The translations under genes and the position numbers were made by a program. From Pseudoalteromonas sp. 3D05 (GTDB lineage: Bacteria; Pseudomonadota; Gammaproteobacteria; Enterobacterales; Alteromonadaceae), in NCBI RefSeq assembly GCF_002723455.1, contig NZ_PDUS01000006.1, forward strand, positions 1 through 64,000: a DNA stretch of 64,000 bases, in the 5' to 3' direction. Numbering within the stretch: position 1 is the stretch's first letter; the number at the start of each line of letters is the position of its first letter. Under the pieces are notes generated by a model. It was not told the origin of the DNA, did not search any database, and was given only the letters and a program-made list of their open reading frames with translations. Below, one piece after another: positions 1 to 64,000 of the stretch.

Positions 1-187
1 AATTATACGCAAGCGTTTTTTAAAGTTATTTGTAATTAATTAGCATTTGGTATGATTTTCAAACGAACAGCATAAAAACACAGCTAAACTATCTGCAAAA
101 CAACTTATATAACCTAGTTAACTATATCTTTGGCTAAGATCCACACAATAGAAACTTAGGTTATTACTATAAAACGCACATCCCAGC

Positions 188-216
188 TTGAACATACACA
201 AAAACGAATATACACT
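188..216 (+). promoter_or_regulatory. Candidate sigma-70 promoter of the arsenic operon
   Basis: A TTGAAC box (188-193) and a TACACT box (211-216) are separated by exactly 17 bases and end 30 bases before the first ars start codon. An AT-rich, partly symmetric stretch follows at about 217-235, where an ArsR-type repressor would be expected to bind. Both boxes match consensus at four of six positions. This is inference from sequence only. Nothing else was recognised in bases 1-187. Confidence 0.4.
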
Positions 217-246
217 TTATCATATATTAAACTTAAGGCTTTATTT

Positions 247-1089
247 ATGAGTAATCAAACTTCCGCTAATAAGCGTTCGGTTTTATTCTTGTGTACTGGT
301 AACTCTGCTCGCTCACAAATGGCCGAAGCATTACTTCGTCACAAAGCAGGCGATCTATTTGATATTTTCAGCGCAGGTACGTCACCTGAATTGATTGACC
401 CCCGTACTTTAGATGCCATTGAGAAATTTGGTTTGACTATAGATAACCTTAAATCTAAAAGTGTTGATGAGTTCTCAGGCAAAGAGTTTGACTTTGTTAT
501 TACCCTTTGTGATAAAGCAAATAAAGAATGCCGTAACTTCCCTGGCGCCAAAGCACAATTAGCTTGGGATTTTCCAGACCCAAAAGGCCGATGCTGTAAT
601 AACCCTTTTGCTACCACATTAAGTGAATTAAACAATCGCTTGTCGATGTTTCTACTTTTAGAAAGTAAAAATCAGCCAAATAACAAGACTGCATTGAACC
701 TGCGTATTGATGAACAAATTTCTGAGCTTGATTCTTTTACGATTGATCCTGTTTCATTTTATAAGTGCTTAACAGACGATATACGTTTAAAAACACTGAT
801 GCTGACTAATTATCACGGTGAACTATGTGTATGCGAGTTGATGGAAGCATTACAAGAAGACAGCCAACCTAAAGTGTCGCGTAATTTAGCTGTTTTAAAG
901 CGAGCGGGCATTATCACAGATAGAAAACATGGCCAGTGGGTGTTCTATAGAATTAATCCAGACCTACCTATATGGATCAAAAAAGTGATCAGTGAAACAA
1001 CTGAAAGCAACCTCACACTGATAGCCAACAATTTGGACAACCTCGCTAACATGCGGAACCGTCCAAGTAAAACTGACTTTTGTCGCTAA
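247..1089 (+). CDS. Arsenate reductase (LMW-phosphatase type) fused to ArsR repressor
   Basis: The 280-residue protein has two domains. Residues about 10-140 are a low-molecular-weight phosphatase fold with the CX5R loop C16-TGNSA-R22. C88 and C95 follow at the same spacings as the C10/C82/C89 relay of thioredoxin-coupled S. aureus ArsC, so arsenate reductase activity is more likely than protein phosphatase activity. Residues about 165-265 are an ArsR winged helix with the metalloid-site motif ELCVCEL (C194, C196). A single polypeptide would therefore reduce arsenate and sense arsenite. It is first in a tight operon with a phosphatase, GAPDH and arsJ. AAGG at 235-238 is a plausible ribosome site for the ATG. 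The domains are clear; the dual function is inferred. Confidence 0.9.
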   Translation: MSNQTSANKRSVLFLCTGNSARSQMAEALLRHKAGDLFDIFSAGTSPELIDPRTLDAIEKFGLTIDNLKSKSVDEFSGKEFDFVITLCDKANKECRNFPGAKAQLAWDFPDPKGRCCNNPFATTLSELNNRLSMFLLLESKNQPNNKTALNLRIDEQISELDSFTIDPVSFYKCLTDDIRLKTLMLTNYHGELCVCELMEALQEDSQPKVSRNLAVLKRAGIITDRKHGQWVFYRINPDLPIWIKKVISETTESNLTLIANNLDNLANMRNRPSKTDFCR

Positions 1090-1103
1090 TATAGGATTTT
1101 ACA

Positions 1104-1595
1104 ATGCAACTTCACCCCTTTGACACATTAACGTTAGATAATGGCGCAAAGCTTATTTTTACGCCTTGCCCTGGTACTAAACAAGCATCCCTTGAAGAGT
1201 CAGTGTTCACACTTAAGCAAGCCGGCACCAGCATGTTACTTACGCTAATGTATGACCATGAAATTGCTAAAAATAACATTAAGCAGCTACCCACTATTTG
1301 TGCTGAACATGATATCTCTTGGTTACAGCTGCCTATATTAGATGACGATGCCCCCGATAAAGAATTTGAAGCACAGTGGCTGCAACATAAAGAAGCCATT
1401 CTAAACGCAGTAAATAACCAAGAAACTATTGCGGTGCATTGTAAAGGCGGCACAGGCAGAACAGGCTTAGTGATTGCGCTTATTTTACTGACTCATGGTT
1501 GGCCTAGTGACAAAATAATTCAACAGGTACAAAAAATAAGGCCAAAAGCACTTAGAAATACACTTCAACTTAATTATTTTAATTCACAGTTATAA
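1104..1595 (+). CDS. Dual-specificity/CDKN3-like phosphatase of the ars operon
   Basis: This is a 163-residue cysteine phosphatase. The signature HCKGGTGRTG places the nucleophile at C113 and the phosphate-binding arginine at R119, followed by the usual helix. The upstream SWLQLPILDDDAP stretch probably supplies the general-acid loop. The gene lies 14 bases after the ArsC-ArsR fusion and 20 bases before GAPDH, so it is almost certainly co-transcribed. Its substrate cannot be read from sequence. A role in handling a phosphorylated or arsenylated three-carbon intermediate is speculation from context. Confidence 0.8.
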   Translation: MQLHPFDTLTLDNGAKLIFTPCPGTKQASLEESVFTLKQAGTSMLLTLMYDHEIAKNNIKQLPTICAEHDISWLQLPILDDDAPDKEFEAQWLQHKEAILNAVNNQETIAVHCKGGTGRTGLVIALILLTHGWPSDKIIQQVQKIRPKALRNTLQLNYFNSQL

Positions 1596-1615
1596 TCAGT
1601 ATTAAGGAATAAACA

Positions 1616-2626
1616 ATGACAATTAAAGTAGGTATAAATGGTTTTGGCCGTATGGGCCGTTTATCAATGCGGGCAGCTTTCGATTGGGATGATGTGGAAA
1701 TCGTCCAGATTAACGACCCTGCAGGTAACGCTGAAACATTCGCTCATTTAATGACATTTGATTCCGTACACGGCAAATGGCATCACGAAGCAAGCCATAA
1801 CGACAATGCCATTATTATAAATGGTAAAAAAATTGGCTTTAGTCAAAACACTAAAACACAAGAGACTGATTGGTCACAATGCGATGTGGTTATTGAAGCA
1901 TCTGGCAAAATTAAAACTAAAGCACTACTGCAAGCTTACCTTGATCAAGGTGTAAAACGCGTTGTTGTAACAGCGCCAGTAAAAGAAGACGGTATTTTAA
2001 ATGTTGTAATGGGTGTAAACGATCACCTTTATAACAAAGACACTCATTCTATTGTTACTGCTGCTTCATGTACAACTAACTGCTTAGCGCCTGTAGTTAA
2101 AGTTATTCATGAAAAGATTGGTATTAAACATGGTTCAATCACCACGATTCACGACATAACCAATACCCAAACAATTATTGATGCCCCCCACAAAGACTTA
2201 CGCCGTGCGCGTTCATGTGGCACAAGTTTAATTCCTACCACCACAGGGTCAGCAACAGCTATCACACATATTTTCCCCGAGTTAAAAGGCAAATTAAACG
2301 GTCACGCGATTCGCGTACCACTTACTAATGCATCAATCACTGATTGTGTGTTTGAACTTGAACGTGGCACAACCATTACTGAAGTAAATACCTTACTTAA
2401 AGAGGCAGCCGCGGGTGAGCTTAAAGACATTATGGGCTATGAAGAACGCCCGCTTGTATCTATTGATTACAAAACCGACCCTCGCTCAAGTGTTATTGAT
2501 GCACTTTCAACTATGGTGATCAACGACACACAAGTGAAGCTTTACGTGTGGTACGACAATGAGTGGGGATATGCAAACCGTACTGCCGAACTTGTACGTA
2601 AAGTTGGCCTAGCCGATAAGGAATAA
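1616..2626 (+). CDS. ArsJ-associated glyceraldehyde-3-phosphate dehydrogenase
   Basis: This is a 336-residue type I GAPDH. It has the N-terminal nucleotide-binding motif [10 protein letters not shown], the catalytic segment SCTTNC with C152, and H179 as base. With arsenate in place of phosphate, GAPDH makes unstable 1-arseno-3-phosphoglycerate, and in ars operons a dedicated GAPDH feeds this to ArsJ. The next gene is arsJ and follows with no gap, which supports the specialised role over glycolysis. The start ATG is preceded by AAGGA at 1604-1608. Reading it as a resistance paralogue is established for such operons; it was not tested here. Confidence 0.93.
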
Positions 2627-3859
2627 TTGACCGTGGAGCGATTAAAAGCACTTCCGCCACAAATAAAACAATATTTAATAATTACCGGTAATTATTGGGC
2701 GTTTACCCTTACTGACGGCGCATTGCGTATGCTTGTAGTGCTGTACTTCCACCAGCTTGGTTACAGCCCGCTTAGCATAGCGATGTTATTTTTGTTTTAT
2801 GAAATTTTTGGTGTGATCACTAATTTAGTGGGCGGATGGCTTGGCGCTCGATTCGGCCTCAATAAAACCATGAACATTGGCTTGGGCTTACAAATAGTTT
2901 CTTTAGCCATGCTCATGGTGCCTGTTGATGTACTCACTGTAATTTATGTTATGGCAGCACAGGCACTATCTGGAATAGCCAAAGATCTCAACAAAATGAG
3001 CGCAAAGAGTGCGATAAAACTCCTTGTGCCAAAAGATGCGCAAGGCCAGTTGTATAAATGGGTGGCAATATTAACTGGATCTAAAAATGCACTCAAAGGG
3101 GTTGGCTTCTTTTTGGGTGGCTTGTTGCTTACCATACTGGAGTTCCACGGTGCAATTCTTAGTATGATTTGCATGCTCACCGCGGTCTGGCTATTTAGTA
3201 TCTTTGCTTTAAAAGAAGACTTAGGTAAAGCTAAAAATAAAGCCAAATTTAGTGAGTTATTCTCCAAAAGCAAAGCCATTAATGTGCTCTCCGCTGCACG
3301 AATGTTTTTATTCGGCGCAAGAGATGTATGGTTTGTGGTTGCCCTACCGGTATTTTTAGCCGCAACCTTTGGTTGGGATCACTGGTGGGTTGGTGGCTTT
3401 ATGGCAAGCTGGGTGATCGGCTATGGCGTAGTGCAATCTTTTGCCCCCTCTTTTACCGGTAAAAAGTCAGGGCAAGTCCCAAGTGGCCGCAGCGCATTTT
3501 TATGGGCGAGTTATTTAACGCTATTGCCTGCATTTATTGCTTTAGCACTACATTTTGACTTTCATATTCAGGTATCAATTATTGTAGGCTTACTACTGTT
3601 CGGTGCAGTCTTTGCTATAAACTCATCATTACATAGTTACTTGATTGTCAGCCTTGCAGATAGTGATGGCGTGTCGTTAGATGTAGGCTTTTACTATATG
3701 GCCAACGCCATGGGCCGATTAATTGGTACTGTTCTATCGGGCTGGGTATATCAACAGTACGGACTTGAAGCCTGTTTATGGATTTCAAGCGCATTTATTG
3801 CCTTAGCTGCCCTGCTATCACTAGCATTGCCACAACAAGCCGACGCTCCTGCACAGTAA
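2627..3859 (+). CDS. arsJ: ArsJ organoarsenical efflux transporter (MFS)
   Basis: This is a 410-residue membrane protein with about 12 hydrophobic segments in the major-facilitator pattern. It belongs to the ArsJ group, which exports 1-arseno-3-phosphoglycerate made by the neighbouring GAPDH. The product then hydrolyses to arsenate outside the cell. The frame opens with TTG immediately after the GAPDH stop. A GTG at 2633 is an equally possible start, so translation is probably coupled. It is the last gene of the operon. A perfect hairpin follows the stop, and a decayed copy of its 3' end lies about 1 kb downstream. Confidence 0.9.
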   Translation: MTVERLKALPPQIKQYLIITGNYWAFTLTDGALRMLVVLYFHQLGYSPLSIAMLFLFYEIFGVITNLVGGWLGARFGLNKTMNIGLGLQIVSLAMLMVPVDVLTVIYVMAAQALSGIAKDLNKMSAKSAIKLLVPKDAQGQLYKWVAILTGSKNALKGVGFFLGGLLLTILEFHGAILSMICMLTAVWLFSIFALKEDLGKAKNKAKFSELFSKSKAINVLSAARMFLFGARDVWFVVALPVFLAATFGWDHWWVGGFMASWVIGYGVVQSFAPSFTGKKSGQVPSGRSAFLWASYLTLLPAFIALALHFDFHIQVSIIVGLLLFGAVFAINSSLHSYLIVSLADSDGVSLDVGFYYMANAMGRLIGTVLSGWVYQQYGLEACLWISSAFIALAALLSLALPQQADAPAQ

Positions 3860-3870
3860 CTGAGTTTACA

Positions 3871-3894
3871 CCTGCATGGTGTTTACCATGCAGG
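3871..3894 (+). terminator. Perfect hairpin just after arsJ
   Basis: A 10-bp perfect stem (CCTGCATGGT / ACCATGCAGG) with a 4-nt loop begins 12 bases after the arsJ stop. No T-tract follows, so it may protect the mRNA 3' end or need Rho rather than act as a classical intrinsic terminator. Confidence 0.5.
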
Positions 3895-4014
3895 GCTCTG
3901 CAGTTTCAAAAATAAGACAGCTCACGACTAAGCAACTTACCTAAATATGGAACATTTAATGCATGATTTTTGACATTAAAAAACATGTCAATTTATAGTC
4001 GCACGGGACGCTCA

Positions 4015-4440
4015 ATGAATCTAACCAATATACCTTCATCATTAATTACTGATCCAAACTTGTTAAAGCAAGCCCAAACTGGCACACAACAAACTATGAA
4101 CCAAGCTGAAGATAGCGCACCAACAGCTACTTCAGCAAAAGTTGCTGATGAGCAAACCACCCAAGACGAAGCTAACACTGATGAAACCAAACAAAGCACG
4201 CAGCAACAGATGATTACACACATAAAAACACTACAAGAAAAAATTCGCGCGCTAGAAGCTGACGACAGCCTAACAAAAGCAGATCAACAAACACAAATTG
4301 ACGAATTACAGCAAGAGTTAGATGAAGAACTCGTTGCAATACAATTAAGCGTTAAAAAGAATGTATCAACGTTGATGGGAAGTTTATTTTCGTCAGCAGG
4401 CAACACGAGTTCAGGTTTATTGTTTAATCACAGCGCTTAG
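4015..4440 (+). CDS. Small coiled-coil protein, FlxA-like
   Basis: The product is about 141 residues and hydrophilic, rich in Gln, Thr, Asp and Glu. A low-complexity N-terminal half is followed by a heptad-like coiled-coil segment (IKTLQEKIRALE...QIDELQQELDEEL). This resembles the FlxA-like family, though function is unknown and the match is by eye. No signal peptide or membrane segment is seen. The ATG at 4015 was chosen because GGGA lies about 7 bases upstream. ATG at 3985 or TTG at 3970 would add up to 15 residues. A good terminator follows at once, so it looks monocistronic. Confidence 0.6.
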   Translation: MNLTNIPSSLITDPNLLKQAQTGTQQTMNQAEDSAPTATSAKVADEQTTQDEANTDETKQSTQQQMITHIKTLQEKIRALEADDSLTKADQQTQIDELQQELDEELVAIQLSVKKNVSTLMGSLFSSAGNTSSGLLFNHSA

Positions 4441-4470
4441 GGTAACTTTTTAACTAATATTCTTAGAACT

Positions 4471-4496
4471 AAAAAAGTCCCTAAGCGGGGCTTTTT
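4471..4496 (+). terminator. Intrinsic terminator after FlxA-like gene
   Basis: An AAAGTCCC / GGGGCTTT stem with one G-T pair and a short loop is followed by a run of T. It lies 30 bases after the stop codon. In the next 339 bases (4497-4835) I see no gene. Confidence 0.75.
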
Positions 4497-4835
4497 ACTT
4501 ATTACCCTTGACCTACATGTGCCTTATTTACTGCTTGTACTTGAGGAAAATTGCTCGCCTCAAGACTTGATTATAAACCCGCTTTTTCTCACTTGAGCTA
4601 AGTTCAAAGTCTACACGCGTAGAATATTTCATCTAAATGATGCTTTGCCTAATTTAATATGGGTGACTGGTGCATATTCACACCAATCGACGTCATTACT
4701 GGATGCATAGTCATATTTAAAGTGAGTTAAAAAAACAACACTTGGTTTTTTAATTAAAAGATCAAGAAAACACAACAGCTTGCTTGACCGAAACTTTCTA
4801 ATGGGAGAGCCCTTATAAGCACTTCACAGTTAATA

Positions 4836-5018
4836 GATTGCCAGTCTTGCTAACAGCCATGGCGTATCGTTAGATGTAGGCTTTTATATAGGGTCGACGC
4901 CATGGGAAGGTTTATCGGGCTTTATTATCAATAGGGACTTAAAGCCTGCTTAAGGTTGTTAAGTGCACTTATCGCTATCGCGGCAATATTATCTATGCTT
5001 CTTCCAATCCAACACTAA
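4836..5018 (+). pseudogene. Relic of the 3' end of an arsJ gene
   Basis: This stretch aligns base by base with the intact arsJ 3' end (about 3643-3835). The shared blocks include GTTAGATGTAGGCTTTTA, CGCCATGGG, TATCGGGCT and GACTT-AAGCCTG, then a similar ending into TAA. It carries substitutions, a deletion of roughly ten bases after the GCCATGGG block, and in-frame stops, and its own start is gone. It is therefore a dead fragment from a former tandem copy or a replaced arsJ, with the FlxA-like gene between the two. The homology is seen directly; how it arose is inferred. Confidence 0.8.
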
Positions 5019-5101
5019 AAATAACTAAGTACGCGTTTTTTTAGCTTTCTTCTCAAAGTGTCGTATATTTAAAGGCAGTAATTAACTACAGAGTTGCAAT
5101 A

Positions 5102-5524
5102 ATGTTCCTTACCCGCTTAATTTACGCAAGCCGAATTACAGAAAGCTTTTCAAACTCAAGTATTGAGCACATTATTAGAAAGGCATCTGAAGATAACGTC
5201 AAAAATCATATAACAGGCATGTTGTGCTTTAATAGTAACTATTTCTTACAGTGTCTAGAAGGAGCACGCACGCAAGTAAACCAAACCTATAAACGAATTT
5301 TAAATGATGAACGCCACACGGACATAACCCTTCTTTACTATGATGAAATTGCTGTAAGGGATTTCGCTGACTGGTCCATGGGATATGTACCTTCTTCAAG
5401 CCTCAGCAGCTCTATTAACCTTAAATTTTCAGGCTGCACTGATTTTAACCCATATAAAATCTCAGGTGACGGCGCATTTAAAATGATGTTGGAGTTAAAA
5501 AAGTTATTACCATCAATAGAGTGA
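5102..5524 (+). CDS. BLUF-domain blue-light sensor
   Basis: The 140-residue protein is essentially one BLUF domain that binds FAD. All hallmark residues fall at the numbering of the cyanobacterial protein Slr1694/PixD: Y8 in LIYAS, N32, Q50 in FLQCLEG, and W91 with M93 in DWSMGY. Y8, N32 and Q50 form the hydrogen-bond switch that responds to flavin excitation. No output domain is fused, so it must signal through a partner protein. No EAL, GGDEF or regulator gene is adjacent, so the pathway is unknown. Confidence 0.93.
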   Translation: MFLTRLIYASRITESFSNSSIEHIIRKASEDNVKNHITGMLCFNSNYFLQCLEGARTQVNQTYKRILNDERHTDITLLYYDEIAVRDFADWSMGYVPSSSLSSSINLKFSGCTDFNPYKISGDGAFKMMLELKKLLPSIE

Positions 5525-5535
5525 ATGTATAAAAG

Positions 5536-5612
5536 TGGTGGCCCCTCCCAGACTCGAACTGGGGACCTAACGATTATGAGTCGTGTGCTCTAACCAACTG
5601 AGCTAAGGGGCC
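5536..5612 (-). tRNA. tRNA with CAU anticodon, probably tRNA-Ile2 (lysidine type)
   Basis: A complete 77-nt cloverleaf on the minus strand includes an encoded 3' CCA. The acceptor stem is GGCCCCT / AGGGGCC, the anticodon loop CTCATAA, and the T-loop TTCGAGT. The anticodon reads methionine as DNA. The GGCCCCTTAGCTCAG 5' half and the CGACTCATAATCG anticodon arm match E. coli ileX, not elongator tRNA-Met (which starts GGCTACG). It should therefore be modified by TilS to read AUA as isoleucine. The identity is by recall of E. coli sequences. Confidence 0.85.
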
Positions 5613-5838
5613 ACTTATATATTAGCGTTTATATACAGCTAAATTTTGAAGCGTTTAGTCACTTGATTGACTAAAGCGGGTTGCAGTATAAAAAGTTTTT
5701 ACTGGCTTGTCACTAGCAAAAACCTTTATTTTAACAATCTGTAAGCCAACTGCCTAAATAGTAATCGCCACAATGCTTTATAGTGGTGTTTATAGCAATT
5801 TAAACTTTAAAAACCACCTTCACAGCATATATCACAAC

Positions 5839-7023
5839 CTAACAGAATTGCCCTGCTGCAAAACCACAGCTCCAAGCGTATTGAAAGTTATAGCCTCCCA
5901 ACCAACCTGTTACATCTGTTACTTCGCCAATAAAATATAAATTTTTAGCCTTTTTAGCTTCAAAGGTCTTTGAACTGAGTTCGTCGGTGTCTACTCCGCC
6001 TAATGTAACTTCTGCGGTGCGATAGCCTTCAGTCCCGTTAGGTTTAATTTGCCAGTTATGTATGTAATCAGATAGCTCGTCAATTTGGCTGTGAGTAAGC
6101 TGGTTTATATTACAATCTGGAATTGCTTTACTTTCATGTAATATTTCAACAAAACGTTTTGGTAAAATAGTTGCTAGGCTATTCTTTAATGATTTTTGTG
6201 CTTGGCTTTCGCGCCATGTTGCTAGTTGCTCTTTTAAATCAAGCTCTGGTAACAGGTTTATAGTAACTGCTTGCCCTGCTCGCCAAAACGAGCTTATTTG
6301 TAATATGGCAGGGCCGGATAAACCACGATGAGTAAACAGAATATTTTCTTTAAAAGTCGTGCCGTCTTCGCTACTGACAATACAGGGAATACTGATCCCT
6401 GATAACCCTTCAAAGCGGTCTTTATCATGTTGGTGCAAGGTGAAGGGTACAAGTGCAGCCATGGTAGGTAATACTTTCAAACCAAATTGTTCAGCAACCT
6501 TATAACCTATTGGTGTGGCACCAAGCTTTGGCATTGTTAAGCCACCCGCAGCAACTACAAGTGATTCACACTGATAGGTTTCTTGCTCTGTGGTTACCTG
6601 ATAACCAGTATCGGTTTTTGTTACGTTTAGCACTTCATTGCGAAGCGCAACATTAACCCCTGCCCACTCACATTCGGTGAGCAATATATTAACAATGTCT
6701 TGGGCACTGTTATCACAAAATAACTGACCTAGGGTTTTATGATGATAGGCTAAACCGTGGCGATCGACCAATTCAATAAAGTCATGCTGGGTATAACGAC
6801 TTAGACATGATTTAACAAAATGAGGATTGCCGCAAAGGTAATTGTCAGGGCTCGCATTTTCGTTGGTGAAGTTACAACGCCCTCCTCCACTAATTAAAAT
6901 TTTACGTCCTGGCTTTTTACCCATATCAAGCACCGTAACATTGCGTCCTCGGTAACCTGCTTGAGCAGCGCACATTAAACCTGCAGCACCGGCACCTATC
7001 ACTATTACATCTACTTGGGTCAT
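5839..7023 (-). CDS. HI0933/YhiN-family FAD-dependent oxidoreductase
   Basis: This is a 394-residue flavoprotein. The N-terminal Rossmann motif GAGAAGLMCA binds the FAD ADP moiety, followed by the family signature GRKILISGGGRCNFTN at about residues 39-54. The C-terminal FAD site is GEVTDVTGWLGGYNFQYAWSCG, characteristic of the HI0933/BaiN-like group. The substrate is unknown in most bacteria. It is a single gene flanked by long intergenic regions, and the start ATG is the first in frame. A cytoplasmic location is expected, as there is no signal peptide. Confidence 0.88.
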   Translation of the reverse strand: MTQVDVIVIGAGAAGLMCAAQAGYRGRNVTVLDMGKKPGRKILISGGGRCNFTNENASPDNYLCGNPHFVKSCLSRYTQHDFIELVDRHGLAYHHKTLGQLFCDNSAQDIVNILLTECEWAGVNVALRNEVLNVTKTDTGYQVTTEQETYQCESLVVAAGGLTMPKLGATPIGYKVAEQFGLKVLPTMAALVPFTLHQHDKDRFEGLSGISIPCIVSSEDGTTFKENILFTHRGLSGPAILQISSFWRAGQAVTINLLPELDLKEQLATWRESQAQKSLKNSLATILPKRFVEILHESKAIPDCNINQLTHSQIDELSDYIHNWQIKPNGTEGYRTAEVTLGGVDTDELSSKTFEAKKAKNLYFIGEVTDVTGWLGGYNFQYAWSCGFAAGQFC

Positions 7024-7336
7024 TTACTTTTCTCGCTAAATTTTTTTGAATTATAACAAACTTAGCTCGACAAACTGAGATGTATTTAACTATTAAATTA
7101 ATAACAATAAAGATTTTATCGGGATTATCGCCACATCAAAAAACAATACTTTATAACTAAAAACCAATGAAAAAACAAAGCTAAAAATATTATTTGGCCA
7201 TATAAACATCTCTATATAACCAAAATGGTGACAGACATAACGAAACGTTATTTTCACAGTTTTAACAGATCGTTTACTTTTGTACCCCTTCACAACAATT
7301 CATTGTGAAGTAATACATAACAATCTAGGGATAATT
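7024..7336. other. Intergenic region between flavoprotein and protease
   Basis: This 313-bp AT-rich stretch separates two divergent genes and must hold both promoters. A near-symmetric CTTCACAACAATTCATTGTGAAG at about 7289-7311 lies just before the protease ribosome site and could be an operator or 5'UTR hairpin. A 66-codon frame on the minus strand here has no family resemblance and is not called. Confidence 0.4.
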
Positions 7337-9460
7337 ATGACAACAACAAGTTTTAAAAAGTGTGCATTAGCACTCACATTGGGTACGCTATTTACTGCAA
7401 CAACCACCATGGCTAATCCAAGCCAATCAATTATGCCATCAATGGCTGAAACAACCGCAAAGCTTCAAGGGCAAGATCCTTTAGGTACACGTTTCATCAT
7501 CAAATATAAAAACAACTCAAGTGAAATGGCGACGCTTTCAGCTATGGATGCTAGCCCACAAATGATGAACAAAAAAGCGCAAGGCTTCGTTAAAAACTTT
7601 ACGAGCAAAAAAGGTAAAGTTAAAGCGCAGTATGTCCGCGCAATGGCATTAAGTAATCACCACGTTATGCGTGCAGACAAAAAATTAAGCGCTTCTGAGG
7701 CACAAGAATATATGCAAGACGTTATCGCTACAGGTAACGTAGAGTACATTGAAATTGACCAAATGCTGAAGCCATTTGCAACGCCTAACGATCCTCGTTA
7801 TTCAGATCAGTGGCATTACTTTGAACAAGCAGGTGGTTTAAACCTACCAACAGCTTGGGATACAGCAACTGGTAGCGGTGTAACCGTTGCAGTGCTAGAT
7901 ACAGGTTATCGTCCGCATATTGATTTGAATGGTAATATTTTACCCGGCTACGATATGATTTCTGATACGTTTGTAGCTAATGATGGCGGTGGCCGTGATA
8001 ATGATGCACGCGACCCAGGTGATGCTGTTGCAGCAGGCGAATGTGGTAACAATGGTGCGCAAGGTTCTAGCTGGCATGGTACTCATGTTGCGGGTACTGT
8101 TGCAGCTGTTTCTAACAATGGTGAAGGTGTGGCTGGTGTTGCTTACGACGCTAAAGTTGTTCCTGTTCGTGTACTTGGTAAGTGTGGTGGTTTAACCTCA
8201 GATATTGCTGATGGTATTATCTGGGCTTCAGGTGGTTCTGTTTCTGGCATTCCAAGCAATGCAAACCCAGCTGATGTTATTAATATGAGCCTTGGTGGTA
8301 GTGGCTCTTGTAGCTCAACTACGCAATCTGCAATTAACCAAGCACGTGGTAATGGTGCGGTAGTTGTTATTGCGGCTGGTAATGACAATGATAACTCTGC
8401 AAACTATAACCCAGGTAACTGTAGCGGCGTAGTAAACGTTGCATCGGTTGGCCGTAATGGTGGTCGCGCTTACTACTCTAACTACGGTAGCAATATCGAT
8501 GTTGCAGCACCTGGTGGCGCACAAAGTTTTGCTAATGATTCTGAAGGCGTACTTTCAACCCATAACTCAGGTTCATCAAGCCCTTCAAGTGATAGTTATC
8601 ATTACTCGCAAGGTACGTCTATGGCGGCACCTCATGTTGCGGGTGTAGCTGCTCTAATTAAGCAAGCTAAACCGTCTGCAACACCGGATGAAATTGAAAG
8701 CATTCTAAAATCAACAACTCGTTCATTTGCTGCTACCTGCAATAATTGCGGAACAGGTATTGTTGACGCTGCCGCAGCGGTTGCTGCTGCAACAGGTGGT
8801 ACACCACCACAACCAGGCGGTAATGAATTACTAGATGGCCAAGCACAAACTGGCTTAAGTGGCGCTGCCAGCAGCGAAACTTTCTACACAATGACTGTAC
8901 CAAGCGGTGCAACCAATGTAACTTTCACAATGAGTGGCGGCACGGGTGATGCTGACTTGTATGTACGCGCTGGTAGCGCTCCTACCACGTCAACTTATGA
9001 TTGCCGTCCTTATAAAGGCGGTAATAGCGAAGAGTGTTCTATCGACAGCCCTGCAGCGGGTACATATCATGTAATGCTACGCGGTTATTCGGCATACTCT
9101 GGCGTAAGTCTAGTAGGTAACTTAACAACGTCTGGCGGTGGTACAGGTACTCCGCAAGCAGGTGGCGGTACAGTTGAAAATGTATCTGCTAACGCAGGCC
9201 AATGGAAACATTATACGCTAGACGTACCTGCTGGTATGGCAAGCTTTACAGTGACAACATCAGGCGGTTCAGGTGATGCTGACTTATTTGTTAAGTTTGG
9301 TAGCCAACCAACAACGTCAAGCTATGATTGCCGTCCATATAAAAATGGTAATGCTGAAACATGTACATTTAGCAACCCGCAAGCAGGTACTTGGCATATG
9401 AGCGTTAACGCCTACAGAACATTCTCAGGCTTAACAATTGATGCACAGTATCAACCTTAA
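7337..9460 (+). CDS. Secreted S8 subtilisin-like serine protease with two PPC domains
   Basis: This is a 707-residue exported protease. A signal peptide (cut near TMA-NPS) is followed by a propeptide, then a subtilase domain at about 180-480. The catalytic triad is D188 (VLDTG), H247 (HGTHVAG) and S428 (GTSMAAP), with the oxyanion region in AAGNDN. Two PPC domains follow at about 496-597 and 608-707, each with a DADLYV/DADLFV core and a YDCRPYK block, and are probably removed during maturation. Such enzymes degrade extracellular protein in marine Alteromonadales. The ATG at 7337 was chosen over an upstream TTG because AGGG sits 7 bases before it and the signal peptide starts there. Confidence 0.95.
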   Translation: MTTTSFKKCALALTLGTLFTATTTMANPSQSIMPSMAETTAKLQGQDPLGTRFIIKYKNNSSEMATLSAMDASPQMMNKKAQGFVKNFTSKKGKVKAQYVRAMALSNHHVMRADKKLSASEAQEYMQDVIATGNVEYIEIDQMLKPFATPNDPRYSDQWHYFEQAGGLNLPTAWDTATGSGVTVAVLDTGYRPHIDLNGNILPGYDMISDTFVANDGGGRDNDARDPGDAVAAGECGNNGAQGSSWHGTHVAGTVAAVSNNGEGVAGVAYDAKVVPVRVLGKCGGLTSDIADGIIWASGGSVSGIPSNANPADVINMSLGGSGSCSSTTQSAINQARGNGAVVVIAAGNDNDNSANYNPGNCSGVVNVASVGRNGGRAYYSNYGSNIDVAAPGGAQSFANDSEGVLSTHNSGSSSPSSDSYHYSQGTSMAAPHVAGVAALIKQAKPSATPDEIESILKSTTRSFAATCNNCGTGIVDAAAAVAAATGGTPPQPGGNELLDGQAQTGLSGAASSETFYTMTVPSGATNVTFTMSGGTGDADLYVRAGSAPTTSTYDCRPYKGGNSEECSIDSPAAGTYHVMLRGYSAYSGVSLVGNLTTSGGGTGTPQAGGGTVENVSANAGQWKHYTLDVPAGMASFTVTTSGGSGDADLFVKFGSQPTTSSYDCRPYKNGNAETCTFSNPQAGTWHMSVNAYRTFSGLTIDAQYQP

Positions 9461-9472
9461 GTAATAAAAGAA

Positions 9473-9492
9473 AAGCCTAGTTTATTAGGCTT
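9473..9492 (+). terminator. Hairpin after protease gene
   Basis: An AAGCCTA / TAGGCTT stem begins 12 bases after the stop and is followed by a pyrimidine-rich TCTCTTT. It is probably the first of two tandem terminators. Confidence 0.65.
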
Positions 9493-9521
9493 CTCTTTAA
9501 CCAGTTCCCCTGGTAATTTTT

Positions 9522-9546
9522 AGCCGAGCTTTGCTCGGCTTTTTTC
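9522..9546 (+). terminator. Second intrinsic terminator, between convergent genes
   Basis: An AGCCGAGC / GCTCGGCT perfect 8-bp stem with a TTT loop and a T6 run on the plus strand. It abuts the 3' end of the convergent peroxiredoxin gene and insulates the two. Confidence 0.85.
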
Positions 9547-9547
9547 G

Positions 9548-10021
9548 CTAAAGTGTAGCTAGCACAGCTTCAGCACGGCTCACTGCAAATTCTTTACCTT
9601 GCTCAACATACAAACCAGTCACAGTTTGGTTTTCTACAACCATTGCATAACGCGTTGATCGTACACCGCCAAACCCTGCTGTGTCTTTATCTAAGCCAAG
9701 GGCTTTAGTGAAACTTGCATCACCGTCCGCAAGCATGTCAATTTCTTGCGCATTATGCTGCTCACCCCATGCTTTCATTACAAAAGCATCGTTTACTGAT
9801 ACACAATAAATAGCATCAATGCCTTTGGCTTTAATTTTATCTGCAAGCGTAATAAATTCAGGCAGGTGCGCATTAGAACAGGTTGGAGTAAACGCTCCAG
9901 GTACCGCAAATAACACGACTTTTTTATCTAAAAATAGCTCGTTATTGCTAAGGGTTTGCAACCCATCTTCTGTTAGTTGAGTTAAACTTACAGCGGGTAA
10001 AGTATGGCCTTGAGTAATCAT
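9548..10021 (-). CDS. Peroxiredoxin, Prx5-like
   Basis: This is a 157-residue thioredoxin-fold peroxidase that reduces hydrogen peroxide and alkyl hydroperoxides. The peroxidatic cysteine is C48 in the motif PGAFTPTCS, diagnostic of the Prx5 group. The conserved arginine lies in GVRSTRYAM near residue 125. There is no signal peptide, so it is cytoplasmic. The electron donor (glutaredoxin or thioredoxin) cannot be told. It appears to be a single gene. Confidence 0.92.
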   Translation of the reverse strand: MITQGHTLPAVSLTQLTEDGLQTLSNNELFLDKKVVLFAVPGAFTPTCSNAHLPEFITLADKIKAKGIDAIYCVSVNDAFVMKAWGEQHNAQEIDMLADGDASFTKALGLDKDTAGFGGVRSTRYAMVVENQTVTGLYVEQGKEFAVSRAEAVLATL

Positions 10022-10115
10022 TTTGTTTCCTTAACTTTAGTATGAATACTAAGTGTAAAGTGCAAATAAGGTAAATTAATAAGTTTAAGCTTACTTAATT
10101 ACACCATGTACTTTT

Positions 10116-10160
10116 ATTGAAGCTACACCAATAGGACACCTCCTTTAATGTAGCTTCAAT
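10116..10160. repeat. Long perfect inverted repeat
   Basis: Arms ATTGAAGCTACA (10116-10127) and TGTAGCTTCAAT (10149-10160) are perfect 12-bp complements around a 21-nt spacer. The spacer reads GGAGGTGT on the minus strand. It lies between the GH109 stop and the peroxiredoxin start, with no T-run on either side. It could be an operator, an mRNA-stabilising hairpin or a decayed element. The rest of 10022-10268 shows nothing further. Confidence 0.6.
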
Positions 10161-10268
10161 TATTAAACAGTTCTTCCTAATCAATAATCTGTGGCTAGCT
10201 ATAGGTTTGCAAAGTTTATGTTGTTTACTAAACACCCTATCCTTTACAAACCTAAAGTAAACACTATA

Positions 10269-11633
10269 TTAACCAACAATCCCTAAAGGTTGGGCTGTTT
10301 TCCATGCACCTCGGGTAAAGTCTGGGATATCTACAGAGTCGCTACGATTACTCACTGACTGAGCTGATAATGGCGAAATAACTGACCACGCAGCGCCATC
10401 GTATACATCTTGATCCAATGCCTCACCATTACGCATACAATAAATCATGCGCCAAAACATCAGAAAGTCCATACCGCCATGCCCACCATTTCGTTGCGCT
10501 TCTTCGCCCATCTTAAGCCATAATGGGTGATCGTATTTTTTATACCACGAAGACATATCGTGATCCCACTCGTGGAAGCTCTTTTCACTTCCTTTTTCCA
10601 GTGCGATTCGGTTTGGAAAGCCTGCAAACACCCCATTTGTGCCCTGTATTAAATTATGACGAGAGTATGGCCTTGGTGTGGTAGTGTCATGCTGAACCAT
10701 AATGCTTCGTCCCTTCACTGTTTTGATAAGTGTAGTATTCATATCTCCGGCAATATAATTAAGCTGGTTTCGTTGATGCTCAGGCGGGAACTCTTGTTCT
10801 GCGTACGCTTTTCGGCCAAGCGCTGGTGAACTCATAGAGGTTAAAAAATCAAAACGGTCGCCACGGTTAATATTCATATACTGTGAAACAGGCCCTAAAC
10901 CATGGGTGGGATATAGATTACCATCACGTTTGGCATGCCAAGCCGTTCGCCACGAACCCGTTTTATGAGTAACCTCTTTCATTTGCCAACGCAATTCGTG
11001 AATATAAGCCGCTTCGCCGTGCAATAGCTCACCAAATACACCTTGACGAACCATATTCAAGACCATCAACTCATCACGGCCATAGTTGACGTTTTCCATC
11101 ATCATACAATTCTTTTGTGTACGCTCTGCCGTATCAACAATTTGCCACATTTCTTCTACTGTTAACGCAAGTGGCACCTCAACAAATGCATGTTTGCCAC
11201 TATTCATTGTGTCTATTGCCATCGGGGCATGCCATGCCCAAGGCGTAGAAATAATCACAATGTCGATATCGTCTCGATCGAGCATTGCTTGGTATGCGTT
11301 ATCAGCCCCAGAATATAAAGCTGGCTTTACAAAGCCATTTTCAGTTAAATAATTTGCTGAACGCTCAAGTACTTCATCATGGGTGTCACATATTGCAACA
11401 ATTTGAGTGCCATCAATGTGGCTCATTCTTTTTACGTGACCAAATCCTCGCTGGCCAACACCAATAAAGCCAACCCGAACAACATCCATTTTTGGTGCTA
11501 TTAAGCCTATAACTGACTGCCCTTGTTGCGCTGGAATTATGGGAGTCTTAGATGTTGCGCACCCGGCAACAACGCTAGCAGCGGCAGCTGCACTAGCGGC
11601 TTTTAGAAAGTCGCGGCGATTAAACTGTTTCAT
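10269..11633 (-). CDS. GH109-type glycosidase (Gfo/Idh/MocA fold), Tat-exported
   Basis: This 454-residue protein starts with a twin-arginine signal (RRDFLKAAS) ending in a lipobox-like VVAGC. A Rossmann domain ([13 protein letters not shown]) binds NAD. The middle carries the block [19 protein letters not shown], typical of glycoside hydrolase family 109, whose members use NAD+ to cleave alpha-N-acetylgalactosamine. It is third in a same-strand series after a nucleotidyltransferase and a NahK-like kinase, which supports release of GalNAc for salvage. The ordinary alternative is another Gfo/Idh/MocA oxidoreductase. Confidence 0.85.
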
Positions 11634-11773
11634 TATTTTTTCCTTGATAAACCTAAGTTTAACTTACCTAAGATAGCTGTAGAGGTAAAGTAGACCAAGG
11701 TAATTAACAAGAATATGCGGTGAGCTGAGGAATGAGAAGTTAAGCCTAGCGCAAGACACGCTAGGCTTATTAA

Positions 11774-12916
11774 TTAAACGTCGCTTATGATTGCTTTGAG
11801 TATTTGCTTTTTAGCGATGATATCACGGTAAAGTGCAAATTGGTTTTGCGCACGCTCAAGGTTATGTGTTGCGTGTTTTGTCGCAAAATAATTGTCGCCA
11901 TCAATATAATCAGTAAGAAAGCGTAGACCTATCATAAAGGTCATCACTTTTGTACCCAACCAGAAACTTTGCTTCTCTTCATCTGTAATGAGGCCTTTTA
12001 ATGGCTCAATATAGCCCTTTACCACAGCTGCGAAAATCTCTTCGCGCACGCGTACATTATCTAGATTAGTTGAATCTTCTTCTTCTGGAGAACAAAAAGT
12101 ACGCACCATATCGCCAAAATCATACAACCAATATCCAGGCATACAGGTATCTAAATCAATAACAGCCTTGGCCGTATGTGACTTATTACAAAACAACATG
12201 TTATTAATTTTAGTATCATTATGACATGGTCTAACAGGTACGTTTCCTGCCAGGGCTTTTAATTCATCAATCAAACCAAACTGAGATAAACAAAAGTCTA
12301 CTTCTGACTGACAACTCGCCAAACGTGATACCGGATCTTGCTCTATCACTGCTTTGAAGTTTTTGCCGCGCATTGCTAAATTATGAAAATCAGGAATAAC
12401 ATGATGCAGTTGCTCAGCATCAAAATCTTCTAGTGCTGCTGCAAACTGTCCAAACGCATTGGCGGCAATTTCTGCTTGTGAAGTATTCGCTACTACATCT
12501 TCACTATAACTGCCGCCAATAAATTCGAGAGCACGCCACACACCTTGATCACAGTCCACTAAAAACTCACGTGACTGAGTAGGTACATGCCTAATAATGT
12601 CTAACTCATAATTTCCTGATTGGTGTTTTTGAGTTAAATGACGCTCAATGAGTCGAGCATTCTTAACTAACATCTCCGGCTCTGGAAACACCTCTGTATT
12701 CAACTTTTGTACTACCAATGACTTCTCAGGCATGGTCAATAACATGGTGCTATTAATATGACCATTACCGATTGGTTTAATGCTTACACATTCATTGCCA
12801 AGCCCAAAGCTTTCTGACAACTGCACCGCAACTGGGTCTAACTTCATACCTATTTCACTATTTTCGTGCCCAGAAAAGGGCTGGGATGGGATTACCTCAT
12901 CCATGGCGTAGTTCAT
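11774..12916 (-). CDS. nahK: NahK-like N-acetylhexosamine 1-kinase (APH fold)
   Basis: The product is about 380 residues and has the aminoglycoside-phosphotransferase fold. The catalytic loop is RPCHNDTKINNMLF near the middle, and the metal-binding segment is VIDLDTCMPGYWLYDFGDMVR. The tyrosine/phenylalanine-rich C-terminus and the overall layout resemble NahK, which phosphorylates GlcNAc/GalNAc at C1. The ATG at 12916 was chosen because AGGGA lies about 9 bases upstream. The gene overlaps the 3' end of the nucleotidyltransferase gene by about 20 bases, so the two are translationally linked. Substrate choice is inferred from the neighbours. Confidence 0.75.
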   Translation of the reverse strand: MNYAMDEVIPSQPFSGHENSEIGMKLDPVAVQLSESFGLGNECVSIKPIGNGHINSTMLLTMPEKSLVVQKLNTEVFPEPEMLVKNARLIERHLTQKHQSGNYELDIIRHVPTQSREFLVDCDQGVWRALEFIGGSYSEDVVANTSQAEIAANAFGQFAAALEDFDAEQLHHVIPDFHNLAMRGKNFKAVIEQDPVSRLASCQSEVDFCLSQFGLIDELKALAGNVPVRPCHNDTKINNMLFCNKSHTAKAVIDLDTCMPGYWLYDFGDMVRTFCSPEEEDSTNLDNVRVREEIFAAVVKGYIEPLKGLITDEEKQSFWLGTKVMTFMIGLRFLTDYIDGDNYFATKHATHNLERAQNQFALYRDIIAKKQILKAIISDV

Positions 12917-13778
12917 ATAATTTCCCTGCAACATCCTGTAACTCAGACTTGTAAGTCACGCCATACCACGACTCTTGGGCCGTATAAACGCGGACTTTTT
13001 GTTTATTGTTAATGATTGACCACTGTATTTGATCGGGTAAATAATACTCCCTTTTGACATCGCTGTCATGCATTTCTAAAAACTCAACAAAACCATGTTC
13101 CAAACGCTCAAGAAAAGTAGGAGTAATCCCCCAAAAACTCATTGAGCTTAAGGCTTCCATCGCTATTTGTTTTTGCTCACCGAGTGGGTTTACTCCTGTT
13201 AACCCCGTATCGCTTTGAGTGATATTTAAATACTCCTCTACCCCTTGTAAATAACCATTATCAACTTGGCAGATACCTCTGTTAACACCCCCTTGTGTTG
13301 ATAATGTAGCCTCAATAGGGTATCCGACCATAGCCCAACTTTGTTCAGACTTAAAATGGTCACTGAGTATTTTAAATGACGAAGCCCCGTAGTAATCATC
13401 TGCCGTAATCACAATAGCTGGGTTTTTAATGTGCTCTTTAGCACATAATAATGCGTGGCCTGTACCCCAAGGTTTAACTCTATTACTAGCTAAATCAACA
13501 AAGCGCTGTGGAACTGAATCAATATGCTGCTCTACAAGTAGCACCTCTAGACCTTGCGGTAATCGAGGTAAGATTGTATTTTCAACCTCCGCTCTAACAT
13601 TTTGGTTAATGACAAGTACTACTTGAGTAACTCCCGCAGAGTGTGCATCAGCGATGCTCAATTCCATTATTGTACAACCTAGCCCAGCCACTTCTGCAAT
13701 TTGCTTATTACCACCAAAGCGACTACCTAAACCACCGGCAAGTACAACCAAACTGAGCGAGTGTTTACTTTTTTCCAT
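12897..13778 (-). CDS. Sugar nucleotidyltransferase (NDP-HexNAc pyrophosphorylase-like)
   Basis: The 293-residue protein opens with the nucleotidyltransferase signature VVLAGGLGSRFGGNKQ, where the NTP phosphates bind. The metal-binding dyad lies in VITADDYYGASS near residues 130-140. The WGTGHALLCAK block is where UTP/sugar-phosphate enzymes contact the uracil and sugar. It overlaps the NahK-like kinase gene, so the pair would convert GalNAc or GlcNAc to the 1-phosphate and then to the UDP sugar. The NTP and sugar used are not proven. It is the first gene of the operon. Confidence 0.8.
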   Translation of the reverse strand: MEKSKHSLSLVVLAGGLGSRFGGNKQIAEVAGLGCTIMELSIADAHSAGVTQVVLVINQNVRAEVENTILPRLPQGLEVLLVEQHIDSVPQRFVDLASNRVKPWGTGHALLCAKEHIKNPAIVITADDYYGASSFKILSDHFKSEQSWAMVGYPIEATLSTQGGVNRGICQVDNGYLQGVEEYLNITQSDTGLTGVNPLGEQKQIAMEALSSMSFWGITPTFLERLEHGFVEFLEMHDSDVKREYYLPDQIQWSIINNKQKVRVYTAQESWYGVTYKSELQDVAGKLYELRHG

Positions 13779-13870
13779 GACTAACTCATATTATTTTTAT
13801 TGGGAAGAATTGTACCAGCTTTCAATAATAGGTCTAGCTGAACACAGGTAGGATTAAACGGTTATAAAGC

Positions 13871-13900
13871 AAAAACGGTGGCCTGATGATTAGGCCACCG
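13871..13900 (-). terminator. Intrinsic terminator of the M13 peptidase gene
   Basis: A CGGTGGCCT / AGGCCACCG stem of 9 bp with a 7-nt loop is followed on the minus strand by TTTTT. It lies 27 bases past the peptidase stop. Confidence 0.85.
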
Positions 13901-13926
13901 ATTAAACATCTATCTAAAAAAGACGA

Positions 13927-15987
13927 CTACCAAATTTTAACTCGGTCTGCTGGTTTGATGTACATTTTGTCTCCCTCTTTTACATCAAATGCTTGATAAA
14001 ACTCCGGCATGTTAGACAAAATACCAATAACGCGATAATGGCTCGGTGAATGAGAGTCAGTCATCAGTCTGTTGCGTAACTCTTCATCACGGTATTTACG
14101 ACGCCAGATTTGTGACCAACCCATAAAGAAGCGCTGCTCACCAGTGTAGCCATCAATGATAGGCGCTTTGGTTTCACCTAATGATAATTGGTATGCGGTA
14201 TAGGCAACGGTTAAACCACCTAAGTCACCAATGTTTTCGCCTAATGTTAGCTCACCATTGACAGCTGCATCTTCAAATGGCTTATATTCATTATATTGTG
14301 CAACTAACTGCGCTGTACGCTCTTCAAATTGTTTGAGGTCTGATTCGCTCCACCAGTTGCGCAAGTTACCATCACCATCATATTTAGCACCTTGATCGTC
14401 AAAACCATGCCCTAACTCATGTCCAATAACAGCACCGATAGCTCCGTAATTTACTGCATCATCAGCCTCTAAATTAAAGAACGGTGGTTGTAATATTGCT
14501 GCTGGGAATACTATTTCATTATTAACCGGGTTGTAATACGCGTTAACTGTTTGTGGAGTCATATGCCATTCAGACCGATCAACAGGTTGACCAAGCTTCG
14601 CCGTCATATCTGCGTATGACCATTCACTAAAGCGAATATAATTTCCAACCAAATCATCCGATTTGATTTCCAACTTAGAGTAATCTTTCCACTTGTCGGG
14701 ATAACCAATTTTAGGCGTGAACTTGTCCAGCTTCTCTTTGGCTGCTAATTTTGTTTCAGGACTCATCCATTCTAGGTTTTCAATAGCAACACCATAGCCT
14801 AGAATCACGTTATCGACTAACTCTTCCATTCGTGCTTTGGCTTCAGGCGGGAAGTTTTCTTTAACGTAAACCTTGCCTAAAATTTCGCCCAATACACTGT
14901 TAGAGGCATCCACCGTTTTTTTCCACAGTGGAGCTTGCTCTTTTACACCTCGCAAAGTGGTACTGTAAAAATCAAAGTTTAAGTTGACCAAATCTTTGTT
15001 TAACAGCCTTGCATAATTATTAACGAAATGAAATTTCAGATAATTTTTCCACGTATCTAAATCCGTGTCGCTATAAATACTAGCAAACTTTTCAAAGTAG
15101 CTAGGCTGCCCAACAATAATATCCGTTGAGTCCACACCTGAGGCTGTAAAATATGTCTCTAAGTCAAATGTACCTGTAAGCTTACTCGCATCAGATATAC
15201 TCATCTTATTATAAGATTTAGTTGCATCGCGGCTTTCCACTCTGCTCCACTGTGCCTGTGCAATGGTTTTCTCTAACGCTAAAATTGTTTCTGCGGCGCT
15301 TTTTGCATTTTCTACATTTGCTCGTTCAAGCACAGCAGTAATGTATGCCTTATACTCTTCACGTATTTTGCTAAACTTTTCATCATCTTTTAAATAGTAA
15401 TCACGATCAGGTAAGCCCAGACCTGACTGATAAGCATAAAGAGCATATTCACTTGAGTTTTTAGCGTCATTGTTAACATACCAACCAAACGGTACGCTAC
15501 CACCTTGAATACGTAACTGAGCCATTAACGTGACCAAATCACTTTTAGCTTTAACTTCATCAATATTCTTTAACACAGGCGTTAAAGGTTGAATTCCAAG
15601 CGCTTCACGTTTAGCTTCATTCATATAGCTATTATAAAATGAGGCTAATTTAAACTCATCAGTACCAGCTTTAACCGACTTATTCGCTGCTGCTTTTTCT
15701 AATACAGCCTTCATTGCTTTTTGAGAGTCGTCATATAGTTGTGTAAAAGATCCATAATTAGATTTATCACCCGGAATCTGTGTTGTCTCTAACCATTGAC
15801 CATTCACGTGGTAATAAAAGTCATCTTGCGCTCGAACTGATTTGTCCATATTCGCTAACTCTATTCCTGAATCCAATTGCTGGACTTGTGTTTGAGGTGC
15901 TGCTATTTCTGCTTGTTGTTTTTCCCCGCACCCTACTAAACCCAATGCCAGCGCAATACTTGCTGCCGTAAGCGTTACTTTTTTCAT
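13927..15987 (-). CDS. M13-family zinc metallopeptidase (PepO/neprilysin-like) lipoprotein
   Basis: This is a 686-residue gluzincin. The lipoprotein signal ends in the lipobox LVGC, so the enzyme is anchored by a lipid and faces the periplasm or the outside. The zinc site is H523-ELG-H527, with E584 in GENIGDLGG as third ligand. NAYYNP upstream and the C-terminal VKIW are classic M13 features. M13 enzymes cut peptides, not folded proteins. It is a single gene with its own terminator. An N-terminal start with MKKVT and the signal peptide is convincing. Confidence 0.95.
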   Translation of the reverse strand: MKKVTLTAASIALALGLVGCGEKQQAEIAAPQTQVQQLDSGIELANMDKSVRAQDDFYYHVNGQWLETTQIPGDKSNYGSFTQLYDDSQKAMKAVLEKAAANKSVKAGTDEFKLASFYNSYMNEAKREALGIQPLTPVLKNIDEVKAKSDLVTLMAQLRIQGGSVPFGWYVNNDAKNSSEYALYAYQSGLGLPDRDYYLKDDEKFSKIREEYKAYITAVLERANVENAKSAAETILALEKTIAQAQWSRVESRDATKSYNKMSISDASKLTGTFDLETYFTASGVDSTDIIVGQPSYFEKFASIYSDTDLDTWKNYLKFHFVNNYARLLNKDLVNLNFDFYSTTLRGVKEQAPLWKKTVDASNSVLGEILGKVYVKENFPPEAKARMEELVDNVILGYGVAIENLEWMSPETKLAAKEKLDKFTPKIGYPDKWKDYSKLEIKSDDLVGNYIRFSEWSYADMTAKLGQPVDRSEWHMTPQTVNAYYNPVNNEIVFPAAILQPPFFNLEADDAVNYGAIGAVIGHELGHGFDDQGAKYDGDGNLRNWWSESDLKQFEERTAQLVAQYNEYKPFEDAAVNGELTLGENIGDLGGLTVAYTAYQLSLGETKAPIIDGYTGEQRFFMGWSQIWRRKYRDEELRNRLMTDSHSPSHYRVIGILSNMPEFYQAFDVKEGDKMYIKPADRVKIW

Positions 15988-16205
15988 GAAAGCCTCGTTT
16001 TTTAATTATTGATTAAATGCGTAGAAACGATAAACCTCATCAATCTATTCGCATCCATCATTTTAAACCTGATCAGCAAAACAATATATGACTGTGCAAT
16101 GGCAAACGATTTTAATGTGTAACAAAGTTTATCAAATAGTGTGTATTAAGACTCAGAGCTGGAATATCAAATCCATTACCTAAACGGTTTATAATCTTAC
16201 AGACA

Positions 16206-16235
16206 CAAAAAAACCGCTATAAAGCGGTTTTTTTA
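16206..16235 (-). terminator. Bidirectional-looking terminator after sspB
   Basis: An AAAAAACCGCT / AGCGGTTTTTT stem with a short loop has T-runs on both strands. It lies just past the sspB stop. The 190 bases upstream of the M13 gene (16010-16200) show no gene. Confidence 0.85.
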
Positions 16236-16247
16236 ATTATTCACGTT

Positions 16248-16688
16248 TTATTTTATAACACGCAAATGTGAGCCTTTCTTCTTGTCAGGTTTAGGTGACG
16301 CAGGCTCATCAATGATCGGTTCATCAACTAATTCAACCGGCTCAGGCTGTAGTGCAAAATCGTCTTCGTCCTCTAAAAACTCTTCTGCAGTAAATACAGT
16401 TCCTTCACCGTTTTCGCGTGCATATATTGCAAGTACAGCACCTATTGGTACATATACTTGCATTGGTTGACCACCAAATCGAGCATTAAAGCTTAATTGT
16501 TGGTTATCCATCGAAAACTGCGTAACGGCTGACGGGCTAATGTTCAAAACAATCTGACCATCTTGGACAAATTGAGTTGGAATTTGCACTGCAGGAAAAT
16601 CAGCGTTCACTACTAGATGTGGTGTACACTGATTATCAACAATCCAATCAAAAAATGCACGAAGCAAATAAGGACGATTAGATGTCAT
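16248..16688 (-). CDS. sspB: SspB, ClpXP specificity-enhancing adaptor
   Basis: SspB tethers ssrA-tagged proteins to ClpXP for degradation. The 146-residue protein has the conserved N-terminal substrate-binding domain (RPYLLRAFFDWIVDN...FNARFGG), then an acidic flexible linker. The C-terminal XB tail HLRVIK docks onto ClpX. Its ATG overlaps the sspA stop as TAATG, so sspAB is a coupled pair, as in E. coli. The ssrA-tag binding role is known for the family. Confidence 0.97.
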   Translation of the reverse strand: MTSNRPYLLRAFFDWIVDNQCTPHLVVNADFPAVQIPTQFVQDGQIVLNISPSAVTQFSMDNQQLSFNARFGGQPMQVYVPIGAVLAIYARENGEGTVFTAEEFLEDEDDFALQPEPVELVDEPIIDEPASPKPDKKKGSHLRVIK

Positions 16689-17314
16689 TACAAACGTATC
16701 TCACGCTCAGCTTCTGTTAAAGAAGCTTGGAAAGATTCACGTTCGAATAAACGAATCATGTACTCTTTCATTTCTTTAGAACCTGCACCATTTAGCTCAA
16801 TACCAAGTTCTGGTAAACGCCATAATAGAGGTGCTAAGTAACAATCAACTAAGCTGAATTCTTCGCTCATAAAGTATGGCGCTTCAGTAAAGATTGCTGA
16901 TACTGCTAGTAGTGCTTCAGTTAGCTCTTTACGAGCTTGAGCTGATTCAGCACCATTAGCATAAATTTTTGCTGCTAGGCTATACCAGTCAGTATCGATA
17001 CGGTGCATCATCAAACGGCTACGACCACGCATTACCGGGTAAACAGGCATTAGTGGAGGGTGAGGAAAACGTTCATCAAGGTATTCCATGATGATGTTTG
17101 CCTGATATAAACCAAGCTCACGGTCGATCAGTGTTGGCACTGTACCGTAAGGGTTAATTTCGTGAAGTGCTTCTGGCAGATTATCCTTTTCAGCCAAATG
17201 AATATCTACACTTACACCTTTTTCTGCAAGTACAATACGTACTTGGTGACTATACATACAGTTAGCACCAGAAAAAAGGGTCATTACAGGGCGCTTATTG
17301 GCAGCTACGGCCAT
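16688..17314 (-). CDS. sspA: SspA, stringent starvation protein A (GST fold)
   Basis: SspA binds RNA polymerase and adjusts transcription under starvation and acid stress. The 208-residue protein has a thioredoxin-like N-terminal half (VMTLFSGANCMYSHQVRIVLAEKG) and an all-helical C-terminal GST domain. It lacks GST catalytic activity in characterised members. The ATG at 17314 was chosen because GGAGGT lies 4 bases upstream. An upstream in-frame ATG 12 bases earlier lacks such a site. The gene is coupled to sspB and follows the petABC genes in the same direction. Confidence 0.96.
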   Translation of the reverse strand: MAVAANKRPVMTLFSGANCMYSHQVRIVLAEKGVSVDIHLAEKDNLPEALHEINPYGTVPTLIDRELGLYQANIIMEYLDERFPHPPLMPVYPVMRGRSRLMMHRIDTDWYSLAAKIYANGAESAQARKELTEALLAVSAIFTEAPYFMSEEFSLVDCYLAPLLWRLPELGIELNGAGSKEMKEYMIRLFERESFQASLTEAEREIRL

Positions 17315-17393
17315 GCCTACCTCCATTATATAACTAAAACAGCAATAGGGGCTTAAGCCCCTATTGCAAAATTACCTTTAAATATGTTCAAAA

Positions 17394-18137
17394 TTAATGA
17401 ACATCTCTCCAGTATTCTTTCTTCAGCATGAATGCCAAGATAAATAGGATAATTAAAAACCCTATTACCTTAATACCTAACGCTTCAGACTCAAGACGTG
17501 TAGGTTCACCTACATACTCAAGAAAGTTAGTTAAGTCACGAGCCGCTTGGTCGTATTCATCCACGCTCATTTCACCAGTACCATCTGTCTCAGTGCCGAC
17601 GACCTTAGTCACTGTGTGACCATTTTCTTCAACTTCTTCGACTATAGGTGTTGGTAAACCTTGCAGTTCTTGTAGAACATGAGGCATACCTACTGATGGG
17701 AATAACGTATTATTCACGCCAAATGGACGAGATTCGTCTTTGTAAAATGATTTTAAGTAAGTATAAATCCAATCACTACCACGAACTCGTGCAACATTAG
17801 TTAAATCAGGTGGTGCTGCGCCAAACCATTTTGCAGCATCTTCTTTAGCCATAGCATTAAGAATGTGGCCACCTACTTTTGAACCATCAAAGATAAGTTG
17901 TTCTTTACCAACCTCTGTTGGAATTCCAATGTCACGAAAAGTACGTTCATAACGTTGATACTGCATTTGGTGACAACCTAGGCAGTAGTTCATGAACAAC
18001 TTTGCGCCACGCTGCAAAGAAGGTTGATCAGATATATCGTTACCCGCTTCCATTAAAGGAACTGACGGGCCTGCCGCCATTGCAGGTAACACGTTTACTG
18101 ATAAAGCGAATAAACCAATAAGTAGTTTTTTCATCAT
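17394..18137 (-). CDS. petC: Cytochrome c1 of the bc1 complex
   Basis: Cytochrome c1 passes electrons from the Rieske centre to soluble or membrane cytochrome c. The 247-residue protein has a signal peptide cut near AMA-AGP. The haem c site is C52-LG-C55-H56, and the distal methionine is expected in the PSVGMPHV region. A C-terminal anchor helix (about 222-240) ends KEYWRDVH. Its ATG overlaps the petB stop by four bases (ATGA), so it is translated with petB. Confidence 0.96.
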   Translation of the reverse strand: MMKKLLIGLFALSVNVLPAMAAGPSVPLMEAGNDISDQPSLQRGAKLFMNYCLGCHQMQYQRYERTFRDIGIPTEVGKEQLIFDGSKVGGHILNAMAKEDAAKWFGAAPPDLTNVARVRGSDWIYTYLKSFYKDESRPFGVNNTLFPSVGMPHVLQELQGLPTPIVEEVEENGHTVTKVVGTETDGTGEMSVDEYDQAARDLTNFLEYVGEPTRLESEALGIKVIGFLIILFILAFMLKKEYWRDVH

Positions 18138-19399
18138 TTCGTTAACCTCTCAGGCAATGGCTTAGTTTTTTCATTCTTACTGTAAACAAATAACAGTACG
18201 AAGAACATAAAGTAAGTCACAGTACAGACTTGCGAAACAATCGTTTTAAAGTCAGTTTGTGGTGTAGCACCAACCCAACCTAGAAGAACGAAAGTAACAA
18301 CAAAACCTGCAATGTTCCATTTGTGGAAACCACAACGGTAACGAACTGAACGAACCGAACCACGGTCAATCCAAGGTAATAATGCTAGTACGACAATTGA
18401 TGCACCCATTGCAGCAACACCCATTAATTTATCAGGGATTGCACGTAAGATTGCATAGAATGGCGTGAAGTACCAAACAGGGAAAATATGCTCTGGTGTT
18501 TTAAGTGGATTAGCAGCTTCAAAGTTTGGCGCTTCTAAGAAGAAGCCGCCCATCGCTGGCATAAAGAACACAACCCAACAGAACAAGATTAAGAAACCAA
18601 CCACGCCCACAATATCTTTAACTGTATAGTAAGGATGGAACGGAATTGCATCAATGATGTCTTTCTTATCAGTATAGTATTCATGGAACTTAAATTTAGG
18701 CTTATCTTCTTCAGCCACAGTTCCTTTCTTGCGTTTGTTATCAATACCATCTGGGTTGTTTGAACCCACTTCATGTAGTGCAACAATGTGTAAGAATACT
18801 AAAATAACAATAACCAATGGCAATGCAATTACATGTAATGCAAAGAAGCGGTTAAGCGTTGCACCAGAAATTACGTAGTCACCACGGATCCACAGTGTTA
18901 AATCGTCACCAATAACCGGAATAGCACCGAATAGTGAGATAATTACCTGTGCACCCCAGAACGACATTTGGCCCCATGGTAATAAATACCCCATGAACGC
19001 TTCAGCCATTAGGGCTAAGAAGATGAACATACCGAATAACCACAGTAATTCACGCGGCTTTTGGTAAGAACCGTAGATCATGCCACGGAACATATGAAGG
19101 TATACAACAATGAAGAATGCTGATGCACCCGTTGAATGTAGATAGCGTAAGAGCCAACCATACTCAACATCACGCATGATGTATTCAATAGAAGCAAACG
19201 CCCCTTCTGCTGAAGGCACGTAGTTCATTGTCAACCAAATCCCAGTTAGGATTTGGTTTACTAGTACTAACATGGCTAGCGAGCCAAAGAAGTACCAGAA
19301 GTTAAAGTTTTTAGGTGCTGGATACTGTGCAATATGCATGTTCCAAACACGTGTCATTGGGATACGGTCGTCTATCCAATCAACAATTTTACCAAACAT
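18134..19399 (-). CDS. petB: Cytochrome b of the bc1 complex
   Basis: This is the 421-residue membrane core of ubiquinol-cytochrome c reductase, which holds both b haems and both quinone sites. The haem-ligand histidines are H88 and H102 in helix B and H189 and H204 in helix D. The PEWY-equivalent block reads FPVWYFTPFY. A hydrophilic, lysine-rich insert (about 217-245) lies between helices. The gene is second in petABC: its ATG shares a base with the petA stop, and its TGA overlaps petC. Confidence 0.97.
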   Translation of the reverse strand: MFGKIVDWIDDRIPMTRVWNMHIAQYPAPKNFNFWYFFGSLAMLVLVNQILTGIWLTMNYVPSAEGAFASIEYIMRDVEYGWLLRYLHSTGASAFFIVVYLHMFRGMIYGSYQKPRELLWLFGMFIFLALMAEAFMGYLLPWGQMSFWGAQVIISLFGAIPVIGDDLTLWIRGDYVISGATLNRFFALHVIALPLVIVILVFLHIVALHEVGSNNPDGIDNKRKKGTVAEEDKPKFKFHEYYTDKKDIIDAIPFHPYYTVKDIVGVVGFLILFCWVVFFMPAMGGFFLEAPNFEAANPLKTPEHIFPVWYFTPFYAILRAIPDKLMGVAAMGASIVVLALLPWIDRGSVRSVRYRCGFHKWNIAGFVVTFVLLGWVGATPQTDFKTIVSQVCTVTYFMFFVLLFVYSKNEKTKPLPERLTK

Positions 19400-19989
19400 T
19401 AGGCCACCCCTTGTTCTTCGCCCACTAAAATAGTGGTCTCATCAAGAAAAGTATATGGTGGAATTTCTAGGTTTAATGGTGCTGGTACCGATTGGAAAAC
19501 ACGGCCAGCCATATCAAATTTAGAACCATGACATGGACAGTAAAAACCGTCTTCAGTCCCTTCCACTTTTTCACCAAAGCCACCTTGTAGGAAGCTAGGT
19601 GAACACCCTAGATGCGTACAAATACCAACAGCGACAAAAATCTCTGGACGTATTGAACGGAAATCATTCGTTGATGATTCTAATTGTTGTGGCTCTTGCG
19701 ATTGCGGATCACGAAGTTGACCTTCGTGAGCTTTCATCTGCTCAAGCATTTTTGGGGTCCGTGATACAACCCATACAGGTTTACCACGCCACTCGACACG
19801 TATTAATTGTCCTGGCTCAAGTTTGCTGATATCTACTTCTACAGGCGCACCCGCAGATTTAGCTCGCTCACTTGGATTCCAAGACGCAATAAAAGGAACA
19901 GCAGCCCCAGCCGCACCAACACCACCAACAACAGAGGTAGCTATGGTTAAAAAGCGACGTCGGCCATTGTCTACAGGCGCATTGCTCAT
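19399..19989 (-). CDS. petA: Rieske iron-sulfur subunit of the bc1 complex
   Basis: The 196-residue protein starts with a Tat-type signal anchor (GRRRFLTIATSVVGG), which stays in the membrane. The 2Fe-2S ligands lie in C124-TH-LG-C129 and C151-PCH154-GS. The conserved glycine-rich Pro loop is not obvious beyond SVPAPLN. It accepts electrons from ubiquinol at cytochrome b. GGAGATAAGTGG precedes the ATG. It is first in petABC, transcribed towards sspAB. Confidence 0.97.
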   Translation of the reverse strand: MSNAPVDNGRRRFLTIATSVVGGVGAAGAAVPFIASWNPSERAKSAGAPVEVDISKLEPGQLIRVEWRGKPVWVVSRTPKMLEQMKAHEGQLRDPQSQEPQQLESSTNDFRSIRPEIFVAVGICTHLGCSPSFLQGGFGEKVEGTEDGFYCPCHGSKFDMAGRVFQSVPAPLNLEIPPYTFLDETTILVGEEQGVA

Positions 19990-20306
19990 CCACTTATCTC
20001 CACTATGATTCCCAACACTTGCTATATTGAGAACATCAGTTACAGCAGGTTAATTTTTCGAAATTTTAAAATAGAAGCGATCATAATTAAAACCCATTAT
20101 TAAAACAAGGTTATTAACAGCCTCATGCTCGAATAATCCTGACTTTATCAAAAACTGATTAAGCTAGCTCGAGCATAGAGCCGTCTCTATGATATAACTT
20201 TTACAAAAACAATATACTGACCAAGATCAACCTCACTAAGAGGAAGCAGATAAACTGCACATGGTGCTGTTGAACTCACTCACATTACTTGCCAGACAAT
20301 TGTAGC

Positions 20307-20335
20307 AAAAAAATCCATCAATTAACTGATGGATT
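20307..20335 (-). terminator. Minus-strand hairpin terminator
   Basis: An AAATCCATCA / TGATGGATTT stem of 10 bp with a 5-nt AT loop is followed on the minus strand by T4. It may end read-through from rpsI before the petABC promoter. Confidence 0.65.
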
Positions 20336-20600
20336 TACACTTATTATGATTATTATTGAACTTTTTTTAAAGTTATACGCAGTAAAGGCCCAAGCAGGTT
20401 AATTATTAGGCGTATATTTAATACTCGTTTGCTGATTACTTGTAAAAAGTGCGAGTTTCTCAAATTTTCAGCAATCCGTTTTAAAGGGATGCATCAAGCT
20501 TTGGGGGGTGTTTTTTTGCTCGTAGGTTTGGTGATACTCAACCCACGCTACGGTATATAGGATAACACTGTGTTTATCGCTAACTTTTTCATCCATAAAC

Positions 20601-20627
20601 AAAAAACCCAGCCGAAGCTGGGTTTTT
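20601..20627 (-). terminator. Terminator of rplM-rpsI
   Basis: An AAAACCCAGC / GCTGGGTTTT stem with a stable CGAA tetraloop (GAAG-flanked) has A/T runs on both sides. It starts 22 bases after the rpsI stop. Confidence 0.88.
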
Positions 20628-20648
20628 GGAATTCTGTAAAACGTAATA

Positions 20649-21038
20649 TTAACGTTTTGAGAACTGTGGACGCTTACGTGCTTTCTTAAGACCCACTTTC
20701 TTACGCTCAACTTTACGCGCATCACGAGTAACGAAACCGGCTTTACGAAGTTGTGGACGTAGTGACTCGTCAAACTCCATAAGTGCACGAGTGATACCGT
20801 GACGGATTGCGCCAGCTTGACCAGTAGTACCACCACCTGCAACAGTGATGTGTAAGTCAAACTTTTCAGTCATATCTACAAGCTCAAGAGCTTGACGAAC
20901 AACCATACGTGCTGTTTCGCGACCAAAGTACTCTTCTAAAGAGCGCTTGTTGATTACGATGTTACCAGTGCCTGGGCGTAAGAATACGCGAGCACTTGAA
21001 CTTTTACGACGACCTGTACCGTAGTATTGATTTGCCAT
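20649..21038 (-). CDS. rpsI: 30S ribosomal protein S9
   Basis: The 129-residue protein matches S9 over its full length. It has the N-terminal [15 protein letters not shown], the central [14 protein letters not shown] motif, and the basic C-terminal tail ending QFSKR, which reaches the P-site tRNA. It follows rplM with an 11-base gap, the usual pair. Confidence 0.98.
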
Positions 21039-21049
21039 GATAGTGCTCC

Positions 21050-21478
21050 TTAAATGTCTAGAACCTGAGGCTGTTGTGCAGCATGGTTGTGCTCAGTACC
21101 CGCGTAAACTTTAAGTTTACGGTACATAGCGCGGCCTAAAGGACCACGTGGCAACATGCCTTTAACAGCTTTTTCGATGATCATTTCAGGCTTTGCAGCT
21201 TGAAGTTTATCAAAAGTAGTAGACTTAAGACCACCTGGGAAACCAGAGTGAGCGTAGTAAACTTTATCTTTGAATTTGTTACCAGTTACAGTAACTTTCT
21301 CCGCGTTGATAACGATGATGTAATCACCAGTATCTACGTGTGGAGTATATTCAGCTTTGTGCTTACCGCGTAGGCGATGAGCGATTTCAGTAGCGATGCG
21401 ACCTAAAGTTTTACCTTCAGCGTCAACTACGTACCAGTCACGTTTTACTGTTTCTGGCTTAGCAACAAACGTTTTCAT
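21050..21478 (-). CDS. rplM: 50S ribosomal protein L13
   Basis: The 142-residue protein is full-length L13 ([49 protein letters not shown]). L13 is an early-assembly protein. It leads the rplM-rpsI operon. The 158-base leader between the likely promoter and the ATG is long enough for the autoregulatory structure known for L13 operons; I did not fold it. Confidence 0.98.
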
Positions 21479-21635
21479 TTATAAAAATCCAATGTTTTTC
21501 AATTAAAACCACAGGTAATTATTATTAATTACCGCTCTAAATGTTTGCTCCAACCCCTTCGAGTTTAAGACTTTTGCGCCATTCAAAAGAGGCTAAGCTA
21601 ATGAAGGCAATAGAACGCAACGTGGCAGACGCGGG

Positions 21636-21644
21636 AGTATACCA
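21636..21644 (-). promoter_or_regulatory. Extended -10 promoter of rplM-rpsI
   Basis: On the minus strand TGG-TATACT forms an extended -10 element about 160 bases before rplM. No good -35 box is seen 16-18 bases upstream. The leader between it and the ATG would be untranslated. Confidence 0.4.
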
Positions 21645-21709
21645 GCACTTGAACCACATTGCTACCTGGTGCTTGTTTTTTCCGCAAGAAATTTAAGTGC
21701 TCTGTTTAA

Positions 21710-22798
21710 TTAAGCTAAATGCTCTCTTGCAAGATATTCCAGTGACTGCATTTCTTGTAATCGACTAATACAACGTTTGAACTCAAAGTTTAGGTTCCCT
21801 TGAGTGTAAAGTTCAGTGATTGGTTTTTCAGCAGAGATGATTAATGTCACATTACGCTCATAAAACTCATCCACTAATGCAATAAAGCGGCGCGCAGCAT
21901 CGTCGTTAGTTTGTCCAAGCTGTTTTACGTTTGATAAGATAACCGTGTTATACAAACGGCTTATTTCCATATAGTCCACTTGGCTACGGGCCGTTTCACA
22001 TAGTTCAGGGAAATCAAACATGACGATACAATCCGATACTTTACGCGTTTTGATCATCCGCCCTTCAATTTCTATCGCTGTATCCAAGGTGCCAGGCTCT
22101 GGCGATAACTTATCAAAATATTCAAACAAGTTTTTATCAGCCTGTGCATCTAGTGGGCTGTGAAAAATTTCAGCTTGCTCAAGTGTCCGTAAGCGATAAT
22201 CAATACCCGAATCAACATTAACAATTTCAGTATTTTCATTAACCAATGCAATTGCAGGTAAAAAACGTGCACGCTGAAGCCCATTGCGATAAAGCTCATC
22301 AGGCACGATATTAGAAGTAGCTACTAAAACAATACCACGTTCAAATAACGCCTCCATTAAACCACCTAACAACATAGCATCCGTGATGTCTTGCACAAAA
22401 AATTCGTCAAAACAGATAATATCCGTTTCAGCCTTAAATATGTCTGCAACGATTTCTAATGGATTCGACTTATTATTTAACTTTTTTAGCTCATCATGAA
22501 CGCGGTGCATAAAACGATGAAAGTGCACACGCATTTTTCGTTTACCCGGCAAGGCTTCATAAAAAGTATCAACTAAATAGGTTTTACCACGCCCGACACC
22601 TCCCCAAAAATACAGTCCTTTTATTGGTGGCGTGCTATCTTTATTAAAGAGCTTTGCAAACCAGTTTTTTTCAGCTGGCTTTGCTGTCGTTAAATCATCG
22701 TATAGCCGCTGTAAATGACGCACTGCATTTTCTTGCGCAGCATCATGTACAAAATCGTCACGCTGTAAATCTTGTTGGTACTTTTGCCAAGGTGTCAT
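21710..22798 (-). CDS. zapE: ZapE, cell-division ATPase (AFG1-like)
   Basis: ZapE is a P-loop ATPase that affects FtsZ-ring stability. The 362-residue protein carries Walker A G66-GVGRGK-T73 and Walker B (IICFDEFFVQD), followed by an AAA+ sensor region (VLVATSNIVPDELY). Divergent zapG-degQ-degS on the other strand reproduces the E. coli order, which supports the identity. Confidence 0.95.
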   Translation of the reverse strand: MTPWQKYQQDLQRDDFVHDAAQENAVRHLQRLYDDLTTAKPAEKNWFAKLFNKDSTPPIKGLYFWGGVGRGKTYLVDTFYEALPGKRKMRVHFHRFMHRVHDELKKLNNKSNPLEIVADIFKAETDIICFDEFFVQDITDAMLLGGLMEALFERGIVLVATSNIVPDELYRNGLQRARFLPAIALVNENTEIVNVDSGIDYRLRTLEQAEIFHSPLDAQADKNLFEYFDKLSPEPGTLDTAIEIEGRMIKTRKVSDCIVMFDFPELCETARSQVDYMEISRLYNTVILSNVKQLGQTNDDAARRFIALVDEFYERNVTLIISAEKPITELYTQGNLNFEFKRCISRLQEMQSLEYLAREHLA

Positions 22799-22979
22799 AG
22801 GTAGTTACAATAAAAGACGGTTTAATTTACGCAACATATTAACACGCATCGTAACTCGGGGTATATTAGTCATAGTAAGATTTATGTAACCTGACATCAG
22901 GTTATCAAAGCACGTATTGAGTTATCCATCGTGCGAACTATTATTGGTTATTTTTGCATTTCCCAAAGGGGTGGATTTT

Positions 22980-23423
22980 ATGGGTACAATTACTTGGATT
23001 GGTATTACCGTTATCGTTGCAGTAGCAGCTTTTTTTCTTGGTGCGTTTGTTACAAAAAAACAATTTAAGCAAGACGAGCTTGAACAACAAGCTGAACAAG
23101 CGAAGCACGCTTTGGAGCAATATAGACAAGATGTTGCCGACCATTTAGCCAGCACTGGCAAATTAGTTAATCGAATGAAAGACAACTACGATCAATTGCT
23201 TAACCACGTTGATGAAACCAATAAGCTGTTATTAAATGATAAAAAGCAGCACCCTGCTGAACCATTTTTCTCAAAAGAAACCACAGAACAGCTACAGCGC
23301 TCCTTAAAAGAGCGCCAAAGCGACCGTTCATCTGCTAATGCTCAACCCGCTGATTATGTCTCGGGTGAATCTGGTTTATTTGCTGGTGAAAACAAAGTTT
23401 CAGAACAATCAAAAGCATCTTGA
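22980..23423 (+). CDS. zapG: ZapG/YhcB, DUF1043 envelope protein
   Basis: The 147-residue protein has one N-terminal membrane helix (about 4-24) and then a long charged coiled coil (KKQFKQDELEQQAEQAKHAL...). It is the DUF1043/YhcB family, linked to coordination of division and envelope growth. The ATG at 22980 was chosen because AAGGGG lies 7-12 bases upstream. A longer in-frame extension from 22917 has no such support. It is divergent from zapE. Confidence 0.92.
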   Translation: MGTITWIGITVIVAVAAFFLGAFVTKKQFKQDELEQQAEQAKHALEQYRQDVADHLASTGKLVNRMKDNYDQLLNHVDETNKLLLNDKKQHPAEPFFSKETTEQLQRSLKERQSDRSSANAQPADYVSGESGLFAGENKVSEQSKAS

Positions 23424-23488
23424 GGAACTTTTTTTTGACCCCATAGTCTTTAGATATAACAGCTTTATATAATATCTATACCTTAATG

Positions 23489-23511
23489 AGGCTGCTATTT
23501 GCAGCCTTTTT
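23489..23511 (+). terminator. Terminator after zapG
   Basis: An AGGCTGC / GCAGCCT stem with loop TATTT and a T5 run on the plus strand, 65 bases after the zapG stop. Confidence 0.85.
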
Positions 23512-23544
23512 AGTTTTTGCTTTTCCTGTGATGTGGAGTAAACC

Positions 23545-24903
23545 TTGACTATGAAAATGAAATTATCGTTAATCAGCTCAGCTGTCCTATCTGCGAGCCT
23601 ACTATTAACCCCTGCAGTTTCAACGGCCAAAATGCCAATTGCAGTAAATGGTCAACAATTACCAACTTTAGCCCCAATGCTAGAACAAATCACCCCTGGA
23701 GTTGTGAGTATTCAAGTATCAGGGTCTAAAGAAGTACGCAGACGCGCCGATCCCCTTGACTTCTTTTTTGGCAATCCTCAGCCACGCAGCCAAAAACGTG
23801 AATTTAGTGGATTAGGATCAGGCGTTATTATTGATGCCGATGAGGGCTATGTAGTAACCAATAATCACGTGGTACAAGATGCTGAAAAAATGCTTGTTAC
23901 ACTTGAGGATGGCCGTGAATACGAAGCTAAACGGATCGGCAGTGATAAAGAATCCGACATTGCCTTATTACAAATCGATGCGGATGACTTGGTCGAAATT
24001 AAACTTGCTAATTCAGATCAATTGCGTGTTGGTGATTTTGCGGTCGCAATCGGAAATCCATTTGGCTTAAGCCACACAGTGACATCAGGTATTGTTAGTG
24101 CACTTGGCCGCAGCGGCTTAAATATTGAAGGTTATGAAGATTTCATTCAAACAGATGCTGCAATCAATCAAGGTAATTCCGGTGGCGCACTTGTTAACTT
24201 AAATGGCGAACTAATTGGTATCAATACCGCCATATTGGGCGCATCGGGTGGTAATGTAGGCATTGGTTTTGCTATTCCTTCTAATATGATGAAAAACCTG
24301 GTTGATCAAATAATTGAACATGGTGAAACCCGAAGAGGATCTTTAGGTATCTCTGGACGCCCACTGGATGCTGGTCTTGCTAAAGCACAGAAACTCGATG
24401 TTAAGCAAGGGGCCTATGTCATGCAAGTAATGGATGATTCTGCAGCTAGTAAAGCAGGTATTAAAGCAGGTGATGTAATTACTAGCGTTGATGGCACTGA
24501 AATCAGCGGATTCCTTGAACTGCGCAGTAAGATTGCTACGCTAGGCGAAGGAAAAAAAGTGAAACTGGGGATTTATCGTGACGGTAAAGTAAAAACAGTG
24601 AGCGTCACTCTTGATGGTGCTTCTGGTCAAAGCGCTTCAGGTGATGAATTACATCCGGCATTCCAAGGTGCAACACTCAAATCAACCCAGCGAAATGGCG
24701 CAAAAGGTGTTGAGCTTGAATCTGTCGATCCTCGTTCTCCTGCTGCACGTGTTGGCTTAGAAGAAGGTGACATTATTATGCAGGTTAACCGTCAACGCGT
24801 AGAAAATATCAGAGAAATGAATAAAATCATCGAAAACACAAGAGGTAATATCGTTCTTGGCGTTCAAAGAGGCCGTGAATCTGTGTTTGTATTGATTCAA
24901 TAG
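23545..24903 (+). CDS. degQ: DegQ, periplasmic HtrA-type serine protease
   Basis: DegQ degrades and chaperones misfolded periplasmic proteins. The 452-residue protein has a signal peptide (cut near STA-KMP), a trypsin-like domain with triad H108 (NNHVV), D138 (SDIALL) and S212 (GNSGGAL), then two PDZ domains (about 280-360 and 380-450). Two PDZ domains plus the position before degS favour DegQ over DegP. TTG at 23545 is favoured by a GGAG six bases upstream. ATG at 23551 would lose two residues. It has its own terminator. Confidence 0.95.
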   Translation: MTMKMKLSLISSAVLSASLLLTPAVSTAKMPIAVNGQQLPTLAPMLEQITPGVVSIQVSGSKEVRRRADPLDFFFGNPQPRSQKREFSGLGSGVIIDADEGYVVTNNHVVQDAEKMLVTLEDGREYEAKRIGSDKESDIALLQIDADDLVEIKLANSDQLRVGDFAVAIGNPFGLSHTVTSGIVSALGRSGLNIEGYEDFIQTDAAINQGNSGGALVNLNGELIGINTAILGASGGNVGIGFAIPSNMMKNLVDQIIEHGETRRGSLGISGRPLDAGLAKAQKLDVKQGAYVMQVMDDSAASKAGIKAGDVITSVDGTEISGFLELRSKIATLGEGKKVKLGIYRDGKVKTVSVTLDGASGQSASGDELHPAFQGATLKSTQRNGAKGVELESVDPRSPAARVGLEEGDIIMQVNRQRVENIREMNKIIENTRGNIVLGVQRGRESVFVLIQ

Positions 24904-24933
24904 TATAAATATCGATTAAATAATAAAATTTAT

Positions 24934-24966
24934 AACAGCGGCACTTGCCGCTGTTATTTTTTTTGT
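24934..24966 (+). terminator. Terminator between degQ and degS
   Basis: An AACAGCGGC / GCCGCTGTT perfect 9-bp stem with a 4-nt loop, then TA and a T8 run. It separates degQ and degS transcripts, although degS starts only 15 bases later. Confidence 0.9.
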
Positions 24967-24981
24967 GCCAAAATAACAGGA

Positions 24982-26088
24982 TTGCCCTCTAATAATAAGA
25001 ATACCGTGCTAAGATTTTTTAAATTTGTACTTCCCCCTCTATTTGCTGGCCTCGGTATCGCTTTCTTAGTGGTATTCTTTAGCCCTAATATGCGAGCGGC
25101 TCTTTTACCAAATGTTGCCCTGCCCAGCGCTATAACAAGTCAGCACCTGAGCTTTTCTGATGCAGTAGAGAGAGCTGGGCCATCCGTTGTCACCATTTTC
25201 TCTGAGAGTATTTCTAGCCAACCTCGATATAAACGCCAAAACACAGTTCAAGAACTCGGATCAGGCGTTATCATGTCCAGTGATGGTTATATATTAACTA
25301 ACTATCACGTGATTAATAATGCAGACCAAATAATGGTGATCCTCACTGATGGCCGTCGCTTTTTTGATGTACAACTCATCGGCTTTGATACCATAACAGA
25401 CTTGGCGTTATTAAAAATTAATGCCGAACACCTACCTGTGATTCCAGTGAATAATAACTTTAACCCACGTGTGGGAGATGTAGTACTTGCGATAGGAAAT
25501 CCACTTAATTTAGGGCAAACAATTACTCAAGGAATAATCAGCGCAACAGGCAAACAAAAAATCACTGACAGCCCATTCAATAGCCTATTACAAATGGATG
25601 CTGCCATAAATGTAGGAAACTCAGGCGGCGCGTTAGTCAACTCTAAAGGTGACTTGGTGGGGATAACATCGGCACAGTTCAAAACGCGTGAAAATTTGGA
25701 CATTCAAGGTATTTTCTTCGCTGTGCCCTATTCTTTAGCAAAAGAAGTGATGGATAAGTTAATTCGACACGGCCGTGTTGTAAGAGGTTATTTGGGCTTC
25801 ACAGGCACTGCTGTTGATAATACAGGTAAAGAAGTCAGCGATAATTATACCCCTGTTGCAGGGCTTCGTATTACAAGCTTAGATCCGTTCGGCCCTGCAT
25901 GGCAGGCTGGTATAAAAGAGCAGGATATAATCGTTAAGATAGCAGGGAAAGATGTTAGTAACCCGCAACGTACGCTGACGTTAATAGGAAATTCGGAACC
26001 TGGAAATGAGATTGAGTTTCAGCTTTATCGAAGTGGGGAGATTTTAAAAGTGATGGTCAAAGTGGCCGAACTTGAAACAGAATTATAG
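24982..26088 (+). CDS. degS: DegS, envelope-stress site-1 protease
   Basis: DegS senses unfolded porin C-termini and cleaves the anti-sigma factor RseA to free sigma-E. The 368-residue protein has one N-terminal membrane anchor (about 14-34) instead of a cleavable signal. Its triad is H109 (NYHVI), D140 (TDLALL) and S214 (GNSGGAL), and it has a single PDZ domain (about 275-360). The anchor plus one PDZ distinguishes it from DegQ. No ATG lies before the anchor. TTG at 24982 or GTG at 25006 must be the start, and neither has a clear ribosome site. Confidence 0.93.
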   Translation: MPSNNKNTVLRFFKFVLPPLFAGLGIAFLVVFFSPNMRAALLPNVALPSAITSQHLSFSDAVERAGPSVVTIFSESISSQPRYKRQNTVQELGSGVIMSSDGYILTNYHVINNADQIMVILTDGRRFFDVQLIGFDTITDLALLKINAEHLPVIPVNNNFNPRVGDVVLAIGNPLNLGQTITQGIISATGKQKITDSPFNSLLQMDAAINVGNSGGALVNSKGDLVGITSAQFKTRENLDIQGIFFAVPYSLAKEVMDKLIRHGRVVRGYLGFTGTAVDNTGKEVSDNYTPVAGLRITSLDPFGPAWQAGIKEQDIIVKIAGKDVSNPQRTLTLIGNSEPGNEIEFQLYRSGEILKVMVKVAELETEL

Positions 26089-26096
26089 AACCCAGG

Positions 26097-26127
26097 GCCT
26101 AGAAGCTAGGACCTAGGTTCTAGGCTT

Positions 26128-26129
<2 letters not shown>
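26097..26129 (+). terminator. CTAG-rich palindromic hairpin after degS
   Basis: Arms GCCTAGAA / TTCTAGGC enclose a nested TAGG-A-CCTA, giving an almost perfect 29-bp palindrome, followed by TTTTA. It lies between convergent degS and murA and probably ends degS. Its CTAG words recur at 43925-43972. Confidence 0.6.
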
Positions 26130-27396
<1,267 letters not shown>

Positions 27397-27400
27397 TTAA

Positions 27401-27658
27401 CTATTGCGGTAAGATAAATTTTTGTTCACGCTTCCACTCTGTCGGTGTAAATGCACGAATAGACACAGCGTGGATTGTTCCGTCAGAAATAGTATTCATC
27501 AATGGGCCGTACACTAACTGTTGTTTTTTAACACGGCTTAAGCCATCAAAACACTCACCCACAGCAACCACTTCATAATGGCTACCGTTGGCTTTTACAT
27601 GTACTTCTGTTAATTGTAATTCGTCGCGTAATAATGTTTCGACTTCGCTTGTTTGCAT
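27401..27658 (-). CDS. ibaG: IbaG, BolA-family protein
   Basis: The product is about 85 residues, a BolA/IbaG fold with the loop [26 protein letters not shown] and conserved H and C residues that can bind an Fe-S cluster with monothiol glutaredoxins. Position between mlaB and murA is that of E. coli ibaG (yrbA). The ATG at 27658 was chosen (GTGAG just upstream). A GTG nine bases earlier overlaps the mlaB stop. Confidence 0.93.
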
Positions 27659-27663
27659 AACTC

Positions 27664-27957
27664 TCACTCAAATAAGGTTGTAACCTGTCCCAACTGCATT
27701 AAATTTTGCAGTTGCTCAGGAATATTTTGCAATTCAAGGCGAATGCCTTGTTGCTTTAATTCTGCGAAAGAGTGAATTAACCAAGCTAAGCCCGCCGTGT
27801 CAACCCTAGACACCTCAGAAAGGTCAAAATACCAGGTTTTATGGTTACTTTGTGGGTTTTTATTAAGAAGCCGTTCAGTTGCGATTGAGTTTCGCGTCAG
27901 CTCGCCACTGATACGAAACTCATGATCGGTTACTTGAGTAACACTGACTTTACTCAT
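27664..27957 (-). CDS. mlaB: MlaB, STAS-domain subunit of the Mla transporter
   Basis: The 97-residue protein is a single STAS domain ([24 protein letters not shown]). MlaB binds the MlaF ATPase and stabilises the inner-membrane MlaFEDB complex. The conserved Thr of the DTAGL segment is present. The ATG at 27957 overlaps the end of mlaC by 8 bases, indicating coupled translation. Confidence 0.95.
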
Positions 27958-28630
27958 TACCACCCTCACCTCTGAACTGAACAGGTAACTGACTTTTTTG
28001 TTTTAGTAAGTTACTTACATGCTCAATGCCTTGCTGACGAAGAATGCCTTGAAGCTCACTTTGCTTTGCATCAAGTAAACTAATGCCTTCTGCTACCATG
28101 TCGTACGCACGCCATTCGCCGCTTCTATCTTCACGTACTTTAAAATCAATTTTGATATCAGGTTTACCTGGATCAACAATTTTAGTTTTAACTAATACAA
28201 CATCTTGGCCAGCAAATTCTCGACTAGGAGCAAACTCAACCTGCTGGTTAGTGTACTGGGTAAACACACCCGCATACGTGGCAATTAAGTACTCTTGGAA
28301 AACATCAATAAATGTTTTGATATCTTCGATAGCTTGTTTTTGTTCTGCGGGATCTTTAATCGCACGCACTTTCGAAACATGGCTGCCTAACACGCGAAGC
28401 GCAGCGTATTTATAGTCGATATAAGGCATTAACTCCTCAGAAACTATAATACGTAAATGTTCTTTATCTTTTTCGATGAGTGGCTGATCACGCGTAATAC
28501 GTTGAAAGGTATTATCTGATACTTGACGCACCATCTTGTATGGGTCTTTTAAATTGACCGAATCTGTATTTGCATTTGCATTGGTTGCGATAAAAACAAA
28601 CGTGATTAAAGCTAAAAGTTTTTTAAACAT
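27950..28630 (-). CDS. mlaC: MlaC, periplasmic phospholipid carrier
   Basis: MlaC shuttles phospholipid between the outer membrane MlaA complex and the inner membrane MlaFEDB complex. The 226-residue protein has a signal peptide (cut near NANA-NTD) and the Tol-tolerance/Ttg2D fold (YKMVRQVSDNTFQRI...YIDYKYAALRVLG). It starts 5 bases after mlaD. No mlaA is in this window, as expected since it is usually unlinked. Confidence 0.96.
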   Translation of the reverse strand: MFKKLLALITFVFIATNANANTDSVNLKDPYKMVRQVSDNTFQRITRDQPLIEKDKEHLRIIVSEELMPYIDYKYAALRVLGSHVSKVRAIKDPAEQKQAIEDIKTFIDVFQEYLIATYAGVFTQYTNQQVEFAPSREFAGQDVVLVKTKIVDPGKPDIKIDFKVREDRSGEWRAYDMVAEGISLLDAKQSELQGILRQQGIEHVSNLLKQKSQLPVQFRGEGGNE

Positions 28631-28635
28631 AATAA

Positions 28636-29184
28636 TTACTCGCCACCTTGATTGAATAAGAACTGACCAATTAATTCTTCAAGTACTAGTGCTGATTTAG
28701 TGTCTGTAATAAAGTCACCATCGTTTAATGCTTTACTCTCTACACCAAACAACTCGTCTAATCCTAAATCGCCATCATTGCTTGTTACTTCAAGCCCTAA
28801 ACATGCCTGTTCAGCTGATTTAGGCGCAATAACAGGGTTAATGCCTAAGTACTGCTCACCTAAGATACCTGATGTTAAAATAGACACTGAGCTAGTATCC
28901 GAAAATCGACATTGATATTGCGCATCAATTGTCATATCAACCACGGGTAAAAACTCTTGTGGATGGATTGAGATTGCTTCAACACGGCCAACAACTACGC
29001 CACCGACCTTAATCGGCGCTCGCGCTTTTAGTGAGCCAATATTATCAAATTTAGCCTTTAATAAATAAGTATCTCCATTACCACTGATACCTGCGTTAGC
29101 CACTTTCAATGCCAACATTGCAAATGCTGCAATCCCTAAAGCGACGAAAAAGCCAACTAAAATTTCTAATTTCCGTGAATTCAT
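28636..29184 (-). CDS. mlaD: MlaD, MCE-domain protein
   Basis: MlaD forms a hexameric ring that channels phospholipid between MlaC and MlaE. The 182-residue protein has one N-terminal membrane helix (about 8-27) and a single MCE domain (KAPIKVGGVVVGRVEAISIHP...). The SILTSGILGEQYLGI segment contributes the pore. It follows mlaE by 14 bases. Confidence 0.96.
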   Translation of the reverse strand: MNSRKLEILVGFFVALGIAAFAMLALKVANAGISGNGDTYLLKAKFDNIGSLKARAPIKVGGVVVGRVEAISIHPQEFLPVVDMTIDAQYQCRFSDTSSVSILTSGILGEQYLGINPVIAPKSAEQACLGLEVTSNDGDLGLDELFGVESKALNDGDFITDTKSALVLEELIGQFLFNQGGE

Positions 29185-29198
29185 TATCTATACCTTTT

Positions 29199-29978
29199 TT
29201 AGCTGGTAAACATTACCGCTGTCAAAATAAAATCAAACCCTAAAACAGCCAGAGATGAGTGCACAACGGTCTCTGTTGTTGCTTTACTAATACCTTCTGA
29301 TGTCGGCACACAGTCATACCCTTTATAAAGTGCAATCCACGTGACAACGATGGCAAATACAAAACTCTTGATCATGCCATTTAAAATATCCTGTTGGAAT
29401 GACACTTGAGATTGCATGATTGACCAAAAACTACCTGTATCAACCCCTAGCCAATCTACGCCCACTAAGTGAGCGCCGATTATAGCGACCGCTGAAAATA
29501 TCAATGCAAGTAACGGCATACTGATAAAGCCTGCCCAAAACCGTGGCGCTATAATGCGTTTAAGTGGGTCGATAGCCATCATTTCTAGGCTTGAAAGCTG
29601 CTCGGTTGCTTTCATAAGGCCTATCTCTGCAGTCAACGCACTGCCTGCTCGTCCAGCAAATAGCAGAGCTGTCACTACAGGCCCCAACTCTCTAAGTAAA
29701 CTTAACGCAACCAATGGCCCAAGACTATCCTCAGCACCATAGCCCACCAATACGGTGTAACCTTGCAACGCGAGCACCATGCCGATAAATAAGCCTGATA
29801 CCATAATAATCAGTAAAGATTGCGAACCAACCATATATAACTGACGAACAAGTAACGGAGTTCCTTTACGAAAGTTTGGTAAGTTCCACAACGCGCCAAT
29901 TAACATTTGGGTAGAGCGGCCAAGCGCTGCAAATCGGCCAAATGTTTTCTGGCCTAGCTTTTGTAACATATCGAACAT
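29199..29978 (-). CDS. mlaE: MlaE, permease of the Mla transporter
   Basis: MlaE is the 259-residue integral-membrane subunit of the phospholipid ABC transporter. It has an amphipathic N-terminus and about five membrane segments, with family blocks [26 protein letters not shown] and [24 protein letters not shown]. Its ATG shares a base with the mlaF stop (TAATG). Function is by homology and operon order. Confidence 0.97.
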
Positions 29979-30799
29979 TAGCTAAGCACTCCAAGTAATT
30001 CATCATTATAAGGTTCTGCGGGGAAATGGAACGGTACTGGTCCATCAGACAGTCCTTTTAAGAACTGCTGTACTAATGGCGACTCATGATTACGCATTTG
30101 TTCTGGAGAACCACTTCCAATCACACCTTGGTCAGCAATGATAATCACATGATCTGCGATACTCATAACTTCTGTTACATCATGTGTAACAATTAATGAG
30201 GATAAGCCTAATACTTGGTTAAGTGATTTGATTAGCTTGACCAAAACCCCCATTGAGATAGGGTCTTGTCCAGCAAATGGCTCGTCATACATAATTAGTT
30301 CTGGATCAAGTGCAATTGAACGCGCCAAGGCAGCACGTCGTGCCATGCCACCAGAGAGTTCCGAAGGCATCAAGTCTTGAGCACCGCGCAAGCCAACGGC
30401 CTGAAGTTTCATCAATACGACAAGACGGATTAAATCTTCGCTGAGACGGGTATGCTCTCTAAGTGGGAAAGCGATGTTGTCAAACACTGACATATCTGTA
30501 AATAATGCGCCACTTTGAAATAACATGCTCATTTTTGTACGCGCGGCATAAAGCTCTTTGCGCGTCATGGTTGGGATATTATCACCTTCAAATAAAATCG
30601 TGCCGCTATCAGGTTTTAATTGGCCACCAATTAATCGCAGCATGGTTGTTTTACCTATACCGCTGGGCCCCATAATGGCAGTGATCTTACCCTTAGGAAC
30701 ACTGAAGCTCATATTTTTATATATGCTTCTGTCGCCCCTTGAAAAGCTTACATCCTTGATTTCTACTATTGGTTGCGACAAGTCGCTCTCCATTATCAT
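29978..30799 (-). CDS. mlaF: MlaF, ATPase of the Mla transporter
   Basis: This ABC ATPase is about 273 residues. Walker A is G44-PSGIGKT-T52, the signature LSGGMARR, Walker [14 protein letters not shown], and the C-terminus carries the MlaF-type [13 protein letters not shown] block. It drives phospholipid movement with MlaE, MlaD and MlaB. The frame extends about 35 codons further upstream, but that part has no homology and lacks the family start. ATG at 30799 (or 30793) gives the usual N-terminus. First gene of the operon. Confidence 0.95.
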
Positions 30800-30938
30800 T
30801 TTCACTACTTTTTCTATTTTAAAGCTTTTTGTACTCAGATGGAAAAAACAAATCGTAAAATTTTGTAATATTCTATGTAATAACAACCTAAGCATTGAAA
30901 ACACAGGTTAGCATAATATCTAACATTGTTTTTATATG

Positions 30939-31202
30939 TATACCCAAACTACCTCAAGATGCGAGTTTCAGTTGGAATTAAAAGCGATTTAGGCAAGGCA
31001 TTGATTGCAAGTAATAGTGGTTCTATTGTTAAAATCAATAACGCAGTATAAATCGCTTTTAAACCAACCCTTTGGGCGTTCCACAGAGACTTACTCCCAT
31101 CGTTGTTACTTCTTAAAAGGGACTGCCATTCTTGCAAAGTAACGCCTTGATATTAAGCCCCTGTGAAACGCTGAATTCTGCATCTTGAGGTGGTTTGGGT
31201 AT
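30939..31202. mobile_element. MITE-like element, family A, copy 1
   Basis: This 264-bp element has 24-bp terminal inverted repeats beginning TATACCCAAAC at 30939-30962 and ending at 31179-31202 with one mismatch. It encodes no convincing protein. Inside are a structured module (30978-31062), a CCC-TTT-GGG linker (31068-31076) and a second hairpin with arms GTTACTT / AAGTAAC (31105-31111, 31137-31143). An inverted copy at 48542-48806 differs at only about ten positions. It sits in the divergent mlaF-yrbG promoter region. Element type is inferred from the ends, size and repetition. Confidence 0.85.
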
Positions 31203-31310
31203 ATAACTTCTCTCTTACTAACAATTTGACCTGATTCTTTTATTTATACTTTCAAGCTGGCTTTTGATATTATTTAAGTCAATTTGATATTGGATAATTG
31301 GCGTAATGTA

Positions 31311-32282
31311 ATGGTGACTTCTTTTGTCATTTTGATTCTTGGATTTGCTGGGCTTGTTTGGAGCGCAGATCGCTTTGTATATGGCGCAGCAGCGCTGGCA
31401 AAAAACTTTGGTGTACCTACTTTAATTGTAGGTTTAACCGTTGTTGCTATGGGCTCCTCTGCACCAGAAATGATGGTCTCAGCTTCTGCCGCGCTTGCGG
31501 GTAAAACCGACACAGCAGTTGGTAATGCCGTTGGTTCAAATATTACTAATATTTTATTAGTGCTCGGTATTACAGCACTTCTTCGCCCTCTTTTAGTGTC
31601 ATCGACAACACTCAAGCGTGAAATGCCGCTTGTATTGATTGTTTCTCTGGGTGCATGGTTTGTTTTTTCTGATAACTACTTTTCATTTGCCGAAGGTGTA
31701 GCATTATTAATTGCTTTTATTGTGTTTATCGCCGGGTTAATCATTATTTCTATTCGTGACAAAAACCAAGCTGATGACCCTTTTGTAAGTGAAGCATGTG
31801 AAGATGTGCCAGATAACGTGCCAACTAAAAACGCCTTTTTCTGGCTCGTGGTAGGCATGATATTACTGCCCTTAAGCTCACACTTTCTAGTTGGGTCTGC
31901 TGTTGATATCGCAAAGTATTTTGGCTTGAGCGACCTTGTTATTGGTCTAACGATTATTGCCATTGGCACCAGCTTACCTGAATTAGCAGCCTGTATAGCC
32001 GGGGTGTTAAAAAATGAAGATGATCTTGCATTAGGCAACATAGTTGGCTCAAATATTTTTAATATATTAGCTGTTTTGCCTTTAGCAGGTATTATCAATC
32101 CATCAATTATCGACCCATCAGCAGCAAACCGTGACGCACTTATAATGATTGGTGCAACACTCGCGTTAATAGCTATGTCACTAAGTATTAAAGGGACTCA
32201 GCGAATAAATAGAATTGAAGGTGGTTTACTGCTCGCTGCATTTGTAGCGTACCAAGGTTATATTTTCAGCCAAGTAGCTTAA
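31311..32282 (+). CDS. yrbG: YrbG, calcium/sodium antiporter family
   Basis: This 323-residue membrane protein of the CaCA exchanger family has two inverted repeats. Each carries the ion-binding helix motif: GSSAPEMMVS near the N-terminus and GTSLPELAAC in the second half, separated by a charged loop. Ion specificity is unknown in most bacteria. It heads the kds-lpt-rpoN operon, as in E. coli. ATG at 31311 was chosen to match the family N-terminus; a TTG at 31284 would add nine residues. Confidence 0.92.
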   Translation: MVTSFVILILGFAGLVWSADRFVYGAAALAKNFGVPTLIVGLTVVAMGSSAPEMMVSASAALAGKTDTAVGNAVGSNITNILLVLGITALLRPLLVSSTTLKREMPLVLIVSLGAWFVFSDNYFSFAEGVALLIAFIVFIAGLIIISIRDKNQADDPFVSEACEDVPDNVPTKNAFFWLVVGMILLPLSSHFLVGSAVDIAKYFGLSDLVIGLTIIAIGTSLPELAACIAGVLKNEDDLALGNIVGSNIFNILAVLPLAGIINPSIIDPSAANRDALIMIGATLALIAMSLSIKGTQRINRIEGGLLLAAFVAYQGYIFSQVA

Positions 32283-32304
32283 TGCCAACATAAATGGATA
32301 ACAA

Positions 32305-33276
32305 ATGACGCAGTTAAATTTTATTGAGCAAGGTAGGCGCGTACTCACAATTGAGCGCCAAGCACTTGATGATATCATTCAGTATTTAGATGATAGCTTT
32401 AACACAGCATGCCAATTAATGTTTCAATGCCAAGGGCGAATTATTGTTGTTGGTATGGGCAAGTCGGGTCATATTGGTAACAAAATTGCTGCAACACTTG
32501 CAAGTACTGGCACCCCCGCATTTTTTGTTCACCCTGGAGAGGCAAGTCACGGTGACTTGGGCATGATAACGCAAAATGATGTCGTTATGCTGATTTCTAA
32601 CTCGGGGGAAACTAGCGAAGTACTCAATATTATTCCTGTTATCAAGCGCATAGGGGCTAAAATGGTTGCTATGACAGGTAACCCAAGCTCCTCGATGGCA
32701 AAATGGGCGGATGCACATGTATGTATAAAAGTTTCACAAGAAGCATGCCCGCTTGGATTAGCCCCCACAGCAAGTACAACTGCAACACTTGCTATGGGCG
32801 ATGCTATTGCAGTTGCTTTACTTGAAACCAGAGGCTTTACCGCCGATGACTTTGCGCTTTCTCACCCTGGAGGAAGTTTAGGCAAGCGTTTGTTACTATG
32901 CCTAAAAGATTTGATGCACGATGGTGATGCAACACCTATCATTAAAGACACCCAGCGCATTAAAGATGCCTTAATAGAAATGTCAGCCAAGGGGTTAGGC
33001 ATGACCGCGGTGGTCAATGAAGCTGGGCAATTAACAGGCCTGTTTACCGATGGTGATTTACGCAGAATTTTAGAGCAGCGTATTGATATTCATAACACCC
33101 TAATCAGTGAGGTTATGACGCGTTCTTGTACAACAGCGACAGCCGATATGCTTGCTGCCGAAGCGCTAAACATTATGGAACGTAAACGAATAAATGGCCT
33201 TATTGTTATTGACGATAACCAACACCCTATTGGTGCCCTAAATATGCAAGACTTGCTAAAAGCAGGAGTTTTATAA
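32305..33276 (+). CDS. kdsD: KdsD, D-arabinose-5-phosphate isomerase
   Basis: KdsD converts ribulose 5-phosphate to arabinose 5-phosphate, the first step to Kdo of lipopolysaccharide. The 323-residue protein has an SIS domain (VVGMGKSGHIGNKIAATLASTGTPAFFVHP...) followed by two CBS domains (about 205-320). The conserved SHGDLGM and HPGGSLGKRL motifs are present. It lies 22 bases after yrbG. Confidence 0.97.
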   Translation: MTQLNFIEQGRRVLTIERQALDDIIQYLDDSFNTACQLMFQCQGRIIVVGMGKSGHIGNKIAATLASTGTPAFFVHPGEASHGDLGMITQNDVVMLISNSGETSEVLNIIPVIKRIGAKMVAMTGNPSSSMAKWADAHVCIKVSQEACPLGLAPTASTTATLAMGDAIAVALLETRGFTADDFALSHPGGSLGKRLLLCLKDLMHDGDATPIIKDTQRIKDALIEMSAKGLGMTAVVNEAGQLTGLFTDGDLRRILEQRIDIHNTLISEVMTRSCTTATADMLAAEALNIMERKRINGLIVIDDNQHPIGALNMQDLLKAGVL

Positions 33277-33828
33277 ATGCAGTTTGCTGATTTATATCAA
33301 CCACTGAGTAAAGATGCGCAGACCCGCGCTAAAAAAGTAAAGCTACTAATCTGCGATATTGATGGTGTTTTTTCTGATGGTCGTATTTACCTTGGTAACC
33401 AAGGTGAAGAATTAAAAGCCTTTAACACTAAAGACGGCTTTGGTATTAAAGCGTTGATAAACAGCGATATTGAAGTGGCAGTGATTACGGGTCGCCATTC
33501 ACACATTGTTCAGCAGCGCATGACTAGTCTAACCGTTAAACATATTTATCAAGGCCAAGAGAATAAATTGCAGGCCTATCAAGAATTAAAAGATAAGCTG
33601 GCTTTAACCGATGAGCAAATTGCCTACATTGGTGACGATGGCCCTGATTTACCCGTAATGCAGCAAGTTGGCTTTGCTGTTGCCGTAAATGATGCGCACC
33701 CGTTGGTAAAACGAATAGCACATTATACAACCATGTTACCGGGTGGGTTTGGTGCAGTACGTGAACTAACCGATTTACTCATGTTGGAAAATGGCAAAGC
33801 ACTAACAAACGAAGGGACTAGCTCATGA
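33277..33828 (+). CDS. kdsC: KdsC, Kdo-8-phosphate phosphatase
   Basis: KdsC is the HAD phosphatase that releases Kdo from Kdo-8-phosphate. The 183-residue protein has nucleophile D27 and D29 in CDIDGVFSDGRI, the Thr/Ser motif in VITGRHS, and the acidic motif YIGDDGPDLPVM. It starts directly after the kdsD stop, so they are coupled. Confidence 0.97.
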   Translation: MQFADLYQPLSKDAQTRAKKVKLLICDIDGVFSDGRIYLGNQGEELKAFNTKDGFGIKALINSDIEVAVITGRHSHIVQQRMTSLTVKHIYQGQENKLQAYQELKDKLALTDEQIAYIGDDGPDLPVMQQVGFAVAVNDAHPLVKRIAHYTTMLPGGFGAVRELTDLLMLENGKALTNEGTSS

Positions 33829-34379
33829 ATAGTGCGCGTTTAATTTTAAGCGTACTATTTATAGGCTGTATGGTTTGGCTTTGGTATCCATACTTTAACC
33901 AATCTAACACACAGCAGCTCGTTGAAGAGGATATTATTGCAAAGCCTGATTACACAGCCGTCGCATTAAAACAAACAGCCTTTGACGAGCAAGGAAAAAT
34001 AAGCCACAAAGTAACTGCTGCAAAAATGGAACTCTATCAGCAGTTAGGATTTACTTACTTTGAAGAGCCTATTTTTACCTTATATAATCAAGAGCAAATG
34101 TGGCAAATTAATGCAGCTGAGGCCACATTATATGAAAATAACCAGCTGATTTTAGAAGGCAATGTGATGGCAATTAACCTTACAGAAAATGCCATGATAG
34201 ATCATATTAATGCCGATAACATCCAAGTTGATATTGAGCTACAAACCATGAGTTCAGAACAACCTGTAGAGTTAGTCGGGCCTGATTTAAAAATTACTGG
34301 GCGCGGGCTAAAAGCCGATTTAAAAGCCGAAGTAATTGAATTAATTAACCATACGCGAACCATATATTATGACCAATAA
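33825..34379 (+). CDS. lptC: LptC, LPS export protein
   Basis: LptC passes lipopolysaccharide from the LptBFG extractor to LptA. The 184-residue protein has one N-terminal membrane helix (about 5-22) and a periplasmic beta-jellyroll (QTAFDEQGKISHKVTAAKMELYQ... onward). Its ATG overlaps the kdsC stop and its end overlaps lptA by about 11 bases. Confidence 0.95.
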   Translation: MNSARLILSVLFIGCMVWLWYPYFNQSNTQQLVEEDIIAKPDYTAVALKQTAFDEQGKISHKVTAAKMELYQQLGFTYFEEPIFTLYNQEQMWQINAAEATLYENNQLILEGNVMAINLTENAMIDHINADNIQVDIELQTMSSEQPVELVGPDLKITGRGLKADLKAEVIELINHTRTIYYDQ

Positions 34380-34902
34380 ACTTGCCCAAATGCTTGTAAT
34401 TCCAAGCCTATTCATTGCTTACTCAAGTGTTGCGCAAAGCGAACTTCCTACTGCAAACCAAGTATCAATCAGTGCAGATAAACAGCAAGCACAGTTAAAA
34501 TCTAATGTCGGAATTTTTGAATCGAACGTTGAAATAATCCATGGCGCAAGACGCATTACTGCTGACCGTTTAGAAGTACATAAACGCGACAAGTTAGGCG
34601 AGAATAAGCAACTGCTTATTGCAACAGGCAGTCCAGCTTATTTCGAAGAAAAACAAGATGATGGTTCAATCATGAGTGCCAGCGCAAACGAAGTTCGTTA
34701 CGATGTAGCTGAACGTTACTTAACCCTAATTGGTGATGCCCAGGTTACTCAAGCAGGTCAAAAGATTAATGCTAAAAGCATCTCTTACGACATGGAGCAG
34801 CAACTAATTAGTGCGCAAAAAGATGAAGACTCAGATGACCGCGTGCATACTATTTTAGTGCCCATCGAAAATAAAAAAGCAAAGTCAAAAGGCCAGCCAT
34901 GA
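34369..34902 (+). CDS. lptA: LptA, periplasmic LPS bridge protein
   Basis: LptA oligomerises to bridge the periplasm for LPS transport. The 177-residue protein has a signal peptide (cut near SSVAQS-ELP) and an OstA/LptA jellyroll ([24 protein letters not shown], typical strand repeats). Overlaps lptC upstream and lptB downstream, so LptC, LptA and LptB are made together. Confidence 0.96.
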
Positions 34903-35624
34903 GTACATTAAAAGCTGAATTTTTAGCTAAGAGCTATAAAGGCCGCCAAGTTGTAAAGAGTGTCGGATTAGAAGTAAGTGCTGGAAGCATTGTCGGTTTA
35001 CTAGGCCCAAATGGTGCAGGTAAAACGACCACTTTTTATATGATTGTTGGCTTAGTACCGAGCGACAAAGGCAAAATAAGTATCGATGATAACGATATTA
35101 CATTACTGCCCATGCATAGCCGTGCGCGATTAGGTATTGGTTACTTACCGCAAGAGTCATCTATTTTTCGTAAATTAACGGTTTATCAAAACTTGATGGC
35201 GATATTAGAAACACGAAACGATTTAAATAAGCAAGGCCGAGAACAAGCACTTGATGGCCTGCTGGATGAATTTAGCATACAACACATACGCGATAGCCAA
35301 GGTATGGCGTTATCAGGTGGTGAGCGCCGCAGAGTTGAAATTGCTCGCGCATTAGCCGCAAACCCCAAGTTTATTCTATTAGATGAGCCTTTTGCTGGTG
35401 TTGATCCAATTTCAGTGTTAGATATAAAGAAGATAATTGAACACCTAAAAAACCGAGGCATCGGGGTGTTGATTACAGACCATAATGTACGAGAAACCCT
35501 TGATGTTTGTGAAAAAGCCTACATTGTTTCTCATGGTGAGTTAATTGCTTCAGGAACGCCTGAACATGTGCTTGCCGACCAAACAGTACGCGATGTTTAT
35601 CTGGGTGAGCAATTTAGGCTATAA
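34899..35624 (+). CDS. lptB: LptB, LPS-transport ATPase
   Basis: LptB powers LPS extraction with LptFG. The 241-residue protein has Walker [10 protein letters not shown], the signature [15 protein letters not shown], Walker [14 protein letters not shown] and the switch H in ITDHNV. Its ATG overlaps the lptA stop (ATGA). Confidence 0.98.
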
Positions 35625-35692
35625 ACCAACATTCAGCTAACTATCTGCTAAACTTAATTTTGATTACATATTAAAAGGATTGTTAAAGATAA

Positions 35693-37189
35693 ATGAGGCA
35701 ATCACTCCAGCTGCGCATGGGCCAGCAATTGACAATGACACCTCAGTTACAACAAGCTATTCGTTTGTTGCAACTCAGTACATTGGATCTCCAACAAGAA
35801 ATTCAAGAAGCGCTCGATAGTAATCCTTTACTTGAAGTTGAGGAACATGAGTTTAGTGATGAAACTGCAGGCAAAAATGAGCAAAAGCAAGACACCGATG
35901 AAGTAACTGTCAGTGCATCTGCTGATGAAACGCCAAGTGAATACGAACAAGAAAGTAGTGAAGCACTCAATAAAGAAACTGTCAGTGACGAAATGGCAAT
36001 GGATGTGACATGGGATGAGTATATGAGCGCTGCTCCTTCTAGCTCATCAGGACCCATGCCTGAAGATGAGTCTATTTACCAAGGTGCTTCCACTGAAACC
36101 CTGCATGAATACATCATGTGGCAACTACAATTAACGCCATTTAGCCCGACCGACGAAGCCATCGCCATTGCTATTGTAGAAGCGATTGATGAATCGGGTA
36201 TTTTAACATTGAGCTGCGAAGATATTGTAGAAAGCCTAAATAAAGATAATAACGAAGAAGAAATAGAACTTGATGAAGTCCAAGCTGTTTTAAAGCGCAT
36301 CCAATTATTTGATCCAATAGGGATTGCCGCACGCAGCTTACAAGAGTGTTTATGTATACAACTGAATCAATTTGACCCTGCAACGCCATGGCTTGCAGAG
36401 ACTAAAATGATTTTAACCGAGCATATCGATCTTTTGGCAAGTCGTGACTATCGCACTTTAATGAAAAAGACTAAGCTTAAAGAAGATGAGCTAAAAGAAG
36501 TCATGACACTGATACACAGCTTAAACCCTAAGCCAGCAGATACCATTGTTCGCGAAGAGTCTGAGTATGTTATCCCTGATGTTTCAGTGAAAAAAGTTAA
36601 AGGGCGCTGGATGGTGGAATTAAATCCAGACAGCATGCCTAAAATTAGAGTGAACAGCCAGTATGCCGCCATGTCTCGCTCAGTAAAATCGAGCAGTGAC
36701 AGTCAGTTTATTCGTTCGCATCTGCAAGAAGCAAAATGGTTTATTAAAAGCTTAGAAAGCCGTAATGAGACATTACTCAAAGTAACTAACTGTATAGTAA
36801 AACAACAGCAAGGTTTTTTTGAACACGGCCCCGAAGCTATGCGCCCAATGGTACTTAATGACGTAGCTGAAATGGTAGAAATGCATGAGTCAACGATCTC
36901 ACGCGTAACAACTCAAAAGTATATGCATACTCCACGGGGTATTTTTGAGTTGAAGTACTTTTTCTCCAGTCACGTAAGTACTGAAAATGGCGGCGAATGC
37001 TCTTCTACAGCTATTCGCGCATTAATCAAAAAGTTAATTAGCGCAGAAAACTCAGCGAAACCATTGAGTGATAGTAAAATTGCAGATATATTGGCTGAGC
37101 AAGGTATCAAAGTAGCTAGACGCACCATTGCAAAATATCGTGAGTCACTAGCTATTCCACCGTCAAATCAAAGAAAGAGTTTGATTTAA
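35693..37189 (+). CDS. rpoN: RpoN, sigma-54
   Basis: The 498-residue alternative sigma factor directs nitrogen, motility and other regulons with enhancer-binding activators. Region I is glutamine- and leucine-rich ([22 protein letters not shown]). An acidic region II (about 58-120) follows, then the core-binding domain, a HTH ([20 protein letters not shown]) and the RpoN box [10 protein letters not shown] at 475-484. AAAAGGA precedes the ATG. Confidence 0.98.
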
Positions 37190-37218
37190 GGCGTAAAAAA
37201 CAAAGAAGGAAAATGCTT

Positions 37219-37506
37219 ATGCAAATTAACTTAACTGGTCGCCACGTAGAAATTACCGATTCACTTAGAGACTATGTACATAATAAGTTTGCGAAGCTTG
37301 AAAGGCACTTTGATAGTATTAATAATGTACATGTGATTCTTGACGTAGAAAAATTAAGTCAAAAAGCAGAAGCCACAATACATGTTAGCGGTGCTGATTT
37401 GTTTGCTTCAACTGAACATCAAGATATGTATGCTGCGATTGACGGGCTAATTGATAAATTAGACCGCCAAGTAATAAAACACAAAGAGAAGCACGCTCGA
37501 CACTAA
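37219..37506 (+). CDS. hpf: HPF, ribosome hibernation-promoting factor
   Basis: HPF binds the 30S subunit to form inactive 100S ribosomes in stationary phase. The product is 95 residues, as in E. coli, with the family core MQINLTGRHVEITDSLRDYVHNKF. The ATG at 37219 was chosen because AAGGA lies 8 bases upstream; the ATG at 37213 would be too close. Short form, so no long-HPF tail. Confidence 0.95.
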   Translation: MQINLTGRHVEITDSLRDYVHNKFAKLERHFDSINNVHVILDVEKLSQKAEATIHVSGADLFASTEHQDMYAAIDGLIDKLDRQVIKHKEKHARH

Positions 37507-37510
37507 TACT

Positions 37511-37963
37511 ATGAAATTAAGTTCACTTACTTCTGAGGACTGCAGTAAAGCTGCGGTCCTTTTTAATAGCAAAAAACGAATTCTAGAATTTATTAGCCAA
37601 TTGGCTCATGAAAAGCTTCCTCACCTCACACAGCAAGAGATCCTTAACGCATTATTAAATCGGGAAAAGCTTGGTAGCACAGGCATTGGTCGAGGTATTG
37701 CTATACCACATGGTCGCATGAGTGGCGCGCAATCTCCACTAGCACTAATCTTAGTGAGTGAAACCCCTATTAGCTTTGATGCAATTGATAATCGTCCTGT
37801 CGATATTTTTGTGGCACTGATCGTACCTGATGGAGATTGCCAACTTCATTTAAAGACGTTAGCAACAATTGCTGATAAACTTAACGATAAAGAGTTTTGT
37901 AAACAACTACGTAGCGCAAAAACAGATCACGATTTGTATCAAGTTATTGTTGAGCATTCATAA
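37511..37963 (+). CDS. ptsN: PtsN, EIIA-Ntr
   Basis: PtsN is the nitrogen-PTS phospho-acceptor that regulates potassium transport and other targets. The 150-residue EIIA fold has the phosphorylated histidine H67 in IGRGIAIPHGR. Upstream rpoN and hpf and downstream rapZ and ptsO give the standard rpoN operon. Confidence 0.97.
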   Translation: MKLSSLTSEDCSKAAVLFNSKKRILEFISQLAHEKLPHLTQQEILNALLNREKLGSTGIGRGIAIPHGRMSGAQSPLALILVSETPISFDAIDNRPVDIFVALIVPDGDCQLHLKTLATIADKLNDKEFCKQLRSAKTDHDLYQVIVEHS

Positions 37964-37983
37964 GAAAGTGAAGGAGAGGTTAC

Positions 37984-38826
37984 ATGGAATTGATTATTAT
38001 CAGTGGACGGTCTGGTTCAGGTAAGTCCGTCGCGCTTCGCGTGCTTGAAGATCTTGGCTATTACTGTGTTGATAATATTCCGGTCAATTTGCTCCCTTCC
38101 TTAGTACGAAGTGTGTCAGAAAATTACGATAAGATTGCAGTCAGCATTGATGTACGCAACTTACCTAAAGAACAAGAAGAGTTCAACGACATCCTTGAGT
38201 ATTTGCCAGGCTTTGCAAACCCAACTTTATTTTACCTCGATAGTGATGACCAAACACTCATCAAACGCTTTTCTGAAACGCGTCGTTTACACCCTCTTTC
38301 TATCGATAGTTTGCCGCTAGATTTGGCAATTAAACAAGAAAAAATATTACTCGATGTGCTGATAACTCGCGCTGACTTTATCTTAGATACCACTGAGCTC
38401 AGTGTGCATCAACTGGCAGAATCAATTCGAGAAAAGATCTTAGGCAAAAAAGATAAAACCCTGATCATAACATTTGAATCTTTTGGCTTTAAACACGGCA
38501 TACCTAAACAAGCAGATTATGTTTTTGATGCACGCTTTTTACCCAACCCACATTGGGAACCAGAATTAAAGCCTCTCACAGGTTTAGACCAGCCTGTAAA
38601 AGATTATTTGGCCAGCCACAGCATAGTGCAAAAATTTACGTGGCAAATCCAAACGTTTGTACAAACATGGCTACCGCATTTAGAACGAAACAACCGTAGC
38701 TATTTAACTATTGCTATTGGCTGTACCGGAGGGCAACACCGCTCCGTATATTTAGCTCAAACCATAGGTGAAAGCTTTGCTATGAGCCATAACAATGTAA
38801 AAATTCGCCATCGCGAGCAAGATTGA
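37984..38826 (+). CDS. rapZ: RapZ, RNA-binding adaptor / P-loop protein
   Basis: RapZ binds the GlmZ small RNA and guides RNase E in E. coli to control amino-sugar synthesis. The 280-residue protein has Walker A G8-RSGSGK-S15 and the C-terminal RNA-binding core (FESFGFKHGIPKQADYVFDARFLPNPHW...GCTGGQHRSVY). GAAGGAGAGG precedes the ATG. A GlmZ target here is assumed from the family. Confidence 0.96.
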   Translation: MELIIISGRSGSGKSVALRVLEDLGYYCVDNIPVNLLPSLVRSVSENYDKIAVSIDVRNLPKEQEEFNDILEYLPGFANPTLFYLDSDDQTLIKRFSETRRLHPLSIDSLPLDLAIKQEKILLDVLITRADFILDTTELSVHQLAESIREKILGKKDKTLIITFESFGFKHGIPKQADYVFDARFLPNPHWEPELKPLTGLDQPVKDYLASHSIVQKFTWQIQTFVQTWLPHLERNNRSYLTIAIGCTGGQHRSVYLAQTIGESFAMSHNNVKIRHREQD

Positions 38827-38847
38827 TTTTAAATAGGCCTGTTGTGT

Positions 38848-39120
38848 ATGCGTTCAGAAGGTACTTTTTTAATTAGAAATAAACTAGGTTTGCACGCAAG
38901 GGCCGCGACTGTATTAGCTCAACTCGCTGTTAAATTTGATGCAACCATCACACTTTTCCAAGATGAGAAACAAGCGGCAGGTGACAGCGTGTTAGCTTTG
39001 ATGTTACTAGAAAGCAGTCAAGGAAAAGAAGTAAAAGTTGTGTGTGAAGGGCCTGATGCAGAGCCGGCTCTTAATTCTATTGGAGAACTGATAGAACAAC
39101 GCTTTCACGAGCATGAATAG
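38848..39120 (+). CDS. ptsO: NPr, nitrogen-PTS phosphocarrier
   Basis: NPr carries phosphate from EI-Ntr to PtsN. The 90-residue HPr fold has the phosphorylated H16 in KLGLHARAA and a Ser site in GDSVLALMLLES. ATG at 38848 was chosen; a TTG two codons earlier is possible. It ends the rpoN operon. No terminator-like hairpin is clear in the 110 bases before mgtE. Confidence 0.96.
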   Translation: MRSEGTFLIRNKLGLHARAATVLAQLAVKFDATITLFQDEKQAAGDSVLALMLLESSQGKEVKVVCEGPDAEPALNSIGELIEQRFHEHE

Positions 39121-39230
39121 TGCGTGGTCAGTCACTTAAAAGTAAGTTAAACTAACCATGCATGTAAGCACTGCAATATATTATTAGTTTTTGACCTACC
39201 CTTTGAAAAACACATGATATAAGGACACTA

Positions 39231-40589
39231 ATGCCAGAAGCTTTTGAACAAGATTACCCACTACAACAACTAAAACAGGTGACTCAGTCACTTAATAGTG
39301 GTCAATTTGTTCAAGTTAGGCGCATGCTGGCAAAAACAGCACCGTGTGATACGGCACTTCTTCTTGAATCTTCCCCCCATAAAATAAGAACTCTGCTATG
39401 GCAACTTGTTGATCCGGATGTCAGAGGCGATGTATTAGAAGAACTTTCTGAAGACGTACGCCTAGGGATCATTGCCCAAATGGAGCCTGAGCATATTGCC
39501 GCGGCGACAGAGGACATGAGCCACGATGATTTAGGGGAAGTATTACGTAGCCTACCAGAGACCGTCTATCAAGACGTTGTTGGCGCTATGGATAGCCAAG
39601 ATAGAGAGCGAGCAACACAAGCCCTGTCTTATCAAGAGCGTTCTGCGGGCGCACTAATGAATACCGATACGGTAACCATACGCCCCGATGTCACTATCGA
39701 TGTAGTATTACGTTACTTACGTTTGCGTGGCGAGCTACCTGAAGGAACCGATGACTTATACGTTGTTGATAAACATAATTGCTTTTTAGGTGCAATGTCA
39801 CTTACTACCTTACTGACCAATCCACCTGATAAAATAATTCGTGATTTAATGGACGAAGATTGTGAATCTATTTCTATTGCCATGGATGAAAGTGAAGTTG
39901 CTCAATTATTCGAGCGCCACAATTGGATTTCGGCCCCTGTTGTTGACGATAACGACCACTTATTAGGGCGAATTACAATCGATGATATCGTTGATGTAAT
40001 CCGAGAAGATGCTGAGCATAGTTTATTAAGCCTCGCTGGTCTTGATGATGAAGAAGACACCTTTGCTCCCGTATTAAAAAGCTCCAAAAAGCGTTCAATA
40101 TGGCTTGGAGTAAACTTACTAACAGCATTATTAGCAGCAATTGTGGCAAGCTTTTTTGAAAACACCTTAGCCATATTACCGATTCTAGCTGTACTTAATG
40201 GTATTGTGCCTTCAATGGGTGGAGTTGCAGGTAGTCAAACACTAACACTGGTTATTCGTGGTATTGCTGTAGGGCACATAAATCAGACAAACCAACGATT
40301 CTTGCTATTAAAAGAGCTGGCAATCGGTGCTATCAACGGTATGGTGTGGTCTATTTTAATTGCCGGTGTTGTTGCACTGTGGCAGTGGGACTTCAAGCTT
40401 GGTGGCGTATTAGCATTTGCAATGTTTATGAATTTAGTAGCGGCCGGTATTGCAGGGGCAAGTATTCCATTACTACTGAAAAAAATGAAGATAGATCCTG
40501 CACTTGCAGGGAGTGTTGTATTAACCACAGTTACTGACATCGTGGGCATTTTCGCCTTTTTAGGCACTGCGACTTGGCTGCTAATTTAG
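39231..40589 (+). CDS. mgtE: MgtE magnesium transporter
   Basis: MgtE is a Mg2+-gated magnesium channel. The 452-residue protein has the N-terminal superhelical domain, two CBS domains (about 135-255), the plug helix and five C-terminal membrane segments. The selectivity motif is near PSMGGVAGSQTLTL. No Mg riboswitch of obvious kind is seen in the 110-base upstream gap. Confidence 0.96.
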   Translation: MPEAFEQDYPLQQLKQVTQSLNSGQFVQVRRMLAKTAPCDTALLLESSPHKIRTLLWQLVDPDVRGDVLEELSEDVRLGIIAQMEPEHIAAATEDMSHDDLGEVLRSLPETVYQDVVGAMDSQDRERATQALSYQERSAGALMNTDTVTIRPDVTIDVVLRYLRLRGELPEGTDDLYVVDKHNCFLGAMSLTTLLTNPPDKIIRDLMDEDCESISIAMDESEVAQLFERHNWISAPVVDDNDHLLGRITIDDIVDVIREDAEHSLLSLAGLDDEEDTFAPVLKSSKKRSIWLGVNLLTALLAAIVASFFENTLAILPILAVLNGIVPSMGGVAGSQTLTLVIRGIAVGHINQTNQRFLLLKELAIGAINGMVWSILIAGVVALWQWDFKLGGVLAFAMFMNLVAAGIAGASIPLLLKKMKIDPALAGSVVLTTVTDIVGIFAFLGTATWLLI

Positions 40590-40635
40590 ATACATGGCTT
40601 TTCGAAGTTTAACAGAGTTGATTTTTATGAAGTGT

Positions 40636-40679
40636 TCATAAGTGCATACTTTTAATTAATTATAAGCATGCACTTATGA
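40636..40679. repeat. Perfect 12-bp inverted repeat after mgtE
   Basis: TCATAAGTGCAT (40636-40647) and ATGCACTTATGA (40668-40679) are perfect complements around a 20-nt AT-rich spacer. No T-run follows. It may be the 3' end signal of mgtE. Confidence 0.6.
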
Positions 40680-40788
40680 TTTGTTAGATACCATCCTAGT
40701 TATCTCCATATTAATCCGTGTGAAAACACTGCATCATCCTTTGATATATCCTAAACCTCCTGCCCACTGACTCCTATGTGGATTTTAT

Positions 40789-41108
40789 CAATCCTTGCTC
40801 ACATCCATCGTGAGTAATTTCAATCCTTGCTCACATCCATCGTGAGTAATCTCAATCCTTGCTCACATCCATCGTGAAGAACCTCAATCCTTGCTCACAT
40901 CCATCATGAGTAATTTCAATCCTTGCTCACATCCATCGTGAGTAGTTTCAATCCTTGTTCACATCCATCGTGAGTAGTTTCAATCCTTGCTCACATCCAT
41001 CATGAGTAATCTCAATCCTTGCTCACATCCATCGTGAATAATCTCAATCCTTGCTCACATCCATCGTGAGTAGCTTCAATCCTTGCTCACATCCACCGTG
41101 ATTAATTC
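40789..41108. repeat. Tandem array of ten 32-bp hairpin units
   Basis: Ten head-to-tail units of exactly 32 bases fill 320 bp. The consensus starts CAATCCTTGCTCACATCCAT and continues CGTGAGTAATTT. Each unit contains CTCAC and GTGAG arms around a 7-nt ATCCATC loop, and TT/AA can extend the stem. Units vary at one to a few positions. No unique spacers separate the units, so it is not CRISPR. It sits between the convergent ends of mgtE and the YqaE gene. Confidence 0.95.
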
Positions 41109-41250
41109 GATTCATGCGAACTATCCATCAATTGCTTCCACTGTTTTAACGACCATAGCATTGTAAGGGCTTCAGTGTTATTCGTTCGAGTTATTCCTTG
41201 TGTTTGTTCCATTATTCCTCCTTGATAAAGTAAATTAACTGACGTTATAT

Positions 41251-41409
41251 TTAGCGTCTTGCAATAATATATATCGCATGAATTAAGCCAGGAATATAAC
41301 CTAGTAATGTTAACAAAATATTAATCCAAAAATGCGCACCCAATCCAACTTGAAGAAATACGCCAAGTGGTGGTATCAGCACCGATAAAATAATGCGAAT
41401 TATGTCCAT
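41251..41409 (-). CDS. YqaE/Pmp3-family small membrane protein
   Basis: A 52-residue protein (MDIIRIILSVLIPPLGVFLQ at its start) with two hydrophobic helices. The family motif is PPLGVFL...HFWINILLTLLGYIPGLIHAIYII. This is the Pmp3/UPF0057 family, which is induced by salt, cold or envelope stress in bacteria, plants and yeast. GGAG lies 8 bases before the ATG. It is upstream-adjacent to a BON-domain gene in the same direction, which suggests a shared stress role. Confidence 0.93.
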   Translation of the reverse strand: MDIIRIILSVLIPPLGVFLQVGLGAHFWINILLTLLGYIPGLIHAIYIIARR

Positions 41410-41474
41410 TATTATCACTCCTTGAAAACTGCATTAGAAAGCCCAGCACTGCTGGGCATTCGCTTGCTAAGAAA

Positions 41475-42044
41475 TTATTCAGCGATAATTTTTAGCTCAT
41501 CAACTACGTTATGAACGTCTTCAGCATTTTTTGCAATATTGATTGCAAGTTGCTTTTCAGCTTCAGACTCAACAGTACCTTTTAAGGTTACAACGCCGTT
41601 ATCTGTATCAACGTCAATATCTGTGCCGCCTACTTCTGAGTTAAATAAATAACGCGTAGTAATTACAGTGCTTATCTTGGCATCTGTTAAATCACTTTCT
41701 GTGTCATTCATATCAGACTTCATATCTTTTCTATGCATATCTGGATTTTTTACAACAGATAGTTCGTTGTCGACATCGCTAACACCATCAAGGCTCAGCA
41801 CAAGCTCTTCAGCAAGCTCCTTATCTAGTTCGCTGTCTACTTTACCTGTTAAAATAACTTTGCCGTTTTTCACGTCTGTGTTGATGTCAAAGTTGTTAAG
41901 GTTTGTATTCATTAATAAAACCGTTTCTGCCTTACCATCAATCCAAGCATCTTTACTTTCATTTTCCCAGCTGCTTGCTTGTGCACCCATTGCTGTAGTA
42001 CCAAGAACTAACGCTGCAATCATAGATTTGTTAAATGTTTTCAT
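41475..42044 (-). CDS. Periplasmic BON-domain protein (OsmY-like)
   Basis: The 189-residue protein has a signal peptide (cut near AQA-SSW) and two BON domains (about 30-95 and 120-187). Each carries the central pattern of gly-rich strand VILTG-V-SE or VVTLKGTVESE. BON proteins such as OsmY bind membranes and respond to osmotic or envelope stress. GGAGA lies 8 bases before ATG 42044. Upstream in-frame codons are not needed. Confidence 0.9.
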   Translation of the reverse strand: MKTFNKSMIAALVLGTTAMGAQASSWENESKDAWIDGKAETVLLMNTNLNNFDINTDVKNGKVILTGKVDSELDKELAEELVLSLDGVSDVDNELSVVKNPDMHRKDMKSDMNDTESDLTDAKISTVITTRYLFNSEVGGTDIDVDTDNGVVTLKGTVESEAEKQLAINIAKNAEDVHNVVDELKIIAE

Positions 42045-42367
42045 AATCTTTCTCCTTTTGATTAAAGACAGTTTAGTTAATGCGAACATCAAGCCAACTT
42101 TTTAAGTTATATAAATCAGCAACTTAAATAAAAACGTATTTACCTTGTTTTTATACATGGTAATAAATTACATGCAGCTCGGTAATTTGTTCTGACCTGT
42201 GTAGATTTAACCATTTAGTCGCAATTTTCATTAATCTGTCGTTAATATTACTAAATAGAAAACACATAAAAAAATATAAGAGCATGATTTTATTAACCTT
42301 ATTTTTTGGCCTAAGCTTTGCTTAATATAGTTAATTACCTATTTGAACGTGTAAAAAGGGAACTACC
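42045..42367. other. Divergent promoter region of BON and LiaF-like genes
   Basis: This is 323 bp of AT-rich DNA with no gene. A small CTAAGCTTTGCTTA-type hairpin at about 42311-42324 is the only symmetric feature I note. Confidence 0.3.
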
Positions 42368-43024
42368 ATGCCAGTTAAAGTTGAAGATCGTCCTATTGAG
42401 CAAGTGCGTGAACAAGTTATTGACCAATTAATCTATAACTATAGCCACGGAGTTATCTCTGCAGAAGCCTTTGAGCGTCGTCTAGATCAAGCAATGGAAG
42501 CAACAGATAACGCTGTTTTGATAGAATTAGTAAGCGATCTTGAGTTAACAACAGATACACAGTATCAAAGTGAAAAACGCGCACAGTTTACGCCAAACTA
42601 TAGTAACCAAAGTCAGAATGATAAACTGCACCTGAAGAGCATTATGGGTTCAAATGAACGCAGTGGTCAGTGGGTGGTTCCTAAAGAGATTCACTTAACC
42701 AATTTATTAGGATCTATAGAATTGGATTTCACGGATGCCATATTTCAACATCAACACATTACATTGCATGTTAACTGTCTATTAGGGAGTGACGAAATTT
42801 ACGTACCGGAGCACGTGAATGTAGTATCAAAAATGTTTAGTGTTGTAGGCAGCGTAGAAAACAAATCAGTATCGCTTAATAAACTACATGGCCCAACAAT
42901 TACCATTGAAGGTAAAGTCATTCTTGGCTCAGTAGAAATAAAAGTTAAGCGCACAATTAAAGAAAAATTTGTATCCTTTGCTAATAGCTTAAAAGCAAGC
43001 TGGAATGATATGAATAAATATTAA
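42368..43024 (+). CDS. DUF1707 / LiaF-like protein
   Basis: The 218-residue soluble protein has an N-terminal DUF1707-type segment (LIYNYSHGVISAEAFERRLDQAMEATDNAVLIELVSDL). A C-terminal beta-rich half resembles the LiaF/DUF2154 domain (SIMGSNERSGQWVVP...LLGSIELDF...GSVEIKVK), with repeated 'G-S-x-E' strand turns. LiaF proteins modulate envelope-stress signalling in Firmicutes. In Proteobacteria the role is unknown. No membrane segment is present. AAGGGA precedes the ATG. Confidence 0.75.
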   Translation: MPVKVEDRPIEQVREQVIDQLIYNYSHGVISAEAFERRLDQAMEATDNAVLIELVSDLELTTDTQYQSEKRAQFTPNYSNQSQNDKLHLKSIMGSNERSGQWVVPKEIHLTNLLGSIELDFTDAIFQHQHITLHVNCLLGSDEIYVPEHVNVVSKMFSVVGSVENKSVSLNKLHGPTITIEGKVILGSVEIKVKRTIKEKFVSFANSLKASWNDMNKY

Positions 43025-43056
43025 GTCTCTAAGCACTCAAATAATAAGTAGGTGTT

Positions 43057-43369
43057 AGGGCGTGTTGACCTTTCGTGATTAATTTTGCAGCAGTATGTTT
43101 GGTATTTAGGCAAGGCAGCGCCTATGCAGTGTGGTTGTTCCCCATAAATAGGCGATAACGCAGTATAAATGCCAAACATGCGCTGCCCAAAGGGTTCTTC
43201 CTAGGGGCGATTGACTCTTTATTACCTACATGGATGTAGGTAAGGGGCGCTAGCAGGACGCGGTAGCTTTGCTCGGTTTTTACTTAGCCCGCTAGGTTAC
43301 AAACCTCGCGCCGCGATTAAATCGCCCCTAGATTGAACAAATTTCAATCCACAAAGGTCAACACGCCCT
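43057..43369. mobile_element. MITE-like element, family B
   Basis: This 313-bp element has 17-bp perfect terminal inverted repeats AGGGCGTGTTGACCTTT (43057-43073; inverted 43353-43369). No coding frame is convincing. A first module at 43095-43179 shares the loops of family A. A CCC-AAA-GGG linker lies at 43186-43194. A second hairpin has 12-bp arms CTAGGGGCGATT / AATCGCCCCTAG (43201-43212, 43320-43331). Families A and B share no terminal sequence. Confidence 0.85.
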
Positions 43370-43395
43370 AGTTAAACCTAATACCTACTATTAGC

Positions 43396-43812
43396 TCATT
43401 TATCATTATTTCGTTGCGCTGGTATATCACTAAGGTACTCAACAAACTCCACTTCAAATCCGGCTGGATCAATAAAGTATACGTTTTTACGATATGGGTT
43501 TTCTGCGCCAGGCTTGTCTATGCTATAACCTGCCTGCTCTAAACGCGCAATTACAGCGGCAATATTATTGGTAACGTAAGCAAAATGCGCCAACCCTACT
43601 TGATGACCAGTTAAATCTCGGTTCTTATGTTCACCATTGTCACTCAAAGCTAAATAATGATAATCATCACCAAAGTGTAACCATTGTCGTGGTTTACCAT
43701 GCCAAGTGCCTTGTCCTTTACTCCTAATATACCAATGCGGAAACGCCGCTTGGTAAAAGTGCAGCATTGCCTCAACGTCATCAACAACTAAATTTACATG
43801 CTCTAAATACAT
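43396..43812 (-). CDS. VOC-family (glyoxalase-fold) protein
   Basis: The 138-residue protein is a vicinal-oxygen-chelate fold with its typical two babbb modules (LEHVNLVVDDVEAMLHFYQAAFPHW ... HQVGLAHFAYVTN ... VYFIDPAGFEVEFVEYL). The H near residue 4 and the terminal E are candidate metal ligands. Substrate unknown. It is a single gene. Confidence 0.85.
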   Translation of the reverse strand: MYLEHVNLVVDDVEAMLHFYQAAFPHWYIRSKGQGTWHGKPRQWLHFGDDYHYLALSDNGEHKNRDLTGHQVGLAHFAYVTNNIAAVIARLEQAGYSIDKPGAENPYRKNVYFIDPAGFEVEFVEYLSDIPAQRNNDK

Positions 43813-44143
43813 AATATAGCTCCTTTATTTAAGTAGTTAAAGCCAGCTTAAAACCTAAAGCTAAGTTGAGGTAAAGTGTTTTTTACAATAAATTTTATAA
43901 GTAAAAGATATCAGAATAGAGGCACTAGATTTTAGGGCTCTAGTACCTAGTCACTTCCCTAGCACCTAGGATAAATAACTAAAATATTTTGCACAAAGAG
44001 AAGACAATGAGGGTAAATGAGAAGAAAAAGGCACAGGCTAATTGCACCTTGATCATTGTCACTTACCTAATACCTTTTCCCTTTAACCTCTTAAGCGCAG
44101 CGCCTCTTAACCTCTGTGTGAATTAATCACTTATAAGCTTCAA
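43813..44143. other. Intergenic region with CTAG-rich repeats
   Basis: 331 bp without a gene. Positions 43925-43972 contain four or more CCTAG/CTAG words in direct and inverted order (CTAGTACCTAG, CCTAGCACCTAGG), similar to the palindrome after degS. Confidence 0.5.
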
Positions 44144-45493
44144 TCAGCTTCCCGCTACTTGCATTTCTTCTATCAGTACTGAACCTGTTTGAATACCGCC
44201 ACGGCGTTCTATATCACCACCTAAACCTACAATTGCTTTAAACATATCTTGCAATTTTCCGGCAATGGTAATTTCACTAACAGGGTATTGTATTTCACCA
44301 TTTTCAACCCAAAAACCAGCGGCACCGCGAGAGTAATCACCTGTGACTGTGTTAACACCTTGACCCATTAATTCAGTGACCAATAAGCCTGTGCCCATCG
44401 TTTTGAGTAACTCAGTTAAATCCTGGTGAGTTTTTTCAACTAGCCAGTTATGAATGCCACCAGCATGCCCTGTCGGTGTCATGTTCATCTTGCGAGCTGC
44501 ATAGCTGGCTAATAAATAAGTTTGTAATTCACCACCCTGAATAATTTCACGGTCAATGGTTTTTACACCTTCGCTGTCAAAAGGCGTAGACGCTAAGCCT
44601 TTTAACAGATGTGGGCGCTCTGAGACATTTACACAATCACTAAATACTTGTGTGCCAAGGCTATCCATTAAAAAGCTTGATTTGCGGTATAAAGCACCGC
44701 CACCAATGGCTGACACCAAGTGGCCAAATAAAGAATTAGCAATGTCAGCTCTGAAAATCACAGGCACCTTCATGGTACCTAACTTTTGGCTGTTTAATTT
44801 TGCTAAAGTTTCACTTGCGGCTTCAAGCCCAACAGCGGCGGCATCTTTTAAACCGTTTTGCTCTCGAGAAACCGTATAAGCTGAATCGCGTTGCATTTGC
44901 TCACCATCTTTACCAATAACCATGGTGCTTATGCTGTGGCGCGTTCGTGGGTAGCCTGCTATTAAACCATGGCTATTGCCATAAACCCGCAATCCTTGGT
45001 GAGACGAAAAACTTGCACCGTCTGAATTAACAATGCGCTCATCGGCATTGAGCGCAGCTTGCTCCGCACTATGGCAAAGCTCAATGCCCTGCTCCGGGCT
45101 AACGTCCCACGGGTGATATAAATCAAGATCTAACGGTGCAAACTCTAATAGCGCTTTATCTGCCACACCATTGTGTGGATCATCTGACGTAAACTTTGCA
45201 ATATCTATGGCTTTTTCAACAACAGTCCGTAACGTTTTAGGGTTTAAATCAGCCGTTGAAGCAGATCCTTTATGATTACCCACATACACACTAATTCCTA
45301 AACCGCCATCTTGGTTAAATTCGATCGTTTCAACTTCACCCATGCGCGTACTTACAGATAACCCTGACGTACTAGACATAGCCGCTTCAGCACCGGTAGC
45401 ACCGAGTTTTTTTGCGTGCTCTAACACTTCTGCTACGGCATCTTTTACTTGAGAAATTTGAGTATAAATAGGATCTTGCTGTTGGCTTTTCAT
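44144..45493 (-). CDS. pmbA: PmbA/TldE metalloprotease subunit
   Basis: PmbA (TldE) is the partner of TldD in a complex that degrades unfolded peptides and matures microcins. The 449-residue protein has the family core (GVNTVTGDYSRGAAGFWVENGEIQYPVSEITIAG). The zinc is bound by TldD, and no HEXXH is in this protein, as expected for TldE. It is divergent from darP, as in E. coli. Confidence 0.95.
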   Translation of the reverse strand: MKSQQQDPIYTQISQVKDAVAEVLEHAKKLGATGAEAAMSSTSGLSVSTRMGEVETIEFNQDGGLGISVYVGNHKGSASTADLNPKTLRTVVEKAIDIAKFTSDDPHNGVADKALLEFAPLDLDLYHPWDVSPEQGIELCHSAEQAALNADERIVNSDGASFSSHQGLRVYGNSHGLIAGYPRTRHSISTMVIGKDGEQMQRDSAYTVSREQNGLKDAAAVGLEAASETLAKLNSQKLGTMKVPVIFRADIANSLFGHLVSAIGGGALYRKSSFLMDSLGTQVFSDCVNVSERPHLLKGLASTPFDSEGVKTIDREIIQGGELQTYLLASYAARKMNMTPTGHAGGIHNWLVEKTHQDLTELLKTMGTGLLVTELMGQGVNTVTGDYSRGAAGFWVENGEIQYPVSEITIAGKLQDMFKAIVGLGGDIERRGGIQTGSVLIEEMQVAGS

Positions 45494-45627
45494 GTTATTG
45501 GTCCTGAGCGTGTATCACTTACAATATAGTTAAATGCTAACACACCCAGTGCATTGCATCAGCTAATATTAATCATTAAAAGAATCGCGTATAATGAAGT
45601 CAGTTAACGACATTATATGAGCACCTC

Positions 45628-46152
45628 ATGGCGAAGAAAAAAGGCAACCCTGCTGAAATTGAAGAAGAAATTATTTACGTATCCAAAAGTGAGCTTAAGC
45701 GAGATGCGCAAGAGTTTCATCAACTAGGCTCTGATATTGCCAAAATGGGGAAAAAACAGCGCGAGCGCTTGCCTCTTAATGACGATTTAAAAGCGGCCAT
45801 GGTGGTGGCAGACAAAATTAGTAACAAGAGTGATGCATATCGCCGCCACTTAAATTACATCGCAAAAACGTTACGTACAGTTGAAAACATCGATGAAATA
45901 AAAGCAATTATCGACATTATGCTGAACAAAAATAACCAAGCGGAAGTCATGATCAAAAAAATCGAGCAATTGCGCAGCGATTTGATCGAGCAAGGTGATG
46001 ATTTAATCAATCAAACGATTGAAGAATACCCATCACTTGAACGCCAAAAAATGCGCCAGCTAGTGCGCAATGCAGCGAAAGAAGTCAAAGCTGAAAAACC
46101 AGCACGTGGCTATAGAGAGCTATTTCAATACCTAAAAGATAGCATGATGTAA
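45628..46152 (+). CDS. darP: DarP (YjgA), 50S assembly factor
   Basis: The 174-residue protein is the DUF615 family (EIIYVSKSELKRDAQEFHQLG...RERLPL...). DarP (YjgA) binds late 50S assembly intermediates. The charged helical sequence has no membrane segment. The gene is divergent from pmbA with 134 bases between. Confidence 0.94.
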   Translation: MAKKKGNPAEIEEEIIYVSKSELKRDAQEFHQLGSDIAKMGKKQRERLPLNDDLKAAMVVADKISNKSDAYRRHLNYIAKTLRTVENIDEIKAIIDIMLNKNNQAEVMIKKIEQLRSDLIEQGDDLINQTIEEYPSLERQKMRQLVRNAAKEVKAEKPARGYRELFQYLKDSMM

Positions 46153-46192
46153 TAAATCAGCGCCAAGTGCGTTCATATTACTTATCATTGCG

Positions 46193-46223
46193 AGTAGGCT
46201 TAAACTTACTGTATAAGCCTACT
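46193..46223. terminator. 10-bp hairpin between darP and MCP genes
   Basis: AGTAGGCTTA / TAAGCCTACT arms (46193-46202, 46214-46223) with an 11-nt loop, midway between convergent genes. No T-run, so it may stop transcription only partly. Confidence 0.5.
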
Positions 46224-46234
46224 TCAATTATCTA

Positions 46235-48160
46235 TTACAAACCTAAATTATCTTTAATATTTTTCATTTGTTGCTGTAATCGGTCGTGTATTTCTTCAAC
46301 CAAGTGACTTGATTCACTCACCTGCCCCTTCATGTCTTGCATAGACTGACTAAAGTTTTCGAGCAACCTATTTTGCTGCTTTGCAAGCTCCATTGCCTCA
46401 AACGCAACCTTGTTGGCATCTTGAGCATTATTAGCCACACCTTCAGAGTTACGTTTAAGTTCTTGTGCGTTGTTAGTTTGTGATTGGGCATCATCCGCCA
46501 ATGCTGAAATTTGAGTAGACACCATACCGGAGTTTTCACTGAGTAAATTAAGTTGTTCGTTAATATCGCTCAACGAACCTTGAGTTTGACGTGCCAATTT
46601 ACGCACCTCATCTGCCACAACCGCAAACCCCCGCCCATGTTCTCCGGCTCGTGCAGACTCAATCGCCGCATTCAAAGCCAGTAGATTAGTCTGCTCTGCA
46701 ATTGTACGTATCACTTCTATCACTTGGCCAACATCCTGCACACCACTAAGTAACTCTTGTAAGCTCTTAAGACCGCCTTCAACACGCGTTTGCGTATTTG
46801 AGCTCGCGCCTAACATGCTTTGTGCAAACCCCAAGCTTTGCTCCATCGCTGAAAAGGTTTGCTTAGCGTTATCAGCAACTTGACTATTAATGTCGTTAAC
46901 TTGCTCACCAATTTGCTGTATGTCATGCAGCAATGCTTGATTTTGCTCTACTTGTTGATGGCTACCATGGGTTTGCTGACTAATTGTATTTAGGTTATCA
47001 CTCATCTCCTGCATAAAATCATTAATGACCTTAAGCATTTGCGCTCGCTCTTGTGCTTCTAGTCGCTGGCGCTCAATTAATTGGTTAAAGTAAGTAGCGA
47101 TTTCACCCACTTCAGTTTCTGAGTTTTTACTCTCAATATTTTTAAGCTCGTTTGACTCAATTAAAAATGCAAAACCATCACGCAACTGCCTTAATGGCGC
47201 AAGAATCTGTTTGCGCTGAACAATATAAACGCCGATTGCTAAAATCACCAGCATGCTTATAGCGATTGAACAAACCAAAAATATATGTTTTTTTAATGTA
47301 GCCTGTTCAACTTTTAATTGTTTCTCGGCGTTAATAACCGTCTCTGAAAGCAAAGCAGTTTGTTCACGTAATGACTCAATGCCAGCTTGGCGCTGCTCAG
47401 TTTGCTCTAATGTACTTGATAAATCTCGCGGGTATCTGTTTGGCCAGCTACTTATTTCTGCTTTTATTTCCTCTGCTAAATCTTCAGCTTCTACACCAAA
47501 AAACAGCTCATCTTCATCAACCTCACTCATCACACCCAAGTTATCTAGGTTATTAATCTGCTGTGCTATGCGATTTAAATTGGCTACGCTTTGAAGCAAG
47601 CTATCTTTAGTGTCTTGATCAAAGCTAATAATTAATTGATAAGTAAATAATGAAAGCGATGCAACTTCGCTATAGTAGTCACTAGCAAGCACATAATATT
47701 CCTCGCTATGAGTCCCCGCTTGATTTGCTTTATTGGCATAATTAATCAATGAAGAAGCAGAACCTGCCATTTGGCGCAAAGCGTTATCTAAAAGAGCCGT
47801 CTCATTGCCCGATAATTTGCCTAATGCTCGGTATTTACCATTAATATCTTGGTCAAGCTGAGTAAGCAAAGCTGCTAGCTGTTTCTCTAAGTGGCTGGGT
47901 AATACGTTAAGATCATTCTCTTGAACATCACTGATCAATTCGGATGCCTTAGTGAGGTACACACTATCGCCTTTAGCCAGATAGTCTTCAATTACCCCTT
48001 CAAGATCGAGCAGAATTTTATTCTTTAATTGGCTATAAGATTGATCTTGTTGTTCAAGCTTTATCAGGGTTTGGCTAGCCCAAAATAATGTAGCCGATAA
48101 AAGTATACTTGCAGAGGCAAGTAACACGGCTAAGAGGCGGGTAAATGAAGATACGCGCAT
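46235..48160 (-). CDS. Methyl-accepting chemotaxis protein
   Basis: The 641-residue transducer has an N-terminal membrane helix (about 9-29), a periplasmic helical sensor region, a second helix (about 293-315), a HAMP linker and the MA signalling domain. The hairpin tip is [35 protein letters not shown]. No C-terminal NWETF-type pentapeptide is present. The ligand is unknown. It is a single gene, as is common for MCPs in this group. Confidence 0.94.
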
Positions 48161-48541
48161 AAGTTTTCCCTTTGGGTTAATTACGCACGTAGATTATTAA
48201 TTATTTATGACAGTTTAATGAAAACCTAACATGAAATTCTCACATGACAAAAATAGCTAAACTAAAAGCATGATAAACATAGTTTGCAATTAACAAATAG
48301 CTTACGAACAATGTAAAGTCACACAGCGACATAAAATGAAACTACACTCTGGCATCACGTTTGTACATGTATGTGTTTGGACTTACCAACTTAAGGCTGT
48401 CGTTGGTAAATAGCTATCGTTAGTGAGTTTAAGTAACATGAACTCTGGATAATAAATCTATCTCCAGCGGCTACTTTCAACGCTAACTGCGTTGAATTTA
48501 CAGAGTATTAGAGCAGCCATTTTTATAGTCTTTCCATAATA
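48161..48541. other. Intergenic region upstream of MCP
   Basis: A 381-bp stretch with the MCP promoter presumably near 48180-48300. A CAACGC-TAACT-GCGTTG hairpin at about 48479-48495 is the only symmetric item. No gene. Confidence 0.35.
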
Positions 48542-48806
48542 TATACCCAAGCCACCTCAAGATGCAGAATTCAGCGTTTCACAGGGGCTTAATATCAAGG
48601 CGTTACTTTGCAGGAATGGCACTCCCTTTTAAGAAGTAACAACGATGAGAGTAAGTTCCTGTGAAGCGCCCAAAGGGTTGGTTTAAAAGCGATTTATACT
48701 GCGTTATTGATTTTAACAATAGAACCACTATTACTTGCAATCAATGCCTTGCCTATATCGCTTTTAATTCCAACTGAAACTCGCATCTTGAGGTGGTTTG
48801 GGTATA
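48542..48806. mobile_element. MITE-like element, family A, copy 2 (inverted)
   Basis: This 265-bp copy is the reverse complement of 30939-31202 with about ten differences. Terminal repeats begin TATACCCAAGCC (48542-48565) and end at 48783-48806. It contains the same structured module and second hairpin. A 65-codon frame that runs out of it is not a gene. It lies downstream of the small membrane-protein gene. Confidence 0.85.
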
Positions 48807-48874
48807 AAGGTTATTTTTGCTGTACTGTTGCTGCAACGCAACAGTCGGTAGCACGCTTTAACCTGGGAATCGCT

Positions 48875-49564
48875 TCACTGCGTTCTCTCAGCACTGCTTT
48901 TTAATAAGGCACACCCCATCCAGACAAACCATACTATCTGGCTTAAGCCGAATGCATCTTTCAACTCTGGCACTGACTGAAACAGCGTGAGCACACCGAA
49001 AGCACCAACAACAAGCCCTAATAAATGTAACCCTTTTGCTAATTGTGCTGTTTTTAGGCCATGAATACTAATAAGCAATACCCATATACCACCGACCAGC
49101 TCAATTCCCCCGCCTAAACCATTAACCACTGTGGTATAAATATAAAACAAGGTATCCGCATGTGAACTCCCTTTGGCAAACAACGAAACCATAGTGTTCA
49201 TACCAACGAGTGCAACCATACCTGAGCCGAACATAAACACGACCCAAATAAAGCCAAATGCGCTTGCGGCGTTTAGAAGATGGGATGATAATACGTTGAG
49301 ACGTGCATGCGTTGCCTGTACTGCAATAAATAAGAAACCTCCGAATACTAGATAACCCAAAATATTCGCGAGACTAAATAAGGACTGTTGTGATTCAATA
49401 TACGCAATTTTATCACTTACAGACGCAGTTTGAGGAATTGAAAGCGCAACGCCATAGATTAAAAACATAACGATGTAGCACATCGGCATGGCAAAAAAAG
49501 CGCTCGCGCCCCACCGCATGTGTATATGGTTCGAGGTATTTTGATCACTTATGTTGTGATTCAT
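48875..49564 (-). CDS. Uncharacterised polytopic membrane protein
   Basis: The 229-residue protein has about six hydrophobic segments (MRWGASAFFAMPMCYIVMFL..., LANILGYLVFGGFLFIAVQ..., FGFIWVVFMFGSGMVALV..., GGIELVGGIWVLLISI, LGLVVGAFGVLTLFQ, IVWFVWMGCALL). It resembles DUF4386-like membrane proteins, but I am not sure. Start M16 of the frame (49564) has GGAA about 10 bases upstream. It is divergent from an AraC regulator, which may control it. Confidence 0.7.
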   Translation of the reverse strand: MNHNISDQNTSNHIHMRWGASAFFAMPMCYIVMFLIYGVALSIPQTASVSDKIAYIESQQSLFSLANILGYLVFGGFLFIAVQATHARLNVLSSHLLNAASAFGFIWVVFMFGSGMVALVGMNTMVSLFAKGSSHADTLFYIYTTVVNGLGGGIELVGGIWVLLISIHGLKTAQLAKGLHLLGLVVGAFGVLTLFQSVPELKDAFGLSQIVWFVWMGCALLKSSAERTQ

Positions 49565-49651
49565 GATAAACGGTTCCTTAATATTAAACTGTGTAATTAA
49601 TGCGTCCATACTAACGAGTATAGTGTCTTCAATCGTCTTTCCTACGTAACT

Positions 49652-49691
49652 CGGACATTTTTTGCTGCTAACTCGCTTATAATACTGTCCG
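49652..49691. promoter_or_regulatory. Candidate operator/promoter between divergent genes
   Basis: CGGACA (49652-49657) and TGTCCG (49686-49691) form a perfect 6-bp inverted repeat, centres 34 bases apart. A TATAAT hexamer (49678-49683) lies inside it on the plus strand, towards the AraC gene. It could be an AraC site or its own promoter. Inferred only. Confidence 0.3.
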
Positions 49692-49793
49692 AATGCATTA
49701 CAACAATTAGTGATGAAGTGAGTTGGGTATTCGCACCATGTGGCGAAGACAAAATACGGCGACGTTGAACAATAAAAAATAGGAATTGATTGA

Positions 49794-50933
49794 ATGACTG
49801 AAATTTTCTTATCAACAATGGCAATGGCGGTCGCAAGTTTTACGCTGATATTAATGCCGATGCAAACGCCTTCACCATCAAAAAAACCGTTGATGCTGAT
49901 ACTGTTATGTTTAGGGCTGCTTTCTACTGGCCCTATTATTTTTGCTTTTTTGCCTTGGCTTACTCAGCTGTACATCAGTGTGTTGCCTTTGTTGTTCTTC
50001 TTATTATTGCCCAGTCTGTGGTTTTATCACGAAGCATTGATAGCAGAGCATCAATGGCAGTGGACGCCAGCTATGTGGAAGCATTTTTTCCCGCTGCTAT
50101 TCGCAGGCGCTCTGGGTGGGGCTCTTTTTCTTTTACCAAAACCATCCTTTAACGCCATGTTTTTCTCAGAGCAGAGTCATGACGACACTTATATTCATCT
50201 ACTTTCCGGTGCATTTTTTGCCACGGTGATATTTTGGTGCGTGCTCAGCTGGTGCTACGTTGTCATGATGCTAAAGCGAACGGTCAAATACAGAAATAAG
50301 TTGAAGAATGTATTTTCAAATGATCAAGGGAAGAGCCTAAGCTGGTTTAGTGGTGTTTCCTTACTTATCGCCTTTTCCTGGGTATATGCGCTAGCAGTAT
50401 TGCTGCTTGATAATCGGTTACAGTTTATCGGCGTGTCTGAGAACGGCGCATTGGTAATGCTTGTCACCATTGTCTGGGTAATGTGTGCCAATGGGTTACA
50501 ACAACGCCCAGGCTTTGAAGACAACCCACCACCAACAGACGTTGAAAGCCAGCAGCAACCAACAAAAGCATACGAACGCTCAGCATTAACTAACCATAAC
50601 TTATCAGTGATTTCAGAAAAACTAACCCGTGCTATAAATGATGATAAGGCACACCTTGATCCTGAGTTAACGCTGGCAAAACTCTCTGCAATAGCAAAAG
50701 AGCCCTCGCAATATATATCACAAGCATTATCACAGCATTTGGGCACAACATTTTTTGATTTTATCAATGATGCAAGAATAGAGAGTGCCAACCACATGCT
50801 TATAAATACCAATCAATCGGTACTTGATATCGCGATGGCGACCGGGTTTAACTCGCGCTCTTCTTTTTACAAAGCGTTCAAAAAATTTAATGACTTAACG
50901 CCAAGTCAGTACAGAAAAGCGCAGAAAGTATGA
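49794..50933 (+). CDS. Membrane-bound AraC-family regulator
   Basis: The 379-residue protein has about seven N-terminal membrane helices (residues about 3-235) and a C-terminal AraC/XylS DNA-binding domain (about 280-378, with SVLDIAMATGFNSRSSFYKAFKKFNDLTPSQYR). Membrane-linked AraC proteins sense extracellular or membrane signals. AGGA lies 9 bases before the ATG. It is divergent from the 229-residue membrane protein. Confidence 0.9.
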   Translation: MTEIFLSTMAMAVASFTLILMPMQTPSPSKKPLMLILLCLGLLSTGPIIFAFLPWLTQLYISVLPLLFFLLLPSLWFYHEALIAEHQWQWTPAMWKHFFPLLFAGALGGALFLLPKPSFNAMFFSEQSHDDTYIHLLSGAFFATVIFWCVLSWCYVVMMLKRTVKYRNKLKNVFSNDQGKSLSWFSGVSLLIAFSWVYALAVLLLDNRLQFIGVSENGALVMLVTIVWVMCANGLQQRPGFEDNPPPTDVESQQQPTKAYERSALTNHNLSVISEKLTRAINDDKAHLDPELTLAKLSAIAKEPSQYISQALSQHLGTTFFDFINDARIESANHMLINTNQSVLDIAMATGFNSRSSFYKAFKKFNDLTPSQYRKAQKV

Positions 50934-51043
50934 TTATCTCAGTGTAGTGTCTCGTTACAGTGACTTATTTTCACCGCTCAATCTATGTCAAAGTGTGGTG
51001 TCAGTGACATGAACGAATAAGCCACATTAATCCTATAAAACGA

Positions 51044-51772
51044 TTAGACCATGGCCGCTTTAACATAAACATCAAAACGGTTTTTCTTGGTTTTTATTTG
51101 CATACTGGGTGCTTTGTCATTTAGAAATGGCGCATAATCAGGGCGTTTTACCACAACCCGTTTACTCGCTAGAGGGTAAGCAAAATCTAATAAGTTATCA
51201 GCATCGGTATCGGCCCCTACAAGATCTTGAAATACGCGCATCTCTTTTTTTACTAGCGCTGATTTTTCACGATGAGGAAACATAGGGTCAAGATACACAA
51301 CATCTGGAACGCTCTCACATTGTGCAAGTAAAGTATGGCTTGAACCAAATACCAAGCTCATGCTTTGCTGCATCCAAGGGCCTATTTCAATGTCATCATA
51401 AGCTCGCTGCAAACCATCATAGAGTAACGCAGCCACAACAGGATGGCGTTCGTGCAAAATCACTTTACAACCCAAAGAAGCTAAAACAAATCCATCTCGA
51501 CCTAAACCTGCAGTAGCATCTAAAACGACAGGGGTTGCCCCTTTGTTTAAGCCCACCGCCTTTGCGATTGATTGCCCTTTACCACCCCCAAATTTACGTC
51601 GATGAGCGGCCGCCCCAGTAACAAAATCGACGGATATCGCCCCAAGCTTTGGTTCATCAGTTTTATATAAGCTCAACCCTTTCTCGTCATAACGCAACGC
51701 AAACCCAGTTTGTTGGGCAGCCCAACTTTCCAGTCCAAAGCGCTGCTCTAACTCGTTAAGATATGTGCGCAT
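51044..51772 (-). CDS. rsmJ: RsmJ, 16S rRNA m2G1516 methyltransferase
   Basis: RsmJ methylates G1516 of 16S rRNA. The product is about 242 residues (up to 264 with an alternative start at 51838). Family blocks are [36 protein letters not shown] and the SAM motif [20 protein letters not shown], then [26 protein letters not shown] 51772 was chosen by rough comparison; no strong ribosome site marks it. Confidence 0.92.
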
Positions 51773-51856
51773 TTCTTTAAAAGAACACTGTATAACCAAA
51801 ATAAACTCCGACCATGAATAGCATGCGAAGTATATCAACTGCCACTATCTATAGCA

Positions 51857-53038
51857 CTAAAATAGCTCAATATCTGTTTGTGAGGTAATGTCATCGGTGT
51901 GCTCAGGCTCTGCTATTTTGCTTAAGCTTACAATTAACTCATTACGTGATTCAATAATGTGATTTAGTTGATACTTAATATATGTAAGGTCTTCGTTAAG
52001 TACGCCGAAAGCCAGCTGTGTTTTTACTAGCTGCTCTATTTGTGAACGTAGTGTTTGATTATCTGCCAATGCAGGGTGTTGCTCAATGGTTTCACGTAGT
52101 TCATCTAATTGTGTTTCAAACTTTGCCGTTGCCATATCGCGCGCATCGCTATTTTTGTACATTTGCGATGAAAGCTCACTAAAGGCATTACCAATTGTAT
52201 GCGCTTGGGATAAAGCTTTTTCATTGACTTCCATATCTTGGATTTTAGCGTTAGTAACCTCTAAAATATGAGGAAATAAATCTTTGAACCGGCCATATAA
52301 AGCAACATCATCCAGCGGCATGTTTTTAATCAAAATCGACACTTTGGGGTAGTTAACAATCGTGCGGCTGCTAAAATCTACAAAACGATTAGCATGGCGA
52401 TGCTTTTCTAATAGCTCTTGTTCAAGTGGACACACCGCACCTTCAGCGCTATGAAATACCCCCACTTCTTCATACCAAAATGCCGCAACCACATCTAAAT
52501 TTAACGGTTTAAAAAAATCAAAAAAGTAGTTCGATAGAGTATCTACATCATGGGCGTGATAAGTCTGACCGACGTAACGCATTATGCGACCCATATCACC
52601 TGAATCGGTCATCGCAATTTCAGCAGTAATTTGCGCCCGTTCAATATCACTTTTTAATTTAATAGAGTGCTGTCGATACTCATACAACACGCGGATCCGC
52701 GCAATGAGTTCTTCTGCATTGAATGGCTTAACAATATAATCAGCGGCCCCAGAGTTGTAGCCTTTTACGCGCTCTGGCAGTGCGCTTCTGCCAGACAAAA
52801 ACATAATTGGTGTGTCTTTTGTTTGTTCGAGTGATTTGAGCTCTCTACAAACTTCGTAACCTGTTTTACCAGGCATTTCCACATCAAGTAATATAATATC
52901 GGGATTATACTTTTTTGCTTGTCTAAGTCCTTCCTCACCATTTTTAGCATGTATGATTTTACAAAACCCCGCTAAAGACTCTTCTATAACACGGTGTACG
53001 TATTTATCATCATCAATTGCTAAAACCAGTTTTGACAT
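51857..53038 (-). CDS. Orphan response regulator with unknown C-terminal domain
   Basis: The 393-residue protein has an N-terminal receiver domain with phospho-acceptor D52 in LLDVEMPG, and acidic D9-D11 near the start. The remaining 270 residues do not match GGDEF, EAL, HTH or phosphatase motifs that I recognise. The C-terminal third looks helical and coiled-coil (ETQLDELRETIEQHPAL...). No histidine kinase is adjacent. ATG 53038 was chosen because GGAGCAAGG lies just upstream. Confidence 0.85.
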   Translation of the reverse strand: MSKLVLAIDDDKYVHRVIEESLAGFCKIIHAKNGEEGLRQAKKYNPDIILLDVEMPGKTGYEVCRELKSLEQTKDTPIMFLSGRSALPERVKGYNSGAADYIVKPFNAEELIARIRVLYEYRQHSIKLKSDIERAQITAEIAMTDSGDMGRIMRYVGQTYHAHDVDTLSNYFFDFFKPLNLDVVAAFWYEEVGVFHSAEGAVCPLEQELLEKHRHANRFVDFSSRTIVNYPKVSILIKNMPLDDVALYGRFKDLFPHILEVTNAKIQDMEVNEKALSQAHTIGNAFSELSSQMYKNSDARDMATAKFETQLDELRETIEQHPALADNQTLRSQIEQLVKTQLAFGVLNEDLTYIKYQLNHIIESRNELIVSLSKIAEPEHTDDITSQTDIELF

Positions 53039-53125
53039 ACCTTGCTCCATTATTGTCACTCACTTAAAAAGCATAGTACGGAGCACTGATTTTGCGATAA
53101 TTTATTTGTTTTTTCTGCTTTAAAA

Positions 53126-53153
53126 CAAAAAAAGCGCCAGTTCGGCGCTTTTT
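53126..53153 (-). terminator. Terminator between response regulator and prlC
   Basis: AAAAAAGCGCC / GGCGCTTTTT stem with a short loop and T-runs on both strands, just past the prlC stop. It ends prlC transcription and lies upstream of the response regulator. Confidence 0.88.
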
Positions 53154-53168
53154 AAAATTTTATTGTGC

Positions 53169-55220
53169 TTACGAGGCAATACCACTATGACGTAAAAGTG
53201 CATCGACATTTGGCTCGCGACCACGGAACGCTTTAAATAATTCCATTGGCTCTTCGCTGCCCCCTTTTTCCAAAATATTCTCTAGGAATAACTGTCCTGT
53301 TGTAGCATTAAAAATGCCTTCTTCTTCAAACCGTGAGAAGGCATCAGCTGAGAGTACTTCAGCCCATTTATACGAGTAGTATCCAGCGCTATAGCCACCA
53401 GCAAAAATATGACTAAAACCATGTTGGAAGCGGTTAAATTCTGGCGGTTTAACAACTGAGGTATGGCTACGCACTTCGTCTAAGCGCGCTTGAATTTGGC
53501 ACTCTTCACCCGCTTTATAATCATTGTGGATTCTAAAGTCGAACAATGAGAACTCTATTTGACGCAGCATTTGCATGCCTGAATTGTAATTTTTAGCGGC
53601 TAACAGTTTATCAAGTAGCTCTTTAGGCAATGGTTCGCCAGTTTCATAGTGGCCTGAAATAAAGTTAAGTGCCTCTTCTTCATAGCACCAATTTTCTAAA
53701 AATTGACTCGGTAGCTCCACAGCATCCCAAGCAACGCCGTTAATACCCGCAACTGGCGCCGCTTCAACTTGAGTAAGCATATGGTGAATACCATGGCCAA
53801 ACTCATGAAATAAAGTAGTCACTTCGTTGTGAGTGAATAATGCAGGTTTATCGCCAACCGCTTTATTAAAGTTACATACTAAGTAAGCAACTGGTGTTTG
53901 CAACTCACCATTAGCACGCACCTTTCGACCCATGCAATCATCCATCCACGCGCCACCACGTTTGTGATCGCGTGCATATAAATCCAGGTAAAAACGCCCA
54001 CGGAGAGTATTGCTGCTGTCGTAAATTTCAAAAAAGCGCACATCTTTGTGATAAGTATCTACATCAGCGACTTCTTTTACCGTAATACCAAATAGGCGAT
54101 TTACAGTTTCAAATAAGCCACTCAAGACTTTATTTGCTGGAAAGTAAGGGCGCAATACTTCATCTGATATCGCATACTTTTCTTGCTTTAGCTTCTCACC
54201 GTAGTAACCATAGTCCCATGCAGCAAGCTCATCAATACCGTGTTTCTCTTTAGCGTAGGCTTGTAACTCTGCTAATTCTTGCTCTGCTTGTGGTTTTGAT
54301 TTTGCAGCTAAGTCTTCTAAAAATGAAAAAACTTGCTCTGGTGTTTCAGCCATTTTAGTCGCCAATGATTTTTCGGCATAACTTTCAAACCCCAGTAATT
54401 GAGCAAGTTCATGGCGCAGCGCAAGTTCTTCACTCATAATTGCTGAATTATCAAATTCACCCGCATTGGGCCCTTTGTCTGATGCGCGAGTAACAAATGC
54501 AGTGTACGTTTCTTCACGTAATTCGCGGCTATCTGCGTAAGTCATTACCGGTAAATACGATGGAAAATCTAACGTGAATAACCAACCATCTAAATCTTTG
54601 CTTTTTGCGGTATCAGCTGCCAGTGCTAATGCTGACTCGGGTAAACCTGCAAGCTGTGTTTCATCTGTTATATGCTTTTGCCACGCAAGCGTTGCATCCA
54701 TCACGTTATTACCAAACTTAGCTGCAAGTTCAGATAAACGCGCGCTAATTTCGCCATACCGTTTTTGTTGCGCGGGCTCAAGGGCAATGCCCGAAAGTTC
54801 AAAATCACGCAATGCATTAGTAATTGATTTTTGCTGAGCGGTGCTCAAGGTTTTAAATTCATCGCTGTTATACAGCGTATTATAAGCATCGTATAACCCC
54901 TGATGCTGACCAACAAACGTTGAATACTCTGAGATAATAGGTAAGCATTGTTCATACGCTTCACGTAGCTCATCTGAATTCACCACTGAGTTCATATGTG
55001 AAACAGGAGAAAACATGCGTGAAAGTTTATCGTCTACTTCTTCAAGTGGTAAAACGAGGTCCTGCCAAGTGAACGACTTATTAGCCAACACTTCATCTAT
55101 CTTTGAACGACATTCATCAATACCGGCTTTGAGTGCAGGAACAACATGTTCAGGCTTAATTTTTGAAAACGGTGGCAAGCCTTCAAGGCCTACTAGTGGG
55201 TTATTTTGTAAATCGCTCAT
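53169..55220 (-). CDS. prlC: PrlC, oligopeptidase A (M3 family)
   Basis: PrlC is a cytoplasmic zinc oligopeptidase that clears peptides, including cleaved signal peptides. The 683-residue protein (E. coli about 680) has the zinc motif H472-EFG-H476, within TLFHEFGHGIHH, and a conserved ELPSQFLENW segment. ATG 55220 (MSDLQNNPLVGLEGLPPFSKI) was chosen because GAGAG lies 5 bases upstream. 28 additional upstream codons look non-native. Confidence 0.95.
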   Translation of the reverse strand: MSDLQNNPLVGLEGLPPFSKIKPEHVVPALKAGIDECRSKIDEVLANKSFTWQDLVLPLEEVDDKLSRMFSPVSHMNSVVNSDELREAYEQCLPIISEYSTFVGQHQGLYDAYNTLYNSDEFKTLSTAQQKSITNALRDFELSGIALEPAQQKRYGEISARLSELAAKFGNNVMDATLAWQKHITDETQLAGLPESALALAADTAKSKDLDGWLFTLDFPSYLPVMTYADSRELREETYTAFVTRASDKGPNAGEFDNSAIMSEELALRHELAQLLGFESYAEKSLATKMAETPEQVFSFLEDLAAKSKPQAEQELAELQAYAKEKHGIDELAAWDYGYYGEKLKQEKYAISDEVLRPYFPANKVLSGLFETVNRLFGITVKEVADVDTYHKDVRFFEIYDSSNTLRGRFYLDLYARDHKRGGAWMDDCMGRKVRANGELQTPVAYLVCNFNKAVGDKPALFTHNEVTTLFHEFGHGIHHMLTQVEAAPVAGINGVAWDAVELPSQFLENWCYEEEALNFISGHYETGEPLPKELLDKLLAAKNYNSGMQMLRQIEFSLFDFRIHNDYKAGEECQIQARLDEVRSHTSVVKPPEFNRFQHGFSHIFAGGYSAGYYSYKWAEVLSADAFSRFEEEGIFNATTGQLFLENILEKGGSEEPMELFKAFRGREPNVDALLRHSGIAS

Positions 55221-55352
55221 TTTAGCTCTCAAATCGTTTCGAATATGATTTTTAAGTTGGGGCACAACGCTTGAAATACAAGGGGCTTTTAACGGGTCTT
55301 CCATGTGTTATTATCGGATTAAATACGTTTTATATAAACTTGAGGACTAAAA

Positions 55353-56714
55353 ATGGCTCAGCATTTTGATTACATTGCAATTGGTGGCGGTAGCGGCGGA
55401 ATTGGCTCGGCTAACCGCGCAGCTATGCGTGGCGCAAAGGTCGCACTAATTGAAGCACAACACATGGGTGGTACCTGTGTAAACGTGGGTTGCGTGCCTA
55501 AAAAAGTAATGTGGCACGGTGCACAAATTGCCGAAGCGATTAATGCATATGCCCCAGATTACGGCTTTGATGTAGAACTAAAAAGCTTCAACTGGGCTAA
55601 ACTAGTTGAAAGTCGCGAAGCCTATATTGGTCGTATTCACCAAGGTTATAATAAGTACCTTGCAAGTAATGGTGTAACCGTTATTAACGGTTTCGCTAAA
55701 TTTGTAGATAATAAAACAGTTGAAGTAAACGGCGAGCTTTACACCGCTGATCATATTCTTGTTGCAGTAGGTGGTCGCCCTACTATTCCTAATATACCGG
55801 GTGCAGAGCACGGTATTGACTCTAACGGCTTTTTTGAGCTCAATGAGCAACCTAAACGCGTTGCTGTTGTTGGCGCCGGTTACATAGCAGTTGAGATTGC
55901 AGGTGTATTACACAGCCTTGGCACAGAAACTCATTTATTCGTGCGTAAAAACAAACCACTGCGTTCATTCGACCCATATATCATCGACACACTTGTTGAT
56001 ATTATGGCTAAAGAAGGCCCTACGCTGCATACCGAATGTTCACCAAAAGAAGTGGTTAAAGAAAGCGATGGTAGCTTAACTATCCACTTTGAGAATGGCT
56101 ACAGCCAAAACGTTGACGAAGTTATTTGGGCTATTGGCCGCACGCCAACAACCGATAAAATTAACCTAGCCGCTGCGGGTGTTGAAGTGAACGAAAGTGG
56201 CTATGTAAAGGTTGATGAATACCAAAACACCACAGCAGAGAACGTATATGCGGTAGGTGATATTATCGAAAACGGTATAGAGCTGACACCCGTTGCAATC
56301 AAGGCAGGCCGCACTTTATCAGAGCGTTTATTTAACAAAGACCTCCCTGATGATTTGAAGATGGATTATAACCTAGTTCCTACCGTGGTATTTAGCCACC
56401 CGCCAATTGGCACTATAGGTGTAACTGAACAAGAAGCCATTTCGCAATACGGCGCAGAAAACGTAAAAGTGTATAAATCGAGCTTTGCCGCGATGTACAC
56501 CGCCGTTACCCAGCATCGCCAAGCCTGTAATATGATGCTAGTTTGCGCAGGCCCTGAAGAAAAAGTGGTTGGCCTACACGGTATTGGTTTTACAGTTGAT
56601 GAAATGATTCAAGGTTTTGCCGTTGCTATGAAAATGGGCGCAACCAAAGCTGATTTTGATTCAACGGTTGCCCTGCACCCAACTGGGTCTGAAGAGTTTG
56701 TTACTATGCGCTAG
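55353..56714 (+). CDS. gor: Glutathione reductase
   Basis: This is a flavoenzyme that keeps glutathione reduced with NADPH. The 453-residue protein has FAD motif [14 protein letters not shown], redox-active C42-VNVG-C47, the NADPH motif [12 protein letters not shown] and the C-terminal [12 protein letters not shown] with the acid-base histidine. It is a single gene with its own strong terminator, divergent from prlC. Confidence 0.97.
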
Positions 56715-56740
56715 TTAAAGCGCTCAAGGCTCAAAAAGAT

Positions 56741-56772
56741 AAACCTTGCAGTTAACGCTGCAAGGTTTTTTT
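56741..56772 (+). terminator. Terminator of gor
   Basis: AAACCTTGCA / TGCAAGGTTT 10-bp stem with loop GTTAACGC and a T7 run, 26 bases after the stop. Confidence 0.93.
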
Positions 56773-56806
56773 CGTTTTGGCTGGTGACTTTACTTACTAT
56801 CAATAC

Positions 56807-57718
56807 CTACAAAGCTAAGTCATCAATTTTATTTTTTAATCTTGGTGATGCGAAATCTAGAAAGCTTTTCATTTTTTGTGGCATATATTTTCGAGATTTA
56901 TGCAGTAAATGCACAGGAACTTTCGCGGGTTCAAATTCAGCTAATATGACCTCAAGCGCACCTTGCTCTAGTGCATCTTTAACTTGGTAATGTAGTTGCT
57001 GGGTCACCCCTACTGAATTTATAGCAGCTGTAACAGCTGATTTACTATCCGTAATCGTTAATCGCGATGATATATTTACATTAAAAGCAATTTTAGAATC
57101 CGGAACAAGGTAACTCCAAGGTGGAGTTGTCATTGCTGTATTTAGTGATATACACGGGTAGTGAGTTAAGTCTGCTGGTGTTTTTAACGTTTTGTGGGCA
57201 GCTAAAATCGATGGGCTTGCACAGGTTACCACCCGAATTTCGCCTACTTGAGTGGCTATCATTGAGCTATCTGGTAACGTACCAATTCTAACAGCCATAT
57301 CAACATCATTATCAAACAAATTAATATTTCCATCCGACAAAATTAACTGCACATTTATGTTTGAATATAAGGACAAAAACTCAGTAACAATTGGCAATAC
57401 ATATAATCTTCCAAACATCACTGGTGCGGTGATGACCAACTCCCCTTTAGGCTCTGAATATTCGCCTTTTACCCCTTGTTCGGCTTCTTCAACTTGCTCG
57501 ATAATTGCTTTGCAAGCACGAATATAATTTGCCCCAAAGTCCGTTAACGATAGCTTTCTCGTTGTTCTATGCAACAGGCGCACACCGAGCTGGTTCTCAA
57601 GTTCCGATATTTTTCGACTTAGGGTTGGCAAAGGAACGTTTAGCGCTTTACTTGCAGCAGAAAAACTACCCACTTCCACAACCTTAATTAACATAGACAT
57701 TGCTTGTAACTTGTCCAT
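56807..57718 (-). CDS. LysR-family regulator
   Basis: The 303-residue protein has an N-terminal winged HTH (SFSAASKALNVPLPTLSRKISELENQLGVRLLHRTTRKLSLT) and a LysR substrate-binding domain. It is divergent from a VOC-GST pair, with 106 bases between. A CTATC-GATAG dyad at 57796-57812 has the LysR T-N11-A form, but overlaps the VOC ribosome site. It probably regulates that pair. Confidence 0.92.
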   Translation of the reverse strand: MDKLQAMSMLIKVVEVGSFSAASKALNVPLPTLSRKISELENQLGVRLLHRTTRKLSLTDFGANYIRACKAIIEQVEEAEQGVKGEYSEPKGELVITAPVMFGRLYVLPIVTEFLSLYSNINVQLILSDGNINLFDNDVDMAVRIGTLPDSSMIATQVGEIRVVTCASPSILAAHKTLKTPADLTHYPCISLNTAMTTPPWSYLVPDSKIAFNVNISSRLTITDSKSAVTAAINSVGVTQQLHYQVKDALEQGALEVILAEFEPAKVPVHLLHKSRKYMPQKMKSFLDFASPRLKNKIDDLAL

Positions 57719-57824
57719 TGATTATCTCATTGATTGAAAATATCCTTATCAAATTTACCGTATTATCTTTTAAATAACAAAATGTCATAGTGCAGCTATC
57801 AAATAAAGATAGGAAACATACTCT

Positions 57825-58271
57825 ATGCACACTTTATCTCCTGTGAACCCTCAAGCTGCTCTTGCCTATGATCATGTTGGTATTCGAGTCAGCAATAGAC
57901 AAAAATCAGTCCACTTTTATGAACGTCTTGGATTCAAAGAAACCTATCGCATTGCAGAAGGCGAAGCGAATGAGATGGTTACAGCGGGCGGTGTTCGCAT
58001 AAATCTTATTTTTAATGGTGCAAAAATAACAGGGCAAAAGAACACACTCCTTGATGAGCCGATAAAAAAACCTGGGATCACGCATCCTGCATTCATTATT
58101 AATAACATCAATGAATTTCAAGCTTGGCTATCTAAAGAAGGGATCACAATCACTGAGGGACCAAAAAAACTCGGCCCGAGAAGAATCGCTTTATTTATCC
58201 GTGATCCTGATGGGAACGTTCTTGAGTTCAATCAATTATTATCAGAGGAGACAAAAAATGAAATTATATGA
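57825..58271 (+). CDS. VOC-family protein
   Basis: The 148-residue protein is a glyoxalase/bleomycin-resistance fold (AYDHVGIRVSNRQKSVHFYERLGFKETYR ... ITEGPKKLGPRRIALFIRDPDGNVLEFNQL). The H and E of the two ends are likely metal ligands. The last 14 bases overlap the GST gene, so they are coupled. Substrate unknown; a glutathione conjugate is plausible from the partner. Confidence 0.9.
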   Translation: MHTLSPVNPQAALAYDHVGIRVSNRQKSVHFYERLGFKETYRIAEGEANEMVTAGGVRINLIFNGAKITGQKNTLLDEPIKKPGITHPAFIINNINEFQAWLSKEGITITEGPKKLGPRRIALFIRDPDGNVLEFNQLLSEETKNEII

Positions 58272-58851
58272 TTTAGAGTTATCAGGCAACTGTTACAAAG
58301 TAAGGTTATTTGCCTCACTGATCCATACACCATTAAATATTATTCCTGTTAACTTTATGCAAGGCGAGCATAAGCAAAGTAAATTAATGAAATTAAACCC
58401 TTGGGGAGAAATCCCAATACTTGAAGATGGCAATATAGTGTTAAGAGATGGGCAAGCAATATTAGTCTATCTAGCCAATAAATATGGTGGTGAAGCATGG
58501 TGGCCTAGTGAAGCACATTTACAAGCAGACGTTATGCAATGGTTGTCTGTCGCGGCTAATGAAATACAACATGGGCCGAATAAAGCTAGGTTAATTAAAA
58601 AGTTTGCAGCTGATTATGATCATACTCAATGCGTGCTGCAATCAAATAAAATACTTGCATTAATCGATTCTCACCTTATGAATAACCATTGGTTAGCAGC
58701 AAATCGCCCGACTATCGCTGACTGTGCAATTTATCCTTATATATCAATCGCCCATGACGGAGATATTGAAGTAGATAAATATCCGAATATTAAAGCGTGG
58801 ATGAAGAGAATTGAGCAGCTACCAGGCTATATCTCTATGCCTGGTAACTAA
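58258..58851 (+). CDS. Glutathione S-transferase
   Basis: The 197-residue protein is a canonical soluble GST with a thioredoxin-fold N-terminus (LYDLELSGNCYKVRLFASL) and an all-helical C-terminus. S/N near residue 9-11 is the likely catalytic position. ATG at 58258 was chosen because AGAGGAG is immediately upstream. The gene is coupled to the VOC gene. Confidence 0.94.
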   Translation: MKLYDLELSGNCYKVRLFASLIHTPLNIIPVNFMQGEHKQSKLMKLNPWGEIPILEDGNIVLRDGQAILVYLANKYGGEAWWPSEAHLQADVMQWLSVAANEIQHGPNKARLIKKFAADYDHTQCVLQSNKILALIDSHLMNNHWLAANRPTIADCAIYPYISIAHDGDIEVDKYPNIKAWMKRIEQLPGYISMPGN

Positions 58852-58903
58852 CATTGCCGTATTTTATGCAGACCTAAACAGTCGCTATATTAAGATAACC
58901 ACG

Positions 58904-58933
58904 AAACCTTGCAGCTCTGTTGCAAGGTTTTTT
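58904..58933 (+). terminator. Terminator of VOC-GST pair
   Basis: AAACCTTGCA / TGCAAGGTTT stem with loop GCTCTGT and a T6 run. Its 10-bp arms are identical to those of the gor terminator. Confidence 0.93.
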
Positions 58934-59068
58934 AAACCCATAGTTATTTAGCAGGGTAAGATCAGTCATCGATGCTGTTTTAAGCATGAGCAAATCATAA
59001 TTATTAGCTGGCACAAACCTTGTATTCACTTAGAAGCACTGAACAACATGCACATTTTGTTTATTTTT

Positions 59069-59097
59069 ACTGCGTAATTCGGTAATGATTACGTAGT
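59069..59097. promoter_or_regulatory. Inverted repeat upstream of glutaredoxin-MauE gene
   Basis: ACTGCGTAAT (59069-59078) and ATTACGTAGT (59088-59097) pair with one G-T and no mismatch, 27 bases before the GTG start. A candidate operator. Inferred only. Confidence 0.35.
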
Positions 59098-59124
59098 CGG
59101 CTTTATATTTTACAAGGAGGCACT

Positions 59125-59859
59125 GTGTCTAAGTCTGCAATTTTATATCGCATGGTAACCGGTGAGCATATTTGTCCGTTTGGTTTGAAATCAAAAAATC
59201 TGTTAGAACGTAATGGCTACGATGTTGATGATCGCCACCTGACTAACCGCACACAAAGCGATGCATTCAAACAGCAGTACGATGTAAAAACCACCCCGCA
59301 AACCTTTATTGATAATAAACGTATTGGTGGCTACGATGAGTTGCGCGACTTTTTCAATCTGGCCAAAGCCGGGCAACAAGGCACAAGCTACACGCCGGTG
59401 TTAGCCATTTTTGCAGTCACTCTGTTACTTAGCTGTGGATTGAGCTATGCCAGTGGCGATACTTTATTGTCGATGCAAAACTTAATGCTGTTTATTGCAC
59501 TATCGATGGCAGTTTTAGCCATTCAAAAGCTGCAAGACTTATACAGTTTTTCAAACTCATTTATTACCTATGATTTACTCGCCATGCGGGTTGTACCCTA
59601 TGCATATGTGTACCCGTTTATAGAAGCTTACGTGGCAGTTGGTATGGTAGCTGAATTGCCCGCTTATGTAGTTGCACCCTTTGCGTTATTTATTGGTCTA
59701 ATAGGTGCGGTATCTGTATTTAAAGCCGTGTATATAGACAAGCGAGAACTCAAGTGCGCATGTGTTGGTGGTGATAGTAATGTACCTCTGGGGTTTATTT
59801 CACTTACCGAAAACATATTCATGATAGCTGCTGGTTTCTGGATGCTACTCAGTTGCTAG
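59125..59859 (+). CDS. Glutaredoxin-MauE-like fusion protein
   Basis: The 244-residue protein has an N-terminal glutaredoxin domain (about 1-85) with single-cysteine site C17-PFG and the conserved TTPQTFIDNKRIGGYDEL. The C-terminal half has about four membrane segments and resembles MauE/DoxX proteins. It contains C211-A-C213 (ELKCACVGG) in a loop. It may move reducing power to a periplasmic or membrane partner. The GTG start has AAGGAGG four bases upstream. Confidence 0.82.
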   Translation: MSKSAILYRMVTGEHICPFGLKSKNLLERNGYDVDDRHLTNRTQSDAFKQQYDVKTTPQTFIDNKRIGGYDELRDFFNLAKAGQQGTSYTPVLAIFAVTLLLSCGLSYASGDTLLSMQNLMLFIALSMAVLAIQKLQDLYSFSNSFITYDLLAMRVVPYAYVYPFIEAYVAVGMVAELPAYVVAPFALFIGLIGAVSVFKAVYIDKRELKCACVGGDSNVPLGFISLTENIFMIAAGFWMLLSC

Positions 59860-59971
59860 AACATAGAAACCGCACACTCATAGGTTAATATTTTCTTCGT
59901 GGTGGAAACATCAAAACTTAGCTAGTATAGCCAAGTGATATACTTATTAACGTCCCATCAATTAGGAATTT

Positions 59972-60808
59972 ATGAATACAGATTTGCTGCTCCACCCTGT
60001 TTTCGCTTCATTGGTAATAATTACCATCGCGTATAGCCTCAAAATTATTGTTGCAAAGCTAGCGCGCCACAGAGCCGAAAAGAAAGAGAAAGATATTCGC
60101 TATATCTCGCATAATATTAAACACTTTATAAACTTAGTAATGGTGTTGCTATTATTGTTCGTGTGGTCAACAGAAATTCAAAATTTTGCGCTATCAATTG
60201 CCGCATTTGCCGTTGCCATTGTGCTGGCAACAAGAGAGTTTATTCAGTGCGTAATTGGCTTTTTTTACCTAGTGACGACTCGCCCTTTTCGGGTTGGCGA
60301 TTGGGTGCAGGTTGGTGAGTATTATGGTGAAATTGCTGAAACCGATTGGATCAAAACCACTATGCATGAAATTGACATGCACACCTATCAGTTTTCGCGT
60401 AAGACCATTTTTATTCCGAACAATAAGCTGATCACTAGCCCGATTAAAAACTTAAACTTTGTGAAGCGCTTTACCACACATCACTTTAATATTGTGCGTA
60501 AGGAAAGCTTTAACCCGTACCCTATTTACTCCACTTTAACTCACAAAGCAAAGGAGTACTGTGAGGAATTTGAAGATGTGGCAGGGCGTTACAACTCAAT
60601 CATTGAGCGAAAGCTAGACGCTAAAATTTCAGGCCCGGAACCAGAAATACACTTTAGCACCACAGAATTAGGTGAATTTAAGGCGAGTTTTACACTATTT
60701 TGCCCAACGGAAAAAGCATTAGAAATAGAGCATAAATTAACCGAGTACTTTATGCAGCTTTGGTACAGTGAGGCTGCGAAACAACAAAGCAATAACGCTC
60801 CCGCATAG
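59972..60808 (+). CDS. MscS-family mechanosensitive channel
   Basis: The 278-residue protein has three N-terminal membrane segments and a MscS-type pore region. The family core is FYLVTTRPFRVGDWVQVGEYYGEIAETDWIKTTMHEID...FIPNNKLITSPIKNLN. It would release ions upon hypoosmotic shock, or the small member may have another tension role. AGGA precedes the ATG. Confidence 0.92.
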   Translation: MNTDLLLHPVFASLVIITIAYSLKIIVAKLARHRAEKKEKDIRYISHNIKHFINLVMVLLLLFVWSTEIQNFALSIAAFAVAIVLATREFIQCVIGFFYLVTTRPFRVGDWVQVGEYYGEIAETDWIKTTMHEIDMHTYQFSRKTIFIPNNKLITSPIKNLNFVKRFTTHHFNIVRKESFNPYPIYSTLTHKAKEYCEEFEDVAGRYNSIIERKLDAKISGPEPEIHFSTTELGEFKASFTLFCPTEKALEIEHKLTEYFMQLWYSEAAKQQSNNAPA

Positions 60809-60834
60809 CAAAAATAGGTCACTTTATGGGTATG

Positions 60835-60874
60835 GCTTAGCTAACTTGATTAAAACAAAGTGAGCTAAGCTTTT
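60835..60874 (+). terminator. Hairpin after mscS
   Basis: GCTTAGCT / AGCTAAGC arms with a 20-nt loop, then TTTT on the plus strand. It ends mscS near the convergent lipoprotein gene. Confidence 0.55.
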
Positions 60875-60878
60875 GATA

Positions 60879-61127
60879 CTAGCCTCCGGTTCGGAGATCT
60901 CGCTCAAACTCAGTTTCAGTTTTTACTGGCTGACAATGTGTTTGTACAGTACTTTTGTTTGCCTCATCTTTGTCGGTGCTAAAAATGGTATAGTTGTAGT
61001 CTGTTTCTACTTCACCACCTAGGCACTCATGCTCTGCATAAACCCCGTTTTCATAGCCGTCTTTTACCTCTTGTGATGCACACCCTGCTAGGAGTAAAAA
61101 CACAGTTAACACAGATAAAAATTTCAT
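60879..61127 (-). CDS. Small lipoprotein
   Basis: The 82-residue protein has a lipobox LLAGC (C16) and a short acidic mature part with two more cysteines (EHECLGG, QTHCQPV), which may form a disulfide. I do not recognise a family. It lies 30 bases after another lipoprotein gene, possibly in one transcript. Confidence 0.7.
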   Translation of the reverse strand: MKFLSVLTVFLLLAGCASQEVKDGYENGVYAEHECLGGEVETDYNYTIFSTDKDEANKSTVQTHCQPVKTETEFERDLRTGG

Positions 61128-61157
61128 AACAACTCCAATAAGGTAATTTTTAGTAAT

Positions 61158-61727
61158 TTATAGTTCATATTCAACATGGAATGAGGGAAGCTTGTTAAGT
61201 AATGGTAATAGTGATCTTTCTCTTATTAAATCATCACGCTCATCATCTAACATTTCTCGTTCCCGGTGCAGCTCTTTACGTTTATTACTGCCAACCGTTT
61301 CGGCACTTAATTCATCCCTAATGGTATTAAGCCGCCAATCTATTTCATTAAGTCGTTGCTCTATTTCAGCTTTTCTTTCCTCAAGCTGATAACGATCATT
61401 ACCCTCTTGCCACGCTTTTCTAAACTGTGTGTTATTACACACACCATTATATGATTCGCCACGGATACCCAGAGTAAAGCCATTTTCAGGTTCACAATAA
61501 TATCGCAAGCCATTGTCATAACCTTCTTTATACTGTGCAACGTCAGGTGAAATACCAAACTCCTGACAGGCTGTTACGGTATCAACACCTTGGCTGTAAG
61601 TTTTTCCTGATTGGCCATGATCATAGCCAAGCTGCTGCCAATTCGCGTATGCGCACTCTTCTTGCGATAGGCTCGTACAGCCGCTAAGAGTAATAAGGGC
61701 TAGGCTAAAAACACATTTTTTAATCAT
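61158..61727 (-). CDS. DUF2799 lipoprotein
   Basis: The 189-residue protein has a lipobox LSGC (C17) and a DUF2799-like domain (WQQLGYDHGQSGKTYSQGVDT...CQEFGISPDVAQYKEGYDNGLRYYC) followed by a charged coiled coil. Function unknown. ATG 61727 or 61739 are both possible. Confidence 0.75.
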   Translation of the reverse strand: MIKKCVFSLALITLSGCTSLSQEECAYANWQQLGYDHGQSGKTYSQGVDTVTACQEFGISPDVAQYKEGYDNGLRYYCEPENGFTLGIRGESYNGVCNNTQFRKAWQEGNDRYQLEERKAEIEQRLNEIDWRLNTIRDELSAETVGSNKRKELHREREMLDDERDDLIRERSLLPLLNKLPSFHVEYEL

Positions 61728-61838
61728 AAAAAATAACATCTGTTTTCATTTGAATATGCAAGCATACTATTCCTTCTTTAGGGCCATATCAATAAACTCA
61801 GAAGTTCCCTGTAAATAAACAAGACCTACCTAACAAGG

Positions 61839-63839
61839 CTATACTTCTACATTTTGCTCTCTAATAGGTAACTCAATAATAAAATCTATCCCTTTATTCA
61901 GTTCTGAATGGCATGTAATTGTTCCTGCAAACAGCTGAGTTACTAAGTTATAAACAATATGTGTGCCTAAGCCGCAACAACCCGCTCCTCTTTTTGAGGT
62001 TACAAAAGGATCAAATATCTTATTTTTCATCTCTGGCGTTAAGCCACAGCCAGTATCTTGGTATATGATTTTTATTTTTTGCTGCTCTTGACTGACATTA
62101 ATAGATATTACCTTTTCTGCATCCCAATCTTTGAATCCATGAATAATAGAGTTGCAGATTAAATTGGTGTAAATTTGAATAAAATGACTTGGATAACTAT
62201 CAATCTCTATGCTTTCTGGGCAGTTAATCTTCACGGTACAATTAGATTGCTTTATTTCATGTGAAAGTGATTGAATGATCTGCTCTAAATTTGTGCGTAT
62301 ATTAAAGCGGTAACTTTGCTCTGAAACCTGATCGACAGCAACTTGTTTAAAACTTGAAACTAATTCCGCTGCACGATGAAGATTATGTTCAATTAATTGG
62401 GTTGACTCAGTCATGTTATCTAAAAAACAACCAAAATCACTTTTAGACACTTTCCCCTGAGCATACTTATCTGTCATATTTTTAACTTGTTCTTTTACAT
62501 AGCTTGCAGTAGTAATACTCACACCTAAAGGGGTATTTATTTCATGGGCAACACCTGCTACTAAACCACCTAATGAGGCCATTTTTTCTGATTCAAGCAA
62601 GTGCGACTGTGTAAATTTAAGTTCATCCAGCGTATTTTTAAGTATTTGATTACTTTCGTTTAATTTCTCTGTCCTTTGTATCACCTTCTCTTCAAGCTGC
62701 TGATTTAGATCGGTTAAAGCTATCTCAGCTTGAATAAGAGGAGTAATTACGTGACCATTAAAAATATAGGCTGCAAGTTTACCTTTATGGTATATGGGTG
62801 CGCATTGCCACTCTATGACCTCTTCATTGTTATTGACGGTGCTTATTTTAAGCTGTATTACATGCTGTTTTCTTGATGATAAAAATTTATCACTAACATT
62901 TTTAAAATCTCTATTTTGTGTAAAAAGCTGTTGCCACAGCTGCCCTTTAATTTGAGTATTTTCCATCGCGAGCACTTGCTCAACAGCTTTGTTAAAACGT
63001 TGGATTACAAAATTCTCATCGGTACACACCAATAATGAAGACATTGTTTCAATTACTGTTTCAGAAAAATCTTGCTCATCTTGAAGTAGTTCAATAACTT
63101 TTTGTCGCTCATTCATTGTTGAGCTTATTTCTTGATGTAAACGATTAAAAGCACTAGCTAACTCATCTAGCTCATCGGCTTTATCGTGTTGGCATTTTTC
63201 GCGCCCAGGTAAACGTAATTCCGGCACGGAACCTGGGACAAATGGTGTACTTCTTAAAAAATTAACAATAAAGTTTAAGTGTCTGATAAGCAGATAGTAC
63301 ATAACAAGTAACACACAAGCAGAAACAATAATCGTTTTAATAAACTGAATAAATAAAATTAATACCGACTTTCTTAATAACTCACCATAAACCTTCGTTA
63401 ATGATGCCGAAACATGCAGCTCACCAACGAGTGTCTCTTCATAATATAAAGTGAAACTTGAAGCGAGAACTGAACCTGAATCATCAGTTCCAGAATCATA
63501 AAAAGTCGTTCGCTCACCTTGAATAACCTGCTCTATTTTTAATGAATCAATATCGGGGATATCTTCAACGCCGTGGATCAAAATAGTTAATTGCTCTTCG
63601 TCAAAATTCCATAAACTTTGTGCAAGCGGCTTAGTGAAGCTGATATCAATATAACTAAGCGAGCTATTTATTTGTTCAACTCGATTATTAAAATCCCACG
63701 TAATTTGTAAAACCGTTGCCAAAGCAGCAAACAATGAGCTAAAAAGTAATATATAGGACAGTAATTTTTTGGATAAATTACTGTGCTTAAATTGAAAAAT
63801 TAAATCAGACTTTAATGCTGCAAATTGCGGCATATACAC
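61839..63839 (-). CDS. Membrane sensor histidine kinase
   Basis: The 666-residue kinase has an N-terminal membrane helix, a periplasmic sensor, a second helix, a HAMP-like segment, a PAS domain, the HisKA motif GVAHEINTPLG with H432, and a C-terminal HATPase with N box NLICNSIIHGF and G1 DTGCGLTPEM. No response regulator is in the window. The beginning of a binding-protein gene lies divergent at the window end, a possible input. Confidence 0.92.
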   Translation of the reverse strand: MYMPQFAALKSDLIFQFKHSNLSKKLLSYILLFSSLFAALATVLQITWDFNNRVEQINSSLSYIDISFTKPLAQSLWNFDEEQLTILIHGVEDIPDIDSLKIEQVIQGERTTFYDSGTDDSGSVLASSFTLYYEETLVGELHVSASLTKVYGELLRKSVLILFIQFIKTIIVSACVLLVMYYLLIRHLNFIVNFLRSTPFVPGSVPELRLPGREKCQHDKADELDELASAFNRLHQEISSTMNERQKVIELLQDEQDFSETVIETMSSLLVCTDENFVIQRFNKAVEQVLAMENTQIKGQLWQQLFTQNRDFKNVSDKFLSSRKQHVIQLKISTVNNNEEVIEWQCAPIYHKGKLAAYIFNGHVITPLIQAEIALTDLNQQLEEKVIQRTEKLNESNQILKNTLDELKFTQSHLLESEKMASLGGLVAGVAHEINTPLGVSITTASYVKEQVKNMTDKYAQGKVSKSDFGCFLDNMTESTQLIEHNLHRAAELVSSFKQVAVDQVSEQSYRFNIRTNLEQIIQSLSHEIKQSNCTVKINCPESIEIDSYPSHFIQIYTNLICNSIIHGFKDWDAEKVISINVSQEQQKIKIIYQDTGCGLTPEMKNKIFDPFVTSKRGAGCCGLGTHIVYNLVTQLFAGTITCHSELNKGIDFIIELPIREQNVEV

Positions 63840-63895
63840 ATTCTCTCTGCTACTCTTTTATACAACTTTAGTTTATTTTTCGGATTACAAAAAAT

Positions 63896-64000
63896 ATGAA
63901 AGCATTATTTTTTAAAATCTCAGCTTTATTTACTATAGTGTGTAGCATGAACTTACTAGCGAATGATGCAGGCATCACGTTATACGCAGAAGATGGCTGG
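63896..64000 (+). CDS. Start of a periplasmic binding protein (partial)
   Basis: The first 35 codons start MKALFFKISALFTIVCSMNL, a signal peptide (cut near LLA-NDA), followed by ITLYAEDGW. This resembles the start of a SBP_bac_3 protein (substrate-binding domain), and the gene runs past the window. It is divergent from the histidine kinase. Confidence 0.6.
   Translation, partial: MKALFFKISALFTIVCSMNLLANDAGITLYAEDGW

Follow-up and report, generated by a model that had tools for sequence, protein, structure and literature searches.

A structured module with covarying stems in a widespread superfamily of MITE-like elements in Pseudoalteromonas and other bacteria

The repeats closest in kind to the elements described here appear, from a partial resemblance in sequence, to be ERIC (IRU, RU-1), although we do not file our elements as ERIC. 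ERIC is a 127-bp repeat of Enterobacterales. In the accessible part of one account (PMC2759123), it has TA ends and duplicates TA, and the mechanism of its transfer is given as not elucidated in 2007; no resolution of the mechanism of ERIC-type movement was found in the accessible text of the open-licence PMC literature. Excerpts of two further papers describe R178, which is 101 bp long and has an internal repeat of 11 bp, and R200 (320 bp), both multicopy in Pseudomonas fluorescens (PMC2718517), and the Coxiella elements QMITE1 and QMITE2, gammaproteobacterial MITEs with stable predicted folds, of which QMITE1 is reported to lack relatives in other genomes (PMC5896051). The two Coxiella elements, and R178 and R200, can be likened to ours by description; the module that we describe is present in P. 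fluorescens records. REP sequences and REPINs have a GTAG foot and a RAYT transposase as their hallmarks, and integron attC sites carry the R' and R'' boxes used by IntI; when the attC boxes are compared by eye with our module, only AAC recurs. A description of the element itself was not found in the accessible text of the open-licence PMC literature (PMC2647930, PMC10969869, PMC4853749 and PMC4538822 included), and it may be described elsewhere.

The window analysed here is a stretch of 64,000 nucleotides from Pseudoalteromonas sp. 3D05 (contig NZ_PDUS01000006.1, positions 1 to 64,000). Three elements lie in it, two of type A and one of type B. Their features are listed below, with matches to R2, a covariance model built from 45 modules outside the genus.

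30941..31201, plus strand: element A1, 261 bp, TACCC...GGGTA, from the sequence, with TA at 30939-30940 and 31202-31203.
30939..30968, plus strand: A1 left terminal repeat (5' arm of the outer stem, P0), approximate, from the consensus fold of 36 A copies.
30975..31065, plus strand: A1 module 1, the feature of the initial annotation; R2 match of 81.3 bits, E 7.6e-19.
30991..30999, plus strand: A1 left loop strand, AGGCAAGGC; CAAGGC columns at 0.91-1.00 pairwise identity in the 45 modules outside the genus.
31040..31049, plus strand: A1 right loop strand, AACGCAGTAT; A, A, C, C and G of AACRCNG at 0.91-1.00.
31068..31076, plus strand: A1 central hairpin, CCCTTTGGG, between the modules, from the sequence; a 3-bp central hairpin recurs in 56/60 module pairs.
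31079..31168, minus strand: A1 module 2, inverted; R2 match of 54.6 bits, E 7.4e-12.
31174..31203, plus strand: A1 right terminal repeat (3' arm of P0), approximate, from the consensus fold of 36 A copies.
43058..43368, plus strand: element B, 311 bp, GGGCG...CGCCC, from the sequence, with TA at 43056-43057 and 43369-43370.
43092..43182, plus strand: B module 1; R2 match of 73.0 bits, E 1.2e-16.
43108..43116, plus strand: B left loop strand, from the loop sequence scan.
43157..43166, plus strand: B right loop strand, from the sequence.
43186..43194, plus strand: B central hairpin, CCCAAAGGG, from the sequence.
43201..43331, minus strand: B second arm in the place of module 2, degenerate and longer, from sequence and fold; no R2 match.
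48544..48804, minus strand: second A element, 261 bp, with TA at 48542-48543 and 48805-48806.
48680..48770, minus strand: module 1 of the second A element; R2 match of 76.0 bits.
48577..48666, plus strand: module 2 of the second A element, inverted; R2 match of 55.1 bits.

The initial annotation had described common loops, different stems and preserved pairing at 30978-31062 (A) and 43095-43179 (B), and we find these, with the arms and inner stems as quoted there. The left loop strand occurs three times in a scan of the window (30991-30999, 43108-43116 and, on the minus strand, 48746-48754), against 0.53 occurrences expected, and none of 100 shuffles reached three or more. The right loop strand lies downstream of it at 31040-31049 in A and 43157-43166 in B, and the third loop-bearing copy is of type A, on the minus strand at 48683-48767. 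GTGGTT is present at both apices, as had been reported, within an apical loop that varies as a whole (0.54 mean pairwise identity per column). By contrast, A and B can no longer be called unrelated: the module, the central hairpin and the overall plan are common to both, which suggests two branches that have diverged within a single superfamily.

TA borders all three elements, which have the features of MITEs in being short (261-311 bp), multicopy, flanked by terminal inverted repeats and free of a transposase gene; no ORF of at least 80 aa was listed inside them, except for overlaps at the element edges. Blast searches of the host genome, with 40 candidates scored for each type, matched 58 places for A and 45 for B, pieces included, and other A copies are 78-99% identical where nearly full length. 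The initial annotation had also raised the case that the module equals a known Rfam family, and none matched at the thresholds used: at the gathering threshold tRNA alone matched in the window, and four loci searched at E <=1 gave a single match, to mir-2788, at 21.6 bits and far under its threshold of 62. A weak R2 match elsewhere in the window (10197-10259, minus strand, 14.1 bits, E 0.29) is probably due to chance.

A covariance-model search, which had been proposed as a check, found the module well beyond the window. Within the genus, model R1 has matches in 94 of the 108 genomes searched, and within the class in 74 of 369, which belong to 58 of 272 genera. For the phylum, R2 at E <=0.001 has matches in 122 of 398 genomes, in 62 of 213 genera. 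Contigs recovered by a pattern scan belong, among the matches listed, to Shewanella, Colwellia, Pseudomonas, Azotobacter, Stutzerimonas, Psychromonas, Endozoicomonas and others, and the matches listed also include single metagenome-assembled records filed as Aquificaceae and Bacteroidetes. Five plasmid records match A. One stretch matches among viral contigs, and a search of a phage collection with B gave no match, on which grounds we reject a phage origin. The E. coli genomes searched with the element of locus L085 gave no match.

The elements share a plan in which terminal repeats enclose a structured module, then a 3-bp hairpin, then a second, inverted module. Both A elements of the window have two modules; B has one clear module and a degenerate, longer arm in place of the second. 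Outside the genus, 60 inverted module pairs were found among 179 modules (sets of 45 and 134), with a median start-to-start spacing of 105, and module length is 91 in 118 of the 179. A central 3-bp hairpin is present in 56 of the 60 pairs, compared with a mean of 33.8 and a maximum of 45 after shuffling, and CCCNNNGGG is present in 39 of the 60; a 4-bp central stem is not commoner than in shuffles (8 versus 10.6 among the 60 pairs). For the 58 elements in which the outer stem could be counted, two of the 60 being too close to the locus end, at least 21 of 30 positions are paired in 53 and 11 or 12 in the other 5, with control DNA reaching at most 16. The terminal repeats are diverse, their outer 12 letters taking 48 distinct forms among these 58 elements. 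We conclude that this is a real, widespread, structured, MITE-like superfamily.

Both stems covary. From 28 loci of the genus, fetched by the exact loop pattern, 16 sequences were aligned. Two-sided changes are present at 17 of the 27 pairs, and 92.6% of cells are paired, a share that falls to at most 47.0% once the partner is slid by 1 to 3 columns. The 45 modules outside the genus, aligned by fitting to the model, which favours pairing, have two-sided changes in all 27 pairs, with 94.7% of cells paired and at most 42.7% when slid. Mean column identity in the stems is 0.34 (P1) and 0.42 (P2), compared with 0.91 to 1.00 for the letters of CAAGGC in the left loop; A, A, C, C and G of AACRCNG in the right loop also fall between 0.91 and 1.00. 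Loop constancy is partly built into every one of these sets, since the patterns used the loops and both models reward them: loop identity in the 28-locus set holds by construction because the loci were found by the exact loop pattern, and the wider set of loci was fetched by a shorter loop-and-hairpin pattern. Loop motifs were also counted where neither model nor pattern had been applied, in the second module. Of 76 pattern-matched modules, 33 have GCCTTG, which is complementary to the left loop, no more than 140 bases downstream, and 4 have it upstream; the short right-loop motif GYGTT shows no such difference (35 downstream and 36 upstream, 76 modules). The left loop is therefore backed by a check that is free of the pattern, and the right loop is not.

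If selection acted on double-stranded DNA alone, G.T and A.C mismatches in the stems would be expected to be equally common. On the module strand, G.T and A.C stand at 93:28 (P1 70:27, P2 23:1) in 80 modules anchored by the loop and hairpin pattern and counted without a model. With relatives collapsed, the ratios are 72:11 (39 representatives), 49:5 (21) and 37:4 (15); sets fitted to the model, which itself favours G.T, give 85:4 and 178:51. Because G.T exceeds A.C on this strand, its fold, as RNA or single-stranded DNA, appears to be selected. Selection on a folded single strand is what the initial annotation had proposed, and covariation and strand-biased G.T support that part of its interpretation, while the part that invoked two unrelated families falls away.

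Changes private to one copy in the host genome show no such bias. With both modules read forward in 36 A and 27 B copies, these stand at 42:44, which differs from 93:28 with a Fisher p of 5e-5; the counts treat kin sequences as independent, such that the p-values overstate independence and serve as guides. Counted by copies, the same genome gives 61:21 for module 1, 58:32 (A) and 35:33 (B) for module 2 read forward, and 52:39 (A) and 14:24 (B) for the outer stem. We read the by-copy G.T excess as changes common to subfamilies. Since single-copy changes show no bias, selection seems linked to spread rather than to host use; taken together, the counts indicate a structure that is kept in spreading lineages and decays in resident copies. 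The direction of the neighbouring gene makes little difference: in model-fitted alignments the ratios are 56:10 for sense, 91:12 for antisense, 27:6 for divergent and 21:6 for convergent surroundings, and with the bias alike in sense and antisense modules nothing points to a function in the local mRNA. Comparing wobble and A.C between lineages and single copies offers a way to tell whether selection serves use by the host or spread.

Five insertion sites were compared with relatives. One (L025) has a clean empty site in one relative and TA on both sides of the copy. A second (L026) has a clean empty site in 6/6 relatives shown, with TA fitting by length and a right border of TT, not TA. A third (L022) is empty in 3/3 relatives but 3 bases off, and the sites of L008 and L027 are not clean. 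The ends fit TA duplication, and both a target-site duplication and empty sites, as in MITEs, were found. Type-B ends match those of an 861-bp IS5-family element on an Acinetobacter lwoffii plasmid (L378), whose perfect 18-bp ends, TAGGGTCTGTTGACATTT, are one letter from the B consensus; this element differs from B in having a transposase (DDE_Tnp_1, DUF4096), and an R2 search found no module match in its locus. No autonomous element with type-A ends was found in plasmids, nor was one found with the ends of L126 or L113. Of the host-genome regions among the matches listed, which for type-A ends are a non-exhaustive set, 33 that were fetched, two places being included twice, yielded deletion derivatives, fragments and N runs in place of an autonomous partner, and 13 of these stretches held no paired ends at transposon distance when up to 4 mismatches were allowed. 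Two candidate partners were rejected: an IS630 element, proposed from the TA ends, as the host genome has no DDE_3 match, and an IS4 element for type A, as the Vibrio IS4 that adjoins a type-A end has different ends of its own. On the Vibrio tritonius plasmid pMA35 (L381), an IS4-family element seems to be inserted in a type-A element, since a type-A end adjoins one of its sides and a module match the opposite one.

Some derivatives retain one module, and others only the ends. Internal deletions of A and B form a series down to the ends alone (36-51 bp; L361, L362, L365, L367, L373, L374, L387), and two 51-bp B derivatives have a common junction. The ends may suffice for movement, or deletions may recur at that junction. 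Runs of N in the host-genome elements L358, L359, L364, L368, L369, L370, L372, L384 and L392 are perhaps assembly gaps caused by the hairpin.

We propose, with a probability of roughly 50%, that these non-autonomous MITE-like elements are moved in trans, and that the module is a putative docking motif read as a folded single strand during spread. The feature first annotated is one arm of such an element. The order of terminal repeat, module, hairpin, inverted module and terminal repeat would permit a cloverleaf fold and places one forward module near the 5' end of each strand. A trans-acting transposase, most likely of the IS5 family for type B, would move the element by its ends, with TA duplication. 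A trans-acting factor would dock on the module, reading the folded single strand (single-stranded DNA or RNA) in the course of spread, for which the module would be needed. Stems that change freely around a few fixed loop letters suggest that the element is recognised in folded, single-stranded form during its spread. Wobble on one strand, combined with neutral single-copy changes, favours recognition by a factor during spread over use by the host.

Alternatively, promoters in the ends of the element could drive a small RNA that aids its spread by binding to a protein of the host or to a transposase. Such an RNA would account both for the forward-strand bias, without dependence on neighbouring genes, and for the forward module near the 5' end of each strand, but the 48 distinct outer 12-mers among 58 elements make a shared promoter unlikely, and we consider a small RNA an improbable explanation, if the best of the alternatives. 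We have still less belief in the module as an RNA within host mRNAs, acting in stability, termination or processing, with copies kept for the benefit of the host. The predicted RNA fold is stable, and an ERIC-like repeat does lie in the E. coli rplA-rplJ gap. Nonetheless, the wobble bias is independent of gene direction, single-copy changes are neutral, some copies are absent from relatives, and the 119 elements placed relative to genes (57 between codirectional genes, 17 in divergent gaps, 13 in convergent gaps, 24 at the edge of a locus and 8 remote from genes) show no convergent excess in the raw counts. Lastly, and least credibly, the structure could be a by-product of template switching, which is known in general to correct arms in quasi-palindromes and would copy arm onto arm to give covariation without selection, with inherited loops; the element is a strong palindrome and its single-copy changes look neutral, but this does not account for the one-strand excess of G.T over A.C and leaves unexplained the CAAGGC columns (0.91-1.00, in loops favoured by the search model) against the far more variable P1 (0.34) and P2 (0.42).

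To compare the elements with ERIC, we fetched five repeats that we take to be ERIC from primer sequences and their 127-bp length. Resemblance to the right end of ERIC was found for five type-A-like ends (p between 0.0005 and 0.041, uncorrected over 22 comparisons), and not for type-B ends or the ends of L142, L126, L113 and L151. When aligned to R2, ERIC has AAGGC and ACGCAG at the loop positions, and four of five ERIC copies score 7.2-8.5 bits over the arm (E 0.23-0.52), the fifth having no match there. TA ends and TA duplication are common to ERIC, as described in the accessible part of PMC2759123, and our elements. By contrast, ERIC is 127 bp long with a single arm, whereas the window elements are 261-311 bp, with two modules in both A elements, and depart from the ERIC sequence consensus.

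A search of two E. coli ribosomal regions with R2 matched the gap before rplJ at E 0.038, with the top match in the rRNA spacer (E 0.036). The ERIC-like copy upstream of E. coli rplJ reads GGCAAGGC / AACGCCG, and with this stretch as query 4457 of 5426 E. coli genomes matched, at a median of 3 places per matching genome. We reject mimicry of the L10 leader by the module: the module loops are absent from the rplJ upstream regions of 8/8 other species, and the E. coli stretch is ERIC-like. The Rfam family RF02818 (V_AS5, named as a Vibrio antisense RNA) matches the ERIC-like repeat in the E. coli K-12 rplA-rplJ gap (L400:13243-13371) at 30.3 bits, against a threshold of 96 for the family, and V_AS5 may be an ERIC-like repeat too. 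Two plasmid-labelled records, from Shewanella baltica (pSbal03, 16.8 kb; L402) and Pseudomonas chlororaphis (16.6 kb; L403), carry rplA, rplJ and rplL.

The question of how such repeats move becomes testable in a family that is large and combines covarying stems, loops that hardly change, an end type that is known for one branch and a strand-specific signal. We suggest, tentatively and as a possibility that we would not yet favour, that a hitherto undescribed structured motif, present in pairs, rather than the ends, unites a superfamily of mobile elements with differing terminal repeats, that the folded strand would be read by a putative factor found across much of the phylum, and that ERIC may be a one-armed member.
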